In this document: in pieces, positions 1 through 64,000 of the stretch
Position numbering within the stretch: position 1 is the first letter of the stretch
How the letters are laid out: the number at the start of each line of letters is the position of its first letter
Source: Duganella sp. Root1480D1
GTDB taxonomy: Bacteria > Pseudomonadota > Gammaproteobacteria > Burkholderiales > Burkholderiaceae_D
Reading direction: 5' to 3'
Length of the DNA stretch: 64,000 nucleotides
Assembly (NCBI RefSeq): GCF_001427305.1
Contig: NZ_LMFZ01000012.1
Coordinates: 248,001-312,000, forward strand
Notes under the pieces: model-generated
Databases searched by the model: none
What the model was told of the DNA's origin: nothing
The model's input: the letters and a program-made list of their open reading frames with translations, nothing else
Translations under genes and position numbers: made by a program

Positions 1-84
1 TCCACCGGTACTTCCGTCCATAACACCGGCCCGAAAGAGTGGCAGGTGAAGATCGAGTCCCTGAAAGCGGCACAGCCAGCATAA
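1..84 (+). CDS. C-terminal end of probable class I fumarate hydratase (partial)
   Basis: The first 84 bases are one open frame ending in TAA at 82-84. It encodes 27 residues that include SVHNTGPKEWQVKI. That kind of ending (SVH.TGP..WQ..I) is what I remember from class I [4Fe-4S] fumarases of betaproteobacteria, which convert fumarate and malate in the TCA cycle. The next gene starts on the base directly after the stop, so the two are probably co-transcribed. The catalytic and cluster-binding parts lie outside the window, so the call rests on a short tail and on the murI neighbour. Confidence 0.55.
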   Translation, partial: STGTSVHNTGPKEWQVKIESLKAAQPA

Positions 85-921
85 ATGGTCCATCCAGTTC
101 CCTCCTCCGCCGACGCACCGATCGGCGTCTTTGATTCCGGCGTCGGAGGGCTCTCCGTGCTGCGCCATATCCATGCGCAGTTGCCGCACGAGCACGTGAT
201 GTACTTCGCCGATTCCGCCTTTACGCCCTACGGTGCAAAGACGAACGAATGGCTGGTACAGCGTGCCATCGCGGTGACGGCCTTCCTGCTCGAAAAAGGC
301 GCGAAGGCGCTGGTGGTGGCCTGCAACACCGCCACGGTGGCGGCCATCAAGGCAGTGCGCGCGGCCTACCCTGCCCTGCCGGTGGTTGGCGTGGAACCGG
401 GCCTGAAACCCGGCGCCGCTGCCACCCGCAACGGCACGGTCGCCGTCCTGGCAACGGCGAGCACACTGCGCGGCGAGAAGTTCCTGGCGCTGCGCGAGCA
501 GATTTCCAGCACCAGCGGCACGCGCTTCCTGCTGCAGCCATGCGTCGGCCTGATGGAACGCATCGAACAGGGCGACCTGACCGGCAAAGAAACCGCAGCC
601 ATGCTGAAGGGCTATGTGGAGCCGCTGCTGGACCAGGGCGCCGATACCCTGGTTCTCGGCTGCACGCACTATCCATTCGTGCAGGACGCCATCGCGCAGC
701 TTGTTGCAGCACGCGGCGATGCCACTGCCGTTACCCTGATCGACACCGGCGACGCCGTGGCGCGCCAACTGGCACGCCTGCTGGAAGGCGCCGCCCTGCT
801 GCGCCCGGGCGGCACCCCGGCCCACCTGCACGGCTACACCAGCGGCAGCGCGGCAGCCTTGCAACAGCAGTTTGCCAACCTGCTTGGCCTGCACCCCAAG
901 GTCGAATCCGTAGTGGTTTGA
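85..921 (+). CDS. murI: Glutamate racemase MurI
   Basis: This cytoplasmic enzyme makes D-glutamate from L-glutamate for peptidoglycan synthesis without a cofactor. The 278-residue length is normal for the family. The substrate-loop motif DSGVGG lies at residues 17-22. The two catalytic cysteines sit in ACNTAT (Cys80) and GCTHYPF (Cys193). The ATG directly abuts the stop of the preceding gene, which suggests translational coupling. The few residues before PIGVFDSG are slightly longer than in some homologues, but no better start is visible. The tRNA-His promoter begins a few bases after its stop. Confidence 0.97.
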   Translation: MVHPVPSSADAPIGVFDSGVGGLSVLRHIHAQLPHEHVMYFADSAFTPYGAKTNEWLVQRAIAVTAFLLEKGAKALVVACNTATVAAIKAVRAAYPALPVVGVEPGLKPGAAATRNGTVAVLATASTLRGEKFLALREQISSTSGTRFLLQPCVGLMERIEQGDLTGKETAAMLKGYVEPLLDQGADTLVLGCTHYPFVQDAIAQLVAARGDATAVTLIDTGDAVARQLARLLEGAALLRPGGTPAHLHGYTSGSAAALQQQFANLLGLHPKVESVVV

Positions 922-928
922 AATATAT

Positions 929-957
929 TTGCCAGTTCCGGCACAAGCCTATATAAT
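929..957 (+). promoter_or_regulatory. Sigma-70 promoter of tRNA-His
   Basis: A -35 box TTGCCA (929-934) and a perfect -10 box TATAAT (952-957) are separated by 17 bases. A start site would fall near 964, about 35 bases before the tRNA. No gene other than the tRNA follows on this strand before the element terminator at 1097-1130. Confidence 0.8.
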
Positions 958-999
958 CTCGGCTCTGTCGCGCTACGGGGCGATAGAAAGCAGTCAGTG

Positions 1000-1075
1000 G
1001 TGGCTGTAGCTCAGTTGGTAGAGTCCAGGATTGTGATTCCTGTTGTCGTGGGTTCGAGCCCCATCAGCCACCCCA
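1000..1075 (+). tRNA. tRNA-His (anticodon GTG)
   Basis: A full cloverleaf is readable. The acceptor stem is GTGGCTG (1000-1006) pairing with CAGCCAC (1065-1071). Discriminator C is at 1072 and an encoded CCA at 1073-1075. The anticodon loop TTGTGAT places GTG at 1033-1035. Base 999 is G, giving the extra G(-1) opposite C73 that is the identity mark of histidine tRNAs. The gene is intact although a mobile element is integrated in its 3' end, because the element restores the sequence. Confidence 0.97.
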
Positions 1076-1081
1076 AAGAAT
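1059..1081 (+). repeat. attL: left 23-bp direct repeat of the integrated element
   Basis: The 23 bases from CCCCATCAGCCACC to CAAAGAAT cover the 3' side of the T arm, the acceptor strand and CCA of tRNA-His plus six bases beyond. They recur without mismatch at 12034-12056. A repeated tRNA 3' end flanking an integrase gene is the normal scar of tyrosine-recombinase integration. Confidence 0.93.
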
Positions 1082-1096
1082 ACCGCTAGTGCGCGC

Positions 1097-1130
1097 AAGG
1101 CCTTGATTTCTATAGGAATCAAGGCCTTTT
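1097..1130 (+). terminator. Terminator supplied by the element downstream of tRNA-His
   Basis: A perfect 12-bp stem (AAGGCCTTGATT at 1097-1108 with its complement at 1117-1128) with an 8-base loop ends in TTTT. It lies just inside the left end of the element, where it can end tRNA-His transcription. The tRNA's presumed native terminator now sits 11 kb away at 12061. Confidence 0.85.
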
Positions 1131-1190
1131 GCGTAAAAGGCTAAACGGAGTTGATACACGGTCTGTCACACAACCAACGTGGAGCAGACT

Positions 1191-2921
1191 ATGAAAGCAA
1201 TCTCTGAAGGTATTTACCAACGCGGCAAAAACGGCACGAAGTATGTGCGTCGCCGCATCCCAGCCGACATTCGCGCGGCCTACCCTGCCTGCCAAGAACA
1301 CATCGTCCGGAGCCTCGGCACTGCCGACCTGCGCGACGCCAAAGAGCTGGCGCGTGCTGAACTTGCACGTATCGACACCGAGTTCCGGCAGAAGCGTCAA
1401 GAGCTCGACCTGAGCCGAGTTTCGTTGAACCCGAAGCGCATTGCCCGGCTTGATAATGAGCAGCTCGAGAGCGTTGCCCGCTTCTGGGTCCACCGGGTCT
1501 TGCTGAACGATGACCGTATTCGCCAGGATGGTCTGGATGATACAAAATTCGATGAGCTCGGCGAGAAGCTAGCAAGCCAACGTACCGAGCTCGGCCGAGT
1601 GCTCGCCCAGGGGAAGAGCATGAGCGTGTATCCAGCGCTGCACGGCTTCCTACGTCTGTGCGGCTTGGACTTCGCGCCCGAAAAAGACGAGGCGAAGCGT
1701 GCCTCTTACACCTTCCTGCGTTCGGTGATTGAGTCGCTGGACTACCAGCTCGCGCGGCAACGGGGGGAGCTGGTGGACACCGACAAGGTGGCCCCAGCAA
1801 CGACTCATCCGCTGTACGTCGTAGCGCCTGAGCGCGCTCCCGAAAACCCGGAGATGCCAACTTGGGCGAAAGTATTCGAGACCTGGCGCGATTATGTTAA
1901 GAACCGCCGGTCCACCACCACCATTGCCTCCCAAACTCCTTGGCGCGACCTGGAGCGGTTTGCTGCAACACGCGGCACGCGTATGCCAGCCGAAGTTACT
2001 CCGGAGCTGATGACTTCCTTCGCACATTACATGTTCGAACGGGGTCTGGAAGTCGGGACCATCAACGAACGGATATCGAAGGTTCGCGCCATCTACAAGA
2101 TTGCTGTGGGCAAGCACGTTCTAAAAACGAATCCTGCTCTGCACACCTTAGGCTTCAAGGAAAATGGCGTCAAACAACGCAAGAAGCGTCGTTTGCCCTT
2201 TGACCCTGCCGACCTAGCAACGGTGTTCTCTTCTGAAGTGTTTACGCAGCACAAGCGGTCCAGAGGGCAGTCCGGAGAGGCGAGTTACTGGATTCCTTTG
2301 TTGATGTTCTACACCGGCGCACGCCCTGAAGAGATTGCGGGGCTGGCGCTGAGCGACCTCTGCCGCGATGCAAAGTTCGGTTGGTATTTCAATATTGTCG
2401 ACCGGCCTGGCGACGAAGACCGCGACCTTTTTGACGACGACGACGTGCCTGAAAGCCATCGCCGGACCTTGAAAAATTCGATGTCCATCCGTCGAGTCCC
2501 TGTTGCACAGGAGCTGATTGATTTGGGCCTGCTGCGTTACGTCGAGTGGTTGCGCGGAAGTGACTCAACCGTTTTCTTCCCAACGCTAAAGAAAGACTTC
2601 CACGGAAAGCTCTCGGGCTCGTTCTCGAAGTTCTTTGGTCGATATAAGCGAGCTATCGGCATCACCGATAGTCGCAAGGTGTTGTACTCGTTGCGCCACT
2701 CGATGAAAGACCTGCTCGAAGCGGCCGGCGTGCCATCCAAGTATTTGCAGCGCGTACTCGGCCATACCACAGGCGATGGCAAGGTTACTGATGGCTACGG
2801 TTCGGACTTGCCGTTCAGCCGCCTGTCCAAGTACTTCTCTCGCGTACAGTTTCCTGTTATCCCAGCGCTACCCTGGGAACCAGGTCACGGAACTGTCAGC
2901 CTGAAAGACGGCAAGTCCTGA
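1191..2921 (+). CDS. Tyrosine recombinase / integrase of the element
   Basis: This enzyme catalyses site-specific integration and excision at the tRNA-His 3' end. The 576-residue protein starts with a segment (GIYQRGKNGTKYVRRRIPADIR) typical of integrases with a DUF6538-like N-terminus. A SAM-like core-binding domain follows at roughly residues 225-320, then the catalytic domain. Visible catalytic residues are Arg378 (TGARPEE), Arg502 (SLRHS), His525 (LGHT) and Tyr536 (DGYGS). The usual first His of the HxxR box is Tyr here, which is seen in this branch. I chose ATG 1191 because GGAG at 1181-1184 is well spaced for it. A GTG at 1179 is in frame but lies within that site. Confidence 0.95.
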   Translation: MKAISEGIYQRGKNGTKYVRRRIPADIRAAYPACQEHIVRSLGTADLRDAKELARAELARIDTEFRQKRQELDLSRVSLNPKRIARLDNEQLESVARFWVHRVLLNDDRIRQDGLDDTKFDELGEKLASQRTELGRVLAQGKSMSVYPALHGFLRLCGLDFAPEKDEAKRASYTFLRSVIESLDYQLARQRGELVDTDKVAPATTHPLYVVAPERAPENPEMPTWAKVFETWRDYVKNRRSTTTIASQTPWRDLERFAATRGTRMPAEVTPELMTSFAHYMFERGLEVGTINERISKVRAIYKIAVGKHVLKTNPALHTLGFKENGVKQRKKRRLPFDPADLATVFSSEVFTQHKRSRGQSGEASYWIPLLMFYTGARPEEIAGLALSDLCRDAKFGWYFNIVDRPGDEDRDLFDDDDVPESHRRTLKNSMSIRRVPVAQELIDLGLLRYVEWLRGSDSTVFFPTLKKDFHGKLSGSFSKFFGRYKRAIGITDSRKVLYSLRHSMKDLLEAAGVPSKYLQRVLGHTTGDGKVTDGYGSDLPFSRLSKYFSRVQFPVIPALPWEPGHGTVSLKDGKS

Positions 2922-2957
2922 CTACACCGGCCCGTCGGTTTGTTCGACGGGCCGGAA

Positions 2958-5588
2958 CTATAGAGCCAGAGCGCGCCGGGACGTGCGTTCGAGGTCAAGG
3001 GCCGCGTGCTTGACGTCCAGCCGCGACATAGCCTGCGGTAGCAGCTCGCGGTCGTCGGTATAAATCGTCACCCCGTGGCGCGCGCGGCTGATGGCGACGT
3101 AGTAGAGGGAGTGGTTAGCCATCGCACTGGTTACGTCCGCCTCGACCAGAACGCGGTCGCAGGTCTGCCCTTGCGCTGCATGGACGGTCGTGCAGTACGC
3201 ATGGTCCAGCTTCAAGGGCTGGTCCAAACTCAATTTCAATGTACTCCCGGCGTCCACCCTGACCGTGAGCTCGCGCGCTGACTCGTCGATTGCCTCGACG
3301 ATGCCGGCCTGCCCGTTGACGATGCCGCGCCGATAGTCGTTCGCAGTGAACCGAAGCCGGTCGCCGACGGCAATTTCGCGCTCTTCCAGCGAATGGACGG
3401 CGACGTGAGGCATGGCGGTCGGTCGCCACTGCACCAAGTCACCGCTTGCCCGACGTAGCGTGATGCAGCCGGGCTCTACTTCCACGACTTGCGCAGTGTC
3501 GCCGCGCCGGAGACCGATACTGTCATAGTGCCGCAGCGCCTCGATGATGTTGCCTGGTGAGTAGCTTAGTGAACTCTGCAACTGTGCCCGTGTCAGGTCC
3601 TGGCTCTCCATGACCGACACGATGACACCGGTACTTGCGAGTCCGAGCCGCTGGCGCACCATCTCATTGATGGACCGGCGGGCTCGGTTCGTCCCCGCTA
3701 CAACCAATATCTTTGCGCGGTCTTCTGGCAGGTGACGGGCATAGTCTCGGGCAATCCGCTGGTAGCGCTCCGTGGCGTGTGGTACCTCAGCGACGGTGGC
3801 CGCAAGTTTCTCCAGTGAGGCCTCGACACGGCCCTCCGCCGCGTCCACCACCGCGGCTCTCAATTTCTCATTCTGCTGGCGCAGGATATCTGTCATCCGC
3901 ACGGTTGCCATGCCCTGCTCTTGGAGCTGACGAAATGGGACCCCGGCCTCGACAGCTTTAAGCTGCCCAGTGTCACCGACCAGCACGGCCCTGGAGCCAG
4001 CCTGCTCAATGGTGGACAGGAGTGCATGCATGTCGCGCAGGCTTACCATCCCGGCTTCGTCTACGACAACCAAGGTCTGGTCGTTCAGCGGCCGGCCCTT
4101 AGCAAGGAATCCAGCAATGGTCATGGCCTGGAATCCCGATTTCTCCAGCTCGCGCGCTGCCGCCGCAGAAGGAGCCAATCCAAACGCCCTGAACTCCGAG
4201 CCGAGATTATCCGAAACCGTGCGCAGCATCGAGGTCTTGCCCGTACCCGCCAGCCCCTGGACACCGACAATGCGGCTATGCGTTGCCAAGATTAACTCTG
4301 CGGCTCGGCGCTGCCCTTCCGTCAGGCTTTCGGGCAGTGCCAACAGGGGCGCAAGGGTTGTGGGTCCCCCGGCGAACAAGTCACCCTGAGTCGGTTGCCA
4401 GATAGCCCTGGTCAACGCACTCCGCCCACGTGCCTCAATCGCCAAGAGCTCTCGCTCTGCCGCTTGCGCTTCCGGTGTAGTAATTCGACGGCCGTCGGCC
4501 GAAGCCAACAGCTCGCCAGAGCTGAGGCGCTGGTCGATGTTAAGCTGCACGTCGTCCAATACGACGGTGCCAGTGCCATGCGCTAGAGCTACATGCGCGA
4601 TTGCGACTCGCTGGACGATTGCACTTCGCTCCGTTAGATGCGCCACCGCATAGTCGACAGCATTCCGGGCGGCCGCCACTAAATCTGCTTGTGGCAGAAG
4701 TGGCGGTTGCGTGGCGCCCCAGTCAATGCCCAGCTCGACCGCCTTCGCCAGCCAGACCTCGCGCAACGCCACACGGTCGATTGACCGGTCCTTACTGCGC
4801 CGCGTGCTTAGTCCTGCTATTTCCCTTTCGCCCGCCGATGCACTGGCGCGGTCCTTGCCCCGCGCCGCCAACGCAGCGTCAATAGCGCGACTGCGCGTAC
4901 TGAACGCGGCAACGTGATGGTCACTGATATGAGCCAGTTCGAATCGCCCGTCCTGATGCGTCCGCCGGACACGATAGCCAAACAACTGTAAGCCTCGGGC
5001 AAGCTCGGCCCGATAGACCGCGCCAAGGAGCTTCTGATGCTCATAAAGGGGCCGACCATCCAATGCACGCCATTGACCGTCCGAGCGCTGGGTCATGTTC
5101 AATAATACGGAGTGCGTATGCACCTGAGGGTCTGCATCCCTGCTTAGGTCATGCTCAAAACGGGCAACGACCAAATTTTTACTATGGACCGTGGCCGTTT
5201 CGCCTTCCTGTGTGCTGCGATACACCGCCAGATTGTCCTGGACGTACCGTAGCGTTGCGCTAACTGCTTCCTGGTGGGCGTCGAGCAAGCGCTCGTCTCC
5301 GCCTATCAGCGCTTGCATACTGACCGATTTAGGCGCGCTAAAGGTCAAATCAAGTCCGGCGGTTCGCACTCCGTCACCGCCGCGATGCATCGCTTCCCCG
5401 TCTGGCAGCGCCCCTTCCAAGAGCGCCTTGAAGGCTTTTGCATCTACGACGCCTTCGAGGCCCAGGGTGGTCGCCCCCGTGCCCCACCATTCCGAGGGAG
5501 CCCGTCCACCCTCTCCGTAATAGTCATCGCTTCCCTCGTAATAGCTGGCAGCGGATTCAGCCGAAGTGACTTTAGCTAGTGTCAGCAC
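2958..5588 (-). CDS. trwC: MOBF relaxase-helicase, TrwC/TraI type
   Basis: This protein would nick and covalently bind the transferred strand at oriT and unwind DNA during conjugative transfer. The N-terminus carries the two Tyr pairs of MOBF relaxases (SYYEGSDDYY, Tyr16/17 and Tyr23/24) and the motif LDLTFSAPKSVS. The metal-binding His triad is near residues 146, 157 and 159 (PQVHTH). A superfamily I helicase follows, with Walker A GLAGTGKT near residue 450 and VVVDEAG. Its 876 residues are close to R388 TrwC. I chose GTG 5588, preceded by GGAGGA and overlapping the coupling-protein stop as GTGCTGA, over an upstream in-frame start that adds 13 unrelated residues. Confidence 0.95.
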   Translation of the reverse strand: MLTLAKVTSAESAASYYEGSDDYYGEGGRAPSEWWGTGATTLGLEGVVDAKAFKALLEGALPDGEAMHRGGDGVRTAGLDLTFSAPKSVSMQALIGGDERLLDAHQEAVSATLRYVQDNLAVYRSTQEGETATVHSKNLVVARFEHDLSRDADPQVHTHSVLLNMTQRSDGQWRALDGRPLYEHQKLLGAVYRAELARGLQLFGYRVRRTHQDGRFELAHISDHHVAAFSTRSRAIDAALAARGKDRASASAGEREIAGLSTRRSKDRSIDRVALREVWLAKAVELGIDWGATQPPLLPQADLVAAARNAVDYAVAHLTERSAIVQRVAIAHVALAHGTGTVVLDDVQLNIDQRLSSGELLASADGRRITTPEAQAAERELLAIEARGRSALTRAIWQPTQGDLFAGGPTTLAPLLALPESLTEGQRRAAELILATHSRIVGVQGLAGTGKTSMLRTVSDNLGSEFRAFGLAPSAAAARELEKSGFQAMTIAGFLAKGRPLNDQTLVVVDEAGMVSLRDMHALLSTIEQAGSRAVLVGDTGQLKAVEAGVPFRQLQEQGMATVRMTDILRQQNEKLRAAVVDAAEGRVEASLEKLAATVAEVPHATERYQRIARDYARHLPEDRAKILVVAGTNRARRSINEMVRQRLGLASTGVIVSVMESQDLTRAQLQSSLSYSPGNIIEALRHYDSIGLRRGDTAQVVEVEPGCITLRRASGDLVQWRPTAMPHVAVHSLEEREIAVGDRLRFTANDYRRGIVNGQAGIVEAIDESARELTVRVDAGSTLKLSLDQPLKLDHAYCTTVHAAQGQTCDRVLVEADVTSAMANHSLYYVAISRARHGVTIYTDDRELLPQAMSRLDVKHAALDLERTSRRALAL

Positions 5589-6856
5589 AGGTCCTCCGCT
5601 ACGAATGCATCCGTCACTTCGTCCCACTGTTGTGGTACCAATCGCAGCCGGTGAACCGGTTCGTCGCCAGCCAACGCGAGGAATCCGCCAAGATTCGGCA
5701 GGCTCGAAATCTCACTGGCGAGCACCAAGCGCTCTTGTGCATGCCGCACACTTTGCGACTCCCCTTGTCCACTCGCGCCGGAGCTACGGCTCAACTCGTG
5801 GCGAAGCACCTCGCGTTCGCCTAGCGCACGAGAGAGCTCATCAGCGGTCGCCGGGTCCGACTTTGCGATAGCCAAAACTGCCAGATTGCGGAAGCAGGAA
5901 CGGAGTACAGTTGCCGATTCACGGCCATACAAGCGGTCGAGTTGCGCCGTGCTTTGGAGCCCAGCGACCACGGCCAGCCCGTGTTTGCGACCGAGCGTTA
6001 ACCCCGCCTCCAGGCCGCTGAGCTTGCCCAAGGCGGCCAGCTCATCAAGTAACAGCCATATCCGCCGCGCAGGGTCCGGTGGCAGTGTCAGCACAGCGTT
6101 CGTAGCAATACCAACCCAGCTCGCGAGCAGTGGCGCCAACGCTGCTTGCATATCGGCTCGCCAGGTCATGAACAGGCTGCCATCGCCAGCTTCGAGCCAC
6201 TCACGGATGCTGAAGGGTCCCGGCTTCAGGAACCGCTGCGGTGACAGATGCGCTGTCAACACGAAGCGCGTAGAAGCCAAGGCCTTGTCCGCACCCTCGT
6301 CGAACAATCCTGCTGCGGGTGTCCCTAGCAAGAGGGCCTCCAACTCCCGTGAAGGCGCAGTAGTGCACCAGTACAGCAAACGCTCTGTCGTCGTCTCGCC
6401 CGACCGAACCAGCGCACGCAACACCTCGGCCAGCAGCACCTGGGCATAGTGGTGCCATGGGGCCGATTCCCCGTGGCCGGCCGGGACGAGGCTGGCTGCG
6501 AGGCGGTCAGCGTCGAAATCGGCGCGGATTTCGTTGAACACACACCAGCCCTCGGCCCGCGCATCGAAGGGATTCAGGAGCCGGTCTCCATCGCGTGCAA
6601 AGCGACTCAGGTACGTACCGTTCGGGTCACAGACGATAGCGCGCTGGCCGCGCGCTCGGATACCGGCCAGTAGCTCTTCGATAAGGGTAGATTTGCCAGC
6701 CCCGGTCGTGCCAGGAACCAGCAAGTGCAGAGTTTCCAGCTCGACGGGCCACGGGTGACCACCGAGCGTCAACCGACGATGCTCCCAGGGTATGGGCTGG
6801 GCAATCAGGGCTTTTGCTTTCGTCGAGCAAAAGCGCCGCAAGGCGTCACGCATCAT
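5582..6856 (-). CDS. trwB: TrwB/TraD-like coupling protein, ATPase part only
   Basis: Type IV coupling proteins bring the relaxase-DNA complex to a secretion channel and pump DNA using ATP. The 424-residue product has Walker A GTTGAGKS at residues 49-56, a Walker B-like LLLDELAALGKL near 265-275, and the downstream GLQSTAQL segment typical of TrwB. The N-terminal membrane anchor of TrwB is missing from this gene. It appears instead as the separate two-TM protein just upstream (6853-7188), whose stop overlaps this ATG as ATGA. The stop also overlaps the relaxase GTG, so the module is tightly coupled. Confidence 0.92.
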   Translation of the reverse strand: MMRDALRRFCSTKAKALIAQPIPWEHRRLTLGGHPWPVELETLHLLVPGTTGAGKSTLIEELLAGIRARGQRAIVCDPNGTYLSRFARDGDRLLNPFDARAEGWCVFNEIRADFDADRLAASLVPAGHGESAPWHHYAQVLLAEVLRALVRSGETTTERLLYWCTTAPSRELEALLLGTPAAGLFDEGADKALASTRFVLTAHLSPQRFLKPGPFSIREWLEAGDGSLFMTWRADMQAALAPLLASWVGIATNAVLTLPPDPARRIWLLLDELAALGKLSGLEAGLTLGRKHGLAVVAGLQSTAQLDRLYGRESATVLRSCFRNLAVLAIAKSDPATADELSRALGEREVLRHELSRSSGASGQGESQSVRHAQERLVLASEISSLPNLGGFLALAGDEPVHRLRLVPQQWDEVTDAFVAEDLC

Positions 6857-7188
6857 TGCTCACTCTCCCAACGTGAGCCGCGAAGACGAAGCACGTCGAG
6901 TGCTGCGCGACGCTGCCAGCGGCGGAGCATCCACCCACTAACGAGCGTTGCGCAGGTAATGCCAAGTCCAGCGCATAGAACCAGCATGGTCAACGCCGTG
7001 CGGTCTCTGGCTCGGCCAAGCAATGCCCCGGTTAGGAGTTGCCAGCCGTCCAACGCCGGGATACCGAGACCGCGCTCCCAAGCGGCAGTCCATGCCAAAA
7101 CTGTTATGACAATGGCCAGCACGGTCCGAACAACGCAGCGGTCCACCGCCGCAAGCAGATGACGCAGGAAAGGGTCGTGCGTTCTCAT
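6853..7188 (-). CDS. Two-TM protein, probable detached membrane anchor of the coupling protein
   Basis: The 111-residue product has two hydrophobic stretches, at about residues 19-40 and 66-90, and a basic C-terminus (WMLRRWQRRAA). This matches in position and size the N-terminal transmembrane domain that is fused to the ATPase in R388 TrwB. The gene overlaps both neighbours by ATGA (7185-7188 and 6853-6856). I infer that it binds the ATPase product to form a two-piece coupling protein. I see no motif that proves this, and a stand-alone role as a small entry-exclusion or regulatory protein remains possible. Confidence 0.7.
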   Translation of the reverse strand: MRTHDPFLRHLLAAVDRCVVRTVLAIVITVLAWTAAWERGLGIPALDGWQLLTGALLGRARDRTALTMLVLCAGLGITCATLVSGWMLRRWQRRAALDVLRLRGSRWESEQ

Positions 7189-7538
7189 GCGGCCCCCCCT
7201 CGCTGTTCGACGCCGCCGGTACGAGCGGCAAGCTGTGCTCGCACTCGGCTCAAGATTTGAGCATCGCGCGCAGCTGCCAGCTCACGCAGCAATAACAGCA
7301 TTTCGCGTTGCTCGATGCTGCCAGCACTAGCCAAGGCTGGCGAAGGGGTGGATACCTTACCCAAGTGTTGCCGCAGTTCCGATAGCTGGGCGGCCACATC
7401 CGACGCCTTGTGCACCGTTGTGACCGTTACGCGGACGTGTTCAGACATCGTGATGCCCTGCGCATCGGCTCTCTGGCGCAGCTCCTTGTACTCGGCCTCG
7501 CTTACTCGCACTTTGATGAAACGGCTCCGCTCGCTCAT
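7185..7538 (-). CDS. TrwA/MobC-like ribbon-helix-helix relaxosome protein
   Basis: The 117-residue product begins MSERSRFIKVRVSEAEYKEL, a short beta strand followed by helices as in ribbon-helix-helix DNA-binding accessory proteins of relaxosomes. It also has RADAQGITMSEHVR, like the second helix of that fold. R388 TrwA is similar in length and occupies the same place before trwB and trwC. It would bind oriT, stimulate nicking and repress the operon. ATG 7538 has GGAGG nine bases upstream. Starts further upstream would run into the preceding gene. Confidence 0.8.
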   Translation of the reverse strand: MSERSRFIKVRVSEAEYKELRQRADAQGITMSEHVRVTVTTVHKASDVAAQLSELRQHLGKVSTPSPALASAGSIEQREMLLLLRELAAARDAQILSRVRAQLAARTGGVEQRGGAA

Positions 7539-7738
7539 TGCTGCGCCTCCACTGAAAATACGGCCTTGGCACTCAGGCTTTTGGACGGCAGACCACAAAT
7601 GTGGACCGCCTCGAAATCGGCGGTGGACTGTTGAAAGCCAGCATTGGCGCGGGTTTTCTGCTTTTCGAACGGGCTATCGAAGATTGCAGGGGTGTGTATC
7701 GTTCTGTTGTCCTGTTTGGGCAGGCTAAAGTGGCGCAT
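7535..7738 (-). CDS. Small protein of unknown function, first gene of the mobilization operon
   Basis: The frame encodes 67 residues (starting MRHFSLPKQDNRTIHT), is preceded by GGAGAG five bases before its ATG, and ends in TGA overlapping the next ATG as ATGA. That is the same coupling used by the three following genes, which argues strongly that it is translated. I recognise no domain. It could be a relaxosome accessory factor, an excisionase-like protein or a leader. A candidate nic-like sequence lies inside it at 7671-7678. Confidence 0.6.
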   Translation of the reverse strand: MRHFSLPKQDNRTIHTPAIFDSPFEKQKTRANAGFQQSTADFEAVHICGLPSKSLSAKAVFSVEAQQ

Positions 7739-7762
7739 TTTCGCTCTCCAATCGGTTAATGG

Positions 7763-7999
7763 ATGAGCCGTATAGCAACCACCTGTTTATCTGGCCTAAA
7801 TCGCTTCCAGACCACTGTGCACTCTGCAAACTACTTGCTAAACTACAAATTTCCTCGACACACCGTCGCCGAGACCGAAGTGCCGGTGGCAAGGCGCGAG
7901 CAACTCCTCTTGCAAGTCGCGAGTCCCGCCGGGGATGTACAGGCTGTGAGGGACGCGCTGCAGCGCTACGTGGGCACTACAAACTTTAAAGTTGAATAG
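7763..7999 (+). CDS. Small protein of unknown function next to the large cargo gene
   Basis: This 78-residue frame starts only 24 bases from the divergent mobilization operon and ends 8 bases before the 1123-aa gene. Its second half (VAETEVPVARREQLLLQV and on) has strong third-position GC preference and looks coding. The first third is less clear and the ribosome-binding site is poor, so the true start could be further in. No family is recognised. Position suggests co-transcription with the large membrane protein. Confidence 0.5.
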   Translation: MSRIATTCLSGLNRFQTTVHSANYLLNYKFPRHTVAETEVPVARREQLLLQVASPAGDVQAVRDALQRYVGTTNFKVE

Positions 8000-8007
8000 G
8001 CGACTAT

Positions 8008-11000
8008 ATGAGCTGGTTGAAAATGCCGTGGTCTATCCGCGGCGTTGTTGCGCGCGACGAGCGTGAGTGGCGTAAAGCGAACGTAGACAGACGACGGCTG
8101 GCATTTTCAAGACTTGAGCGAGAGTTGCTATTTGCCGGAGAACACCCGTTCCGGTTTGTTATTTCCCTGCTTGCACTTCAGTTAGTGCTCCTTTGTTTGG
8201 CCAGCGTTCTGCCGAGCGACTGGTTCACCCCCCCTTGGGTTAATTGGGAAGCTGCCGAGCAGTTCACCTATTTTTCTACTCTCTGGACTGTCCAGGTGAC
8301 ACTGGTAGCGCTTGTTTATCCTCTTGTCATTGCTTTCGTCGCCGTTTTCCTCCAACGTCGCCCGGCGGCCGAAGTCTTTGTACACCTTTACATGTTGGAC
8401 TCTGGCGCATTAGCCGCAGGGCTATCGTCTGTCGTCCTGGTCGTCGTGATGAGTATTCAGTATCTGATGCTTACCACGTGGGGACTAGCCGCGCTACCTA
8501 GTTGGACGGCATTAGACACGGTGTGGTTTTTGCTGAACGCCGCCTTAACTACATTCTTCCTATATCGTACCGTTGAGTTTTTACTCCCTGAAGTGCAGGC
8601 GAGAGTGGTTCAGCGATACATGGTCAGTGTTGCGCTTCCACGCGACGTTAGCCGACTTAACTCCTATCAAGTGCTTGCAGGGTCTCAAGCACGAGGTTGG
8701 ATACCAATTCCAGACTATGCTGACGAGTCAACCCCGAACAGTCCGACTATGCTTATCGGGCGCTTCGGATTTAGGGATGGGGATGCTCAAGGTACGGTTG
8801 GATTGTCGGGACCTCATCGCTTAGTCAATGTGCGCTTGTGGTTGATGCGAGCCGTCGCGACAAGCTGGTACCGCCGGGCCAAGAAAGCTACACAGTCGCA
8901 GCCAAATACAGGCCCTTCGGAGCAGAGGCCAGTGCTTACGTTCCCACTGACTCCAGGTACTGTTTCAGAGGGAGAGGTTTGTTTGGCTAGAGTTGCGCAT
9001 GGGCCCTCGCTCGGGTGGTGGCACCTCTTAATGCTGCGATGGTCGCTCGTATTTCGTCCTCTTGAGAGAGAGCGTTTTGGCATTCGAGTCCAGGCCATTC
9101 TCGAAGAACTTGCGTCGGACGCAAGACAGGCAGCATCAATTGGAAACAGCGAATCCTTCGAGCGCAGTTACAACACTCTTGTGAACATGCATGAGCTACT
9201 GCTCAATGCTTGTTTGGACCGTGATGATGTGGGTGAGCTAAATAGCTGGGCAATGCTTCCGGACCCGCAAACCTTTGCCGGTCGGCGACTTCACGAAAGC
9301 TGGAGCGAAATTTATCGAGGTGTGTTTGAAGCGGCAATCCACAATGTTATCCACGATACGCGTCCTCTGCGGCGTCTGTGTCATCTTCTCCAGCATCTGG
9401 ACAGCAAACAGCTTCGTAGCTCCCCTGTGAGAATACAAGAGCATCTGCTTCACTTACCTCCACTTATGATGTACCTCTTGGGGAATTGGTGGTCTCAACG
9501 TGTTGAAGAACAAGGGGTTCTGGTGCACGACGTCTTTAACGCTGTGCTGTTGCGGCCGCCTTTGAATCGAGTGTATGAAGAGGTACTCTCCAGCTTTGTA
9601 AGCGGGTGGGAAAACGGCAGACCAAGTAGGGGACGTATTCGTCAAGAGGATATTCTTCCGGATTGGAGCGCTCTTCCAAATGCGGCGCGACTAAATGCGA
9701 AACATATAGATGAAACAGCTCGTATGCTATTGGCGGCAGTTCATCAAGGGGACGTAGCCGCCGCTGAATGGATGGCTGATGTGCTCAATAAGTGGTGGGA
9801 TACATTTGACTTTGAACACGAGCCCCACCAGCTTTACAACAAAACCGCGTTCATAACTCTCGACCATCTCGAGCTTGATTGGGCAACCTTTACTAGAACG
9901 TTCGGTATTGAGCAAGACCAAATTTACGGCACTGAACAGTTAACCCAGACGCTTCAGAAAGGCGCATATCTTGCTGCCTTGCGCAATTATTGGTATGACA
10001 TTCGACTGCTTGTTCTTGAACTCCTGATTAACTGGATTCAGCACCATCCTGGCGCTCAGGCAGAGTCGTCCTTGGCTGCTGAGGTTCTTGTAGGGTTCCT
10101 GACCGGAAGACAATGGCGCGGGGGTGGCCGACTTAGCGGGACACTTAGCAGTTTTTCTGCCATTGCATATTTGACGGCGAAGGCTCGTCAATATGCCGCA
10201 ACAGGCGAGTGGTCAGCGGGGTATGTAGCGCGGCTCAACAGTTTTGTTGAACATGTTAAAGATATGCGCAGACCTAATATGGTAAGTTCGCGGGTTTACT
10301 CTTTTAGCGGAGCGGACGATGTCGAGTCATTGCAAGACGCTCAACTCGCATTTTTTGCGATGTTAACTAGTGGTGCCTGGCGCATTCCAGAGCCCTTTTA
10401 TCGTCAAATTGACTTGTGGCTTATTGACCAATACCGCAGCGTTGAGATTCTACGGGAGCGTTTCCGAGCCTGGATTGAGCGCCTTGATACTGAACCATCG
10501 GTTAGTACGGACACGGTTTCCGACCTAAAAGGCCGCGTTAGACCCGACATGAATATTGTAGATGCTTGGGATGCCGTCAGGGCAGGTTTACGGGCTGTCC
10601 TGGACGCTGTCGAGGTGAGAAGAGAGGAGGTACTGGCAGCGCAGCCTATCAGTATGGAACGCTTGCTTGAGATTGCTTCGTTTGCGTCTTCGACCGGGTT
10701 TACTGGTGAGGATGGCGGATTTCCACTGCAATTGTTAACAATTAGGACTACCGAAGAGGAACTGCAGCCGTTCACATTGACGATGCGTGAGGTCAGGAGG
10801 GGCGAACTGACTGAACTTGAAATGGAGCCACGGGCAATTAATGAATCTGACAGCTATGCCGAGAGTGTGGCACGCCAAGTCAGACTGGTAGTACTTGCAG
10901 ATATCCTTCATCTATGTACGATTCGAGAAGTGCTGGCGACTACTGCTGAAGCATATTGGCAAGCGCTAAAAGCTGAAGCAGCGAGGATGGTATCCAGGGG

Positions 11001-11379
11001 AGCTCGCCCCATCCTTCTCCTTGATAATGCAACCCGTCCTGACTGGGTATGGGATTGGCAGCACCCAGATTACGGCGCCGATTACAGCCGTCCGGATGAC
11101 CTTCAGCTGCAGCGTTTGGAAGGCAACGGGGACGACTATGTGTGTCATTTTAACGAAATAGCAGTCTTCGTCGCACCATTGACTTCTGGGCAATCTATTC
11201 TTATGGCCCGAGAAACGTTTGAAGACGTAACGTTCACCGAGTACAGGCCTGGGCAATGTGTACAAGCCCAAGTTGAAGAGCTAGCCGAAAGACGAAATCT
11301 CGTAGACCTTCGGCTAACCTTCTCCCGGCGCGTTACCGTGGGCGATGTTGATGCTGTACGTCTGCGGTACCTTGAATAA
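8008..11379 (+). CDS. Large four-TM membrane protein of unknown function (element cargo)
   Basis: The 1123-residue product has four hydrophobic segments near residues 48-68, 95-115, 132-154 and 170-190, then more than 900 residues that look soluble and mostly helical. I see no nuclease, helicase, kinase or transporter motif and no Walker motif in that part, and I do not recognise the family. It is the largest gene of the element and its most AT-rich, and it appears to form an operon with the 78-aa gene before it. Large proteins of unknown function in this position of mobilizable elements are often defence or host-interaction genes. That is inference from location only. TMs 1-4 suggest the soluble part lies in the cytoplasm. 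Confidence 0.85.
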   Translation: MSWLKMPWSIRGVVARDEREWRKANVDRRRLAFSRLERELLFAGEHPFRFVISLLALQLVLLCLASVLPSDWFTPPWVNWEAAEQFTYFSTLWTVQVTLVALVYPLVIAFVAVFLQRRPAAEVFVHLYMLDSGALAAGLSSVVLVVVMSIQYLMLTTWGLAALPSWTALDTVWFLLNAALTTFFLYRTVEFLLPEVQARVVQRYMVSVALPRDVSRLNSYQVLAGSQARGWIPIPDYADESTPNSPTMLIGRFGFRDGDAQGTVGLSGPHRLVNVRLWLMRAVATSWYRRAKKATQSQPNTGPSEQRPVLTFPLTPGTVSEGEVCLARVAHGPSLGWWHLLMLRWSLVFRPLERERFGIRVQAILEELASDARQAASIGNSESFERSYNTLVNMHELLLNACLDRDDVGELNSWAMLPDPQTFAGRRLHESWSEIYRGVFEAAIHNVIHDTRPLRRLCHLLQHLDSKQLRSSPVRIQEHLLHLPPLMMYLLGNWWSQRVEEQGVLVHDVFNAVLLRPPLNRVYEEVLSSFVSGWENGRPSRGRIRQEDILPDWSALPNAARLNAKHIDETARMLLAAVHQGDVAAAEWMADVLNKWWDTFDFEHEPHQLYNKTAFITLDHLELDWATFTRTFGIEQDQIYGTEQLTQTLQKGAYLAALRNYWYDIRLLVLELLINWIQHHPGAQAESSLAAEVLVGFLTGRQWRGGGRLSGTLSSFSAIAYLTAKARQYAATGEWSAGYVARLNSFVEHVKDMRRPNMVSSRVYSFSGADDVESLQDAQLAFFAMLTSGAWRIPEPFYRQIDLWLIDQYRSVEILRERFRAWIERLDTEPSVSTDTVSDLKGRVRPDMNIVDAWDAVRAGLRAVLDAVEVRREEVLAAQPISMERLLEIASFASSTGFTGEDGGFPLQLLTIRTTEEELQPFTLTMREVRRGELTELEMEPRAINESDSYAESVARQVRLVVLADILHLCTIREVLATTAEAYWQALKAEAARMVSRGARPILLLDNATRPDWVWDWQHPDYGADYSRPDDLQLQRLEGNGDDYVCHFNEIAVFVAPLTSGQSILMARETFEDVTFTEYRPGQCVQAQVEELAERRNLVDLRLTFSRRVTVGDVDAVRLRYLE

Positions 11380-11462
11380 AGCACGAGTCCCCAGACTCCG
11401 CTAGTAGTCTATCGCCGATACAAGAGGGAGTAACCATTCAGTCAACCGAGAACTAAGCGCCA

Positions 11463-11837
11463 ATGAAGTACAAACTTATACGCTCCATGGCTCACAACTG
11501 GTCGCACTCCTTCATGAGTGCAATGAATTATGTGGACGGTGCCTTCGTCTACGAGGACGTGCACAGGCTGGCTAGAGAGCGACGTGGCGAGAAGGTCATT
11601 ATCAACTGGATTCCACCTGGCGGCGAAGAGTCGCACGACCTCCCATTGCGGGTTCAAAAATGTGTGGAGGCTTACCGCGCAGGATTAACGGAGCACCTTC
11701 GGCGACATCACGTTGACGCTTCAGCACTCAAGATTTTCCGCACCGAAGTGTACGTCGCTGAAAATTTTCGCATGTACGTTCGAGCTTTCGTCGTCGACGA
11801 TAGAGAAAAGGAACACGTGGCGTTTGTCTGGAGCTAG
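11463..11837 (+). CDS. Conserved-looking small protein of unknown function
   Basis: The 124-residue product (MKYKLIRSMAHNWSHSF at its start, then MNYVDGAFVYED) has no signal peptide or membrane segment and is rich in aromatic residues and His. I have an impression of similar uncharacterised proteins in other proteobacteria but cannot name a family. It is the last gene before the right end of the element, 83 bases after the large membrane protein. No good ribosome-binding site is visible. Confidence 0.65.
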   Translation: MKYKLIRSMAHNWSHSFMSAMNYVDGAFVYEDVHRLARERRGEKVIINWIPPGGEESHDLPLRVQKCVEAYRAGLTEHLRRHHVDASALKIFRTEVYVAENFRMYVRAFVVDDREKEHVAFVWS

Positions 11838-12033
11838 CCGGGCAACTTTGGCCATCGGCGGCAGCTAGACCTGCCTGGTACGTGATACCGATGAATGACG
11901 CCCCGGCGCCAGCGACATGAACGAAACGGGCATTGCAAGCGGACGGCTTTTGTAACACAATCCGTCACACAGACCCGTGGTGCAACTGCCTTGACGCCCC
12001 GCGCACGTAGGTACTTCGCTGTGGCCAGTGGTC
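11838..12033. other. Right end of the element, non-coding
   Basis: No convincing gene is seen between the 124-aa gene and attR. The stretch 11961-11980 (TCCGTCACACAGACCCGTGG) resembles 1162-1182 near the left end (TCTGTCACACAACC then AACGTGG). These could be integrase arm-binding sites, one near each end, but this is a pattern impression only. Confidence 0.4.
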
Positions 12034-12056
12034 CCCCATCAGCCACCCCAAAGAAT
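12034..12056 (+). repeat. attR: right 23-bp direct repeat
   Basis: This is a perfect copy of 1059-1081. It is followed at once by a strong terminator that belongs to the host tRNA-His unit. The tRNA fragment here lacks the 5' part and is not functional. Confidence 0.93.
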
Positions 12057-12060
12057 TTTA

Positions 12061-12086
12061 AAGCCCAGCCTAGCGCTGGGCTTTTT
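12061..12086 (+). terminator. Displaced native terminator of tRNA-His
   Basis: AAGCCCAGC (12061-12069) pairs with GCTGGGCTT (12075-12083), followed by a run of T. It sits five bases beyond attR, where it would have ended tRNA-His transcription before the element inserted. Part of it may now terminate transcripts leaving the element. Confidence 0.85.
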
Positions 12087-12142
12087 CATTTCCGGGATGT
12101 TGGTAAAATAGAATTAGTTTCAATCTACCAACCAGGAATCGC

Positions 12143-13066
12143 GTGGACTTCCAGTCATTGAATTGCCCGCAATGTGGCGGCGTGCTTCCGCGCCAGGCCA
12201 TCTGGCGCACCGTCGCCTGCCCCTATTGCGACGCCACGGTCACCCGCTCCGATTCAGTCGTCGACGTTGCCCGCTTCCACGAGGCGCTGCAGCGCTTTCG
12301 GAACGATCCTGCCGGCCAGGATGCCCGCTGCGGGGAACGGCGCTACCGCATCATCCGCCAGTTGTACCAGGGCGCCGATTCGCGCGTCATGCTGGCGCGG
12401 CGCTGCGGACGCCTGGGCGAACACGTGGTGCTCAAATACGCCGATGCCGCAAAACTGGAGCGGGAACACGGCGTCCTGCGCCAGCTCCAGGCAGATACAT
12501 CGTCGGGCTCCGCCTATTTCTCGCAGCGCCTGCCGGAATCGGTCGCACTGGGCCCGGACGGCAACGGCGGCACAGTGCTCGCGTTGCGCCACCCGCCGGG
12601 CTATTGGGGCAGCCTGTCCGAAGTGCACCGTCACTACGGCACCGGCCTCGATGCACGCCATGTGGTCTGGATGTGGCGCCGCGTGCTTGAAGTATTGGCG
12701 CATGTGCACAGCATCGGCTGGAGCCATGGCGCTGTAAGCCTGGAACATATGCTGGTGCATCCTGCCGACCATGGCGTCTTCCTGGTCGGCTGGTCCCGTG
12801 CAAAACGCCATGGCGACCAGGCGCGCGACCTGATGCAGTCTGCATGGAGCATGCGCGCCCTGCTGGCCGGCCAGCGCACTGGCGACGATGCGCCAGCCCT
12901 GCCGGCATCGGTGCCGGCGCCACTGGCGGAACTGTTGCAGCGCGCTTCTTCCGATGCGCACTGGCTGAGGGCGCAGGGCGCCGCCGGCTTGCACTACGAA
13001 GCCACCAGCGCGGCGGCTGCCGCTTTCGGCCCGCCACGCTTCCTTCACTTCCACCCAACACACTAA
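12143..13066 (+). CDS. Zinc-ribbon protein with a protein-kinase-like domain, probable pseudokinase
   Basis: The 307-residue product opens with a four-Cys zinc ribbon (CPQC at 8-11, CPYC at 26-29). A kinase-like fold follows, with a glycine-loop-like QGADSRV near 76-82, VLK with Lys98, and a helical lobe. The catalytic loop reads SHGAVSLEHMLV (194-205) where active kinases have HxDLKPxN, so the catalytic Asp is Ala and the Lys is absent. The DFG position reads LVGW. This points to a nucleotide-binding or regulatory pseudokinase. It starts with GTG after AGGA and is followed 19 bases later by the vWA gene, so the two likely act together. Confidence 0.8.
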   Translation: MDFQSLNCPQCGGVLPRQAIWRTVACPYCDATVTRSDSVVDVARFHEALQRFRNDPAGQDARCGERRYRIIRQLYQGADSRVMLARRCGRLGEHVVLKYADAAKLEREHGVLRQLQADTSSGSAYFSQRLPESVALGPDGNGGTVLALRHPPGYWGSLSEVHRHYGTGLDARHVVWMWRRVLEVLAHVHSIGWSHGAVSLEHMLVHPADHGVFLVGWSRAKRHGDQARDLMQSAWSMRALLAGQRTGDDAPALPASVPAPLAELLQRASSDAHWLRAQGAAGLHYEATSAAAAAFGPPRFLHFHPTH

Positions 13067-13085
13067 TCGTATCCAGAGGAGCCAA

Positions 13086-14063
13086 ATGGGCCACGGTAAC
13101 TACTCCTTCTCAGCGCACGCCGCCCTGGTCGCCGACCGGGCATCCGCATCGCGCAGCCAGGTATTCCAGCAAAATTCCTGCCATCCGCTGATGAACCCCA
13201 AGGGCATCAAGATGCGCGAGTCGCGCGACAACGCCGACCATCCGAATTCTCTGGGCATCGTCTTTGCGCTCGACGTCACCGGCTCGATGGGCGATATCCC
13301 GGAGCAGTTGGCGACCAAGGAGCTGCCGACCTTCATGCGCCTGTTGACGGCCTGCGGCGTCGCCGACCCGCAAATCCAGTTCATGGCGATCGGCGACGCC
13401 ACCTGCGACGACGCGCCCTTGCAGGTCGGACAGTTTGAATCGACCGCGGAGCTGATGGACCAGTGGCTGACCTGGAGCTATATCGAAGGCGGCGGCGGCG
13501 GTTCGAGCGAAGAAAGCTATGAGCTCGCCTTCTACATGGCAGCCCAGCATACCGACCTCGATTGCTGGGTAAAACGCCGCAAAAAAGGCTACCTGTTTTT
13601 GACCGGCGATGAACTGCCCTACCCTGCCATTTCGCGCCACCAGATCGAAACGCTGGTTGGCGACCGCCTGGACGAGGATTTGCCGATCAAAGAAGTGATC
13701 GCTGCTGCTTCCGAAACCTTTCACCTGTTCTTCCTGATCCCCGACCTGCACCGCCGCCAGCGTTGCGAAGCGCGTTGGCGCGAGCTCCTGGGCGACCACG
13801 TGATCTGCATGGAAGCGCCGCAAGATGCCTGCGCTGTAGCCGCCTCCATCGTTGCGCTGACCGAAGGCGCCTTGCCAAAGCTGGATGCATTGCCAGGCGT
13901 ACTGTCCGGCGAAGGAATTGATGGCAGCCGCGTTTCCGCCATCGTGCGGTCCCTGCGGCCATATGCCGCCTTGCTGGAAGGCGGCACGGCGCACGAGATT
14001 CCGGTGTCGTCGCCCGCCGTGGCGCTGGGCGAGCGTCCTTGGTGGAGGCGTCTGTTTGGTTGA
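13086..14063 (+). CDS. von Willebrand factor A domain protein
   Basis: The 325-residue soluble product carries a MIDAS-type motif DVTGSM at residues 63-68 inside IVFALDVTGSMGD, so it probably binds a divalent metal and a partner protein. The first 55 residues are conserved-looking (NPKGIKMRESRDN). There is no signal peptide or TM. It lies between the pseudokinase and the PurA-like gene. Its TGA overlaps the TTG start of the latter, and the GGAGG used by that gene lies inside its own coding end. TerY-type vWA proteins also pair with kinases, which gives a precedent for such a trio. Confidence 0.88.
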   Translation: MGHGNYSFSAHAALVADRASASRSQVFQQNSCHPLMNPKGIKMRESRDNADHPNSLGIVFALDVTGSMGDIPEQLATKELPTFMRLLTACGVADPQIQFMAIGDATCDDAPLQVGQFESTAELMDQWLTWSYIEGGGGGSSEESYELAFYMAAQHTDLDCWVKRRKKGYLFLTGDELPYPAISRHQIETLVGDRLDEDLPIKEVIAAASETFHLFFLIPDLHRRQRCEARWRELLGDHVICMEAPQDACAVAASIVALTEGALPKLDALPGVLSGEGIDGSRVSAIVRSLRPYAALLEGGTAHEIPVSSPAVALGERPWWRRLFG

Positions 14064-15378
14064 GGGCAGGATCGTATCGGTCATCGGACTGGCCTTCGGT
14101 GACTGCGGCAAGGGCTTGTTCACGGACTACCTTTGCCGCGTCAAATCGGCGCACACCGTCATGCGTTTCAACGGCGGCGGCCAGGCGGGGCACAACGTGG
14201 TCCTGCCTGATGGCCGACATCACACCTTCTCCCAGTTCGGCGCCGGCACCTTCAATCCCGGCGTCGCGACAGTCCTGTCGGCGCCGGTCGTGGTTCACCC
14301 CACGGCCTTGCTGGTCGAAGAAAGCTACCTGCAGCGCGCGGGCGTCAGCGATGCGCTGAATCGCCTGTTCATCGACGCGCGCTGCCTCGTCACCACGCCC
14401 TACCACGAAGCAGCGGGCCGCCTGCGCGAACGCGCGCGCGGCGCTGCTGCGCATGGAAGCTGCGGCGTAGGCTTCGGCGAAACCGTGGGCCACGCGCTGG
14501 CCCAGCCCGAACAGGCACTGCGCTATGCCGACCTGCTGCATCCTTCGCGCGCGCGCGACAAACTGGACGCCATGCGCCACAGCCTGCGCGCTTCGCTGCC
14601 CGGCGATATCGCGGCGCTGAACCCGCAAGACGCAGCGATCCTCGACGATCCCGGTTTTGGTTTGCTATGGCTCGAACATGCGCAACGCCTCGTCGCGAAA
14701 GTGCCGCCGTCCGCGTCCGAACAAATCGCCGCGCAGCTGGTGCGCGCCGGCAGCATCGTGATGGAAGGCGCGCAAGGCATGCTGCTCGACGAATGGCACG
14801 GCTTCCACCCGCATACGACGTGGAGCAGCACCGGCCCCGCCGCAGCCGAAGCTGCACTGGCGGGCTACGGCCTGTCCGAGCGCATTACGCATCTCGGCGC
14901 CACGCGCAGCTACCTTACTCGTCACGGCCAAGGCCCCATGCCGACCGAGGACCAGGCCATGCAAGTCCTGGCAGAACCGCATAACGCCGACAGTGGCTGG
15001 CAGGGCCGCTTCCGCCGCGGCCATCCCGACGCCGCGCTGCTGCGCTATGCGCTCGCCGCCGCCGGCCGCATCGACGGCCTGCTGGTCAGCCACCTCGACG
15101 CATTCGCAGGCGCAACCAACCTGCGCTGGTCCCACAGCTACAGCGTGCACGGCCGCGAAGTCCGCGAGCTCCCGTCAGCCACCCGCCCGGACCTAACGCA
15201 CACGGCAGCGCTTTGCGAGCTGCTGAACGCCGCCAGCCCAAATTACGCCACAGCCCCCATCGCCAACGCCGACGCATTCCTGCGCGAACTGCAAGCCATC
15301 ACCAAGCTGCCAGTCGTCCTCGGCTCACACGGCCCCACTTGGCACGATGTTGTGGCACCTCCCGGATATAGGGCGTGA
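14056..15378 (+). CDS. Divergent adenylosuccinate-synthetase-like enzyme (PurA paralogue)
   Basis: PurA couples IMP and aspartate using GTP. This 440-residue relative keeps the fold's landmarks: GDCGKG (Asp16, Lys19) in place of GDEGKG, QAGHN with His46 in place of NAGHT, EGAQG near residue 237, and LRYALAAAGRIDGLLVSHLD near the C-terminus. The loop that binds aspartate in PurA (TTTGRPRR) reads SGWQGRFRR. Key catalytic residues remain, so an active ligase with a changed amine or nucleotide substrate is likely. I chose TTG 14056: GGAGG at 14044-14048 is seven bases upstream and the start overlaps the vWA stop. No ATG or GTG is available before the conserved N-terminus. Confidence 0.85.
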   Translation: MVEGRIVSVIGLAFGDCGKGLFTDYLCRVKSAHTVMRFNGGGQAGHNVVLPDGRHHTFSQFGAGTFNPGVATVLSAPVVVHPTALLVEESYLQRAGVSDALNRLFIDARCLVTTPYHEAAGRLRERARGAAAHGSCGVGFGETVGHALAQPEQALRYADLLHPSRARDKLDAMRHSLRASLPGDIAALNPQDAAILDDPGFGLLWLEHAQRLVAKVPPSASEQIAAQLVRAGSIVMEGAQGMLLDEWHGFHPHTTWSSTGPAAAEAALAGYGLSERITHLGATRSYLTRHGQGPMPTEDQAMQVLAEPHNADSGWQGRFRRGHPDAALLRYALAAAGRIDGLLVSHLDAFAGATNLRWSHSYSVHGREVRELPSATRPDLTHTAALCELLNAASPNYATAPIANADAFLRELQAITKLPVVLGSHGPTWHDVVAPPGYRA

Positions 15379-15408
15379 TCCGACCGCATTGCCGCCTATG
15401 CTGGCGGC

Positions 15409-16113
15409 ATGGATACCTACCCAGTCATTGAATTCCGCCGCTACACGACTGTAGAAGGCGGGCAGGCAGCGTTTTCACGCTATTTCGAAACCCTGTTCCC
15501 GGAAGCCTTCCAGCAACTGGGCGCGCTGGCGCTCGGCCAGTTCACCGAGCGCGGCAATCCGAACAGCTTCCTCTGGATGCGTGGCTTCACCAGTTGGGAG
15601 CAGCGCGCCGTGGTCAACGCCGCCTTTTACTATGGCCCGGTATGGAAGGAGCATAAGGCCACGCTGAACGGGCTGATGACCGACAGCGACAACGTGCTGC
15701 TGCTGCGCCCTTTGCGGCCCGGCGCAGGCGTGCCGGCCATGCCCGCCGTCGATCCGGTGCTGGAGACGGATGGCGCGCAAGGCGAAGTGGTGGCCATCGT
15801 CTGCACCGTCAAGCCCGGCCAGCTGGAACGATTTGCCGAACTGGCAGCGGCTGCCTTCGCCGCATGGAACGACGCCGGCTGGCGCGACGCCGGCACCCTT
15901 GTCACGCTCGACATGCCCAACAATTTCCCGCAATTGCCAGTGCGTGGCGACGGCCCGCACCTGGTGTGGCTGGGCAGCGCCGCGCCAGGCAGCCAGCCAC
16001 CGGCGCTGGAAGTGCTCACTGACGCCGCGCTCGAGCTGTTGCGCGAGCCGCCCGAACGCATCCAGCTGCGCCCGACACATCGTTCGCGCCTCCGATACAA
16101 CACAAAAATTTAA
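15409..16113 (+). CDS. NIPSNAP-like / dimeric alpha-beta barrel protein
   Basis: The 234-residue soluble product begins YPVIEFRRYTTVEGG and continues with WMRGFTSWEQR and YGPVWKEH, typical of NIPSNAP-family ferredoxin-like folds. A second related half begins at VVAIVCTVKPGQLERF. The biochemical role of this family in bacteria is not settled. It starts 31 bases after the PurA-like gene on the same strand and could be the last gene of that operon, although it has no obvious functional link. No membrane segment or signal peptide is visible. Confidence 0.75.
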   Translation: MDTYPVIEFRRYTTVEGGQAAFSRYFETLFPEAFQQLGALALGQFTERGNPNSFLWMRGFTSWEQRAVVNAAFYYGPVWKEHKATLNGLMTDSDNVLLLRPLRPGAGVPAMPAVDPVLETDGAQGEVVAIVCTVKPGQLERFAELAAAAFAAWNDAGWRDAGTLVTLDMPNNFPQLPVRGDGPHLVWLGSAAPGSQPPALEVLTDAALELLREPPERIQLRPTHRSRLRYNTKI

Positions 16114-16192
16114 GCAACATCCGTTGTGCTACGGTATTTGTTTTGGGGATAAAATAAAGACTCAGAAAAACATTGCACCGACGAAAGAAGTC

Positions 16193-16633
16193 ATGTCTGA
16201 GTTGAAAGAACTATCCACTTACAGCAAGGACACTCCGGTGGGCCTGCCCACCGTTGGTGGCCGCGCCGCTGTGTTCGTCCCTACCGACCTATTCGACCTG
16301 GCGAACTCCAGCACCATCCGCAAAGGGGCCGGCATTGTCGGCTTCGGCAATCCGGATGGTTCGCTGACCGTCTACTTCGAGGCCAATCGCTTCGACGATT
16401 CCTCCCTGCACAAGTGGGAAAACAAGGCCCGCAAAGCCTATGACCGCATGGTCGCCGTGGCCCCGACCGTGTCCAAAGCCAAAATGGATGCCAAGTTCCT
16501 GGAGCAGGTTGGCTACATCGACGGCGCCGGCATCACCCTGAAGGAACCGGACCGCCTGCACGATTGGCTGAACCTGTCCAATGCCCTGGATACCGCGCCG
16601 GAAGCACCGGTTGTGCTGTGGGGTAAAAAATAG
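16193..16633 (+). CDS. Hypothetical protein
   Basis: The 146-residue product (MSELKELSTYSKDTPVGLP) is soluble and acidic-basic mixed, without signal peptide or recognised domain. An AAGAAG stretch precedes the ATG at normal distance, and a strong intrinsic terminator follows 20 bases after the stop, so it is probably a monocistronic unit. In-frame codons run upstream of 16193, but they overlap the NIPSNAP gene in another frame and have no start signal. Confidence 0.7.
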   Translation: MSELKELSTYSKDTPVGLPTVGGRAAVFVPTDLFDLANSSTIRKGAGIVGFGNPDGSLTVYFEANRFDDSSLHKWENKARKAYDRMVAVAPTVSKAKMDAKFLEQVGYIDGAGITLKEPDRLHDWLNLSNALDTAPEAPVVLWGKK

Positions 16634-16653
16634 CGGACGAGCAATAGTCCTAC

Positions 16654-16686
16654 AAAGGCATCGGCGCCTCTCCGATGCCTTTTTTG
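16654..16686 (+). terminator. Intrinsic terminator
   Basis: AAAGGCATCGG (16654-16664) pairs with its complement at 16672-16682 around a 7-base loop, followed by TTTTTT. It closes the unit of the 146-aa gene. Confidence 0.9.
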
Positions 16687-16733
16687 TTTGCTCTTGATTA
16701 AGATGAGATTACGATCTTAGGCAGGAGCATCCC

Positions 16734-16847
16734 ATGTCCCACCATCCATTTGCCAGCAGCGCTGTGCTGCTCAGCCTGGTGGCCTCTGCAACCTGGCTGC
16801 TGTGCTCGGCGGACGTGCTGACGCACATCCCCCTGTTCTTCCACTGA
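16734..16847 (+). CDS. Possible 37-residue membrane peptide
   Basis: An ATG at 16734 is preceded by AGGAG at 16722-16726 and opens a 37-codon frame whose product has a hydrophobic core (SSAVLLSLVASATWLL) and ends HIPLFFH. The stop at 16845-16847 lies next to the stop of the convergent lipoprotein gene. Good spacing of the ribosome-binding site is the main argument. There is no homology evidence. Confidence 0.35.
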   Translation: MSHHPFASSAVLLSLVASATWLLCSADVLTHIPLFFH

Positions 16848-17192
16848 TTACCAGCGACGGCCGCCGCGGCCGTGGTAGTGACGGCTGGAGAACAGGAAAT
16901 CAAAGCCGATTGTCACCGGTGGATAAGCGTACACCGGGGCCGGCGCATAATAGGGCGCAGGCGCCACGTACACCGGCTGAGGCGCCACATACACCGGCTG
17001 CTGTTCGACATACACCGGCTCGCTCGAATAGGTCACCGGCGCACCGGAGCGCGCAGCGGTACCGCTCGGCACTGGCGTCACCGACACCGTCCGCCATTCG
17101 TATGGATTGCTGGAGGCATAGCGCACCGGCTGTTGGGTGGCGCAACCGGCCAGGCCCAAGGCCAGTACCGGCAAGATCATCAAGGTTTTCAT
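16848..17192 (-). CDS. Small Tyr/Pro-rich lipoprotein
   Basis: The 114-residue product begins with a lipoprotein signal MKTLMILPVLALGLAGC, where the lipobox LAGC gives a lipid-modified Cys17. The mature part contains short repeats of the type PVYVxPxPVYVAP and ends with a basic, Gly/Arg-rich tail. It is probably anchored to the outer membrane. Its function is unknown. ATG 17192 has AGGAG upstream and was chosen over a start eight codons earlier that would spoil the signal peptide. Confidence 0.8.
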   Translation of the reverse strand: MKTLMILPVLALGLAGCATQQPVRYASSNPYEWRTVSVTPVPSGTAARSGAPVTYSSEPVYVEQQPVYVAPQPVYVAPAPYYAPAPVYAYPPVTIGFDFLFSSRHYHGRGGRRW

Positions 17193-17272
17193 GGCATTCT
17201 CCTTCCCAGGATTCAACTATAGGGAAAAATCGGGCGCATGGCGCAGCTTTTACAAATGCTTACCCAGGCAAC

Positions 17273-17836
17273 TCAAATATACGGAATATCGCATTTGTCG
17301 ACCGGTTTTCCGTCCGCATCAACGCGCTGGGCGCATAGCTGGTAAGTGATCCCATAATCCATGTCGACACGGTACACCTTTCCGTAAGGCAGGGAAACCG
17401 TCTCCTGCAGCACGCGCTGGTAGCTCAGGGCCGGCACGTCCGCCGGCACCGCGATCGAGGTATGGAAGTTGCGGCGGCGGTCCTGCTGGCGGCGGTGCAC
17501 GTCGACATTCAGGCCCAGGTCGAGCGTGACGCCGCCCTGCTCATAGGTGTAGCGCGTGACGTTGCGCGAGGCGAGCAGCACGCCCCAGGCGCACGGCAAG
17601 GCGTCCGGGCAATGCTTGAGCTGGGCCAGCGGGAAGATTTCCTCGTTATTGTTTAATTCCTGGAGCTGCCAGACGGTCCGGGTGCCATCCTGCTTGCCGC
17701 TGGCCGCGTTCGGCCAGCTCATGGAATTAACGACCACCACATACTGCTTGTTGCGCGCCGGGTCATTCGGGTTACGCCACATGGCGCAACCGGATAGCAA
17801 AATGCCGGCTAGTGGAATGAGAAACAGAAATTTCAT
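17273..17836 (-). CDS. Putative lipoprotein of unknown function
   Basis: The product is 187 residues from MKFLFLIPLAGILLSGC, a clear type II signal peptide (lipobox LSGC). The mature protein has no domain I recognise and contains four or more Cys, which may form disulfides in the periplasm. It lies after a terminator that closes the upstream TonB-C-like gene, so it has its own promoter. An in-frame start 12 codons upstream is unlikely because it would put charged residues ahead of the signal. Confidence 0.75.
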   Translation of the reverse strand: MKFLFLIPLAGILLSGCAMWRNPNDPARNKQYVVVVNSMSWPNAASGKQDGTRTVWQLQELNNNEEIFPLAQLKHCPDALPCAWGVLLASRNVTRYTYEQGGVTLDLGLNVDVHRRQQDRRRNFHTSIAVPADVPALSYQRVLQETVSLPYGKVYRVDMDYGITYQLCAQRVDADGKPVDKCDIPYI

Positions 17837-17870
17837 ACGGGCTACCCAGACGTGATACCCGCAGATTAAC

Positions 17871-17899
17871 AAAAAACGGCCCGCGAGGGGCCGTTTTCT
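17871..17899 (-). terminator. Terminator after the TonB-C-like gene
   Basis: AAAACGGCCC (17873-17882) pairs with GGGCCGTTTT (17888-17897). On the minus strand it is followed by a T run (A run at 17871-17876). Confidence 0.85.
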
Positions 17900-17916
17900 T
17901 GTACAGGAACAGTGGA

Positions 17917-18252
17917 TCAGTCCAGTTTCCAGGCGTAGTCCACTTTGGTCCAGGTTTCGGCAGGTGCGCCGTCCTTGGTGCCAGGCTTGAACTTGCAGGC
18001 GCTCAGCGCCTTCATTGCCGCCTTGTCCAGGTTCTTGAAGCCTGACGACTTGTCCAGCTTGGAATCCTTGACGTCGCCGTTGGCGGCAACCAGGAAGGAC
18101 ATGCTCACGGTGCCCTGCTCTTCATTCATCAGGGACGCTTTTGGATACTCAGCCTTGCAATTCTTGGCATCGAACGACGCTGGTACTTCGGCCGCGAAGG
18201 CCGATGCCCCCATTGCGAGCGCTACAGCCATAACACTCAACTTGGTAATCAT
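17917..18252 (-). CDS. Periplasmic TonB-C-like small protein, copy 1
   Basis: The 111-residue product has a cleavable signal peptide (ALAMGASAFA before AEVP), so it should be free in the periplasm. The mature part (AEYPKASLMNEEQGTVSMSFLV then KSSGFKNLDKAAMKAL) has the shape of a TonB C-terminal domain but lacks the N-terminal anchor and Pro-rich linker of TonB. It is a close paralogue of the gene immediately upstream (18286-18618). TonB-C domains bind receptor TonB boxes or partner proteins. The role of stand-alone copies is unknown. Confidence 0.8.
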   Translation of the reverse strand: MITKLSVMAVALAMGASAFAAEVPASFDAKNCKAEYPKASLMNEEQGTVSMSFLVAANGDVKDSKLDKSSGFKNLDKAAMKALSACKFKPGTKDGAPAETWTKVDYAWKLD

Positions 18253-18285
18253 GATGTTCCCCTACTGAATGAGAAATGAAATGAA

Positions 18286-18618
18286 TTACAGGGACCAGAC
18301 GTAGTCGACCTTGGTCCAGGTCTGGGCTACAGCGCCGTCCTTGGTGCCTGGCTTGAATTTGCAAGCGCTGATGGCCTTGACTGCAGCCTTGTCCAGGTTT
18401 TTGAAGCCGCTGGATTTATCCACTTTGGAATCCATCACTTCGCCGGCAGCCGAGACCAGGAAGGACATGGTGACCTGGCCTTGTTCTTCGTTCAGCAGGG
18501 AAGCCTTCGGGTATTCAGCCTTGCAGTTCTTGGCGTCGAATACTGCCGGGGTTTCAGCCGCGAACGCGGAAACGGAAACGATGGATGCTGCGATAAAACC
18601 AATCAGACGCTTGTTCAT
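18286..18618 (-). CDS. Periplasmic TonB-C-like small protein, copy 2
   Basis: This is the upstream paralogue of 17917-18252. It has a signal peptide ending SVSAFA before AETP and a mature part with AEYPKASLLNEEQGQVTMSFLV and KSSGFKNLDKAAVKAI. The two mature proteins differ at a minority of positions, which indicates tandem duplication. I start at ATG 18618 (MNKRLIG). A TTG four codons earlier is in frame but adds nothing to the signal peptide. The gap of 33 bases to copy 1 suggests one transcript. Confidence 0.8.
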   Translation of the reverse strand: MNKRLIGFIAASIVSVSAFAAETPAVFDAKNCKAEYPKASLLNEEQGQVTMSFLVSAAGEVMDSKVDKSSGFKNLDKAAVKAISACKFKPGTKDGAVAQTWTKVDYVWSL

Positions 18619-18667
18619 TTCAAATCCCAATTAAATTTATAAAAAACTGCGGGTCTGTCCCCGATTA

Positions 18668-20398
18668 TTAAAATTCTTCCCATTCGTCGCTGCCGGCGGT
18701 AGCGGCGACCACTTTCTTAGGTGCCGGTGCTGCGGCCGGCTTGGCAGCAGCCGCGCGTTTCGCTGGTGCCTTCGGTACTACGGCAACAGCGGTCTGGGTG
18801 ACGGCCGGCTTGGCGGCGGTCAGCGCATATTCGGTTTCGGCGTCCAGCTTGAAGATCGACACCACGCGCGACAGCTCGCCAGCCTGGTCTTGCAGCGACT
18901 GCGCAGCGGCAGCAGCTTCTTCAACCAGCGCAGCGTTCTGCTGGGTCATGGCATCCATCTCGATGATGGACTGGTTCACCTGCTCGATGCCGGCACTCTG
19001 TTCCTGCGAGGCGCTGGCGATTTCGCTCATGATGTCGGTCACGCGGCGCACGGAAGCAACCACTTCATCCATGGTCACGCCAGCCTGGCCTACCAGTTTC
19101 GAACCGCGTTCCACTTTCTCGACGGAGTCGCCGATCAGGGACTTGATCTCCTTTGCAGCGCCAGCCGAACGCTGGGCCAGGTTACGCACTTCGGATGCCA
19201 CCACGGCGAAGCCGCGGCCCTGTTCACCGGCACGAGCTGCTTCAACTGCGGCGTTCAGTGCCAGGATGTTGGTCTGGAAGGCGATGCCGTCGATCACGCC
19301 GATGATGTCGACGATCTTGTTGGCGGAGGCATTGATCGAGCTCATGGTCTCAACTACTTGCGACACGACCTGGCCGCCCTTCAGCGCCACGTCGGAAGCC
19401 GATGCGGCGAGCTGGTTGGCTTCGCGGGCATTGTCGGCGTTCTGCTTCACGGTGGAGGTCAGTTCTTCCATGGCGGAAGCGGTCTTCTCCAGGTTCGAAG
19501 CCTGCATTTCGGTACGCGACGACAGGTCGATGTTACCGGCGGCGATTTCGCGCGAAGCGGTGCCGATGGTTTCGGTACCCTGGCGAACCTGGCCAACGAT
19601 GTCCACCAGGCTGTCACGCATTTCCTTGATTTCGACCAGCAGCGAATCCTTGTCGGTGGACGAGGTGTTGATGCTCACCGACAGGTCGCCGTTGGCGATA
19701 GCGCCGGCGATCGACGCAGTGTAGTCAGGCTCGCCGCCAAGTTGCTTCAGCAGGCCGCGGGTAATCACCCAGGCTGCGAAGATCGACACCACCATGGCGG
19801 CCAGGCCAGCCACGATCATGAACAGGCGCGCGGAGGAGAAGCCGTCGGCAGCTTCCACCTTCATTTCTTCGTTGATCTTGTCTTCCAGCGAAGCCAGTTG
19901 GCCCAGCGCTTCCATCCACTTCTTCTGCGCAGGCTTGATTTCTTTCAGGTAGATCTTGGTTGCGGCCAGCGCATCGTTGGCCAGCCACAGTTCGGACGCC
20001 TTTTTCACAGCCGGCAGCACCACGGATTCCTGCGCCTTCACTTGGGACAGCAGCGCTTTTTCTTCCGGGGTGGCGTCCTTGGAGTACAGGGTGCTCAACT
20101 TGGCGTCGGCATCCTGGTACTCCTTCAGTTCCTTGTTGATGCGCGCCAGTTCCGGCTCCATGTCGGACGGCTCGGACATCAGGGTCAGGATTTTCAGGTC
20201 GCTGACGTTTTCGACGTTGTTGCGCATGTCGATCACCAGGCGGGTAGCGACAGCATTCACGCTCACTACGTGATCCAGGCGGTCCTGAATCTGAGCCATG
20301 CGCCAGATGCCGACGATGGTGATAATGACGAGAAACGCCAGTACCAGTGCAAAACCGAGACCGAGACGGGCCCCTACTTTCATTTTACTCAAATTCAT
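18668..20398 (-). CDS. Methyl-accepting chemotaxis protein
   Basis: This 576-residue chemoreceptor has TM1 at about 11-31, a periplasmic four-helix-bundle sensor, TM2 at about 190-212, HAMP, and the cytoplasmic signalling hairpin. The hairpin tip reads GIAFQTNILALNAAVEAARAG. After an Ala/Pro/Lys-rich linker the protein ends DEWEEF, resembling the NWETF pentapeptide that docks CheR and CheB. It stands alone without che genes nearby, so it likely feeds a chemotaxis system encoded elsewhere. Its ligand cannot be read from the sequence. Confidence 0.96.
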   Translation of the reverse strand: MNLSKMKVGARLGLGFALVLAFLVIITIVGIWRMAQIQDRLDHVVSVNAVATRLVIDMRNNVENVSDLKILTLMSEPSDMEPELARINKELKEYQDADAKLSTLYSKDATPEEKALLSQVKAQESVVLPAVKKASELWLANDALAATKIYLKEIKPAQKKWMEALGQLASLEDKINEEMKVEAADGFSSARLFMIVAGLAAMVVSIFAAWVITRGLLKQLGGEPDYTASIAGAIANGDLSVSINTSSTDKDSLLVEIKEMRDSLVDIVGQVRQGTETIGTASREIAAGNIDLSSRTEMQASNLEKTASAMEELTSTVKQNADNAREANQLAASASDVALKGGQVVSQVVETMSSINASANKIVDIIGVIDGIAFQTNILALNAAVEAARAGEQGRGFAVVASEVRNLAQRSAGAAKEIKSLIGDSVEKVERGSKLVGQAGVTMDEVVASVRRVTDIMSEIASASQEQSAGIEQVNQSIIEMDAMTQQNAALVEEAAAAAQSLQDQAGELSRVVSIFKLDAETEYALTAAKPAVTQTAVAVVPKAPAKRAAAAKPAAAPAPKKVVAATAGSDEWEEF

Positions 20399-20734
20399 TT
20401 CGGCTCTTATTTAGAAAGATTTTCGATTGCCTGAAGGATGCTTTGACGAAATGTTAACCACATCCACTGACCCTTGCTGCTACGCAAGTATCGACAGTAG
20501 CAAACTATGACTGCGAATGCAAAGACCGCTATCGCCGCGGGATGAAACCTGTCGTATTTCATCCCAAAAACACGGTCGGAACCGTAAAGTGCAAGCGTGA
20601 ATCAGGGAAATTATAGATCCGAGGTTTCCACACGGCAAGCAAATTTTGCTTAAAGTGTGGGCAATTGAACTTTCTACGGAGAAATAGCTCAGCAGCAGCG
20701 CAGATCAGAAGTGAATGCGCAGGACTACCTGCGT
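20399..20734. other. Intergenic stretch with an inverted repeat
   Basis: No gene is seen between the chemoreceptor and dusA. One perfect inverted repeat is present: GGGATGAAA (20539-20547) and TTTCATCCC (20557-20565) around 9 bases. No T run follows on either strand in a terminator-like way, so an operator or RNA hairpin is as likely. I looked for a FliA-type promoter for the chemoreceptor and found none convincing. Confidence 0.5.
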
Positions 20735-21730
20735 TTACTTGGTTCGGCTGTAAGCCTCGAGCAAGATGCGTGGATCGCCGGCAGCCAGTTTTTTGGCGTC
20801 GGACAGGGTCTGGCGGAACTGGCGCGCGCCCTTCAAGCCTTGTGCCAGGCCTAGCATATGACGGGTGATGGTGTTGATTTTCAAGCCCTTGCCGCCCTCT
20901 TTCGCCAGCTGCTCTTCGATGTAAGGCATCATCGCCTCCAGCACCTGCTCGCGGCTGCGCGGCTCTCCGGGCGCGCCATAGTAGCGCTGATCGAAGGCGG
21001 CCATTAGGTAAGGGTTGTGGTAAGCCTCGCGGCCCAGCATGACGCCGTCCACATGCTGCAGGTGGGTGTCGATCTCTTCCAGGGTCTTGATGCCGCCGTT
21101 GATCAGGATCTCGAACTGCGGGAAGTCCTTTTTCAGCTGGTAGGCGTACTCGTACTTCAGCGGCGGGACTTCACGGTTCTCCTTCGGCGACAGGCCCTTC
21201 AGGATAGCGTTACGGGCATGCACCACGAAGGTGGTGCAACCGGCTTCGGCCACGGTGCCGACGAAATCGCGCACGAAATCGTAGCTTTCCTCATGGTCGA
21301 TGCCGATACGGTGCTTGACAGTGACTTCGATCTCGACCGCATCCTTCATCGCCTTCACGCAATCGCGCACCAGCTCCGGCTCGTTCATCAGGCAGGCGCC
21401 GAAAGCGCCCTTCTGCACCCGCGGCGACGGGCAACCGCAATTCAGGTTGATCTCATCATAGCCCCACTTCTCGCCCAGTTTGGCGGAAATGGCAAGATCC
21501 TTCGGATCGGAGCCGCCAAGCTGCAGCGCCACCGGATGTTCCTCGTCGTTGAAGCGCAAGTGGCGCTCCACATCGCCGTACACCAGCGCACCCGTGGTCA
21601 CCATCTCCGTGTACAGCCAGGTGTACTGCGAGATCAGGCGATGGAAATGGCGGCAATGGCGGTCGGTCCAATCCATCATCGGCGCCACGGACAGGCGGCG
21701 GGAAGGCTTGGGGACGATCGAGGTGGTCAT
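20735..21730 (-). CDS. dusA: tRNA-dihydrouridine(20/20a) synthase DusA
   Basis: DusA reduces uridines in the tRNA D-loop using FMN and NADPH. The 331-residue length is normal. Visible signatures are the N-terminal SVAPMMDWTDRHCR, the catalytic Cys at residue 100 in NLNCGCPSPRVQKGAFGACLM, VKHRIGID, and INGGIKTLEE plus GVMLGREAY of the FMN phosphate site. The DWTDRHCR and GAFGACLM forms mark the DusA branch rather than DusB or DusC. It is transcribed alone, with two palindromic repeats between it and the upstream gene. Confidence 0.95.
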   Translation of the reverse strand: MTTSIVPKPSRRLSVAPMMDWTDRHCRHFHRLISQYTWLYTEMVTTGALVYGDVERHLRFNDEEHPVALQLGGSDPKDLAISAKLGEKWGYDEINLNCGCPSPRVQKGAFGACLMNEPELVRDCVKAMKDAVEIEVTVKHRIGIDHEESYDFVRDFVGTVAEAGCTTFVVHARNAILKGLSPKENREVPPLKYEYAYQLKKDFPQFEILINGGIKTLEEIDTHLQHVDGVMLGREAYHNPYLMAAFDQRYYGAPGEPRSREQVLEAMMPYIEEQLAKEGGKGLKINTITRHMLGLAQGLKGARQFRQTLSDAKKLAAGDPRILLEAYSRTK

Positions 21731-21793
21731 AATGCAAAGGTCAACAAAAGGGGCTGCACATTATACAGGCACCCGCCAATCCGTGGGCTGAGC

Positions 21794-21833
21794 CCGTGTC
21801 ACACCTTGGGGTCACACCCCAAGTGTGACACGG
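21794..21833. repeat. Palindromic intergenic repeat, copy 1
   Basis: CCGTGTCACACCTTGGGGT is followed by CAC and the near-perfect complement ending TGTGACACGG. This is a 40-base hairpin-forming unit with one bulged base. It shares the GTGTCAC outer and GGGGT inner arms with copy 2. Confidence 0.85.
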
Positions 21834-21857
21834 CCTCTACCGTTATACGGTTGGGCC

Positions 21858-21895
21858 CGTGTCACCATTGGGGTGTGACCCCATGGTGTGACACG
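21858..21895. repeat. Palindromic intergenic repeat, copy 2
   Basis: CGTGTCACCATTGGGGT, then GTG, then ACCCCATGGTGTGACACG forms an imperfect hairpin of the same design as copy 1. It ends three bases before the stop of the DUF3141 gene and may act as its transcript end. Such GTGTCAC...GGGGT units are, as far as I recall, numerous between genes in this bacterial family. Confidence 0.85.
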
Positions 21896-21898
21896 AGG

Positions 21899-24043
21899 TC
21901 AGCCGTTGAACAGTTCTTCGACGCGGGACAGGCGGCGGGCCGCTTCCCCTGTCAGGGTGCCGGAGGCGGTCATGATCTGGCGGATGCCTTCCAGTGCGCG
22001 CTTGCGGTCGGCATCGCCCAAGAGCTTGGGCAGCGCAGCCATGGCGCGCTCTTCATCCAGTTGCAGGATCATGTTCTGCTCCTGCACCACTTCCTTGAAA
22101 CGCGCCAGCGATACGCGCTCCTTGGCCGGCAGCAGCGCGCGCAATTCGCGCAGGACGCCAAATGCACGCTCGTCGGCCACGCGCACTTCCGGGCTGCGGG
22201 CGATATACAGGATCGAGCGCACCACCGCCTCGCGCTCGCCGCCACTGGCCAGCCGCTTGGCCGCTTCGGTGCGGCGCGCCGCCACCACCGATTCGCGCGC
22301 TATATCGCGCCCGATGCGCCGGCGGATATTGGCTGAATCTGCGCGCAGGCCGACCAGTGTTTGCAACAAGGGCTGCCCATAGGCCGACAGGAAGAACTGC
22401 TCCACTGCCTGGTCACGCATCACCTGGTATTGGTCCAGCGCAGCCACAATCTGCTCCGATGCCGCCTCCTGCATCTTCAGGAAGAAGTTATCCGTCGCAA
22501 CCGGCTTGCGCTGCCCGCGCACCTGCTCGGCCAACGCGCTGATCCCATTCAGGAAGGGATTCATGTCTGAGAACAGTTCATAGCGCATGCGGTAGGGATG
22601 CATGCGCCGCATCCACTCCGCCGATTGCTCATTGGTGGCGGCCTGCACGAACGGGCTGACGAAGGTGCGATACAGCCCCTGGTTGATCTCCGACAGCCGC
22701 GCCACCGTGGCGAAGCGGCGCTCATCCTCATCGTCATTGCCGCCAAGGGCGCGCAGTTCGTTCAGGTCGCGCCGTTCGAAGCGCACCACGTAATTCCCGT
22801 CCGCCAGCTCGGGGCTGTGCACGCCCTCGCCTGCCTTGTCGATAAACACGGCTTCATACAGGCCAGGCGGCAGCACGTCGATCAGGTCCATCGAGCGGGT
22901 GAATTCGTCATGCTCCTTGTTGGCGACCGAGGCCGATACGAAGATGCCCAGGTGCCCGATCGATTCATGCAGCGTGTACACCACCGTTTGCCCGCCTGCC
23001 ACCAGCGCCGCATCGTCCTCGTACAAGTCCAGCAGCCAGCCCAGCGCCTGCTGCGGCGGCGTGATGTCGTCGCCCCAGGAGCAGAACACCACGATCGGCG
23101 AGCGGATATTGCGCAAGTCGATGCGGCGCCCGGCCGTGTCGTGGATGGTGCCGTTGCTCAGGCGATTGCCGACAAACAGGTTGTCGGTGATGAACTGGAT
23201 TTCCTCGGCGTTCAGCAGCACCGGATTACCCCACCAGCGCTCGAATTCGAGGAAGCGCTTTTCCTCGGTGTCGACGTTGGCATATACGTGGTAGCCCTTC
23301 TTCCAATAGGTGTTGGAAGGATTCATGTTCTCGAAGTTGCTGACCAGGTGGGCGCCGTCGAACTTGCCGTTGCCAAGGTCGCCCACCAGGGACGTCATCC
23401 ATGTGCCGCCAGTCAGGCCGCCCAGGTAGCGCAAGGGATTCTTGCCGCGCACGCCGGCCCAATACGACAGCGGCGCTCCGGCCAGCACCAGCGGGCCTGC
23501 CAGCTCCGGGTGCAGCGCGGCCGTCATCATGATCTGCCAGCCCGCCTGGCAATTGCCGATCAGCGCCGGCTTGCCTTCCGCCTGCGGGTGCAGGTAAGCC
23601 ACCTGCTCGATGAACTGCGCTTCCGCATGGCAGACATCTTCAATCGTCTGGCCTGGCACTGGCGCCGGCAGGAAGCCGATGAAGTAGCAGGGATTGCCGG
23701 CTTTCAGGACCACGCCGATTTCGCTGTCCTGCTTCATGCCGCCAATCCCCGGGCCATGGCCGGCGCGCGGGTCAACCACGATAAAAGGACGCTTGGTGTC
23801 GTCGATCACCACGCCCTCGGGCGGGATAATGCGCATCAGTGAATAATTCACCGGCCGCGAAAGCGTGCGGCCATCAATCACGGTCTCGAATTCGAAATTG
23901 AGCACATGGGGCGCGGTTTCGCGCTCACGCGCATTGCGCTCGGTGCCGCGGCGATACAGGACGTCCATGAACAGGATCGAGCGCTGCCAGGCGTCAGTCC
24001 AATATTCCACGGCCTGTGCGGCCAGGTTGCTAGGTTCGGCCAT
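21899..24043 (-). CDS. DUF3141 family alpha/beta hydrolase (PHA-synthase-like)
   Basis: The 714-residue soluble protein resembles poly(3-hydroxyalkanoate) synthases in its alpha/beta-hydrolase half. The nucleophile motif is GNCQAG with Cys165, as in PhaC (GxCxG) rather than GxSxG. Further landmarks are VVFCSWGDDITPP, carrying the acid, and HESIGHLGIF, carrying the His. The C-terminal half is helical and specific to the DUF3141 family. The substrate is not known. The protein may act in polyhydroxyalkanoate or acyl metabolism, but no pha genes are nearby. ATG 24043 has AGGAG upstream. Confidence 0.88.
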   Translation of the reverse strand: MAEPSNLAAQAVEYWTDAWQRSILFMDVLYRRGTERNARERETAPHVLNFEFETVIDGRTLSRPVNYSLMRIIPPEGVVIDDTKRPFIVVDPRAGHGPGIGGMKQDSEIGVVLKAGNPCYFIGFLPAPVPGQTIEDVCHAEAQFIEQVAYLHPQAEGKPALIGNCQAGWQIMMTAALHPELAGPLVLAGAPLSYWAGVRGKNPLRYLGGLTGGTWMTSLVGDLGNGKFDGAHLVSNFENMNPSNTYWKKGYHVYANVDTEEKRFLEFERWWGNPVLLNAEEIQFITDNLFVGNRLSNGTIHDTAGRRIDLRNIRSPIVVFCSWGDDITPPQQALGWLLDLYEDDAALVAGGQTVVYTLHESIGHLGIFVSASVANKEHDEFTRSMDLIDVLPPGLYEAVFIDKAGEGVHSPELADGNYVVRFERRDLNELRALGGNDDEDERRFATVARLSEINQGLYRTFVSPFVQAATNEQSAEWMRRMHPYRMRYELFSDMNPFLNGISALAEQVRGQRKPVATDNFFLKMQEAASEQIVAALDQYQVMRDQAVEQFFLSAYGQPLLQTLVGLRADSANIRRRIGRDIARESVVAARRTEAAKRLASGGEREAVVRSILYIARSPEVRVADERAFGVLRELRALLPAKERVSLARFKEVVQEQNMILQLDEERAMAALPKLLGDADRKRALEGIRQIMTASGTLTGEAARRLSRVEELFNG

Positions 24044-24109
24044 GCGGGTTCTCCTCGTCGATTCCGGCTTGGGACATACAGGTTACCACGCCCATGTGAC
24101 CGGTGTGAG

Positions 24110-24727
24110 TCACTCCAGCGGCGTCAATTCCACATGGCGCAATTCGTAAGGCGTGCCTTCCAGCTGGAAGCCGATCCGCCCTTCACGCGGCGTTGCGCCG
24201 GTCACCCGGTTTTGCGGGACGCCGTTCACCATCACCTCGATCACGCCATCGCGCGACACGATATCCGCACTATTCCACTCGCCCGCCGGCCGCTCGGAAC
24301 TGGCCGCCATGCGCGCCTTCACGGCAGGCTTGTCGCCGGTCAACGGCTCGGCAAACTTCGCTCCCGCCATCGGCAGCAAGTCACCCGCGTTGCCGGACTT
24401 GGTCTGCACCTGCACACTCAAAGGCCAGACACGGTCCATCGGCCCGTCGCTGATATTCAGCAGCACGCCCGCATTTCCCACCTTGGCCGGCCAGCGCCAC
24501 TCCACATGCAAGCGGTAGTTGCGGTAACTGGCAGTCGTGGCAAAAAAGCCCGAGGGCGAGCCGCTCACCGCTACCACACCGCCGGCATGCACGCCGATAG
24601 CGCTAGCAAGGTCCGCCGCAGGTTCCGTGCGCAGCTCCCAGCCACGCAAGTCGCTGAACATGTCGCCCGCCGCTGCACTGCCGGTTGCCGCGAACCATGC
24701 CGCGGTGAAGAGGATTTGCTTGATCAT
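24110..24727 (-). CDS. DUF1080 (3-keto-disaccharide hydrolase-like) secreted protein
   Basis: The 205-residue product begins with a signal peptide (MIKQILFTAAWFAATGSAAA). The mature part shows the concanavalin-like DUF1080 pattern: FFATTASYRNYRLHVEWRWP, GNAGVLLNIS and the ending EGRIGFQLEG followed by LRHVELTPL. Members act on or bind sugars in the periplasm; some are 3-keto-glycoside hydrolases. ATG 24727 with GGAGA was chosen over a TTG five codons earlier. It follows the terminator of typA and is probably monocistronic. Confidence 0.85.
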   Translation of the reverse strand: MIKQILFTAAWFAATGSAAAGDMFSDLRGWELRTEPAADLASAIGVHAGGVVAVSGSPSGFFATTASYRNYRLHVEWRWPAKVGNAGVLLNISDGPMDRVWPLSVQVQTKSGNAGDLLPMAGAKFAEPLTGDKPAVKARMAASSERPAGEWNSADIVSRDGVIEVMVNGVPQNRVTGATPREGRIGFQLEGTPYELRHVELTPLE

Positions 24728-24740
24728 CTGGTCTCCGAAC

Positions 24741-24767
24741 AAAAAAAAACCCGCCTCACGGCGGGTT
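24741..24767 (-). terminator. Terminator after typA
   Basis: AACCCGCC (24748-24755), loop TCAC, then GGCGGGTT (24760-24767). On the minus strand a long T run follows (A run 24741-24749). Confidence 0.9.
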
Positions 24768-24776
24768 CTTCATGCA

Positions 24777-26612
24777 TTACGCGTTTTCTTTGTTGGCACG
24801 CTTGCGCTCGTGCTCTTTCAGGTAGCGCTTACGCAGGCGAATCGATTTCGGCGTGACTTCCACCAGCTCGTCGTCATCGATGAATTCCACTGCGTATTCC
24901 AGCGACATCTGGATTGGCGGCACCAGGCGCACTGCTTCGTCGGTACCGGACGAACGCACGTTGGTCAGCTGCTTGCCCTTGATCGGGTTGACCACCAGGT
25001 CGTTGTCGCGCGAGTGGATGCCGATGATCATGCCTTCGTACACTGGGTCGTTGTGGACCACGAACATGCGGCCGCGATCCTGCAGCTTCCAGATCGCGTA
25101 GGCCACGGCCGCGCCGTCGTCCTGCGAGATCAGCACGCCGTTGCGACGGCCACCCAGTTCGCCTTTCGAGCTGTCAACCGGAGCGTAGGCGTCGAACACG
25201 TGCGACATCAGGCCGGTACCACGGGTCAGGGTCATGAATTCGCCCTGGAAGCCGATCAGGCCACGCGCAGGAATGCGGTACTCCAGGCGCACACGGCCCT
25301 TGCCGTCCGATTCCATGTTCTGCAGGTCGCCACGACGACGGCCCAGTTCTTCCATCACGCCACCCTGGTTGGCTTCTTCCACGTCAACCGACAGGTTTTC
25401 ATACGGCTCATGGCGCACGCCATCCACCATCTTGAACACTACGCGCGGACGCGACACAGCCATCTCGAAGCCTTCGCGGCGCATGTTTTCGATCAGGATG
25501 GTCAGGTGCAGTTCGCCGCGGCCCGATACTTCGAAGACGGTATCGTCGTCGGTCGGTGCAACGCGCAGTGCAACGTTGGCCTTCAGTTCTTTGTCCAGGC
25601 GGTCGCGCAGCTGGCGCGAGGTTACGAATTTACCTTCGCGGCCGGCCAGTGGCGAGTTGTTGACCATGAAGTTCATGGTCAGGGTAGGTTCGTCGACGGT
25701 CAGCATTGGCAGCGCGTCCGGGGTATCCGGTGCGCACACGGTGGAGCCGATGCCGATTTCTTCGATACCGTTGATCAGGATAATGTCGCCTGCAACCGCT
25801 TCGTCCACCAGCACGCGCTCCAGGCCCTTGAAGTTCAGCACCTGGTTGATGCGGCCCTTGATCGGGGTCGAATCAGGACCGTTCAGGACCACTACGTCCT
25901 GGCCGGTCTTCACGCGGCCACGGGACACGCGGCCGATACCGATCTTGCCGACGTAGGACGAGTAGTCCAGCGAGGTGATTTGCATCTGCAGCGGGCCGTC
26001 CGGATTGTCGTCGCGCACCGGCACGTACTTCAGGATGGCTTCAAACAGCGGCTTCATGTCGCCATCGCGCACGGATTCGTCCAGGCCGGCGTAGCCGTTC
26101 AGGCCCGAGGCGTACACGATCGGGAAGTCCAGCTGTTCATCGGTTGCGCCCAGCTTGTCGAACAGCTCGAAAGTCTGGTTGATCGCCCAGTCAGCGCGGG
26201 CGCCCGGACGGTCGATCTTGTTCACCACCACGATCGGCTTCAGGCCCAGGGCCAGTGCCTTGCGGGTCACGAAGCGCGTCTGCGGCATCGGGCCTTCCTG
26301 CGCATCGATCAGCAGCAGCACGGAGTCGACCATCGACAGCACGCGCTCCACTTCGCCGCCGAAGTCGGCGTGGCCAGGGGTGTCGACGATGTTGATGTGG
26401 GTGCCTTCATACTCAACGGCGCAGTTCTTCGACAGAATGGTAATGCCGCGTTCTTTCTCCAGGTCGTTGGAGTCCATGACGCGGGTATCAACCTGCTGGT
26501 TCTCACGGAAGGTACCGGACTGCCTCAGCAGCTGGTCCACCAGGGTGGTCTTGCCATGGTCAACGTGGGCGATGATGGCGATGTTGCGAATTGCGCGTTT
26601 AGTATTAGACAT
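24777..26612 (-). CDS. typA: Ribosome-associated translational GTPase TypA/BipA
   Basis: This elongation-factor-like GTPase binds the 70S ribosome and helps ribosome assembly and stress or cold adaptation. The 611 residues fit the family. The G motifs are clear: AHVDHGKT (15-22), DTPGHADF, and [11 protein letters not shown]-like domains III and V follow ([20 protein letters not shown]), and the TypA-specific C-terminus ends in a Lys/Arg-rich tail ([17 protein letters not shown]). It is monocistronic, with a terminator directly downstream and a divergent gene upstream. Confidence 0.98.
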
Positions 26613-26779
26613 GATTTGTGTGTGGACAGGAATTCTGCAAGTGCGGGAGCACTGAACCCACTAGTATAGCATGCTGCGCCGCAAGCTAGAAGCTCCCCAT
26701 CTTTGATTTCCGTAGGGTATTATTAGAAAATAAGCAATCACGCTTATTTGAGCCCTATGAACTGCCTGGAGAGCACTAC

Positions 26780-27970
26780 ATGAAATTGCGTTTGACGAAC
26801 ACCGTTTTGACGGCTGCCCTGTCCCTGCTGGTGGCTGGCGCCGCCGCTGCCGCACCGGTCGGCGTGCAGATCCTGAGCGCCACGGTCAAGGACAAGAAAA
26901 TCGACGGCGCCACCGTCACGCTGCAAAAGAACGGCGAACAATCGGTCAGCGCGAACACTGACGCACAAGGCCAGGTCAAGCTGTCGCCTACTTTCGCCGA
27001 CGATGCCGCAACGCTGATGATCGTCAAAAAGCCAGGTTACTCCAACCTGGTGGTCAAATGCCCATGCAACGGTTCGACCTACGCCATCAGCCCGGTCATG
27101 AATAACCTGGATGGCATGCGTATCGTGTTGAACTGGGGCGCCAACCCGGCCGACCTGGATTCCCACGTCGTCTACCCGGACAACCATGTCTACTTCATGC
27201 AGATGCGCGGCGCCGATGCCAAGCTGGATGTGGACGACACCAATGGTTTCGGCCCAGAGACCATCACCATCGACCGCAAGCACGTCGGCCAGCGTTATGT
27301 CTATGCGGTGCACGATTTCACCGACGGCTCCAACCCGAACACCCGTAACCTGGCCAATAGCGGCGCCAAGGTCTTCGTCTACGTCGGCCAGACCCTGATC
27401 CGCACCTACTATGTGCCGACCACCGGCAGCGGCAACCTGTGGACCGTGTTCGCCGTCACCGAAGATGGCGAGTTCCAGGACTTCAACACCCTGAAAGGCG
27501 TGACCAGCCATGACCGCCTGCAAACCTCCGAGTTTGCGGGCGTCGGCCGTGCAGCCGACCTGCAAGCCGTCAATTACAGCGCGAGCAGCCAGGATAGCGC
27601 CAAGCGCCTGAACAGCCAGGGCGAAGCTGCCTACCACGCCGGCAACCTGGATGAAGCGATCCGCCTGTACCAGGAAGCGATTGAATTGAACGGCAACTAC
27701 GGCCAGGCATACAGCAACCTGGGCCTGGCGTTCCAGAAGGCCAACCGTACTGCGGAAGCAATGTGGGCCAACCGCAAGGCCATCGCACTGGCCAGCGGAT
27801 CGACCGCCGCCACTGTGCGCGCCAGCTCGCACTACAACAACGGCAAGATCTACGAAGCGGCTTCGCAGTGGGATGACGCACTGCGCGAGTATCGCGCCGC
27901 GCAGGCCGAGAAGAGCAACCCGACCTACGACAAGGCCATCGCGCGCATGCAGCAGAACGGGGCCAAATAA
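26780..27970 (+). CDS. Secreted DUF2135 (YfaP-like) protein with TPR repeats
   Basis: The 396-residue product has a signal peptide ending AGAAAAA. After a carboxypeptidase-regulatory-like segment (residues about 25-100), a YfaP/DUF2135-type domain contains MRIVLNWGANPADLDSHV, GFGPETITI and a tyrosine-rich strand region. TPR-like repeats follow from about residue 275 (AAYHAGNLDEAIRLYQEAIEL). The ATG of the polysaccharide deacetylase overlaps its stop as TAATG, so the two proteins are made together, probably for export and cell-wall or surface-polysaccharide work. The exact role is unknown. Confidence 0.85.
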   Translation: MKLRLTNTVLTAALSLLVAGAAAAAPVGVQILSATVKDKKIDGATVTLQKNGEQSVSANTDAQGQVKLSPTFADDAATLMIVKKPGYSNLVVKCPCNGSTYAISPVMNNLDGMRIVLNWGANPADLDSHVVYPDNHVYFMQMRGADAKLDVDDTNGFGPETITIDRKHVGQRYVYAVHDFTDGSNPNTRNLANSGAKVFVYVGQTLIRTYYVPTTGSGNLWTVFAVTEDGEFQDFNTLKGVTSHDRLQTSEFAGVGRAADLQAVNYSASSQDSAKRLNSQGEAAYHAGNLDEAIRLYQEAIELNGNYGQAYSNLGLAFQKANRTAEAMWANRKAIALASGSTAATVRASSHYNNGKIYEAASQWDDALREYRAAQAEKSNPTYDKAIARMQQNGAK

Positions 27971-29121
27971 TGCGCTGGCCAGCGCTGCCCTCGCTGTGCA
28001 TGGCCGCCGCGCTGGCTGCGGTTGCCATGCCCGCCTCCGCCGTTGGCCCGGCGGCGGTGGCCAAGGCCGACCGCCGCCTGTGGACGGAGACCCTGAATAG
28101 CCGCAATGGCTTCGACAAGGCTTCGCGTGCGTCGATCCTGACCTATGCTTCGGCACTGCAGGAAATGCACAAGATGGCCGATGCGGACATGATGGTCTCG
28201 TTCAAGATCAAGAGCCTGAACCGCGCTTCGGTCGACAAATGGCTGAAGTCTGAAATGGCGCTGTCGCTGGCCAACTACCAGCGTGCGGCGCGTGACTGCG
28301 CTGGCGGCGATTGGACTTGCGTGGCGCCCGTCGACAATGTGGACGCCCTGCTGCGCCAGGCCGATAGCTGGCAGAAGTCGGTACCGGCCGGGCAGCAGGC
28401 GTGGCACGCCAACCTGTCCGCCTTCACCCGCGCCTACCTCGCCGAGCAATTACGCCTGGCGGCGCTGTTCCCCAAGATCAGCAGCGAGATCGACCGCTTC
28501 GGCCCGCACGAATGGAATGGCGACACGCTGGAAGATCGCCAGTTCCTGCTGACCTTCGACGACGGGCCTTCGCCAGGCGCGAATACCGATGACACACTGG
28601 CCATGCTGGCGAACGCCAAAAAGACCGGTGTGTTCTTCATGCTGGGCGAGAATCTGCAGAACCGCGTCAACAAGGCCGGTGCTGCCAAGGTCGCGGCTTC
28701 GTACAAAAACCAGTGCATGGCTTCGCACGGCTGGCAGCACCAGTCGCACGCCAAATGGGAACAGTGGCAGGATTCGATCACCCGCACCCACGGGCTGTTG
28801 AATTCGACGTTCGCCAAAGGCGACGTGCTGCCCTACTTCCGCCCGCCGTATGGCCAGCGGCCGGCAGATAGTGCATCGTTCTTCCAGCAGCAAGGCCTGC
28901 AGGTCGCGCTGTGGAACCTGGACTCGCAGGACTGGAGCAGCCAGGTCACCGCGGACGACGTCAGCAACCGCATGATCGCGCTGATGCTGATCAAGCGGCA
29001 CGGCGTGCTGTTGTTCCATGATGTGCATGGCAAGGCGAAGTCGGCGCTGCCCGTCATCTTCGACGAACTGGGCAACGCAGTAAGCTGGCGTGACTGCCAG
29101 CAGCCAATAAGCAAGTCCTGA
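27970..29121 (+). CDS. Secreted polysaccharide deacetylase (NodB homology)
   Basis: The 383-residue product has a signal peptide (ALAAVAMPASA) and a helical N-terminal half. A C-terminal NodB domain shows the catalytic Asp motif TFDDGP, the metal-binding HGWQHQSH, YFRPPYG and the C-terminal LLFHD. Such enzymes remove N- or O-acetyl groups from peptidoglycan, chitin-like or exopolysaccharide substrates using a metal. The substrate cannot be told here. Its start overlaps the stop of the DUF2135/TPR gene by one base, which indicates a functional pair. Confidence 0.92.
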   Translation: MRWPALPSLCMAAALAAVAMPASAVGPAAVAKADRRLWTETLNSRNGFDKASRASILTYASALQEMHKMADADMMVSFKIKSLNRASVDKWLKSEMALSLANYQRAARDCAGGDWTCVAPVDNVDALLRQADSWQKSVPAGQQAWHANLSAFTRAYLAEQLRLAALFPKISSEIDRFGPHEWNGDTLEDRQFLLTFDDGPSPGANTDDTLAMLANAKKTGVFFMLGENLQNRVNKAGAAKVAASYKNQCMASHGWQHQSHAKWEQWQDSITRTHGLLNSTFAKGDVLPYFRPPYGQRPADSASFFQQQGLQVALWNLDSQDWSSQVTADDVSNRMIALMLIKRHGVLLFHDVHGKAKSALPVIFDELGNAVSWRDCQQPISKS

Positions 29122-29273
29122 GGTACCGGGGCGGCACCAGCTGCCTTGGGTCTTCGATCCGGCTCGGGCTGGATTCGCGCCTGCCCGCACTGGTTTCGTC
29201 GCAAAGTGGTCGCCGCGCAGCTGATGCAGGCGCAAAGTGTGTCCATCGAAACCCACTTTGCGAGGAACTCAAT

Positions 29274-29786
29274 ATGCTGCAACAAATCGTCAGCCACACT
29301 CCGGCCTACGTCTGGGTCATCCTGGGCGTCCTGGTGTATCGCGGCGTGGCCGCCTCGCGTGACCGCAGCCTGACCGTGCGTTCGGTCTTCATCCTGCCGG
29401 TGGTTATGCTGGTCCTGGGCCTGCAAAGTACGGCCAACGGCTTTGGCCTCGAATCGCCGGCGGGAGCCGCGTGGCTGACCGGCTTGGCCGTCGGCGTGGC
29501 GATGATGTGGCAGCGCGCCGGTACAACCTTCGTGCTTGACCGGGCTGCCGGCAAGGTCCAGCTGCGCGGCAGCTGGCTGCCAATGGCGCTGATGATGACG
29601 ATTTTCGTTGGGAAGTTTGCGATGGCCGTGGCATTGGCTACGCAACCTGGGCTGCGCGCCAGCCTGGCCTTTGCGCTGCCTGCCGGCGCCTTGTTCGGTG
29701 CACTCTCCGGCGTCTTCATGGCCCGCCCATTGCGCGTAGCAGCGGCACTGCGCGCCACACCCGCCGGCGCCAGGGCGCCGGTGTAA
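29274..29786 (+). CDS. Small integral membrane protein (DUF6622-like)
   Basis: The 170-residue product is mostly hydrophobic, with about five membrane segments (PAYVWVILGVLVY, SVFILPVVMLVLGL, WLTGLAVGVAMM, LPMALMMTIFVGKFAM, LAFALPAGALFGALSGVFM). I associate it loosely with uncharacterised DUF6622-type proteins. GAGGAA precedes the ATG. It stands alone and converges on the 202-aa gene 12 bases away. Confidence 0.75.
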   Translation: MLQQIVSHTPAYVWVILGVLVYRGVAASRDRSLTVRSVFILPVVMLVLGLQSTANGFGLESPAGAAWLTGLAVGVAMMWQRAGTTFVLDRAAGKVQLRGSWLPMALMMTIFVGKFAMAVALATQPGLRASLAFALPAGALFGALSGVFMARPLRVAAALRATPAGARAPV

Positions 29787-29798
29787 GCCGTGCGCCAG

Positions 29799-30407
29799 TC
29801 AGGCAACGGAAATGAGCAGGCTGCTTCCCTCTTTTTTTGCCGACTGGAGTGCTGCGAGAATCCAGGATACCCCTGCCAGGCCGTCGTCCTCATGATTGAG
29901 AAGGTCCGCATAGTCCAGCAGTTTGCCGCAAAAATCCGCAACCTCGTGAGGCAACAGCCAGGACCAGCGGAAAACACCGTCTATTGAACGATATGCGTGA
30001 CCGCAGCACTCCGCCAGGGAATCGCCGGCGAACAGCCTGCGATAGTAGCGGCACATTTCGTCGCTTGCGGTCGGCAGCACCTGGGTGAGCTCCGTGGCAT
30101 ACCGCTGCCATTGGTGGACGGAAGGCGTGACGTCCTTGTCGCCATGGATACCGGTCATGGTGCAGAAGGTCCAGTAATCGTGCGTGAGGTGGTCAATCAG
30201 TTGCGCCTCCTCCGGATCGATGGTCTTCAACGCAACCGCGCCTCGCATCGCAATGTCCGCGAGCTTGGTCAATTTCGCGCGTGGATACTGACGCGGAAAT
30301 TCCGCGGCCAGTTCGCAAAGCCAGCGCTCGAATTCGGGCGCATCTTCGAGAAACCTGGAGCGGAGACCGTCGGGTGCGCCGAGCTCAAAGTAGACGTATC
30401 CGCTCAA
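29799..30407 (-). CDS. Hypothetical protein coupled to a serine hydrolase gene
   Basis: The 202-residue soluble product (SGYVYFELGAPDGLRSRF at its start) has a pair of adjacent Cys (ECCGHAYR) and several Trp but no recognised domain. Its apparent TTG start overlaps the TGA of the upstream serine hydrolase as TTGA, so re-initiation is the likely mode of translation. No good separate ribosome-binding site is visible. It may resemble small DUF1877-like proteins, but I cannot confirm that. Confidence 0.65.
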   Translation of the reverse strand: MSGYVYFELGAPDGLRSRFLEDAPEFERWLCELAAEFPRQYPRAKLTKLADIAMRGAVALKTIDPEEAQLIDHLTHDYWTFCTMTGIHGDKDVTPSVHQWQRYATELTQVLPTASDEMCRYYRRLFAGDSLAECCGHAYRSIDGVFRWSWLLPHEVADFCGKLLDYADLLNHEDDGLAGVSWILAALQSAKKEGSSLLISVA

Positions 30408-31822
30408 CGGGCAAACACGAGATACTGGTCGAACAGCCCGTCCTTGGTGAAATAGGCGGAGATTCTCAGCTTGCGGCCCGCTGCTGCGACACGGTAGCCG
30501 CGGTAGACCATGCCGCCACGTTCTTCTGTGGAGCCAGCCTGGATGTCGGAAACATCGCCCAGTGGCGCCAGCGAGGCCGCGAAATCTGCCACGACAGCCT
30601 CCGTGAAATAAGCCTGCAAATCGGCCGTCATCAGGCTGCGGTCCGGATGGCCGGCTTGAAGCTGGGTGAACAGCGTGCGCACCCGGGCCAGGCTGGCGTC
30701 AGCTGCAGCATCCTGCGTGGCCGGCGCAATAGGAGGCTTGGGCAACTCCAGCATCAGCTTTTCCAGCTGCGTCTTCGCCGCAGCGGTCGCCGGGCCGGGG
30801 CCATTGCTAAGCACCACGAGCGCCATGCCATCCGCCGGATACATGGCGTTTTGCGAAATGAAGCCAGACATGCCGCCGCTGTGTTGCCAGCGTTCGCGCC
30901 CATCTGGGGTGCGGTCGACCTGAAGGCCCAACGCGTAGCCGGTACCCTGGCCATTGGACAGGCGAGCTTCCGTCACCAGCGCTGCGCGTGACGCAGGCTT
31001 GAGCAATGCGCCATTCATCAGGGCGATGTCCCAGCGCGCCAGGTCGCTGGCCGACATCGCCAGTTGCCCGGCGGCCCACACCCAGTTGCGGCCTTCCGGT
31101 TGCGCTGGCCGCAGCGGTCCCAGCGCATGACGGCCGTAGCCGCATACTTCACCCTCGCCCCACGCGGTGGTGTTCAGGTCGATCGCCGAGCGCATGCCCA
31201 CCTTGTCCGTGATACGGCTGCGGATCAGCGCTTCCAGCGGCTGCCCGGACGCTTTCTCCAGCATGCGGCCCGCAATCACGTAGTTCGTATTGCTGTATTC
31301 CCAGCGCTGGCCGGGCGCAAAGTCCAGTGGCTGGCGGCCCCATTGAGCCATGATGGCGCCCGGTGTGGTGGCGCGGGCCAAGGCAGGCGATACGTAGTCG
31401 ATCGCGTAATAGTCGCTGTAGCCAGCAGTATGCGAAAGGAGCTGGCGCAGCGTGATGTGGTTCGCCTGCGTCAGTTGCGGGAAGAAGCGCGCCACCTTGT
31501 CGTCCAGCGACAGCTTGCCTTCCTCGGCCAGCTTGAGCGCGGCGACGGCAAGGAATTGCTTGCTGTTGGAACCGATCTTGTAGCGCATGTCCGGCGTGGC
31601 GGCAACGCGCGGCTCAAGTCGCGCCGCACCGTAAGCCTGCGCATAGGCCAGTTTGCCGTCCTTGACAATGGCGATGGACAGGCTGGCTTCACCAGTTTCC
31701 GCCAGCACCTTGTTGACGATGGCATCGACTTGCAGCGCCGTTTCCGGCGCCAGCTGCGCCATGGCCGGTGCGCAGCAGAACGTGAGGATCAGGGGCAGGA
31801 TGCCGTTGCTGGCAAGGGCCAT
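30404..31822 (-). CDS. Beta-lactamase-fold serine hydrolase (class C/PBP-like)
   Basis: The 472-residue product has a signal peptide (ending APAMA) and the class C beta-lactamase/D,D-peptidase fold. SxxK is at Ser85-Lys88 (GSNSKQF), YxN is at YSNTNYV near residue 174, and HSGGMSG near residue 318 takes the place of KTG. The last 100 residues form an extra domain, often found in esterase or peptidase members. Probable roles are peptidoglycan or D-peptide hydrolysis or esterase activity in the periplasm. Classical AmpC is less likely because of the HSG triad and no ampR nearby. Confidence 0.88.
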   Translation of the reverse strand: MALASNGILPLILTFCCAPAMAQLAPETALQVDAIVNKVLAETGEASLSIAIVKDGKLAYAQAYGAARLEPRVAATPDMRYKIGSNSKQFLAVAALKLAEEGKLSLDDKVARFFPQLTQANHITLRQLLSHTAGYSDYYAIDYVSPALARATTPGAIMAQWGRQPLDFAPGQRWEYSNTNYVIAGRMLEKASGQPLEALIRSRITDKVGMRSAIDLNTTAWGEGEVCGYGRHALGPLRPAQPEGRNWVWAAGQLAMSASDLARWDIALMNGALLKPASRAALVTEARLSNGQGTGYALGLQVDRTPDGRERWQHSGGMSGFISQNAMYPADGMALVVLSNGPGPATAAAKTQLEKLMLELPKPPIAPATQDAAADASLARVRTLFTQLQAGHPDRSLMTADLQAYFTEAVVADFAASLAPLGDVSDIQAGSTEERGGMVYRGYRVAAAGRKLRISAYFTKDGLFDQYLVFAR

Positions 31823-31840
31823 GGAGTCTCCAGGTTTTAT

Positions 31841-32773
31841 TTAATTTTGGGGCGCAGCGATCAGTCTTTCAGGTGCCAGGATGGCGTATTCGCCAAAGAT
31901 GCCAGTGCCGAGCAGGCGTCCGTCTTCGGCGTAGATGCGCACGCGGCCTTCATATGGCGTTGGGACAGTAATGCCTGGTTCCTTGCCGAGCGGTAGGCGC
32001 TGGCCGTGCAGGAAGCGTTTCGCGAGCTCGGCGTTCAGCACGATGCGCGGGAAGGACGACAGCAGCGCGTCCACTGGCGCCAGCAGTTCGCGTGGGGCAG
32101 CATGCGCAGCCAGGTCTTCCAGCGTGACCATCTTGTAGGTGGTCAGCGCGCCGACCTGAATGCGGCGCAGGGCGTTCAGGTGAGCGCCGCAACCCAGGGC
32201 TGCACCGATGTCTTCACCCAGCACGCGGATATAGGTGCCTTTGCTGCAGGTGACTTCGATCTTCAGGAATGGCGCTTCCCAGGAAACCAGTTCCAGCTTG
32301 TGGATCACCACGTCGCGCGCTTCGCGTTCCAGCGTGATGCCTTCGCGGGCGTATTCGTACAGCGGCTTGCCGTCGCGCTTCAGCGCGGAGTACATCGGTG
32401 GCACTTGCTTGATCGGGCCGCGGAAGCGGGCCATCACGGCCTCGATCTCCACTTGCGTGCTTGTTACCTCGCGCGTTTCCAGCACCTGGCCTTCGGTGTC
32501 GCCGGTGTCGGTGCGCACGCCAAGGTGCACGGTGGCCAGGTAGGTCTTGTCGGCTTCCAGCAAGTCTTGCGAGAACTTGGTCGCTTCGCCGAAGCACAGC
32601 GGCAGCAGGCCGGTGGCGAAGGGGTCGAGCGTGCCGGTGTGGCCGGCTTTTTTCGCGTTCATGAAGCGCTTGGCCTTGATCAGGGCGTCGTTGCTGGACA
32701 GGCCTACCGGCTTGTCGAGCAGCAGCACGCCGTCAACGGCATCGCGCACGCGCTTTACACGTGCTTCGGTCAT
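31841..32773 (-). CDS. truB: tRNA pseudouridine(55) synthase TruB
   Basis: TruB makes pseudouridine 55 in the tRNA T loop. The 310-residue product has the N-terminal [15 protein letters not shown] and the catalytic Asp50 in [12 protein letters not shown]. It also has [22 protein letters not shown] and a C-terminal PUA-like region. Its ATG overlaps the rbfA stop as ATGA, the standard end of the nusA-infB operon. Confidence 0.98.
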
Positions 32774-33171
32774 TCTTCGTCTGCGTTCTCGTCGTAATCG
32801 GCGGCGCGTGTGGCGTTGGCCTTGTCGATCAGGGCGGACATTGCCATGCCGCGCGATGCCGACATGTCGTGCAGGAAGTGCAGCTGCGGCAGCGTGTGGA
32901 TGTGCAGGCGCTTGCCCAGCTGGTTGCGCAGGTAGCCGGCGGCGGCGGCAAGGCCGGCCAGGGTGTTCTTGATCGACTCCGGGTCGTCCTTCAGGGTGGT
33001 GAAGAAGACCTTGGCGTGCGCGTAGTCTGGGGTCAGCTGCACTTCGGACAAGGTAATCATGCCGACGCGCGGATCCTTCACTTCGAAGGCGATCAGCTCG
33101 GACAGGTCTTTCTGGATTTGATCCGCCACGCGCAGGCCGCGCTGGGGGATCGATTTGCTATGTTTTGCCAT
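32770..33171 (-). CDS. rbfA: Ribosome-binding factor A
   Basis: RbfA is a KH-fold factor that matures the 16S rRNA 5' end in the 30S subunit and is needed in the cold. The 133-residue product shows [37 protein letters not shown] and [19 protein letters not shown], typical of the family. It lies between infB and truB. A long hairpin separates it from infB, so its expression may be set partly apart from infB. Confidence 0.97.
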
Positions 33172-33195
33172 GATTTGCTTTCGATAAAACTAAAA

Positions 33196-33239
33196 GGCGG
33201 GTGCCCTGCCCCGCTCTCGCGAGGCGGGAAGCACCCGCC
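33196..33239 (-). terminator. Strong hairpin in the infB-rbfA gap (attenuator or partial terminator)
   Basis: GGCGGGTGC (33196-33204) pairs with GCACCCGCC (33231-33239), and an inner CCCGC/GCGGG pairing extends the stem. On the minus strand it is followed by TTTTAGTTTT. It lies between infB and rbfA inside a conserved operon. It may act as a partial terminator or a processing or stability site. Confidence 0.65.
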
Positions 33240-33260
33240 GTGTATCGCGCCGTCCTGCTA

Positions 33261-36149
33261 TTACAGGGTACGGGCGATCTCCTGCACTTCGAACACTTCG
33301 AGGACGTCGCCCACGACGATGTCGTTGTAGCCCTTCAGGTTCAGACCGCACTCCAGACCGGCGCGAACTTCCTTCGCATCGTCCTTGAAGCGCTTGAGCG
33401 AGTCGATCTCGCCGGTCCACACCACGATGTTGTTGCGCAGCAGGCGGACGGAAGACGAACGCTTGACCACGCCGTCGGTAACCAGACAGCCTGCAATCGC
33501 GCCGACTTTCGAGACCAGGATAACCTGGCGAATCTCGACCTGGCCGGTAACGTGCTCGCGCTTCTCCGGCGCCAGCATGCCCGACAGCGCCGCTTTGACC
33601 TCTTCGATCGCATCGTAAATGATGTTGTAGTAGCGGATGTCGACGCCGTTGGTCTCGGCCAGCTTGCGCGCCTGTGCATCGGCACGGGCGTTGAAGCCGA
33701 TGATGACCGCCTTGGAAGCGGTCGCCAGGTTGACGTCCGATTCCGTGATGCCACCCACCGCTGCGTGGACGATCTGTACCCGCACTTCGGAGGTCGACAG
33801 CTTCTGCAGCGAGCCAACCAGCGCTTCCTGCGAGCCTTGCACATCGGTCTTGACGATCAGCGGCAGGTTCTTCACTTCGCCTTCGGCCATCTGGTCGAAC
33901 ATGTTTTCCAGCTTCGCGGCTTGCTGCTTTGCCAGCTTCACGTCGCGGAACTTACCTTGGCGGAACAGGCCGATCTCACGGGCTTTACGCTCGTCAGCCA
34001 TGACCATGGCTTCTTCGCCAGCGGCCGGCACTTCGGTCAGGCCCTGGATCTCCACTGGGATCGAAGGACCCGCTTCGGAAATCGACTTGCCGTTTTCGTC
34101 CAGCATTGCACGAACGCGGCCGAAGGACGAACCTGCCAGCACCACGTCGCCGCGGCGCAGGGTACCCGATTGCACCAGGATGGTGGCCACAGGACCGCGG
34201 CCCTTGTCCAGGCGGGCTTCCACCACCAGGCCGCGCGCAGGCGCTTCGACCGGTGCTTTCAGTTCCAGCACTTCGGCTTGCAGCAGCACTTGCTCCAGCA
34301 GGTCGTCGATGCCCTGGCCGGTTTTCGCCGACACCGGCACGAATGGCGAATCGCCACCGTATTCTTCCGGCACCACTTGTTCTGCCACCAGCTCCTGCGT
34401 CACGCGGTCAACGTTGCCACCTGGTTTGTCGATCTTGTTGATCGCTACAACCAGCGGCACGCCTGCGGCTTTCGCGTGGGCGATCGCTTCCTTCGTTTGC
34501 GGCATCACGCCGTCGTCGGCCGCCACCACCAGGATGACGATGTCGGTTGCTTTCGCACCGCGGGCACGCATTGCCGTGAAGGCCTCGTGACCTGGGGTAT
34601 CCAGGAAGGTGATGGTGCCGCGCGGGGTGTCCACGTGGTACGCACCAATGTGCTGGGTAATGCCGCCGGCCTCGCCCGACGCCACTTTCGCGCGACGGAT
34701 GTAGTCCAGCAGGGAGGTTTTGCCGTGGTCGACGTGACCCATCACAGTCACCACTGGTGCGCGCGGGGTTGCTTCGTACTCGGCGTGTTCGCCCTGGTCG
34801 GCCAACAGCGCTTCCGGATCGTCGACAGCGGCAGCGAAGGCTTTGTGGCCCATCTCTTCCACCACGATCATCGCGGTTTCCTGGTCCAGCACCTGGTTGA
34901 TGGTGCACATCTGGCCCAGCTTCATCAGCTGTTTAATGACCTCAGATGCCTTGACCGCCATCTTGTGCGCCAGTTCGGCCACGGTGATGGTTTCCGGCAC
35001 GTGCACTTCATGCACGATCGCTTCGGTCGGCTGCTGGAAGTTGGTTTCACGGTCGTCATGGTGGCCGCCGCGGCGACCGCCCTTGCCGCCCGCGCGCCAG
35101 CCGTCACGGCCACCTGCATTGCCGCCGGTGTTGCCACCGCGGCCTTTGCCGGCACCGCCGCCTGGGGCGCCACGGCGCTTCTCATCCTGCCAGGTCGAAG
35201 CCACGTTGGCCGACTTGATGGATTTCTTGTCGCCTGGCTTGGCATCCTTCTTGTCACCGGCAGGCGCAGCTGCGGTCGTCGCAGGCTTCTTGTCGGCTGG
35301 CTTGTGCAGCGTGCCTTCAGCGACCTTCGGCTTGGCGGCGGCCGCAGCAGGTGCCGGCTCAGGAGCCTTCATCACGCGGCGCGGCTGGCTCATCATCAGT
35401 TTGATCTGGGCCACTTCATCTGCAACAGCTTTACGGGCACGTTCGGTCGCTTCGGCGCGCTCAGCGGCTTCCTTGGCGGCGACTTCGTGCTTGCGCTTGG
35501 ATTCTTCGGCGTCAGCCAGGCGTTTCTTCTCTTCTTCGTCGGCGGCGGCTTTCTGCGCAGCGCCGGCAGCAGCGGCAGCAGAAGCCTTCTCGGCGGCGGC
35601 CTTGTCGGCGGCGGCCTTCTTGGCTTGCTCTTCCGCTACGCGCTTGGCTTCCTCTTCGGCGGCTTTGGCTTGTGCAGCCTTTTCCTCGTCGAGCTTGGCC
35701 AGGCGTTCCTGCTTTTCTTTCAGTTCCGCTTCCTGGCGAGCAATCAGCTCGGCCTGACGGCGTGCCTCTTCTTCACGGCGCGCCTGTTCGGCGGCGTCGA
35801 TTACCGGTGCGGCCGGCTTGGCGGCTGCCGCGGTGGTCAGGTCGTCGCGCTGCACGAAGGTGCGCTTCTTGCGCACTTCGACCTGGATGGTGCGGGCCTT
35901 GCCGGAGGCATCGGCCTGCTTGATCTCCGTGGTCTCTTTACGAGTCAGGGTGATCTTTTTCTTTTCGCCCGGCTCTGCGCCTGCGCCGTGGGTACGGCGC
36001 AGGTGTTCCAGCAGCTTGTCCTTATCATCTTTTGACAATGGATCTGACGCCGAACTCTTGTCGACGCCAGCAGAACGCAGCTGCGACAGCAGCAAATCTG
36101 CAGGCATCTTCAGTTCGGTGGCAAATTGGGCTACGTTGTTACTCGCCAT
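33261..36149 (-). CDS. infB: Translation initiation factor IF-2
   Basis: IF-2 is the GTPase that brings fMet-tRNA to the 30S subunit and drives subunit joining. The 962 residues include an N-terminal IF2-N domain ([22 protein letters not shown]), then a very long Lys/Ala/Glu-rich segment (about residues 100-250) predicted to be helical or disordered, and a Gly/Arg-rich stretch near 320-350. The G domain follows ([14 protein letters not shown] near 470, [16 protein letters not shown]), and the C-terminal domains end near residue 962. Long charged N-terminal extensions are normal in Burkholderiales. Confidence 0.99.
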
Positions 36150-36212
36150 TCAGTCCTCTTTTCTATGTGTCTCGATGATAATTAAAGCTGCTTCTGCTGT
36201 TCAGGCCATGAT

Positions 36213-38263
<2,051 letters not shown>

Positions 38264-38295
38264 AGAAAATCTCCAGATACTTAAAACGATTCAAC

Positions 38296-38320
38296 CAAAA
38301 AAAAATGGGCAACTGCCCAT
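38296..38320 (-). terminator. Terminator between rluB and rimP
   Basis: ATGGGC (38305-38310) pairs with GCCCAT (38315-38320) around AACT. On the minus strand a run of nine T follows. It ends the scpB-rluB transcript or works as a leader terminator for rimP, 33 bases further on. Confidence 0.75.
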
Positions 38321-38492
38321 CTTTCGTTACTGCAGCCAGATGAAAGCACTCTCAGCAAAATAAACTGCGAAGAACTTTAACTAGGCTGCTCATTATAGCG
38401 TGATATTGATTTCGCTGCAATGCCGCATACCACATCGGGAGCGGGTGTAACAATAGGAAGGTGCCTTAAATCCAACACCTTGCGCTGGCGCT

Positions 38493-40520
38493 TTAGCCTT
38501 TGCGGCGGCGCGGCATGCCGTGATCGGACGCCCCGCCGCGCGGCTGGTGGCCGCCGCGGCGCTGCTGTCCCTGGCCGTGGCCATGGCCCTGGCCGGCAAA
38601 ACCAAAAGTAGTCATCAGCGGATCAGGCTGGCGTGGACCGCCCTTACCCTGGCCCTGGCCCTGACCCTGCCCTTGTCCTTTACCCTGGCCGGCGCCTTTG
38701 CCCTTGCCCTTGCCGCCGGCACCGCCACCGGCACCACGGCCGTAACCGCCCGGCTGCTGGTCGCCAAAGCCGGCACCACCATGACGCGGAGCACCAAAGA
38801 AGCCGCCCTGGCCCTGGCCACGGCCGCCACGAGGCGCCTGCGGGAATGGATCTGCATTCTTATTGCTCACATCCATGCGGTTGCCGTTCGGCTCACGATC
38901 ACGCTCGCGCTTACCCTGGCCCTGGCCTTGGCCACCCTGCGCCTTGGCACCGTCGCCGGCACCAGCGCCGCCTTCTTTCTTGAAGCCGACAGCCGACAGC
39001 AGGTCGCGCACGGTGTTCTCTTCCATCTCTTCCCAACGGCCGCGCTTCAGGTTGCTCGGCAGGGTCAGCGCGCCGTAACGGGTACGGATCAGGCGCGACA
39101 CGGTCAGGCCGATCGCCTCGAACATGCGGCGCACCTCACGGTTTCGGCCCTCGCCGATCACCACGCGGTACCACTTGTTGACGCCTTCACCGCCGCCATC
39201 GGCGATCTTGGTGAACTGCGCCATGCCATCTTCCAGCTCGACACCGGCCAGCAGCTTCTGGCGCATGCCCTCCTCCAGCTCACCCAGGGTACGCACAGCG
39301 TATTCGCGGTCGATGTTGTAGCGCGGGTGCATCAGGCGGTTGGCCAGGTCACCGGAGGTGGTGAACAGCAGCAGGCCTTCGGTGTTGAAATCCAGGCGGC
39401 CGACGGCCAGCCATTTGCCGGTTTTCATGGTCGGCAGGCGGTCAAATACCGATGGACGGCCATCCGGGTCGTCGTGCGACACGATTTCACCAGCCGGCTT
39501 GTGGTAGACCAGCACGCGCGGCGGCTTCTTGGAAACCTTGCGCTGCACCAGCTTGCCGTTGATGCGCACCGCATCGGTCGGCAGGATGCGCTGACCGATG
39601 TGGGCCGGCTCGCCGTTCACCGACACGCGGCCGGCGATGATCAGTTCTTCCATGTCGCGGCGCGAACCCATGCCCGCCTCCGCCAGCACCTTGTGCAGCT
39701 TTGGTGCATCGTCTTCCGCCGTCAGGTCGCGGCGGGCCTTGACCGGCTTGCCGGAACCGCCCTCGTCGCGGTCGAACGCGTCGGAGGTCACGAAGGAGAA
39801 CACTGCATCGGCTTCGGACGACTTGTCCTTGGCCTTCATCTTGTTGCCGAAAGCGCCATGAACACGTTGCTTGCCCTGGCCGCCTTGACCCTGGCCGCCT
39901 TCGCCGGCCTGCGCGCCCTGGCCTTCGCCATGCGCTTGCTTGCCGTGCTTGCCCTTTTTGCCTTTATGCTTGCCCTGCTTGTCATGACGCCTTTCCGCAG
40001 GAACAGCTGCTGGCCATGGGCTGCCACCTTCAGCGCCCTCGGCACCAGCAGCTACGCCCGCAGCAGGTTCACCAGCCGTATCGGAGGCAACAGCCGATGC
40101 AACCGCGACCTTCTCAGCCTGACGCAGTGCACGCTGCTCGCGCATCTGGCGCGGGCCGCGCGGCGCGCGGCCGCGATCCTTGCCCTCACCTTCGCCAACT
40201 GGCGCCGCCTCTACCGGCGCCGATGCGGCCGGCGCAGGAGCGCTCTCCGCAACCGGCGCAGCTTCCGCAAGCACGGCCTTCCTGGCACGCGGCTTCTTCG
40301 CCGGAGCAACTTCGGCGCCCGCAGCAGGCTGTTCGCCAGCCAAAACTTCAGCTACGGCAGCAGCTTTGGTACGGCGCTTGGGCTTCGGCGTTTCGCCGGC
40401 CGCCAGCGCGGCAGCGTTATCAGCCTCAATCTGCGCCTTGGTGCGGCGTTTCGGCTTGGCGGGTGCCGAGTCGGCGGCGACCGGAGTGCCGGTCTCTGGG
40501 GTGTTATCAGGCTTGTTCAT
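38493..40520 (-). CDS. rluB: 23S rRNA pseudouridine(2605) synthase RluB with long tails
   Basis: RluB modifies U2605 of 23S rRNA. The core is normal: an S4 domain near residues 275-330 ([21 protein letters not shown]) and a catalytic domain with [13 protein letters not shown] near residue 373. The gene is 675 codons, about twice the E. coli length. The first 270 residues are Ala/Lys/Glu-rich with repeated PKRRTKA segments. The last 130 or so are a Gly/Gln/Arg tail with repeated GQGQG units. These low-complexity tails are probably disordered and RNA-binding. The start overlaps scpB by 14 bases. Confidence 0.93.
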
Positions 40521-41241
40521 TATTCGTTTCTGCTAAGGGCTCGACGTTATCGGGCGCCGGGTCGTCTATTACCGACGGCGCCTCGTCCGGCGTCGCCTCT
40601 TTCTCTTCTTCTGCTGCTTGCGCTTCGTGTGCCGCCTTCTCGAAGTTTTCTGTCAGGCGAGCCTCCAGCACTTCCAGCGGATTTTCATTCTGCGTATCGC
40701 TGATCTGCTGCAACGGCGGCAGTTGCGACAGCGATTCCAGCCCCAGGTCGTCCAGGAACTGCTTGGTGGTGCCCAGCAAAGCCGGGCGGCCCAGTACATC
40801 GCGGTAGCCGACAGTGTCGACCCAGCCGCGGTCTTCCAGCATCTTGATCGTCTGCGAATTCACCGCGACGCCGCGGATTTCCTCGATATCGCCACGGGTG
40901 ACCGGCTGGCGGTAAGCGATGATGGCCAGCGTTTCCAGCGTGGCACGCGAATACTTCTGCGGTTTTTCCGGATTCAGGCGATCCAGGTACATCTTCATTT
41001 CAGGCCGGCTCTGGAAGCGCCAGCCGCTCGACAGGCTGACCACCTCGATGCCGCGCCCCTGCCAATCCAGGCGCAACTCTTCCAACAATTCCTTGATCGT
41101 ATCGGCGCCAACGCCGGCGCCGAGCGGATTGCCCTGGTCGTCGGTTTCGACGTACAGCTTTTTCAGGCTGTGGATCGATAAGGGTTCACGGGCGCATAGC
41201 AGCGCAGCTTCGAGGACTTTCTTAGCCTCTGCATTATCCAT
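40507..41241 (-). CDS. scpB: Segregation and condensation protein B
   Basis: ScpB is the winged-helix kleisin-associated subunit that works with SMC and ScpA in chromosome condensation. The 244-residue product contains [28 protein letters not shown] and the [18 protein letters not shown] wing, both typical. The C-terminal 60 residues are an acidic tail. The partner scpA is not in the window. Overlap with rluB shows that they share a transcript, a common arrangement in Burkholderiales. Confidence 0.96.
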
Positions 41242-41421
41242 ACACTACAAGTTGGTTGTGTAACTCAGTAAGAAGGCGCCGGACCGCTGCGCGCCGGGGC
41301 GAGAGTCTCAGGTGGAGAGCGTTTTCAGGGCGAAAACAAGGCAGGCGACGGGCGCCGCTTCATCCAACTGGGCCAATTGTACCTGATAAAACCGGGAAGA
41401 AGTGTAAAAGCCTGATTTCGC

Positions 41422-42432
41422 TTAACCAGCGAGCCGCTCGGACAGGATTGCCGAAACGCCAACAAACGCTGGATACTCGGCAGTAATCACATAGGTGGGA
41501 ATGGCGGCCAGGTATTTATTGAAGCGCCCTTTTTCCTCGAAACGAGCGCGGAAGCCGGAACGGTCGAAGCGTTCGCCCAGGCGCGGCACGATGCCGCCGC
41601 CAATATAAATACCGCCGGTGGCGCCCAGCGTCACGCCCAGGTTGCCGGCGATGGTGCCAAGCATGGTGCAGAAGTGTTCGATGACCTCGTCGCACAGCGG
41701 GCATTCGCCCGACAGCGCCCGGCGCGCAATCTCCGGCGCGGCCAGCTCCGGCTCCTCATGGCCGCGCTGGGCTGCCAGCGCACGGTAAATCAGCTCAATC
41801 CCGACACCGGACAGCAAACGTTCGGCCGAAACATGCGGGAATTCAGTCCATGCGTATTGCAGGATCGCGACTTCTTGCGGATTCATGGGAGGGAAGCTGA
41901 CATGCCCCCCCTCGCTCAGCAACGCAGTCCAGCCCGATGCGGACGGGATCAGGCCCGACACGCCCAACCCGGTACCGGCGCCGATCAGGCCCAGCGGCGC
42001 CCCCGCTTGCGGCGTGCCGCCACCGACCTGGCGCTTCTGGCTGTCGGCCAGCAAAGGCAGCGAACGCGCCAGCGCAGTGAAATCATTGGCCACCACCAGC
42101 ACCTCGAAACCAGCCTCCAGGCGCAGCGCCTCGATCGAAAATTCCCAATGGTGGTTGGTCATCTTGACGTAATCGCCATTGACCGGATTGGCGATGGCAA
42201 TCGCACCATGGCGCACGCCCAGGCCGGCAGCAGCCACCACGTCCGGCAAGGCCAGGTAGGCTTTCAGCGCGTCGCCCAGCGTTGCATAGGCTCCCCCGGA
42301 CAGCACATGAATGTTCTCGATCCTGCCAGGCGCCAGTTCCAGAGCAAACCGGGCATTGGTACCGCCGACATCGGCCAGCAGGCGCGGGCTTGGGAAGGTG
42401 GCAGGCGTTGCGAAGTTGGTCTGAACAGTCAT
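41422..42432 (-). CDS. glk: Glucokinase
   Basis: This enzyme phosphorylates glucose at C6 with ATP and feeds the Entner-Doudoroff or pentose phosphate pathway. The 336-residue product belongs to the bacterial Glk family: [14 protein letters not shown] at the N-terminus, [22 protein letters not shown] with the catalytic Asp, [20 protein letters not shown] and [12 protein letters not shown]. It is transcribed alone, with about 180 bases on the downstream side before scpB. Confidence 0.96.
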
Positions 42433-42584
42433 GGGCGCAAGCAGTTAAGTTGAGCCTTAATGCTAAGGGATATGTTAGCCAAGACGCAAGGACTTCTTTG
42501 TAGTTTGAGTACAAGAACCGGTAAAATTAGGTTCGGATGCTACATTGCGGGATATATCGCCGGTAGTATGACTACTCAATTAGC

Positions 42585-42608
42585 CAAAAAACGGGTGTGC
42601 GCCACCCC
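42585..42608 (-). terminator. Weak terminator after the DedA-rhodanese gene
   Basis: A 5-bp stem GGGTG (42593-42597) with CACCC (42603-42607) is followed on the minus strand by a run of six T. A second hairpin CGCCC GAAA GGGCG lies just upstream of it on the transcript. Confidence 0.4.
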
Positions 42609-42643
42609 GCCCGAAAGGGCGCGCGGCACGTCGGCATCCATGA

Positions 42644-43633
42644 TTAATGGCGGGAATCTGCGGGGGTAAAGCCGTCCGGCGCCTGTTCGGCGATCACGGC
42701 AGACTCGCTCTCGCTGCGGAAAGCGGTATTCCAGGCATCCAGCCCGCCGTGCAATGGCTTGGCGCGCTTATAGCCGTGGGAATGAAGCTGTTTGGCCACC
42801 TTGGCGGCGGTAACATCGTTCGGGCAACTGCAATAAACGATGATGTGGCGATCCTTGGGCAAGGATTTGATGATGGCCAGCGGGTCGCTCGCCCCCACCA
42901 GCAAAGCGCCCGGCACTGGCGGATCGAGCAACTGCGCGGTGGCGCTGCGGGCGTCCACCATCACTGGATCGTGACCGGAATCCAGCAGCTCTTTCAGTTC
43001 GTCGATACTGATGCGCTCGGTCTGCATCGCTTTCTGGAAGCGGCGGCGCTCAATGAACTTGGCCAGCACGAACAAGCCAAGCAGGATGGCCAGCACGGTC
43101 AGTGCAGTCGACCCCATGGTCGACAGCACATCAAGTACCTTATCGACATCGGCATGGAAGTAGGCGCCGATCAACAGGCCGGTGGCGCTCCACAGCAAGC
43201 CGCCCAGCAGGCTGAAACCGAGGAAAGTCGGCACACCCGTCCCCAGTGCCCCGGCCATCGGCGGCGCAATGGTGTTAAAGCCCGGGATGAACTTGGCCAC
43301 CACCATCGACTTCGGCCCCCATTTGCGGAAATTATCCTCCGTCTGGCTGACGCAATAATCGGGCGACAGCGAAATCTTGCAGAGCAGCTTGAGAATGCGC
43401 TTGCCGAAGCGGCGGCCGGCGCGGAACCAGAAGAAATCACTGAGCAGGCATGCCAGCATGGCAACCGCCAGCACCACCGGGAACGGGGCGCTATTGCTGT
43501 TATCGATGGCCAGCGCTCCGGCCACAATCAGCACTGGATAGGCAGGAATTGGCAACCCCATCTGTTCGACCAGCACCACGGCAAAGACGATCAGGACACC
43601 ATACTGCTGCAACAAGGTAATTAGGTTAGCCAT
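42644..43633 (-). CDS. DedA/VTT membrane protein fused to a rhodanese domain
   Basis: The product is 329 residues from MANLITLLQQYG. The N-terminal two thirds are a DedA/SNARE-associated (VTT) domain with FIPGFNTIAPPMAGALG, the conserved DedA motif; this family flips lipids such as undecaprenyl phosphate. After a TM and an Arg-rich segment (FIERRRFQKAM) a rhodanese domain carries the active-site loop YCSCPND with Cys near residue 267. It may transfer sulfur or sense redox state. I chose ATG 43633 because the longer frame would start at TTG and add seven charged residues. Confidence 0.9.
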   Translation of the reverse strand: MANLITLLQQYGVLIVFAVVLVEQMGLPIPAYPVLIVAGALAIDNSNSAPFPVVLAVAMLACLLSDFFWFRAGRRFGKRILKLLCKISLSPDYCVSQTEDNFRKWGPKSMVVAKFIPGFNTIAPPMAGALGTGVPTFLGFSLLGGLLWSATGLLIGAYFHADVDKVLDVLSTMGSTALTVLAILLGLFVLAKFIERRRFQKAMQTERISIDELKELLDSGHDPVMVDARSATAQLLDPPVPGALLVGASDPLAIIKSLPKDRHIIVYCSCPNDVTAAKVAKQLHSHGYKRAKPLHGGLDAWNTAFRSESESAVIAEQAPDGFTPADSRH

Positions 43634-43662
43634 AGTTCGCCTATGGTAGCGCAAAACGAGGC

Positions 43663-45885
43663 CTAAGGCAGGGCCCCTTCCACATACTGCACCAGCAGCT
43701 GTTGCTGCAGCATCCGGAACAGCTTGTCCTGCTCCACCGGCTTGTGCAGGAAGTCGTCGGCGCCGGCGGCCTGCGCCTGCTGCCGCTCGCCGCCGAAGGC
43801 CGATGCCGTCAGCAGCACCACGCGCGGTTGCGGCAGGCTGTGGTCGGCACGCAGGCGGCGCGTCGCTTCCAGCCCGTCCATCACCGGCATGCGCCAGTCC
43901 ATCAGGACCAGTTCCGGCTGCGACTTGGCGATCGCGTCCAGCGCCTCCACGCCGCCCGACGCTTCATACACTTCGAAGCCGGCGGGAACCAGCATGCTGC
44001 GCAACAGGTGGCGGCCATCGACGCCGTCATCCACCACCAGGATACGCCGGCCCTGGTGCATCGGCGCCAGCTGCGGCAGGCGCGCCAGGGGCTCCCCGGC
44101 ATCGGCTTCTTCCGCCTCGATGGTGAAGCGGGTTACCGAGCCCTCACCCGGCTGCGGCGCCGCGTCGATTTCCAGCTCGCCGCCCATGATGCGCACGTAC
44201 TGGCGCGAAATCGCCAGGCCAAGGCCGGACTCTCCGGGAATGCCCACGCCCTCGGCGCGCACTGCAAAGGCCAGTCCATGCCGTCCACCCGGCAACAAGG
44301 TTGGGCGCAAAGAAAGCGTGATCGTGCTGTCGCGCGCGAACTTGAGCGCATTGGTCACCAGGTTGAGCAGCACATGGCGCACTTTGGCGCCATCCATCAG
44401 CAAGGCACGCGGCAAGGCGCCGCATTCGAGCTTCAGCGTCACCCCGGCCTGCGCGGCGCGTTCCCCCACCATATCGCACACATCGCGCAGCAATTGCGCC
44501 ACGTCGACCGCCTCCCGATGCAGGCCGACGCCGCCGGCTTCGATGCGGGTCAGCTCGAGGATGTCGTTGATCAAGGCCAGCAAATGCTGGCCGGAGCGAT
44601 GGATGATCGCCATATTGCGCTTTTCATCGGCCGACATGGTGGTCGAATGCGCCATCAGGCGCGAAAAGCCGATCACGGAATTCAGGGGCGTGCGCAATTC
44701 GTGGCTCATGGTGGACAGGAACACGCTCTTGGCGCGGTTGGCTGCCTGCGCTTCGGCGACGGCAACCGACAGGGCCGCCGTGCGCTCGCTGACCAGCTCT
44801 TCCAGGTGGCTGCGGTGGCGCCGCAATTCCTGCTCGCTTTCGGTAGCCTCGGTCACATCGAGGCTGACGCCGACCATGCGTATCACCCTGCCTTGCGCAT
44901 CGCGGAAGGAACGCGCCATCGACCGCAGGTGGCGCAAGCTGCCGTCTGGCCGGCGAATGCGGAACTGCAGGGAAAAATCATGTTCGCCGTTCAGCGCCGC
45001 CGCCACCTCGGCGCGTGCGCGCTCGCGATCCTCCGGTATCACGCACTCCAGCCAGGCCTTGTAATTGCCGCCGCCCAGCCGGGAGCTCAGCCCATACTGG
45101 CGCATGATCTCGTCGTCCTGCATCAATTCATCGTAGACGACATCCCAATCCCAGATGCCAATCGCCGCGGCGCGAGTGGCCACGCTCAGGCGCTCCTCGC
45201 TTTCGCGCATGGAACGGTAGCGGCTATCGAGCAGCTCCCACATCTTGTGGATGGACTCCTTCAAGGTGCGCAACTCGCCGTAGAACCAGGCCTTCTGCGG
45301 CGTATCGCCCATCACGTACTGGCCGACCGCCTTCAGCGGCCGCAGGATCATGAACCATAGCAGGCCATACAGGCTGGTGACCAGCACCGCTGCCAGCACC
45401 AGGATCGCCACCAGGTTGGCACGGCGCTGGTATTGCAGGTCCTGCCGCACGTAGGCTGGCGTTGCGAAGACCTTGATGGTACCGATGGCGGCGCCGTCGA
45501 CGATGATCGGGCGCTGCGCCACCAGCATGTCCGGCGTCGTTGCCAGCGGCAGGCCGGTTTCCAGCTTGTCGCCAGCACCGCGCTGCACGACCTGTTCACG
45601 CTTGCTGCCGGTACCATACAGCACAATGGCGTGCAGGTCGCGCTGGTTCATGCTGGCGCGCATGATGGACAGCACCTGCTTGTCGTCGAAATTCCAGGCT
45701 GGCATGGCTACGCCCAGCGCAAGCTGGTCGGCGCTGATATTCAGGACGCGCTGCAGCTCCTGCCAGCGCTTGCTGCTTTCGGAGGAGTAGGAATAAGCGG
45801 CGAACACCAGCAGCACGGCGCTGACGATGGTCGTCAACGCCACGCTGACCAATAGTGCGATGGAGGCAACTTTGTTCGAACGCAA
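43663..45885 (-). CDS. Membrane hybrid histidine kinase with degenerate ATP site
   Basis: The 740-residue product has TM1 near 10-30, a periplasmic sensor, TM2 near 155-175, a PAS domain (about 235-350), and a HisKA domain with SHELRTP (His near 394). An HATPase-like domain and a receiver (ILVVDD, phosphoacceptor Asp in VLMDWRMP near 662, HKPVE) follow. The N box LNLVTNALKF is present. The G1 box, normally DxGxG, reads AEGVG, and the F box and ATP lid between it and GLGLAI are deleted. Kinase activity is therefore doubtful. The start is TTG with GGAG upstream. The output partner is unknown. Confidence 0.9.
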   Translation of the reverse strand: MRSNKVASIALLVSVALTTIVSAVLLVFAAYSYSSESSKRWQELQRVLNISADQLALGVAMPAWNFDDKQVLSIMRASMNQRDLHAIVLYGTGSKREQVVQRGAGDKLETGLPLATTPDMLVAQRPIIVDGAAIGTIKVFATPAYVRQDLQYQRRANLVAILVLAAVLVTSLYGLLWFMILRPLKAVGQYVMGDTPQKAWFYGELRTLKESIHKMWELLDSRYRSMRESEERLSVATRAAAIGIWDWDVVYDELMQDDEIMRQYGLSSRLGGGNYKAWLECVIPEDRERARAEVAAALNGEHDFSLQFRIRRPDGSLRHLRSMARSFRDAQGRVIRMVGVSLDVTEATESEQELRRHRSHLEELVSERTAALSVAVAEAQAANRAKSVFLSTMSHELRTPLNSVIGFSRLMAHSTTMSADEKRNMAIIHRSGQHLLALINDILELTRIEAGGVGLHREAVDVAQLLRDVCDMVGERAAQAGVTLKLECGALPRALLMDGAKVRHVLLNLVTNALKFARDSTITLSLRPTLLPGGRHGLAFAVRAEGVGIPGESGLGLAISRQYVRIMGGELEIDAAPQPGEGSVTRFTIEAEEADAGEPLARLPQLAPMHQGRRILVVDDGVDGRHLLRSMLVPAGFEVYEASGGVEALDAIAKSQPELVLMDWRMPVMDGLEATRRLRADHSLPQPRVVLLTASAFGGERQQAQAAGADDFLHKPVEQDKLFRMLQQQLLVQYVEGALP

Positions 45886-45955
45886 AGACCTGCTCCGGCC
45901 GGGGCGCCGCGGTATGCGGCGCAGATAGCCAGTTTGCCAGCTTTACAAGTGGCGA

Positions 45956-47629
45956 TCAAGCAGCCCTTGGGATGGCCGCCAGCAGCGAGCGCGTGTAGGG
46001 ATGGCGCGGGTTGCGATACAGTTCGTCCGAATCGGCCATTTCCACCACCTCGCCCTTGTGCATCACCATCACCTGGTCGGAAATGTACTTCACCACCGAC
46101 AGGTCGTGCGAGATGAAGATATAGGACAGGCCGAATTCATCCTGCAGGTCCTGCAGCAGGTTCAGCACCTGCGCCTGCACCGAAACGTCCAGCGCCGATA
46201 CCGATTCATCGCATACCAGGATTTCCGGCTTCATCGTCAGGCAGCGCGCGATGGCGATGCGCTGCCGCTGGCCGCCGGAAAACTCGTGCGGGTAGCGCTG
46301 GTAAGCCTGCTGCGGCAGCCCTACCCTTTCCAGCAGCGCCAGCGCCATTTGCGTGCGTTCCGCGTCGCTGGCGCCGATCGCATGCAGCCGCATGGGCTCC
46401 AGCAGGATCTGCCCCACCGTGAAGCGCGGATTCAGCGAAGCATAGGGATTCTGGAAAATGATCTGGATGCGGCGCTTGTAGGGCTGGAATTCCCTGGCGC
46501 TCATGGCCAGCAGGTCGCGCCCCTCGAACAGGGCGCTGCCGGCGCTGGCCTGGTGCAAGCGCAGCAAGGTCAGGCCGACGGTCGACTTGCCGCTGCCCGA
46601 TTCGCCCACCACGCCCAGCGTCTTGCCGCGCGCCAGCTTGAACGAGACGCCCTTGACGGCCTGGAACTCGCGCTTGCCGAACAGGCCTTCGCGCAGCCAG
46701 AAGCTCTTTTTCAGCCCCTGCACGTCGAGCACGATCTCATCCCCGGGCGCACTGCCGCGCACGCGCTGCGGCTGCTGCTCGGCGGCGCCGAAACGCCCTT
46801 CCATATAGTCGTTGATCACCGGCAGCCGCTCCGGGCGCGCATCGAGCGAGGGTCGGCAATGCAGCAATGCGCGCGTGTACAGGTCTTTCGGTTCGGCGAA
46901 CACCGCGCGTGCATCGCCGCTTTCGCGCACTTCGCCGTGCCGCATCACGATCACTTCGTCTGCGATCTCCGCCACCAGGCCCAGGTCATGGGTGATGAAC
47001 AGCACCGACATCCGGTGTTTCTTCTGCAGGCCGGCAATCAGCTCCATGATCTGCTTCTGGATCGTGACGTCCAGGGCAGTGGTCGGCTCGTCGGCGATCA
47101 GCAGCTTGGGCTTGCAGGCGATGGCCATGGCGATCATCACGCGCTGTTGCTGGCCACCCGACATCTGGCTCGGATAGGCGTCGATCTTGCTGGACGGATC
47201 GGGGATGCCGACTTCCTCCAGCAGTTCCAGCGTGCGGGCGCGGGCGCTGCGCCGATCCATCCCCATGTGCAGGCGCAGCACCTCGCCGATCTGGGCGCCC
47301 ACCGTAAATACGGGATTCAGCGAAGACATGGGCTCCTGGAAGATCATCGCGATGTCCTTGCCGCACATGGCCTGGCGTGCGGCGGCCGACTGATGCAGCA
47401 CTTCGCGGCCTTCGAACAGCACGCTGCTTTGCGCATCGATCAAGGTCGTCTGCGGCGGCAGCAAGCCCATGACGGCCAGCGAGCTGACCGACTTGCCGCT
47501 GCCCGATTCGCCCACCAGGGCGACCGTGCGGTGCTGCGGGATGTCGAAGGAAATGCCCTTCACCGCTTCGACAGTGTTTTTCTTGTCGGTGCGGAAGCGG
47601 ATGCGCAAGTTGCGGACCTGTAGCAGCAT
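45956..47629 (-). CDS. Peptide ABC transporter, double ATPase subunit (YejF-like)
   Basis: The 557-residue product is two fused Opp/Dpp-type ATPases. The first half has Walker A GESGSGKS near residues 41-48, signature SGGQQQR and LLIADEPT. The second half has GESGSGKS near residue 345, FSGGQRQR and ILVCDESV. Fused ATPases with two permeases but no binding protein beside them resemble YejF of the YejABEF oligopeptide/microcin C importer. It sits two bases after the permease gene and ends the operon. Confidence 0.92.
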   Translation of the reverse strand: MLLQVRNLRIRFRTDKKNTVEAVKGISFDIPQHRTVALVGESGSGKSVSSLAVMGLLPPQTTLIDAQSSVLFEGREVLHQSAAARQAMCGKDIAMIFQEPMSSLNPVFTVGAQIGEVLRLHMGMDRRSARARTLELLEEVGIPDPSSKIDAYPSQMSGGQQQRVMIAMAIACKPKLLIADEPTTALDVTIQKQIMELIAGLQKKHRMSVLFITHDLGLVAEIADEVIVMRHGEVRESGDARAVFAEPKDLYTRALLHCRPSLDARPERLPVINDYMEGRFGAAEQQPQRVRGSAPGDEIVLDVQGLKKSFWLREGLFGKREFQAVKGVSFKLARGKTLGVVGESGSGKSTVGLTLLRLHQASAGSALFEGRDLLAMSAREFQPYKRRIQIIFQNPYASLNPRFTVGQILLEPMRLHAIGASDAERTQMALALLERVGLPQQAYQRYPHEFSGGQRQRIAIARCLTMKPEILVCDESVSALDVSVQAQVLNLLQDLQDEFGLSYIFISHDLSVVKYISDQVMVMHKGEVVEMADSDELYRNPRHPYTRSLLAAIPRAA

Positions 47630-47630
47630 G

Positions 47631-48662
47631 TCATTTCACCTTGGGGTCGAGCGCGTCGCGCAGTGCGTCGGCAAACAGGGAGAAGGCCGTCACCAGCAAG
47701 GCCATGGCACTGGCAGCTGCAGTCAATTGCCACCATTTGCCGAGGATCAGTTCATTCTGCGACTCGTTCAGCATCGAGCCCCAGCTCACCACGCCGACCG
47801 GCACGCCAAAACCGAGGAAGGACAGGATCACCTCGGCCTTGATGAAGCCGACCACCAGGATCGACACCTGCACCAGGGCCACGTGGCTGACATTCGGGAA
47901 GATGTGGCTGAACATCTTGCGCCAGGCCGAGGCGCCGATGGCATCGGCTGCCATCACGTATTCGCGCGCCTTGTGCTTGATGTATTCGGCGCGGATCAGG
48001 CGGTAAGGCCCGGTCCAGCCGGTCAGCCCGAGGATCAGGACGATGGTCAGCACCCCTTTCTGCTGCAATACCGCGGCCACGGTCAGGATCATCAGGATCG
48101 ACGGAATCGAAGTGAACACGTTGTAGAACCAGTTGAAGAAATCGTCGACCGGCCCGCCGTAGAAGCCGGAAACGGCGCCGAACAGCGTGCCCAGTCCCAC
48201 TGCCAGCGTGGCCGCAGCCAGCCCGACCACGATCGAGGTTTCGCCGCCCTTGATGGTTTTCTTGATGATGTCATGGCCCCATTTGTCGGCGCCGAACGGC
48301 AGGCTTGGCGCCCGCTCGGCAACCGGCTCGGCGACGGCCTTGCCAAGAGTGGCGCGCAGCGCGCGCAAGTCGTCGGCCAGGGGATCGAACTCGTTGGCCG
48401 GCGGCGCGACAGTGCTGGTGGCGCCCGGCACAGCCGGCGCGCCAGCAGTCAACTGGGCAGCGGGTGGCGCCGCAAAGGTGGGCGGTGCGTAATTGGCCGC
48501 GACTTCTTCTTCCCAGTCGGCGGCCACGATCCCGCTGGCCGAAGCCGCAAGCAGCAGTAGGAAGGCCGCCACCACCGCCAGCGCCGCCATGGCCAAGCGG
48601 TCCGCCCGCAGGCGGCGCCAGGCCAGGGTCCACAGGCCGGCCGAGTCATGAATTGCATGCAT
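47631..48662 (-). CDS. Peptide ABC transporter permease (YejE-like)
   Basis: The 343-residue inner-membrane permease has an N-terminal TM, a long periplasmic loop (about residues 55-130), then the DppC-type permease core. The EAA loop region reads EYVMAADAIGASAWRKMFSHIFPN. This size and loop resemble YejE more than DppC. It forms a heterodimer with the next permease. The gene begins nine bases after the stop of the YejB-like gene. Confidence 0.9.
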   Translation of the reverse strand: MHAIHDSAGLWTLAWRRLRADRLAMAALAVVAAFLLLLAASASGIVAADWEEEVAANYAPPTFAAPPAAQLTAGAPAVPGATSTVAPPANEFDPLADDLRALRATLGKAVAEPVAERAPSLPFGADKWGHDIIKKTIKGGETSIVVGLAAATLAVGLGTLFGAVSGFYGGPVDDFFNWFYNVFTSIPSILMILTVAAVLQQKGVLTIVLILGLTGWTGPYRLIRAEYIKHKAREYVMAADAIGASAWRKMFSHIFPNVSHVALVQVSILVVGFIKAEVILSFLGFGVPVGVVSWGSMLNESQNELILGKWWQLTAAASAMALLVTAFSLFADALRDALDPKVK

Positions 48663-48671
48663 GCGCTGTCC

Positions 48672-49607
48672 TTACTTGAGCTGTACGCGCGGATCGACAG
48701 CCTGGTACAGCAAATCGGTCAGCAGGTTGAATACCATGGTGGCCACGGCAACGTAGACGGTAATCGCCTTGATGACGGGGAAATCGGAACGCTCCACCGC
48801 CAGGATCACCTCGCGCCCGATGCCCGGGATGCCGAAGAAGCGCTCCAGCAGGAAGGCCCCGATCAGCATGGCCGGCAAGTTCGCCATCACATGGGTAATG
48901 ATCGGGATCGCCGCATTGCGCAACACATGCACCCACATCACGCGCCGCTCCGGCAAGCCCTTGGCGCGCGCCGTGCGCACATAATCCTGGCCCACCTCGT
49001 CCAGCACGAAGCTGCGGTACAGGCGCAAGGTCGGCGCCAGCGAGACGGCCAGCCCGATCAGGATCGGCAGCGCCGCAAACCGCAGGTTTTCCAGCAAGCC
49101 CTGGCCCCAGCCCTGCACCGGGAACCAGCCGGCCTTATATGCCAGCCAGTATTGGAACACGATGATGTAGACCAGGATGGAAATGGACATGCCCACCGTG
49201 CAAGCGACCATCACGGCGCGGTCGGTCAGCGAACCGCGCACAAAGGCCACCGCCAGCGCCAGCGCAATGCCAAGCACGGTTTCCAGTAAGGTCAGCGGCA
49301 CCAGCACCGTCAGCGAAGGACCGAGGCGCGAAGTGATGATGTCCGAAACCGCCTCGCCGGTGGCCCAGCTCTGGCCGAAATCGAAGGTGGCGATCTGCTT
49401 CAGGAAAATGCCCAACTGCACGTACCAGGGCTGGTCGACGCCGAGCTGGCGCCGGATATTGTCGATGCTGGCCGCATCCGACATTTTGCCGGCCAGGATA
49501 AAAGCCGGGTCGCCACCGACCCAGTTAAACAATACGAACACCAGCAACACCACACCCAGCATGGTGGGCAGCATTTGCCACAGGCGGCGCAATATATAAG
49601 AAGCCAT
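48672..49607 (-). CDS. Peptide ABC transporter permease (YejB/DppB-like)
   Basis: The 311-residue product has a TM at its very N-terminus (RRLWQMLPTMLGVVLLVFVLF), a periplasmic domain and the DppB-type core, with the EAA loop QDYVRTARAKGLPERRVMWVHVLRN. It is the first gene of the three-gene operon. No periplasmic substrate-binding protein precedes it in this window. The operon shares its upstream region with a TonB-dependent receptor transcribed in the other direction. Confidence 0.92.
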   Translation of the reverse strand: MASYILRRLWQMLPTMLGVVLLVFVLFNWVGGDPAFILAGKMSDAASIDNIRRQLGVDQPWYVQLGIFLKQIATFDFGQSWATGEAVSDIITSRLGPSLTVLVPLTLLETVLGIALALAVAFVRGSLTDRAVMVACTVGMSISILVYIIVFQYWLAYKAGWFPVQGWGQGLLENLRFAALPILIGLAVSLAPTLRLYRSFVLDEVGQDYVRTARAKGLPERRVMWVHVLRNAAIPIITHVMANLPAMLIGAFLLERFFGIPGIGREVILAVERSDFPVIKAITVYVAVATMVFNLLTDLLYQAVDPRVQLK

Positions 49608-49994
49608 GGATGGGTTTCAGCAAGAATTGGCCGTAACAATAGCGCAAAACTGTCTCAAGAAAAACTTCCAACGCCCACCAGGGCTCTTCACGGCTTGTGT
49701 ACACAAGCCAGATGTTTCAAAACAGTTACAAAACAAAAGATACAGCAACAAATAGTCTTCATTTTGACCGCCAATCCGCTGGCAAAATCCGCCAACCTCT
49801 CGCAAATAGCACTCATCTCGCGCAACCGCCTCCTTTAATAATAAAGACTTCTTGTTGCGCTTTCGTAACAGCTTGTGTCGTTTTGTTTCAAAAAGATTGC
49901 AAGCAAAGAATACTTGCAAGAGAGTACTAACAACCTATTGCTAGGTTTTGCGCAAATGCAAAGAACAGTTCACCTTCTGGGAGATCAGAGAATT
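49608..49994. other. Divergent control region between the ABC operon and a TonB receptor
   Basis: This AT-rich 387-base region holds no convincing gene. It contains an 18-bp perfect palindrome at 49692-49709, listed separately, and a leader of the receptor gene ending in GGGAGA upstream of the ATG. I could not pick a single clear -35/-10 pair. Confidence 0.6.
49692..49709. promoter_or_regulatory. 18-bp perfect palindrome, candidate operator
   Basis: GGCTTGTGTACACAAGCC is identical to its reverse complement. It lies 85 bases upstream of the YejB-like ATG, between two divergently transcribed uptake units. Dyads with a TTGTGTACACAA core are the kind of site bound by dimeric regulators such as GntR-type repressors. 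Confidence 0.6.
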
Positions 49995-52886
49995 ATGATG
50001 AAAGAGAACACCCTGTCGCATGCAATTCGCCTGGCGTGCGCCAGCGGTTTGCTGGCAGCCGGAGTCTGTGCACCAGTTTTCGCCCAGCAAACCGACGCGC
50101 CTATCCAGCGCGTTGAAATTACCGGTTCCTCGATTAAGCGCATCGCCCAAGAGGGCTCGCTGCCGATCCAGACCCTGAGCCGCAAGGATATCGAGCAGAC
50201 CGGCGTGAAAAACGTCGCCGACCTGATCGCCATCCTGCCGTCCATGCAGGGCATGATCACCTCGTCCGCATCCATCAACGGCGGCGGGGGCGGCGTGCAA
50301 AGCGCGTCGATCCACTCGATCGGCACCGACTACACCCTGGTACTGTTGAACGGCAAGCGCATGGCGCCATACGGCACCGGCAGCGCAGTCAACCTGGCAT
50401 CGATTCCGCTGGCAGCAGTCGAAAAGGTCGAAATCCTGACCGACGGCGCCTCCACCCTGTACGGCTCGGACGCCATCGCCGGCGTGGTCAACTTCATCCT
50501 GAAAAAGAACCAGAGCGACCTGAACATCGACCTGACCTACAACCGCCCGCAACACAAGGGCGGCCAGAGCGCCAACATCTCGATCACCAAAGGCTTCGGC
50601 GACCTGCAGCAAGACGGCTTCAATGTAATGCTGGCTTATAGCCACGACCAGGCCAAGGCATTGAACGCCGAGCAGCGCGAGTTCGCCAACTCCGGCGTGC
50701 GCAAGTTCTCCATGGGCGGCAAGCAGTACGCGACCTGGCAAAACTCGATCAACTCGATCCCGGCCAATGCGGAAGTGGTCGACAGCGCCGGCAACGACGT
50801 CGCCTTCTCGCCTGACCTGGTCAACAATGGCAAGTGCAGCGGCCCGAATACTTTTGCGCGTGGCGGCGTCTGCCGTTACGACTACGCGGCAACCGTCGAA
50901 CTGCTGCCTGAATTGAAGCGTGACAGCCTGTTCACTTCCGGCACGCTGAAAATCTCCGACAAGACCCGCCTGAGCGGTGAATTCGTCTACTCCAAGTTCA
51001 CCAGCACCGCGCGCTACGCCGCGCCGGCGCAGCCGCTGACCACCATGAGCACCGACCCGATCAGCGGCGTGAAGACCGTCAGCCCGGTCTACATCGTGCC
51101 TTACCAGAAGTCGGTGGAACCGCTGCTGGCTGGCCAGGGCATCGATCCGAACCAGGTCACCGACGCCTGGCTGTACTTCCGCGCACGCGACGCGGGCGGC
51201 CGTGCCGACGACTGGGGCACCAAGGCGCTGCACTTCTCGGCAGCCCTGGATTCGGAAATTGCCGACTGGGCCGTCAACGCGACTTACACCCACTCCGAAA
51301 ACAAGCAGACCGATGATGCGGCTGGCGGCTACATGAGCGGCGACAAGTTCGAAGCCCTGGTCAAGTCCGGCGCCTACAACCCTTACATCATGAACCCGAA
51401 CGCCAGCGCCATCCTGGCGCCGGCCGTGCTGAACGAAAACCTGGAAACCCAGAAGTCCAAGCTGGACGTGTTCAGCGCCCACGCTTCGCGCGAACTGTTC
51501 GCCATGGGCGGCGGTAACGCCGCGCTGGGCATGGGTGCCGACTACACCATCCAGCGCTACATCGATACCCCAAGCCGGATCCTGATGGGCCCAGGCCCAG
51601 GCAACCCGGGCTGGACCGACACCGTGATCGGCGGCGGCACCGGCTCGCAGCCGCTGGACGCCAAGCGAAATAACTGGGGTGCGTTCGCCGAACTGGTGAT
51701 GCCAGTGATGAAGGAACTGGAAGTGACGGCGGCTACCCGTTACGACAGCTTCGACGCGGTCGACAAGCGCAACACCAGCTACGACGTGAACGGCAATGCC
51801 TCGCCAGCCGGCAAACAGGGCACCGACGTATCGAAGGCCACCTACAAGCTGTCCGCAAAGTGGCAGCCTTCGCGCCAGTTCATGCTGCGCAGCTCCTACG
51901 GCACCGGCTTCAAGGCGCCGACCATGAACAACATCTCGGATCCCCTGAAGAACGGCGGCTCGTCCAACTTCTTCGACTGCCCGATCAAGACCGCAACCGA
52001 CCCGCGCTTCCCGTACTGCCGCGGCGTGCAGGAATACGGCTTGCTGACCGTGGGTAACCCAAGCACCGGCGCCGATGCGCTGAAGCCGGAAACCTCGAAG
52101 CAGGCGACCCTCGGCATGCGCCTGGAGCCAATGGACTCGCTGTCGCTGGGCGTGGACTTCTGGGATGTGAAGCTGAAGAACCAGATCCAGAAGCTGTCGC
52201 AGGACATGCTGTTCCGCACCCCTGCCCTGGCCGACAAATACGCCACCATCTACTACGACCCGATCCAGAAATCGAAGGTCCTGGTAATGACCCAGTCGCC
52301 GCTGAACCTGGCCAGCTCGCATTACCGCGGTGTCGATTTCGATGCCACCTTCCGCAACAGCACCCCGATCGGCAAGCTGACCACCAACTGGTCCGCCACC
52401 TACATGCTGAAGGCGGAAAAAACGGTCCCAACGGCCGACGGCAGCAACAAGACCGAAAGCAGCATCGGGCGCTTCGACTCGTATGACGACGTGACCTTCC
52501 GCTGGATCTCGCGCCTGGTGTTCTCGCTGAAGTCGTCCGAGCAGTGGGCCAACTCGCTGACCGTGAACTACAAGTCCAGCTACGCCGACAAGGAATATGT
52601 GGCAGACGATGGCCGCGTGCGCTCGGTCAACGCCGACGGCACCCTGGGCGGCTACGTCGACCTGAAGGGCCACAAGGTCAAGGAATACTACACCGTCGAC
52701 TGGCAGTCGAAGTTCAACTTCAACCAGAACTGGTCGGTCACCGGCGGTATCCGCAACCTGCTGGACAAGGATCCTCCTCTGTCGATCCGCGATACCGGCG
52801 GCGGCAACCAGGTTGGCTACGACGGTCGCTACGCCGACCCGCTGGGCCGTACCTTCTACCTGACCGCCAGCTACAAGTTCAAGTAA
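49995..52886 (+). CDS. TonB-dependent outer-membrane receptor 1
   Basis: The 963-residue product has a signal peptide (ending APVFA), then IQRVEITGSSIKR, likely containing the TonB box. A plug domain follows (ADLIAILPSMQG, TLVLLNGKRM, VEKVEILTDGASTLYGSDAIAGVVNFIL), and then a 22-strand barrel ending in YKFK. Such large, Gly-rich receptors in this group import peptides, sugars or other substrates besides siderophores. It faces the YejBEF-like importer across a shared control region. I start at ATG 49995. A long upstream open frame lacks a signal peptide at its beginning. Confidence 0.94.
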   Translation: MMKENTLSHAIRLACASGLLAAGVCAPVFAQQTDAPIQRVEITGSSIKRIAQEGSLPIQTLSRKDIEQTGVKNVADLIAILPSMQGMITSSASINGGGGGVQSASIHSIGTDYTLVLLNGKRMAPYGTGSAVNLASIPLAAVEKVEILTDGASTLYGSDAIAGVVNFILKKNQSDLNIDLTYNRPQHKGGQSANISITKGFGDLQQDGFNVMLAYSHDQAKALNAEQREFANSGVRKFSMGGKQYATWQNSINSIPANAEVVDSAGNDVAFSPDLVNNGKCSGPNTFARGGVCRYDYAATVELLPELKRDSLFTSGTLKISDKTRLSGEFVYSKFTSTARYAAPAQPLTTMSTDPISGVKTVSPVYIVPYQKSVEPLLAGQGIDPNQVTDAWLYFRARDAGGRADDWGTKALHFSAALDSEIADWAVNATYTHSENKQTDDAAGGYMSGDKFEALVKSGAYNPYIMNPNASAILAPAVLNENLETQKSKLDVFSAHASRELFAMGGGNAALGMGADYTIQRYIDTPSRILMGPGPGNPGWTDTVIGGGTGSQPLDAKRNNWGAFAELVMPVMKELEVTAATRYDSFDAVDKRNTSYDVNGNASPAGKQGTDVSKATYKLSAKWQPSRQFMLRSSYGTGFKAPTMNNISDPLKNGGSSNFFDCPIKTATDPRFPYCRGVQEYGLLTVGNPSTGADALKPETSKQATLGMRLEPMDSLSLGVDFWDVKLKNQIQKLSQDMLFRTPALADKYATIYYDPIQKSKVLVMTQSPLNLASSHYRGVDFDATFRNSTPIGKLTTNWSATYMLKAEKTVPTADGSNKTESSIGRFDSYDDVTFRWISRLVFSLKSSEQWANSLTVNYKSSYADKEYVADDGRVRSVNADGTLGGYVDLKGHKVKEYYTVDWQSKFNFNQNWSVTGGIRNLLDKDPPLSIRDTGGGNQVGYDGRYADPLGRTFYLTASYKFK

Positions 52887-52917
52887 TCCAGCTTTTACTT
52901 TCAGTAGTACTCCCGCT

Positions 52918-52948
52918 CCCCGCCTGCGCAAGCTGGCGGGGATTTTTT
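52918..52948 (+). terminator. Terminator after TonB receptor 1
   Basis: CCCCGCC (52918-52924) pairs with GGCGGGG (52935-52941), followed by ATTTTTT. Confidence 0.9.
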
Positions 52949-53181
52949 CGCCGCCGCCGAAAGCACAGAATTAACGTTTTTAAAAGTTTTGTAGCAAAAT
53001 CGGCACACTTCTCAAGTCATCACAAAGCTGCATTGAAGCAAGTTTCCCTTCTTAATCTTTTTGCGGAAAAGTCCCGTTCTCCGGCCTATATCGCGCAAAT
53101 TCATCCATTTAATTAACTTTCAAATATGAATAAACGCGCACAACCGGCAAGTTGTCTGGACTACTTCAGGATGACTTTCGA

Positions 53182-53211
53182 TTGACATCCTTTGCCGATG
53201 AATGATTTGAT
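53182..53211 (+). promoter_or_regulatory. Possible promoter of TonB receptor 2
   Basis: A perfect -35 TTGACA (53182-53187) and a moderate -10 TTTGAT (53206-53211) are 18 bases apart, in a 372-base AT-rich gap (52949-53320) that has no other gene I can support. The leader would be about 100 bases. Confidence 0.4.
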
Positions 53212-53320
53212 AAGCGCGGGCGAAAAGCAGTCACACAAGTTGCGCTGGTTTTCGTCAAAAAAAAGATTAAGGGTCGGAGACGATCTTAAACAGTTTGTAA
53301 TTCTTGGGAGTAACAAAGAT

Positions 53321-56110
53321 ATGTTGAAGGAAACCATCCTGTCTCGCTCGGTTCGCGTAATTTGCGCCGGTGGCCTGGCACTGGGCATGCAAGCTGCTGT
53401 TGCACAGTCCGCTGACCAGCCTATCCAACGCGTGGAGATCACCGGTTCGTCGATCAAACGTGTGGACGCTGAAACCGCACTGCCAGTGCAAGTGCTGACC
53501 AAGGCCGAAATCACCCGTACCGGCGCAACCAGCACCCAGGAACTGCTGAACAGCGTGTCGGCCCTGTCCACCGCCGGCGGCACGTCGAATGCTACTGGCG
53601 CCGGCAGCTCCACCTACGGCCTGTCGACGATTTCGCTGCGCGGCCTCGGTGAAGACCGCACCCTGGTGCTGGTCAACGGCCGTCGCCTGGCAGCTTTCGC
53701 TGGCGGTGGCGGTGCAGCCGTCAACGTTAACGTGATCCCTCTGGCTGCAATCGAACGCGTTGAAGTGCTGAAAGACGGCGCATCCGGCGTGTACGGTTCC
53801 GATGCGGTTGCAGGCGTGGTTAACTTTATCCTGAGCAAGAACTTCGAAGGTCTGGAACTCGGCGCCGGTTACGGCACCCCGACCCGCGACGGTGGCGGCC
53901 AGAACAACAAATTCTCCCTGACTGCCGGTTTCGGCAACATGGAAGAGTCGGGCTATTCCGCTGTCATTTCCATGTCGGTGGAAAAAGAGCGTGCCCTGTT
54001 CGGTTCTGAGCGTGGCTTCTCCAGCAGCGGCGTGCGCGAGCCATACTTCGTCAACGGTGCGACCGGCCACGGCAACATCGAGGGCGGCATTGATCCGACC
54101 AAGACCTATCCTGACGAACGTATTCCAGGCTTCGGCAACAGCCCAGGCACCGGCTACGGCAATCCGCTGGCCGCTTCCGGCAAGTGCGCCGACATCAATA
54201 TGTTCAAGAACCCGACCAACACGACCAAAGGCGCTCCGTATTGCACCTTTGACAGTGCGTCGTTCGTCGGTCTGACCCCTAAGCGCGAACTGCATAACCT
54301 GACCGGTAACTTCGGCTACAAGATCAACGAGAATCACCAGCTGTTCGCCGATATGCTGTACTCGGAAAGCAGTGTGACCCAGCGCTTCCAAGGCAGCCCG
54401 CTGCGCCGCTCCTTCCTGGAATCCGACGCTGAGTTCGCAAATCAAAACGTTGAACCGGCACTGCTGCTGTACCCAAGCAACCCTGCTTACCAGACCGTTG
54501 CCGTGCCTTACCTGAACAGCCTGGGCGGTGCCGCAGCAGCGCTGATCGGCCAGCCACTGGCGATCACCAGCCGCGTGTTCGACTTCGGCCCACGTACCAG
54601 CCTGGACAAGGCACGCCAGTCGCGCCTGGTCATCGGCGCCAAGGGCACCGTGGCAGGCCAGGACTACGAAGTAGCCCTGACCCAGAACGAATCGAAGCTG
54701 CACGGCGCCGTTCCAGATGGCTACTTCTCGCAAGTGGCATACGCCAAGATCATCAACGATCCGACCAACAACTGGAACCCATGGGCACCAGGCGCGGTTC
54801 AGACCGGCGCGCTGGCAAGCAAGCTGCAGCAGGCCAAGTACACCGGCGACACCCTGAACGCCAAGTCCAAGTCGACCCTGTTTGATGCCAAGATCAACGG
54901 CGAACTGCCGACCTTCGCAGGCATTACCGGCCAGTATGCTGTGGGCGGCCAGTATCGTGACGAAAAATACGTGACCACCCCAAGCCCGGCACTGGAATCT
55001 GGTGACATCGCTGGCCTGGGCGGCAGCGTGCCTCCAGTCGACCGTTCGCGCAAGATCAAGTCGCTGTTCGGCGAAACCAACTTCCCTCTGCTGAAGACCC
55101 TGGAAGTTGGCGCGGCTGTGCGTTACGACAACTACAACGACGTCGGCAGCAGCACCAACTACAAGGCCAATATGCGTTGGCAGCCTGTGAAGGCAGTGCT
55201 GGTACGTGCTTCCCTGGGTTCGGGCTTCCGCGCTCCAACCCTGACCGACCTGTGGACCCCACAGAGCCTGGGCACCTCGGCAGCCTTCGACGATCCGGCA
55301 ACCGGCCAGACCGACCTGCAGGTTAATGCCCTGAGCGGTGGTAATCCGAACCTGAAGCCAGAAGAGTCCCGCCAGCAGTCCGTGGGCCTGGTGCTGTCGC
55401 CGATCAACAACCTGACCGTCGGCCTGGACTGGTTCCATGTGAAAGTGACCAACATCCTGTCGACTCCATCGGCACAGGAAGTGGTGTCCGGCTTCCGCAA
55501 GGGTGACCCAACCTACGCTGGACTGGTCACGCTGAATGGCAATGACGTGGATCGCATCATTACTACCCTGGCCAACAACGGCAATGCCGACGTGAAGGGT
55601 ATCGATGTATTCGCCCAGTATCGTCAGAACACTTCCATTGGCCGCTTCGACGTAGCACTGAACGGCACCTACATGGATAAGTATGACCAGACCAGCCCAG
55701 GCGGTGTGATTTCGCAGAAAGTGGGTACCCTGGTTGACAGCGCTGGCAACCCAGTGCTGGATGCGGACAACGGCGGCGTCGTGCTGAAGTGGAAACACGC
55801 CCTGTCGGCCACCTGGAGCCAAGGTCCATGGGCAGTCACCCTGACCCAGAACTTCACCAAGCGCTATGAAGCCGGCCACGACCTCAATGACGAGCGTACC
55901 TTCATTCCTTCCTACTCGCTGTACGACCTGAACGTGAACTGGAAGGCCTGGAAGACGCTGGTGCTGAATGCTGGCGTGCGTAACCTGTTCAACAAGGATC
56001 CAGCCATCTTCGTGCCTGTGTCCAACCAGTTCCAGAACGGTTACGACATTTCCCAGTACGACCCACGCGCACGCGTTGTGTACGTATCGGCTAACTACAC
56101 CTTCAAGTAA
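53321..56110 (+). CDS. TonB-dependent outer-membrane receptor 2
   Basis: The 929-residue product has a signal peptide (ending MQAAVA), the segment IQRVEITGSSIKR, a plug domain (ISLRGLGEDRTLVLVNGRRLAAF, IERVEVLKDGASGVYGSDAVAGVVNF) and a barrel ending YVSANYTFK. It is about as long as receptor 1 and clearly related. Codon use here is slightly less GC-biased than in receptors 1 and 3, perhaps reflecting high expression. ATG 53321 has GGGAG upstream. The frame is open 129 bases further up but encodes no signal peptide there. Confidence 0.94.
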   Translation: MLKETILSRSVRVICAGGLALGMQAAVAQSADQPIQRVEITGSSIKRVDAETALPVQVLTKAEITRTGATSTQELLNSVSALSTAGGTSNATGAGSSTYGLSTISLRGLGEDRTLVLVNGRRLAAFAGGGGAAVNVNVIPLAAIERVEVLKDGASGVYGSDAVAGVVNFILSKNFEGLELGAGYGTPTRDGGGQNNKFSLTAGFGNMEESGYSAVISMSVEKERALFGSERGFSSSGVREPYFVNGATGHGNIEGGIDPTKTYPDERIPGFGNSPGTGYGNPLAASGKCADINMFKNPTNTTKGAPYCTFDSASFVGLTPKRELHNLTGNFGYKINENHQLFADMLYSESSVTQRFQGSPLRRSFLESDAEFANQNVEPALLLYPSNPAYQTVAVPYLNSLGGAAAALIGQPLAITSRVFDFGPRTSLDKARQSRLVIGAKGTVAGQDYEVALTQNESKLHGAVPDGYFSQVAYAKIINDPTNNWNPWAPGAVQTGALASKLQQAKYTGDTLNAKSKSTLFDAKINGELPTFAGITGQYAVGGQYRDEKYVTTPSPALESGDIAGLGGSVPPVDRSRKIKSLFGETNFPLLKTLEVGAAVRYDNYNDVGSSTNYKANMRWQPVKAVLVRASLGSGFRAPTLTDLWTPQSLGTSAAFDDPATGQTDLQVNALSGGNPNLKPEESRQQSVGLVLSPINNLTVGLDWFHVKVTNILSTPSAQEVVSGFRKGDPTYAGLVTLNGNDVDRIITTLANNGNADVKGIDVFAQYRQNTSIGRFDVALNGTYMDKYDQTSPGGVISQKVGTLVDSAGNPVLDADNGGVVLKWKHALSATWSQGPWAVTLTQNFTKRYEAGHDLNDERTFIPSYSLYDLNVNWKAWKTLVLNAGVRNLFNKDPAIFVPVSNQFQNGYDISQYDPRARVVYVSANYTFK

Positions 56111-56130
56111 TCCTTTCGGGGCTTGAAATA

Positions 56131-56160
56131 AAAAACCCGCCGTGAGGCGGGTTTTTTTTT
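56131..56160. terminator. Bidirectional terminator between TonB receptor 2 and DAHP synthase
   Basis: AAAAACCCGCC (56131-56141), loop GTGA, then GGCGGGTTTTT (56146-56156) and more T. The A run on the left lets it work for the convergent aro gene as well. Confidence 0.9.
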
Positions 56161-56176
56161 TCTGCTGCCGGATTGC

Positions 56177-57235
56177 TTATTCGCCCTGCAGGCGGCGCTG
56201 GCGCACCGCGGCAGCCAGGTTCTCCAGTACCTGCACGCTGGTCTCCCAGTCGATGCATCCATCAGTGATCGACTGGCCGTAGGTCAGTTCCTTGCCCGGC
56301 ACCAGGTCCTGGCGGCCTGCCACCAGGTGCGATTCCACCATCACGCCGACGATGCGGGTGTCGCCGCCCGCCACCTGCTGCGCAATATCGGCGCACACCG
56401 GCACCTGGTTTTCCGGCTTCTTCGACGAGTTGGCATGCGAGGCGTCGATCATCAGGCGCGCCGCCAGGCCGTAGCCCGAGATGGCCTTGCAGGCGTCTTC
56501 CACACTGGCCGCATCATAGTTCGGCGTCTTGCCGCCGCGCAGGATAATGTGGCAATCCTCATTGCCGTTGGTCGACACGATGGCCGAGTGGCCGCCCTTG
56601 GTCACCGACAGGAAGTGGTGCGGCTGCGAGGCGGCCTTGATCGCTTCCACCGCGATCTTGGTATTGCCGTCGGTGCCGTTCTTGAAGCCGACCGGGCAGG
56701 ACAGGCCGGACGCCAGTTCGCGGTGCACCTGCGACTCGGTGGTGCGGGCGCCGATCGCGCCCCACGAGATCAGGTCGGCAATGTATTGCGGGCTGATCAC
56801 GTCCAGGAATTCGGTACCGGCCGGCAGGCCCATCTCGTTGATGTCGCGCAGCAGTTCGCGTGCCATGCGCAGGCCGTCGTTGATGCGGAAGCTGTTGTCC
56901 ATGTAAGGGTCGTTGATCATACCCTTCCAGCCCACCGTGGTGCGCGGCTTTTCGAAGTACACGCGCATCACGATTTCCAGGTCGCCCTTCAGGCGCTCGC
57001 GCACCGGCGCCAGGCGCTGTGCGTACTCGAGCGCCGCTTTCGGGTCATGAATCGAGCACGGGCCGATCACGACCATCAGGCGGTCGTCCTGGCCATGCAG
57101 GATGCGGTGCAGCGCGACCCGCGCTTCGGAAGCCGTGTTGGATGCCGCTTCAGTGCAGGGAAATTCGCGGATCAGGTGCGACGGTGGCGTCAGCTCCTTC
57201 ATTTCACGAATGCGCAGGTCGTCGGTACGTTGCAT
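56177..57235 (-). CDS. aroG: 3-deoxy-7-phosphoheptulonate (DAHP) synthase
   Basis: DAHP synthase joins phosphoenolpyruvate and erythrose 4-phosphate in the first step of aromatic amino-acid synthesis. The 352-residue product is a type I AroF/G/H enzyme. It has the N-terminal RIREMKELTPPSHL, VVIGPCSIHDPKAALEYA, MRVYFEKPRTTVGWKG, and DASHANSSKKPENQ. I start at ATG 57235 with AGGAGA upstream. The N-terminal allosteric segment is present, but which amino acid inhibits it cannot be told. Its leader carries a Phe/Tyr-rich peptide and a terminator, so expression is probably attenuated by charged tRNA-Phe or tRNA-Tyr. Confidence 0.97.
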   Translation of the reverse strand: MQRTDDLRIREMKELTPPSHLIREFPCTEAASNTASEARVALHRILHGQDDRLMVVIGPCSIHDPKAALEYAQRLAPVRERLKGDLEIVMRVYFEKPRTTVGWKGMINDPYMDNSFRINDGLRMARELLRDINEMGLPAGTEFLDVISPQYIADLISWGAIGARTTESQVHRELASGLSCPVGFKNGTDGNTKIAVEAIKAASQPHHFLSVTKGGHSAIVSTNGNEDCHIILRGGKTPNYDAASVEDACKAISGYGLAARLMIDASHANSSKKPENQVPVCADIAQQVAGGDTRIVGVMVESHLVAGRQDLVPGKELTYGQSITDGCIDWETSVQVLENLAAAVRQRRLQGE

Positions 57236-57264
57236 GATGGTTTCTCCTGGATTTAAATAAAAAA

Positions 57265-57286
57265 AAACCGCCATTGCTGGCGGTTT
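57265..57286 (-). terminator. Attenuator terminator in the DAHP synthase leader
   Basis: On the minus strand AAACCGCCA, loop GCAA, TGGCGGTTT forms a 9-bp stem (plus-strand arms 57265-57273 and 57278-57286) followed by nine T. It lies 30 bases before the aroG ATG and about 50 bases after the leader-peptide stop. GGCGGT at the end of the leader gene (plus 57342-57347) can pair with its first arm as an antiterminator. Confidence 0.85.
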
Positions 57287-57334
57287 GTCTTGGTATCTGC
57301 TGGGATCTCGTTTTGCTGCTACGTGAACCGGCCG

Positions 57335-57400
57335 CTACTCCACCGCCTTTGGGTTGGAATTGCTAAAGTAAAAAAAGCCGGTAAAGAAGTGCAGGTACAT
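57335..57400 (-). CDS. Phe/Tyr-rich leader peptide of the DAHP synthase attenuator
   Basis: An ATG 20 bases after the predicted transcription start opens a 21-codon frame beginning MYLHFFTGFFYF and ending NPKAVE. Seven of its first twelve residues are Phe or Tyr (five Phe, two Tyr). The stop is at 57335-57337. This matches the design of amino-acid biosynthesis leader peptides such as that of pheA. ACCGGC in codons 7-8 (plus 57377-57382) can pair with GCCGGT just after the stop (plus 57327-57332) as a pause hairpin. A ribosome stalled at Phe/Tyr codons would break it and free the antiterminator. Confidence 0.8.
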   Translation of the reverse strand: MYLHFFTGFFYFSNSNPKAVE

Positions 57401-57426
57401 GGATCGAGTTCCGTGGATTTCGATCC

Positions 57427-57455
57427 ACTATAACAACAGTTAACTACTATTGCAA
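57427..57455 (-). promoter_or_regulatory. Promoter of the DAHP synthase leader
   Basis: On the minus strand TTGCAA (57455-57450) and TATAGT (57432-57427) are separated by exactly 17 bases. Transcription would start near 57420, about 20 bases before the leader-peptide ATG. Confidence 0.7.
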
Positions 57456-57635
57456 GCGAGCCTTAACTAACTTGCCATCTGGAAGCCGACGTGCGAGCGC
57501 AACAGTAAATATTTCTCAACGGAGGTTTTTGGCGAACGTTATCAAATATCAAATAGAATTTATTCAACCTTTGCAAGTGCCTAACTCCGGCCCTTCCATC
57601 GGCCCTGGCATACCATCTATTTGAGGAGAAATACG

Positions 57636-60299
57636 TTGGCTACAATCAAGGCTAAATCGATGATCTATTCCCTGTTGTCCGCATTCGGCGCGTTGGCAGT
57701 GTTGCCGGCCATGGCGCAGCAACAGGCTCCCGAAGAAAAAATGATCCGCGTCGAAGTGACCGGTTCTTCCATCAAGCGGCTGGTGTCGGAAACCTCCCAG
57801 CCGCTTTCCGTTTTCAAGGCCGAGGAATTCACCAAGCAGGGCCTGACCACCGCCCAGGAAGTGCTGGACCGCATCCCGTCCAACCAGACCAGCATGGGCG
57901 CCGGCAACGTGGTGGGCGGTAACGCCAGCGGCCTGCCGACCGGCGGCCAGGCGGTGGCCGACCTGCGCGGTCTGGGGGGCGACAAGACCCTGGTGCTGCT
58001 GAATGGCCGCCGCATCGCCAACCACCCGTATGACGGCGCCAGTGTCGACCTGAACGTGATTCCCGTTGCCGCGCTGGAGCGGGTTGAAGTGCTGCGCGAT
58101 GGCGCTTCCGCGATTTACGGTACCGATGCCATCGGCGGCGTAATCAACTTCATTACCAAGCGTTCGGTGACCGGCACCACGGTCACGGCGGAAACCATGC
58201 TGCCGCGCGAAAAAGGCGGCAAGGAGCGCCGTGCCAATATCGTCAGCGGCATCGGCAACCTCGATAACGACGGCTGGAACCTGATGGGCGTACTGGACTG
58301 GCAGAAGCAGGATGTACTGACTTCGCAGCAGCGCGATTTTTCCAAGACTGCCGTGATCCCCGAGCGCGGCATGACCGTGGCCGATGGCACCTCCGGCACC
58401 ACCTTCCCCGGCAACTACTTCGACCCGGTGACCGAGGCCACCGGCAACCCTGGCTTTGCCAGCGGCTGCCTGCCGCCGTTCTCGATTCCACGCCCTTCGA
58501 ACGGCACCTGCCGCCAGGACTATACGCGCCAGATCGACGACCTGCCGCAACAGGACCGATTGGTGTTCTTCGGCAAGGCTGCCTTCAAGCTCAATCCAGA
58601 CACCACGGCCAGCCTGGAATACCTGCATTCGCGTAACAAGGTGATTTCGCGCACCGCACCGCCGCCGCAGACCGGCCTCTCTTTGCCGGTCACCAGCCCC
58701 TATTACCCTGGCAATTCGGGCGGGGTACCGGCCCAGCCGAACTTGTCCGGCCAGCCGCTGTCGGTCAACTGGCGTCCGACCGAAGCCGGCCAGCGCCAGA
58801 TCAATTCGAAAGGCGAAGGCGACCGCCTGGTCGCCGCGCTGGAAGGCATCGCCGCAGGCTGGGACTACAAGGCTGGCCTGAACCACTCTGTCAGCAAGTC
58901 CGAAGAAAACTTCACCGGCGGCTACGTGCAAGATGCGGGCTTCGCCGCAGGCGTGCAGAACGGCATCCTGAATCCTTTCGGCCCGCAGAATGAAGCCGGC
59001 CTGGCCTACCTGGCCAGCGTGGCGCTGCGCGGCAAGGTGCAGGACGCCAAGAACAAGTCCACCACCTTCGACATCAAAGGCTCGCGCGATGTGATGCAAC
59101 TGAGCGGCGGCGCCATGGCGGTGGCGCTGGGCGCCGAGTACCGCAAGGAAGACGCCGACTTCAACGTGAACCGCGATATCGCCGGCCAGGCAACCAGCTC
59201 CGGCTTGTCCGGCTCGCAATCGAAGACCGGTTCGCGCAACGTGAAGGCGGTGTATGGCGAATTGAGCGTGCCGCTGATCAAGGACCTCGATATCCAGGCC
59301 GCCGTGCGTTATGACCACTACAGCGACGCGGGCAGCACCACCAACCCGAAACTGGGCGTGCGCTACCAGCCAACCCAGCAGCTGCTGCTGCGCGGTTCGG
59401 CCAGCACCGGCTTCCGTGCCCCGACCCTGTTCGAGAAAAACGCGCCGCAGTCGAAGAACGACACCAGCAACTCCTATGACGACCCGATCTTGTGCCCCGG
59501 TGGCGTGCCGCAGCCTGGCGCCAACCCGCTGCGCGATTGCGACCTGCAACAGTTCAAGCTGCAAGGCGGTAATACTGCGCTGACGCCCGAAAAATCGAAG
59601 ACCTTCTCCTTTGGTGCCGTGTTCGAGCCAATGCGCAATACCACCATCGCTCTGGACTACTGGAACATTCGCCTGAAAGACAAGATCGGCGCCCTGCCGG
59701 AGCAAGCGATCTACGGCAACTACGAGAAATACAAGGACCGCTTCCTGCGCAACCCGGACGGCTCGCCATTCGCCATCCTGGACCTGAACGAGAACCTGGG
59801 CCGCGTAAAGACCGACGGTATCGACCTGAGTGCGACGGTCAGCTCAGGCCGCACGGAATACGGCAACTTCACCTTCACCCTGGATGGCACCTGGGTCCAC
59901 AGCTACAAGTACCAGAACGAGCGTGAAGGTGTGTACATCGAGAACGTCGGTACTTACGGCGACAACGGCCCGATCATGCGCTGGCGCCACAACGCCTCGC
60001 TGACCTGGCGCAACGGCGACTGGAGCGCGACGCTGTCGCAGAACTTCAAGTCCGGCTATGTGGACCAGAACTTCGTGGCGCCCGAGTTCTTCAACAAAGT
60101 GGACTCCTACCAGTTGTGGAACCTGTCGGCCACCTATACCGGCTGGAAAGGCGTGACGCTGACAGGCGGCGTGAAGAACCTGCTGGACAAGGACCCGCCG
60201 TTCACCAACCAGGGCACCGTGTTCCAGAAAGGCTATGATCCGCGCTACTCCGACCCGATCGGCCGCGCGATCTACCTGCGCGCCAGCTACAGCTTCTAA
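57636..60299 (+). CDS. TonB-dependent outer-membrane receptor 3
   Basis: The 887-residue product has a signal peptide (LSAFGALAVLPAMA), then IRVEVTGSSIKR and a plug domain (ADLRGLGGDKTLVLLNGRRIA, LERVEVLRDGASAIYGTDAIGGVINFIT). The barrel ends YLRASYSF with the terminal aromatic residue. It is related to receptors 1 and 2 but not adjacent to a transporter. I start at TTG 57636 because AGGAG at 57624-57628 is seven bases upstream. The next ATG, at 57660, has no such site and shortens the basic part of the signal. Confidence 0.93.
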   Translation: MATIKAKSMIYSLLSAFGALAVLPAMAQQQAPEEKMIRVEVTGSSIKRLVSETSQPLSVFKAEEFTKQGLTTAQEVLDRIPSNQTSMGAGNVVGGNASGLPTGGQAVADLRGLGGDKTLVLLNGRRIANHPYDGASVDLNVIPVAALERVEVLRDGASAIYGTDAIGGVINFITKRSVTGTTVTAETMLPREKGGKERRANIVSGIGNLDNDGWNLMGVLDWQKQDVLTSQQRDFSKTAVIPERGMTVADGTSGTTFPGNYFDPVTEATGNPGFASGCLPPFSIPRPSNGTCRQDYTRQIDDLPQQDRLVFFGKAAFKLNPDTTASLEYLHSRNKVISRTAPPPQTGLSLPVTSPYYPGNSGGVPAQPNLSGQPLSVNWRPTEAGQRQINSKGEGDRLVAALEGIAAGWDYKAGLNHSVSKSEENFTGGYVQDAGFAAGVQNGILNPFGPQNEAGLAYLASVALRGKVQDAKNKSTTFDIKGSRDVMQLSGGAMAVALGAEYRKEDADFNVNRDIAGQATSSGLSGSQSKTGSRNVKAVYGELSVPLIKDLDIQAAVRYDHYSDAGSTTNPKLGVRYQPTQQLLLRGSASTGFRAPTLFEKNAPQSKNDTSNSYDDPILCPGGVPQPGANPLRDCDLQQFKLQGGNTALTPEKSKTFSFGAVFEPMRNTTIALDYWNIRLKDKIGALPEQAIYGNYEKYKDRFLRNPDGSPFAILDLNENLGRVKTDGIDLSATVSSGRTEYGNFTFTLDGTWVHSYKYQNEREGVYIENVGTYGDNGPIMRWRHNASLTWRNGDWSATLSQNFKSGYVDQNFVAPEFFNKVDSYQLWNLSATYTGWKGVTLTGGVKNLLDKDPPFTNQGTVFQKGYDPRYSDPIGRAIYLRASYSF

Positions 60300-60320
60300 A
60301 CGCAGACGGGCAAGTAAAAA

Positions 60321-60343
60321 AAACCGGGCGCGAAGCCCGGTTT
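60321..60343. terminator. Bidirectional terminator between TonB receptor 3 and udk
   Basis: AAACCGGGC (60321-60329) pairs with GCCCGGTTT (60335-60343), with A and T runs on the two sides. It abuts the udk stop codon at 60345. Confidence 0.9.
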
Positions 60344-60344
60344 T

Positions 60345-60977
60345 TTATTCGCCCTTGATCAGGCTTGCTACCTTGGTGGTGATGATATCCACCGCCGGCC
60401 CGTTGGCGCCGTGCGGCAGGATCACGTGCGCGTGGCGCTTGGTCGGTTCGATGAACTGCTTGTACATCGGGCGCACGGTCTCCAGGTACTGGTTGATCAC
60501 GCTGTCCGTGCTGCGGCCGCGCTCCGCGATATCGCGCTGCAGGCGGCGGATGAAGCGCACATCGGCTGCGGTGTCGACGAAGATCTTCAGCGACATCTGC
60601 TTGCGCAAGTCGGCATCGAACAAAGCGAACAGGCCCTCCACCACGATCACCGGCGCCGGCTTGACGGTGATGGTCTGCCTGGTGCGGTTATCGATGGAAA
60701 AGTCGTACACCGGCATCTCGATCGACTGGCCTTCACGCAGCTTCTGCAGGTGCTCGATCATCAGCGGCCAGTCAAAGGCTTCCGGGTGGTCGTAATTGAC
60801 CTTGCGGCGGTCTTCCGGCGACATATGGGTCTGGTCGAGGTAATAGTCGTCCTGCAGGACCACCGACACCACCTCGGAGCCGAAAGATTTCAGTACTTCA
60901 CGGGTGACGGTCGACTTGCCGCTGCCGCTGCCGCCTGCGACGCCAATCACGAAGGGTTTATTGTTCGAATTGTTCAT
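60345..60977 (-). CDS. udk: Uridine kinase
   Basis: Udk phosphorylates uridine and cytidine for pyrimidine salvage. The 210-residue product has Walker A GGSGSGKST near residues 15-23, LQDDYYLD, YDHPEAFDWPLM, VEGLFALFD, FVDTAADVRFIRRLQRDIAERGRS and VRPMYKQFIEPTKRHAHVI, all family marks. I start at ATG 60977. A longer frame adds 19 residues that overlap the tldD terminator and do not fit the family. Confidence 0.96.
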   Translation of the reverse strand: MNNSNNKPFVIGVAGGSGSGKSTVTREVLKSFGSEVVSVVLQDDYYLDQTHMSPEDRRKVNYDHPEAFDWPLMIEHLQKLREGQSIEMPVYDFSIDNRTRQTITVKPAPVIVVEGLFALFDADLRKQMSLKIFVDTAADVRFIRRLQRDIAERGRSTDSVINQYLETVRPMYKQFIEPTKRHAHVILPHGANGPAVDIITTKVASLIKGE

Positions 60978-61002
60978 GTGATTTCCGTCCCAGGCAAAAA
61001 AA

Positions 61003-61021
61003 ACCGGGTATTTTACCCGGT
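61003..61021 (-). terminator. Terminator after tldD
   Basis: ACCGGGTA (61003-61010) pairs with TACCCGGT (61014-61021). On the minus strand a run of T follows (A run 60996-61003). Confidence 0.9.
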
Positions 61022-61040
61022 CTTCATGCTGCACCTGCGT

Positions 61041-62501
61041 TTAGGCGGTGCCGCCGACTGTCACGCCATCCAGGCATAGGGTTGGCTGGCCGACGCCGAC
61101 CGGCACGCTCTGGCCTTCCTTGCCGCATACGCCGACACCGGGGTCGAGCTTCATGTCGTTGCCGATCATGGTAATGCGGTTCATCACGTCAGGCCCGTTG
61201 CCGATCAGGGTAGCGCCCTTGACCGGATAGGTCACCTTGCCGTCCTCGATCATGTAAGCCTCGGAAGCCGAGAACACGAACTTGCCGTTGGTGATGTCGA
61301 CCTGGCCGCCGCCGAAGTTGACCGCATAGATGCCGTTCTTGACCGAGGCCAGGATTTCTTCCGGCTCCTTGTCGCCGCCCAGCATATAGGTGTTGGTCAT
61401 GCGCGGCATAGGCAGGTGCGCGAACGATTCGCGGCGCGCATTGCCGGTGACATTCATCTTCATCAGGCGCGCATTCATGGTGTCCTGGATGTAGCCCTTC
61501 AGCACACCGTCCTCGATCAGGGTGGTGCACTGGGTCGGGTTGCCCTCGTCGTCGATGTTCAGCGAGCCGCGGCGGTTGGCCAGCGTGCCGTCGTCGACCA
61601 CGGTGACGCCCTTGGCCGCCACGCGGTCGCCGATGCGGCCGGAGAAGGTGGAAGAACCCTTGCGGTTGAAGTCGCCCTCCAGGCCGTGGCCAATCGCTTC
61701 GTGCAACAGGATGCCAGGCCAGCCAGGGCCCAGCACCACGGTCATCGGGCCGGCCGGCGCCGGACGCGCATCCAGGTTCACCAGCGCCGACTTGACGGCA
61801 TCGGTTGCGTACTGGTCCAGCAGCGCGTCCGAGAAGTAGCCGTAGTCGTAACGGCCGCCGCCGCCGGAGGAGCCGACTTCGCGGCGGCCATTCTGTTCCA
61901 CGATCACGGTCACGGAGACTCGCACAAGCGGGCGGATATCGGCTGCCAGCACGCCATCGCTGCGCACCACCAGCACGACGTCGTATTCGCCTGCCAGGCC
62001 TGCCATCACCTGCACCACGCGCGGATCCTTGGCGCGCGCCATCTTTTCCACGCGCTCCAGCAGTTTCACCTTGGACGCCGCGTCCAGCGACACCAGCGGG
62101 TCATGCGGCATGTACAGCGAACGGCCGCCGACCGGCGTCATGTTGCCGGCCACCTTGATCTTGCCGGCGCCCGCGCGCGCGATGGTGCGCGTTGCCGCGG
62201 CCGCATCCAGCAGTGCCGATTCGGAAATCTCATCGGAATAGGAAAAGGCGGTCTTGTCGCCCGACACGGCGCGCACGCCGACGCCTTGGTCGATCGAGAA
62301 GGAACCGGTCTTGACGATGCCTTCTTCCAGGCTCCAGCCCTCGTTCTTGGTGAACTGGAAGTACAGGTCGGCGTAGTCGACCTTATGGGTGAACATGCTG
62401 CCCAGTGCTTTCAGCAGCTTGCTTTCATCCAGGCCAAAAGGCGTCAGCAAGATATCTTTCGCTGCGGCCATGGCGGACAGGTTAGGGTCGAATGGTTTCA
62501 T
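61041..62501 (-). CDS. tldD: Metalloprotease subunit TldD
   Basis: TldD with TldE (PmbA) forms a zinc protease that removes leader or unfolded peptides, for example in microcin B17 maturation and CcdA decay. The 486-residue length is usual. Zinc-site motif [37 protein letters not shown] and [19 protein letters not shown] are clear. pmbA is not in the window. The gene follows a nitrilase-family gene, a common order in this group. Confidence 0.97.
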
Positions 62502-62539
62502 ATGAGAAGAATTCTTTTAAATGTGCTCTTAGCCGAATT

Positions 62540-63337
62540 TTAGAGGATTCGGTGCTTCAGCGCTGGCAAGCTCTCGCGCACGCCCTTTACAAAGGCCGGG
62601 TCCAGCTCACCGGTAACGACGCCCTCGCCTTCCGCCAGCACAGCCTTGACCTCGCCCCACGGGTCGATCAGCATCGAATGGCCCCAGGTACGGCGGCCGT
62701 TGACATGCGTCCCGCCCTGCGCGGCAGCCAGCACATAACACTGGTTTTCGATGGCGCGGGCACGCAACAGGATTTCCCAGTGCGCCTTGCCGGTGGTGTA
62801 GGTAAAGGCGGCCGGCACCACGATCAGGTCGAGCGGGCCCATGGCACGGTACAGTTCCGGGAAGCGCAAGTCGTAGCAGACCGACATGCCGACCTTGCCC
62901 ACCGCGGTCTCGACCGTGCCGACAGTCTTGCCCGGCACGATGGTGCGCGCCTCGTCATAAGACTCGCTTCCTTTGGTGAAGCCAAACAGGTGGATCTTGT
63001 CGTAACGGCCAACATGCTTGCCCTGTGGATCGTAGACCAGCGTGGTATTGATGACACGTTCGGGATCGTCGGACGCCAGCGGCAGCGTGCCGCCCAGCAG
63101 CCAGATGCCATGCTCGCGCGCCATGGCCGACATGAAGTCCTGGATCGGCCCCTGGCCCAGCGCTTCCGCCTTGGCGACCTTGTCGCTATCGCTCATGCCC
63201 ATGATGGCCCAGTATTCCGGCAACAGCACCAGCCTGGCGCCCTGCGCGGCAGCTTCGCCGATCAGGCGGGTGGCGGTAGCGATATTCTGTTCCACCACCG
63301 GGGTGGAGACCATCTGGATCGCTGAGACTCTGGTCAT
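62540..63337 (-). CDS. Nitrilase-superfamily carbon-nitrogen hydrolase (Nit1/omega-amidase-like)
   Basis: The 265-residue product has the Glu-Lys-Cys triad of the family: Glu in LVLLPEYW, Lys in RYDKIHLFGF and Cys in MSVCYDLRFPELYR. It resembles Nit1-type amidases that repair deaminated glutathione, or omega-amidase. The exact substrate is not certain. ATG 63337 has AGGAGG upstream and overlaps the yhdP-like stop as ATGA. The longer upstream frame is only a run-in. Confidence 0.92.
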   Translation of the reverse strand: MTRVSAIQMVSTPVVEQNIATATRLIGEAAAQGARLVLLPEYWAIMGMSDSDKVAKAEALGQGPIQDFMSAMAREHGIWLLGGTLPLASDDPERVINTTLVYDPQGKHVGRYDKIHLFGFTKGSESYDEARTIVPGKTVGTVETAVGKVGMSVCYDLRFPELYRAMGPLDLIVVPAAFTYTTGKAHWEILLRARAIENQCYVLAAAQGGTHVNGRRTWGHSMLIDPWGEVKAVLAEGEGVVTGELDPAFVKGVRESLPALKHRIL

Positions 63338-64000
63338 GGCGTTGCCTCCTTGGGATTCTCGATCTTGGTGATGACCGGCGCCTTCCACGGGCCGGTCACC
63401 TGCATCTGGTACGTCAGCGCCTTCATCACCGGCGCGCTGAGGAACAACTGCGCCAGGTAGCTGCCGAGGCCAATCACCGGGTTGACCGCCAGCGCATACA
63501 CCAGCGGCGCCGTACCCAGGTTGACCTGCGGGATCACCACCACGCGCAAATTGGTCGATTCGTTGGCAATGTCGGCCGTACCGTCCATCAGCACCGTGGC
63601 CTGCACCCCGTGCATCTTCAGGTTTTCGGTCTTCACGATGCCGTGGTTGATGGTGGCATTGGCCGTGATGCCGTCAAACTGCAAGCCTTCCGAGAACACA
63701 TCGTTGAAGTCCAGCTTGAGCAGGCGCGGCAAGGCTTGCAGGCTGAGCACGCCAAGCAGCTTGGCGGCGCCCGGGTCCTGCTTCAGGAACTGGCCCTTCT
63801 CGACGTTCAGCGCCAGCGTGCCGGACAGGCTGGGCAGGTCCATATGGTAGGGCAAGCCCTTCCACGCGATGTCGCCGCTCAGCTTGCCCTTGCCGTTGCG
63901 CAGCGTGTCCTTGAAGCCGAAACGCTCCAGCAGCTTGCCGGCGTCATGGATGTCCATATTGAAGTTGAGCGCCGTGTTGTGCTGGCCATCCTTGCTTTGC
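63334..64000 (-). CDS. YhdP-like AsmA-family protein, C-terminal end (partial)
   Basis: The frame is open to the window edge and ends at 63334, so about 220 C-terminal residues are seen. It has KGKLSGDIAWKG, LALNVEKGQFLKQDPGAAKLLGVLSLQALPRLL and GSYLAQLFLSAPVMKALTYQMQVTGPW. These mark YhdP/AsmA-like proteins (DUF3971 family) that bridge inner and outer membrane and move phospholipids. The beginning of the gene lies outside. It is co-transcribed with nit and tldD by its overlap and order. Confidence 0.9.
   Translation of the reverse strand, partial: QSKDGQHNTALNFNMDIHDAGKLLERFGFKDTLRNGKGKLSGDIAWKGLPYHMDLPSLSGTLALNVEKGQFLKQDPGAAKLLGVLSLQALPRLLKLDFNDVFSEGLQFDGITANATINHGIVKTENLKMHGVQATVLMDGTADIANESTNLRVVVIPQVNLGTAPLVYALAVNPVIGLGSYLAQLFLSAPVMKALTYQMQVTGPWKAPVITKIENPKEATP

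Follow-up and report, generated by a model that had tools for sequence, protein, structure and literature searches.

Adenylosuccinate synthetase, PurA (PF00709; E. coli PDB entries 1cg1, 1cg3, 1cg4, and 1ade), has a relative in Z-DNA phages, PurZ or PurZ0, which builds the precursor of 2-aminoadenine, as set out in the excerpted parts of PMC8342488 and PMC12884076. The tree in the latter excerpt placed 767 PF00709 sequences, 251 in a PurA group and 151 in a PurZ group; by subtraction, 365 are unnamed there, and the PurA-like family described below may be among these. Zinc-ribbon kinase, PP2C, and vWA proteins form TerY-P-like sets, and in the published sets the kinase is catalytically active (PMC7159879, in excerpt). 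Phages are also known to rebuild NAD by NARP pathways (PMC13232231, in excerpt), and a term search of two NARP papers returned no mention of PurA, adenylosuccinate, or vWA. In PHROGs, phrog_1211, phrog_2971, and phrog_3043 match three proteins of mycobacteriophage Pleione, but the listing does not join them as one system. The PHROGs name "2-aminooxy adenylosuccinate synthetase" found no support in the present data. No description of the three-gene combination was found in the open-licence PubMed Central papers searched, in keeping with the statement of the initial annotation that it knew of no described pathway with exactly these parts.

The locus lies in a window of 64,000 nucleotides of Duganella sp. 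Root1480D1, and its three genes are all on the + strand. A terminator-like hairpin with a T tail (12060..12084, +) is found directly upstream of gene 1 (12143..13066, +), which has a GTG start and encodes an N-terminal CxxC...CxxC zinc ribbon and a pseudokinase domain. Gene 2 (13086..14063, +) encodes a vWA protein with the MIDAS motif DVTGS at residues 63-67, and gene 3 (14056..15378, +) encodes a PurA-like enzyme. There are 19 bases between the end of the gene 1 stop codon at 13066 and the gene 2 ATG at 13086, and the likely TTG start of gene 3 at 14056 overlaps the gene 2 stop codon (14061-14063) by 8 bases; the mechanical ORF start of gene 3 is an ATG at 13885, within gene 2, and TTG 14056 was read as the likelier start. 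The short gap, the start/stop overlap, and the single operon that had been proposed for these genes were all recovered.

A profile match to StkP (1.9e-11) supports the kinase fold of the gene 1 product. Its HRD Asp is replaced by Ala, its catalytic Asn by His, and its DFG Asp by Gly, and the ATP-site Lys and the alpha-C Glu are retained, which bears out the earlier description of a kinase fold without catalytic residues. When 50 kinase-like proteins selected from the 108 loci having one were read for motifs, none carried the full catalytic triad (D, N, D), and the HRD Asp was still present in 13. An HPD motif (J domain) was found in 17 and a zinc ribbon in 33 of these 50 proteins, never both and never neither. 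Gene 1 also gave weak matches to zinc, PglW, and Kdo-kinase models. For the gene 2 product, no vWA match was obtained in Pfam or NCBIfam; its AlphaFold2 model, with a pLDDT of 90.4, has structural matches among integrin beta-I and vWF A3 domains, and the DxTxS residues of the MIDAS are invariant across 42 sequences, in agreement with its initial assignment as a MIDAS vWA domain.

Searches of bacteria and large phages found 526 and 142 relatives of the vWA protein, and there were 388 viral relatives of the PurA-like protein. All three genes occurred together in 70 of the 80 bacterial loci inspected, across nine named phyla, and PurA was absent from the examined stretch in 9 of the 80 bacterial vWA loci. 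When viral loci were collected through the vWA protein, 77 of 80 had vWA and PurA together; when they were collected through the PurA-like protein, the vWA gene was likewise present in 77 of 80, on a single strand in all 77 and in the order vWA then PurA in 75. No kinase was detected beside vWA and PurA in 51 of 80 viral loci, some of which are truncated where a contig stops. Because scanning viruses with the kinase alignment yielded no pattern that could be used, kinase-only loci lie outside this survey. Distances among the vWA proteins correlated with those among the PurA-like proteins with an r of 0.79 over 115 pairs, compared to a shuffled maximum of 0.08. The module is sporadic, being carried by 14 of 195 genomes of the taxonomic family. 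These counts leave out L001, L002, and L168 to L175 (the window genome or family genomes already covered) and keep among the 80 viral loci the bacterial-looking L088 and L089, whose vWA proteins are 72% identical to that of the window. The ORF minimum was 70 amino acids for gene lists and 100 for neighbor lists, and the Pfam scans of neighbors covered 114 bacterial proteins chosen from about 300, with a few added or retrimmed, and 142 of 378 viral proteins, the families noted being the first 25 of each set. Co-occurrence outside close relatives, on which the initial annotation had staked its reading beforehand, was thus observed across phyla and phages, and the trio is a real, widely conserved operon.

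The gene 3 product has a Pfam Adenylsucc_synt match at 3.2e-62, but its scores with two NCBIfam PurA equivalog models, 176 and 153 bits, are below the respective cut-offs of 402 and 396, so the label "divergent PurA-like" given to it initially is correct. Nor is it the sole PurA of the genome, which is one half of what the initial annotation had named, jointly with purA complementation, as counting against its reading: another, at G000:C1:505053-506309, is 35% identical to the gene 3 product and 51 to 66% identical to the PurA proteins of the 30 other genomes searched. In a quick tree, the PurA-like proteins were separated from PurA and PurZ by a branch of length 1.95 (SH-aLRT 100), with PurZ represented by a single row on a very long branch outside the PurA-like branch. 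The fold is shared with PurA (TM 0.82 to E. coli PurA complexes), as is the P-loop. With E. coli PurA numbering, alignment rows shorter than 300 residues dropped, and counts made over the rows bearing a residue at the position in question, the catalytic residues are kept (Asp13 and Lys16 in 113 of 113, His41 in 114 of 114, and Gln224 in 114 of 115), and so is the GTP-site Asp333.

Conversely, Thr300, Thr301, Arg303, and Arg305, which we take to be the aspartate-binding loop of PurA, are altered throughout the family: the Arg303 column is empty in 115 of 115 rows, Thr301 is replaced by Gln in 113 of 115, the Thr300 position is aromatic in 107 of 115, and no row of 115 has Arg at position 305. 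Positions 38, 129, 131, 143, and 273 are also changed family-wide, with Val273 of the nucleotide pocket replaced by His in 115 of 115 rows, Arg143 of the same pocket retained in 5 of 115, and Asn38 replaced by Gln in 112 of 114. Crystal structure titles name the PurA mutants R143L and R303L, and a reference title places arginines in the PurA aspartate site; pocket roles were taken from the PurZ structures in the excerpted part of PMC8342488. The PurA-like gene also differs from PurA in adjoining a vWA gene in the viral loci counted above. Judged from its residues, the PurA-like enzyme is probably active and is probably something other than an adenylosuccinate synthetase, an inactive or regulatory protein being possible. 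The aspartate-binding residues of PurA have been rebuilt family-wide, so the adenylosuccinate-like product is unsupported in the form suggested initially.

Genes for NrtR-type regulators, NAMPT, NADAR, NadE, and NadM-Nudix were found in or adjoining the module at a minority of loci. NAD genes were present at 14 of 79 viral PurA-like loci and, among the controls, at none of 80 NrdD loci (Fisher p 3e-5), with NAD profiles that were derived from the case loci and so are biased toward them; when near-copies were merged, the contrast was weaker, with 10 of 67 groups compared to 0 of 58 control groups (p 0.0017). L221, a bacterial-type copy, was excluded from this count, and the control set came from an NrdD alignment because a single-protein NrdD scan had yielded 7 loci. 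NrtR-type NUDIX genes were found at 13 of 86 non-IMG/VR loci, in 12 groups. Trio loci contained 9 of the 45 NrtR_WHD places found in 50 genomes, compared to 0.11 expected. In the test of gene position, the 10-kb limit was set after the places had been viewed. The gene order is NUDIX, NAMPT, vWA, PurA, kinase at L222 and L232; NUDIX-WHD, vWA, Nudix, NAMPT, PurA, kinase at L136; and NAPRTase, NadE, NadM-Nudix, kinase, vWA, PurA at L013. A gene of L013 had been read as PncA, a name withdrawn because it had no Pfam match at an E value of 0.01. Genes of the kind by which phages salvage and reconstitute NAD+ (NAMPT, Nudix, NADAR, and NARP1) adjoin the module at a minority of the phage loci, and phage loci bearing NAMPT, NADAR, a macro domain, NadA, and NAD kinase were seen. 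Most loci, including that of the window, have no NAD gene within the examined stretch, and the one NrtR_WHD gene of the window genome is on a different contig. Linkage to NAD genes is thus beyond chance in a minority of relatives, and the window copy is without it. This link and the carriage by phages go beyond the initial annotation.

An ordinary adenylosuccinate synthetase paralogue, which would have two regulatory partners and would convert IMP and aspartate to the AMP precursor when particular conditions call for it, would account for the common fold, the Pfam match, and the retained Asp13, His41, Lys16, and Gln224. We regard it as unlikely, since Arg303, Thr301, Val273, and Arg143 are lost or replaced at the frequencies given above, the family occupies a separate long branch, and the genome has another PurA. 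Phages are among the many carriers, and PurZ provides the example of a phage-borne PurA relative, both of which would fit a nucleotide-pool enzyme for modified phage DNA bases (by a dGMP or dIMP route) that is secondary in bacteria. That the family keeps Asp13 where phage PurZ has Ser, that its branch leaves out the one PurZ row used (itself a very long branch), and that the trio resides in 70 bacterial loci make this explanation very unlikely.

We give similarly little credence to a TerY-like stress or protein-phosphorylation signaling module with the PurA-like protein as its output enzyme. The initial comparison to TerY-type modules stands for the zinc-ribbon kinase fold adjoining a standalone vWA protein, but it is weak: the kinase-like proteins lack the full triad in 50 of 50 cases, the vWA protein fits no Pfam or NCBIfam vWA family, many viral loci consist of vWA and PurA with no detected kinase, and a PurA-like enzyme is found instead of a phosphatase, with no PP2C among the six window proteins scanned with Pfam or among 25 of the 107 families listed for the relatives' neighbors. 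The NAD genes at phage loci, the sporadic spread, and the known NARP pathways would suit a conflict device by which phages restore or shield NAD once the NADase defense of the host has acted, the bacterial copies being transferred defense or counterdefense modules. We assign this a low probability, as PADLOC returned weak partial matches for the window kinase and none for the vWA or PurA-like protein, and the bacterial copies in L013, L015, and L071 share their locus with relatives of housekeeping NAPRTase and NadE.

The explanation we prefer, to which we give an even chance, is a conserved module in or near NAD/ADP-ribose metabolism, in which a PurA-fold, GTP-driven ligase with altered substrates would be held in place or regulated by a vWA scaffold together with a pseudokinase that has either a J domain or a zinc ribbon. 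From the catalytic residues kept, we infer that the PurA-like protein would bind GTP and use it to phosphorylate a hypoxanthine-type base at the 6-oxo group, the gamma phosphate being the one transferred. The rebuilt aspartate loop suggests that this phosphate would then be displaced by some nucleophile that is not free aspartate, and the nucleotide acted on may have its 5' phosphate held otherwise than that of IMP, given the changes at Arg143 and Asn38. The pseudokinase and vWA protein would be noncatalytic, assembling, loading, or gating the enzyme on ATP, metal, or a bound peptide. In bacteria, the module may serve NAD homeostasis, in some lineages under a nucleotide-sensing NrtR-type repressor, and some large phages would carry it alongside NAD-rebuilding enzymes. 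A bolder form of this proposal, which we consider unlikely, is that the enzyme performs an undescribed NAD/ADP-ribose step: GTP-driven activation of a hypoxanthine ring in an NAD-type dinucleotide, an ADP-ribose relative, or an inosine nucleotide, to which a nonaspartate amine would then be added. In bacteria, such a step would serve to repair NAD or to disguise it, and for infecting giant phages it would keep NAD usable, with the pseudokinase and vWA protein as loading machinery.

The PurA-like branch has hundreds of relatives across bacteria and large phages and, if the preferred explanation is true, would stand beside PurA and PurZ as the third branch, by function, in the adenylosuccinate synthetase family. 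The link to NAD offers an entry point, since its pathway is known, it brings in a family of nucleotide-sensing repressors, and its chemistry can be assayed. Should phages rebuild or alter NAD with this module, it would be an addition to phage counterdefense.

The three genes lie close together on the forward strand of the window (contig C12, 248001-312000): gene 1 (12143-13066), encoding the zinc-ribbon pseudokinase, gene 2 (13086-14063), encoding the vWA protein, and gene 3 (14056-15378, if TTG 14056 is its start), encoding the PurA-fold enzyme. Genes 1 and 2 are separated by 19 bases, and genes 2 and 3 overlap by 8 bases given that TTG start. A hairpin with a T tail (12060-12084) lies 5' of the operon, and a NIPSNAP-family gene (15409-16113) starts 30 bases downstream of it. 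An ORF of the same length was found in the same place after the trio (9353-10057) in the locus L009 of Pseudoduganella violaceinigra, the nearest named relative among the contig-scan matches listed, whose vWA protein is 91% identical. Upstream, 8008-11379 encodes a 1123-aa protein that matched no Pfam family above its cut-off and nothing at E 1 in either NCBIfam or PADLOC.

A seven-member profile of gene 1 matched bacterial Ser/Thr kinases such as StkP (1.9e-11), and PADLOC gave only weak kinase matches for the window proteins. Kinase residues were counted in 50 gene 1 relatives chosen from 108 loci. Of these, 45 kept the ATP-site Lys and 46 the alpha-C Glu. None combined all three of HRD Asp, catalytic Asn, and DFG Asp; taken one by one, these were kept in 13, 4, and 11 relatives, respectively. 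Near the N terminus, 17 of the 50 carried a J-domain HPD motif and 33 a CxxC...CxxC zinc ribbon, never both. By these residues, the gene 1 product is a predicted zinc-ribbon pseudokinase. Neither Pfam nor NCBIfam gave a vWA match for gene 2; its structure model, built from 42 sequences (pLDDT 90.4), matched integrin beta-I and vWF A3 domains with a probability of 1.00 (best E 2.6e-6), and the MIDAS DxTxS residues were invariant in the 42 sequences. The roles of these two partners in the module are suggested by fold alone.

The gene 3 product matched the PurA fold (Pfam, 3.2e-62), and its model (pLDDT 94.3) gave TM scores of about 0.82 against E. coli PurA complexes and 0.47 to 0.61 against chains of PurZ, a phage PurA relative. 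In a quick tree of 64 rows, the 47 rows of the gene 3 family split from 15 PurAs (of 30 fetched), E. coli PurA, and S-2L PurZ on a branch of length 1.95 (SH-aLRT 100), the place of PurZ being unsure because its row is a very long branch. We then aligned 115 family members, one per 80% vWA identity group, to E. coli PurA. Asp13, Lys16, His41, and Gln224 were retained, with one exception among positions with a letter, as was Asp333 in 113 of 115. Val273 was replaced by His and the Arg303 column was empty in all 115, Arg305 was Arg in none, and Arg143 was Arg in 5. Thr301 had become Gln in 113 and Thr300 aromatic in 107 of the 115, Asn38 was Gln in 112 of 114, and Thr129 was Cys or Val in 114 members. 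In PurZ, as described in PMC8342488, the mobile loop touches aspartate, an arginine of the other subunit pairs with the alpha phosphate, and a valine lies near the ribose. Together with earlier PurA work, these roles suggest that the gene 3 family has kept phosphoryl transfer, would use a different amine, and may hold the nucleotide differently. The adenylosuccinate-like product proposed in the initial annotation thus finds no support in the active site. The public label "2-aminooxy adenylosuccinate synthetase" (PHROGs phrog_1211, copied onto phage records) likewise received no support in this analysis.

A vWA profile scan found at least 526 relatives on genome contigs and 142 on viral ones, of which the best 79 and the best 80 loci were kept, a sample that favors close relatives because the best-scoring loci were retained. 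With the window included, 70 of the 80 bacterial loci held all three genes, 1 vWA and PurA only, 5 kinase and vWA only, and 4 vWA alone, counting genes within fetched stretches, some of which were cut by contig ends. The trios spanned nine named phyla, with 4 further loci lacking a phylum name, and were complete in six plasmid or phage-record loci (Variovorax, Rhodococcus, Tsukamurella, Acetobacter, Agrobacterium, and Mycobacterium phage Pleione). Within the bacterial family of the window, the vWA gene was sporadic (14 of 195 genomes). The three-gene operon of the initial annotation was confirmed, and searches of open-licence PubMed Central papers found no description of this combination; the likeness drawn to TerY modules proved weak. 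Eight myxobacterial or other deltaproteobacterial loci (L058, L059, L060, L062, L064, L065, L076, and L077) had two vWA family genes each, and a 1498-aa Gemmataceae ORF (L085:3374-7870), with no PurA in its fetched stretch, contained the domain, possibly as a fusion.

Of the 80 viral loci found through vWA, which include L088 and L089 though these look bacterial, 77 carried both vWA and PurA, and a kinase-like gene was present in 27. Of the 80 found through PurA, 77 had a vWA gene within the stretch retrieved, and a kinase-profile match was obtained in 60; in the 3 without vWA, the PurA gene lay less than 1 kb from the stretch end. Sixteen contigs, matched by name, were common to both sets. 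Pairwise vWA and PurA distances were correlated (0.79, 115 pairs), as expected if both genes travel together. In 25 of the 80 vWA-side loci, the gene immediately 5' of vWA encodes a protein of about 120 aa (e.g., L091:5630-6001, for which neither Pfam nor PHROGs gave a match). None of these 25 is among the 27 loci carrying a kinase-like gene (chance 2.5e-6), so the small protein may replace the kinase-like one. One phage group had an R2K-type ATP-grasp gene downstream of PurA (L115, by Pfam; L110, L132, L134, and L149, as relatives), and six phage loci had TROVE/Ro60-type genes near the module (L158, by Pfam; L092, L093, L108, L129, and L159, as relatives).

Several phage loci placed the module among NAD genes. 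L136 carried, in a row, NUDIX-WHD, vWA, another Nudix protein, NAMPT, PurA, and kinase. L222 and L232 had NUDIX, NAMPT, vWA, PurA, and kinase, and L154 had vWA, PurA, NADAR, and NAMPT. L147 combined NAMPT, vWA, PurA, and a macro domain, and upstream of them lay a phosphoribosyltransferase-type gene weakly resembling Prs; L165 had PurA, NADAR, NadA, and NAD kinase. On 50 long viral contigs, NAPRT/NAMPT occurred on 6 and NADAR on 7; with a limit of 10 kb, set afterwards, each was close to the vWA gene in 4 (0.63 expected, p 0.001, and 0.74 expected, p 0.003, respectively); NrtR_WHD occurred on 1. Any of seven NAD families was found in the stretch fetched around the PurA-like gene in 14 of 79 viral loci versus none of 80 anaerobic ribonucleotide reductase loci of similar stretch length (Fisher p 3e-5), or at 10 of 67 versus 0 of 58 groups after merging near-copies (p 0.0017), a contrast that favors the cases because the NAD profiles were derived from them. 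By a raw count on a tree of 115 rows, 15 changes were needed to account for the 19 rows with an NAD link, so the link is spread over many subclades.

In the 86 non-IMG/VR loci, an NrtR-type NUDIX protein was present at 13 (12 groups), ten of them confirmed by PF21906 (NrtR_WHD). By coordinate matching in 50 genomes, 9 of 45 NrtR_WHD places fell inside fetched loci versus about 0.11 expected by chance, representing about five lineages (Massilia, Janthinobacterium, Rhodocyclales-type, Actinomadura, and Planobispora). NAPRTase and NadE relatives shared the related loci L013, L015, and L071 with the module, L013 and L015 additionally having a NadM-Nudix gene. In the Massilia loci L010, L012, and L014, a Band 7/SPFH gene separated the NrtR-type NUDIX gene from the kinase side of the trio. 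Most loci, the window among them, lacked an NAD gene within reach, and the one NrtR_WHD gene of this genome sits on another contig (C25). The association could instead reflect shared regulation or a clustering of nucleotide genes. The best reading of the module is an NAD-linked, GTP-driven ligase of the PurA fold, common to bacteria and large phages.
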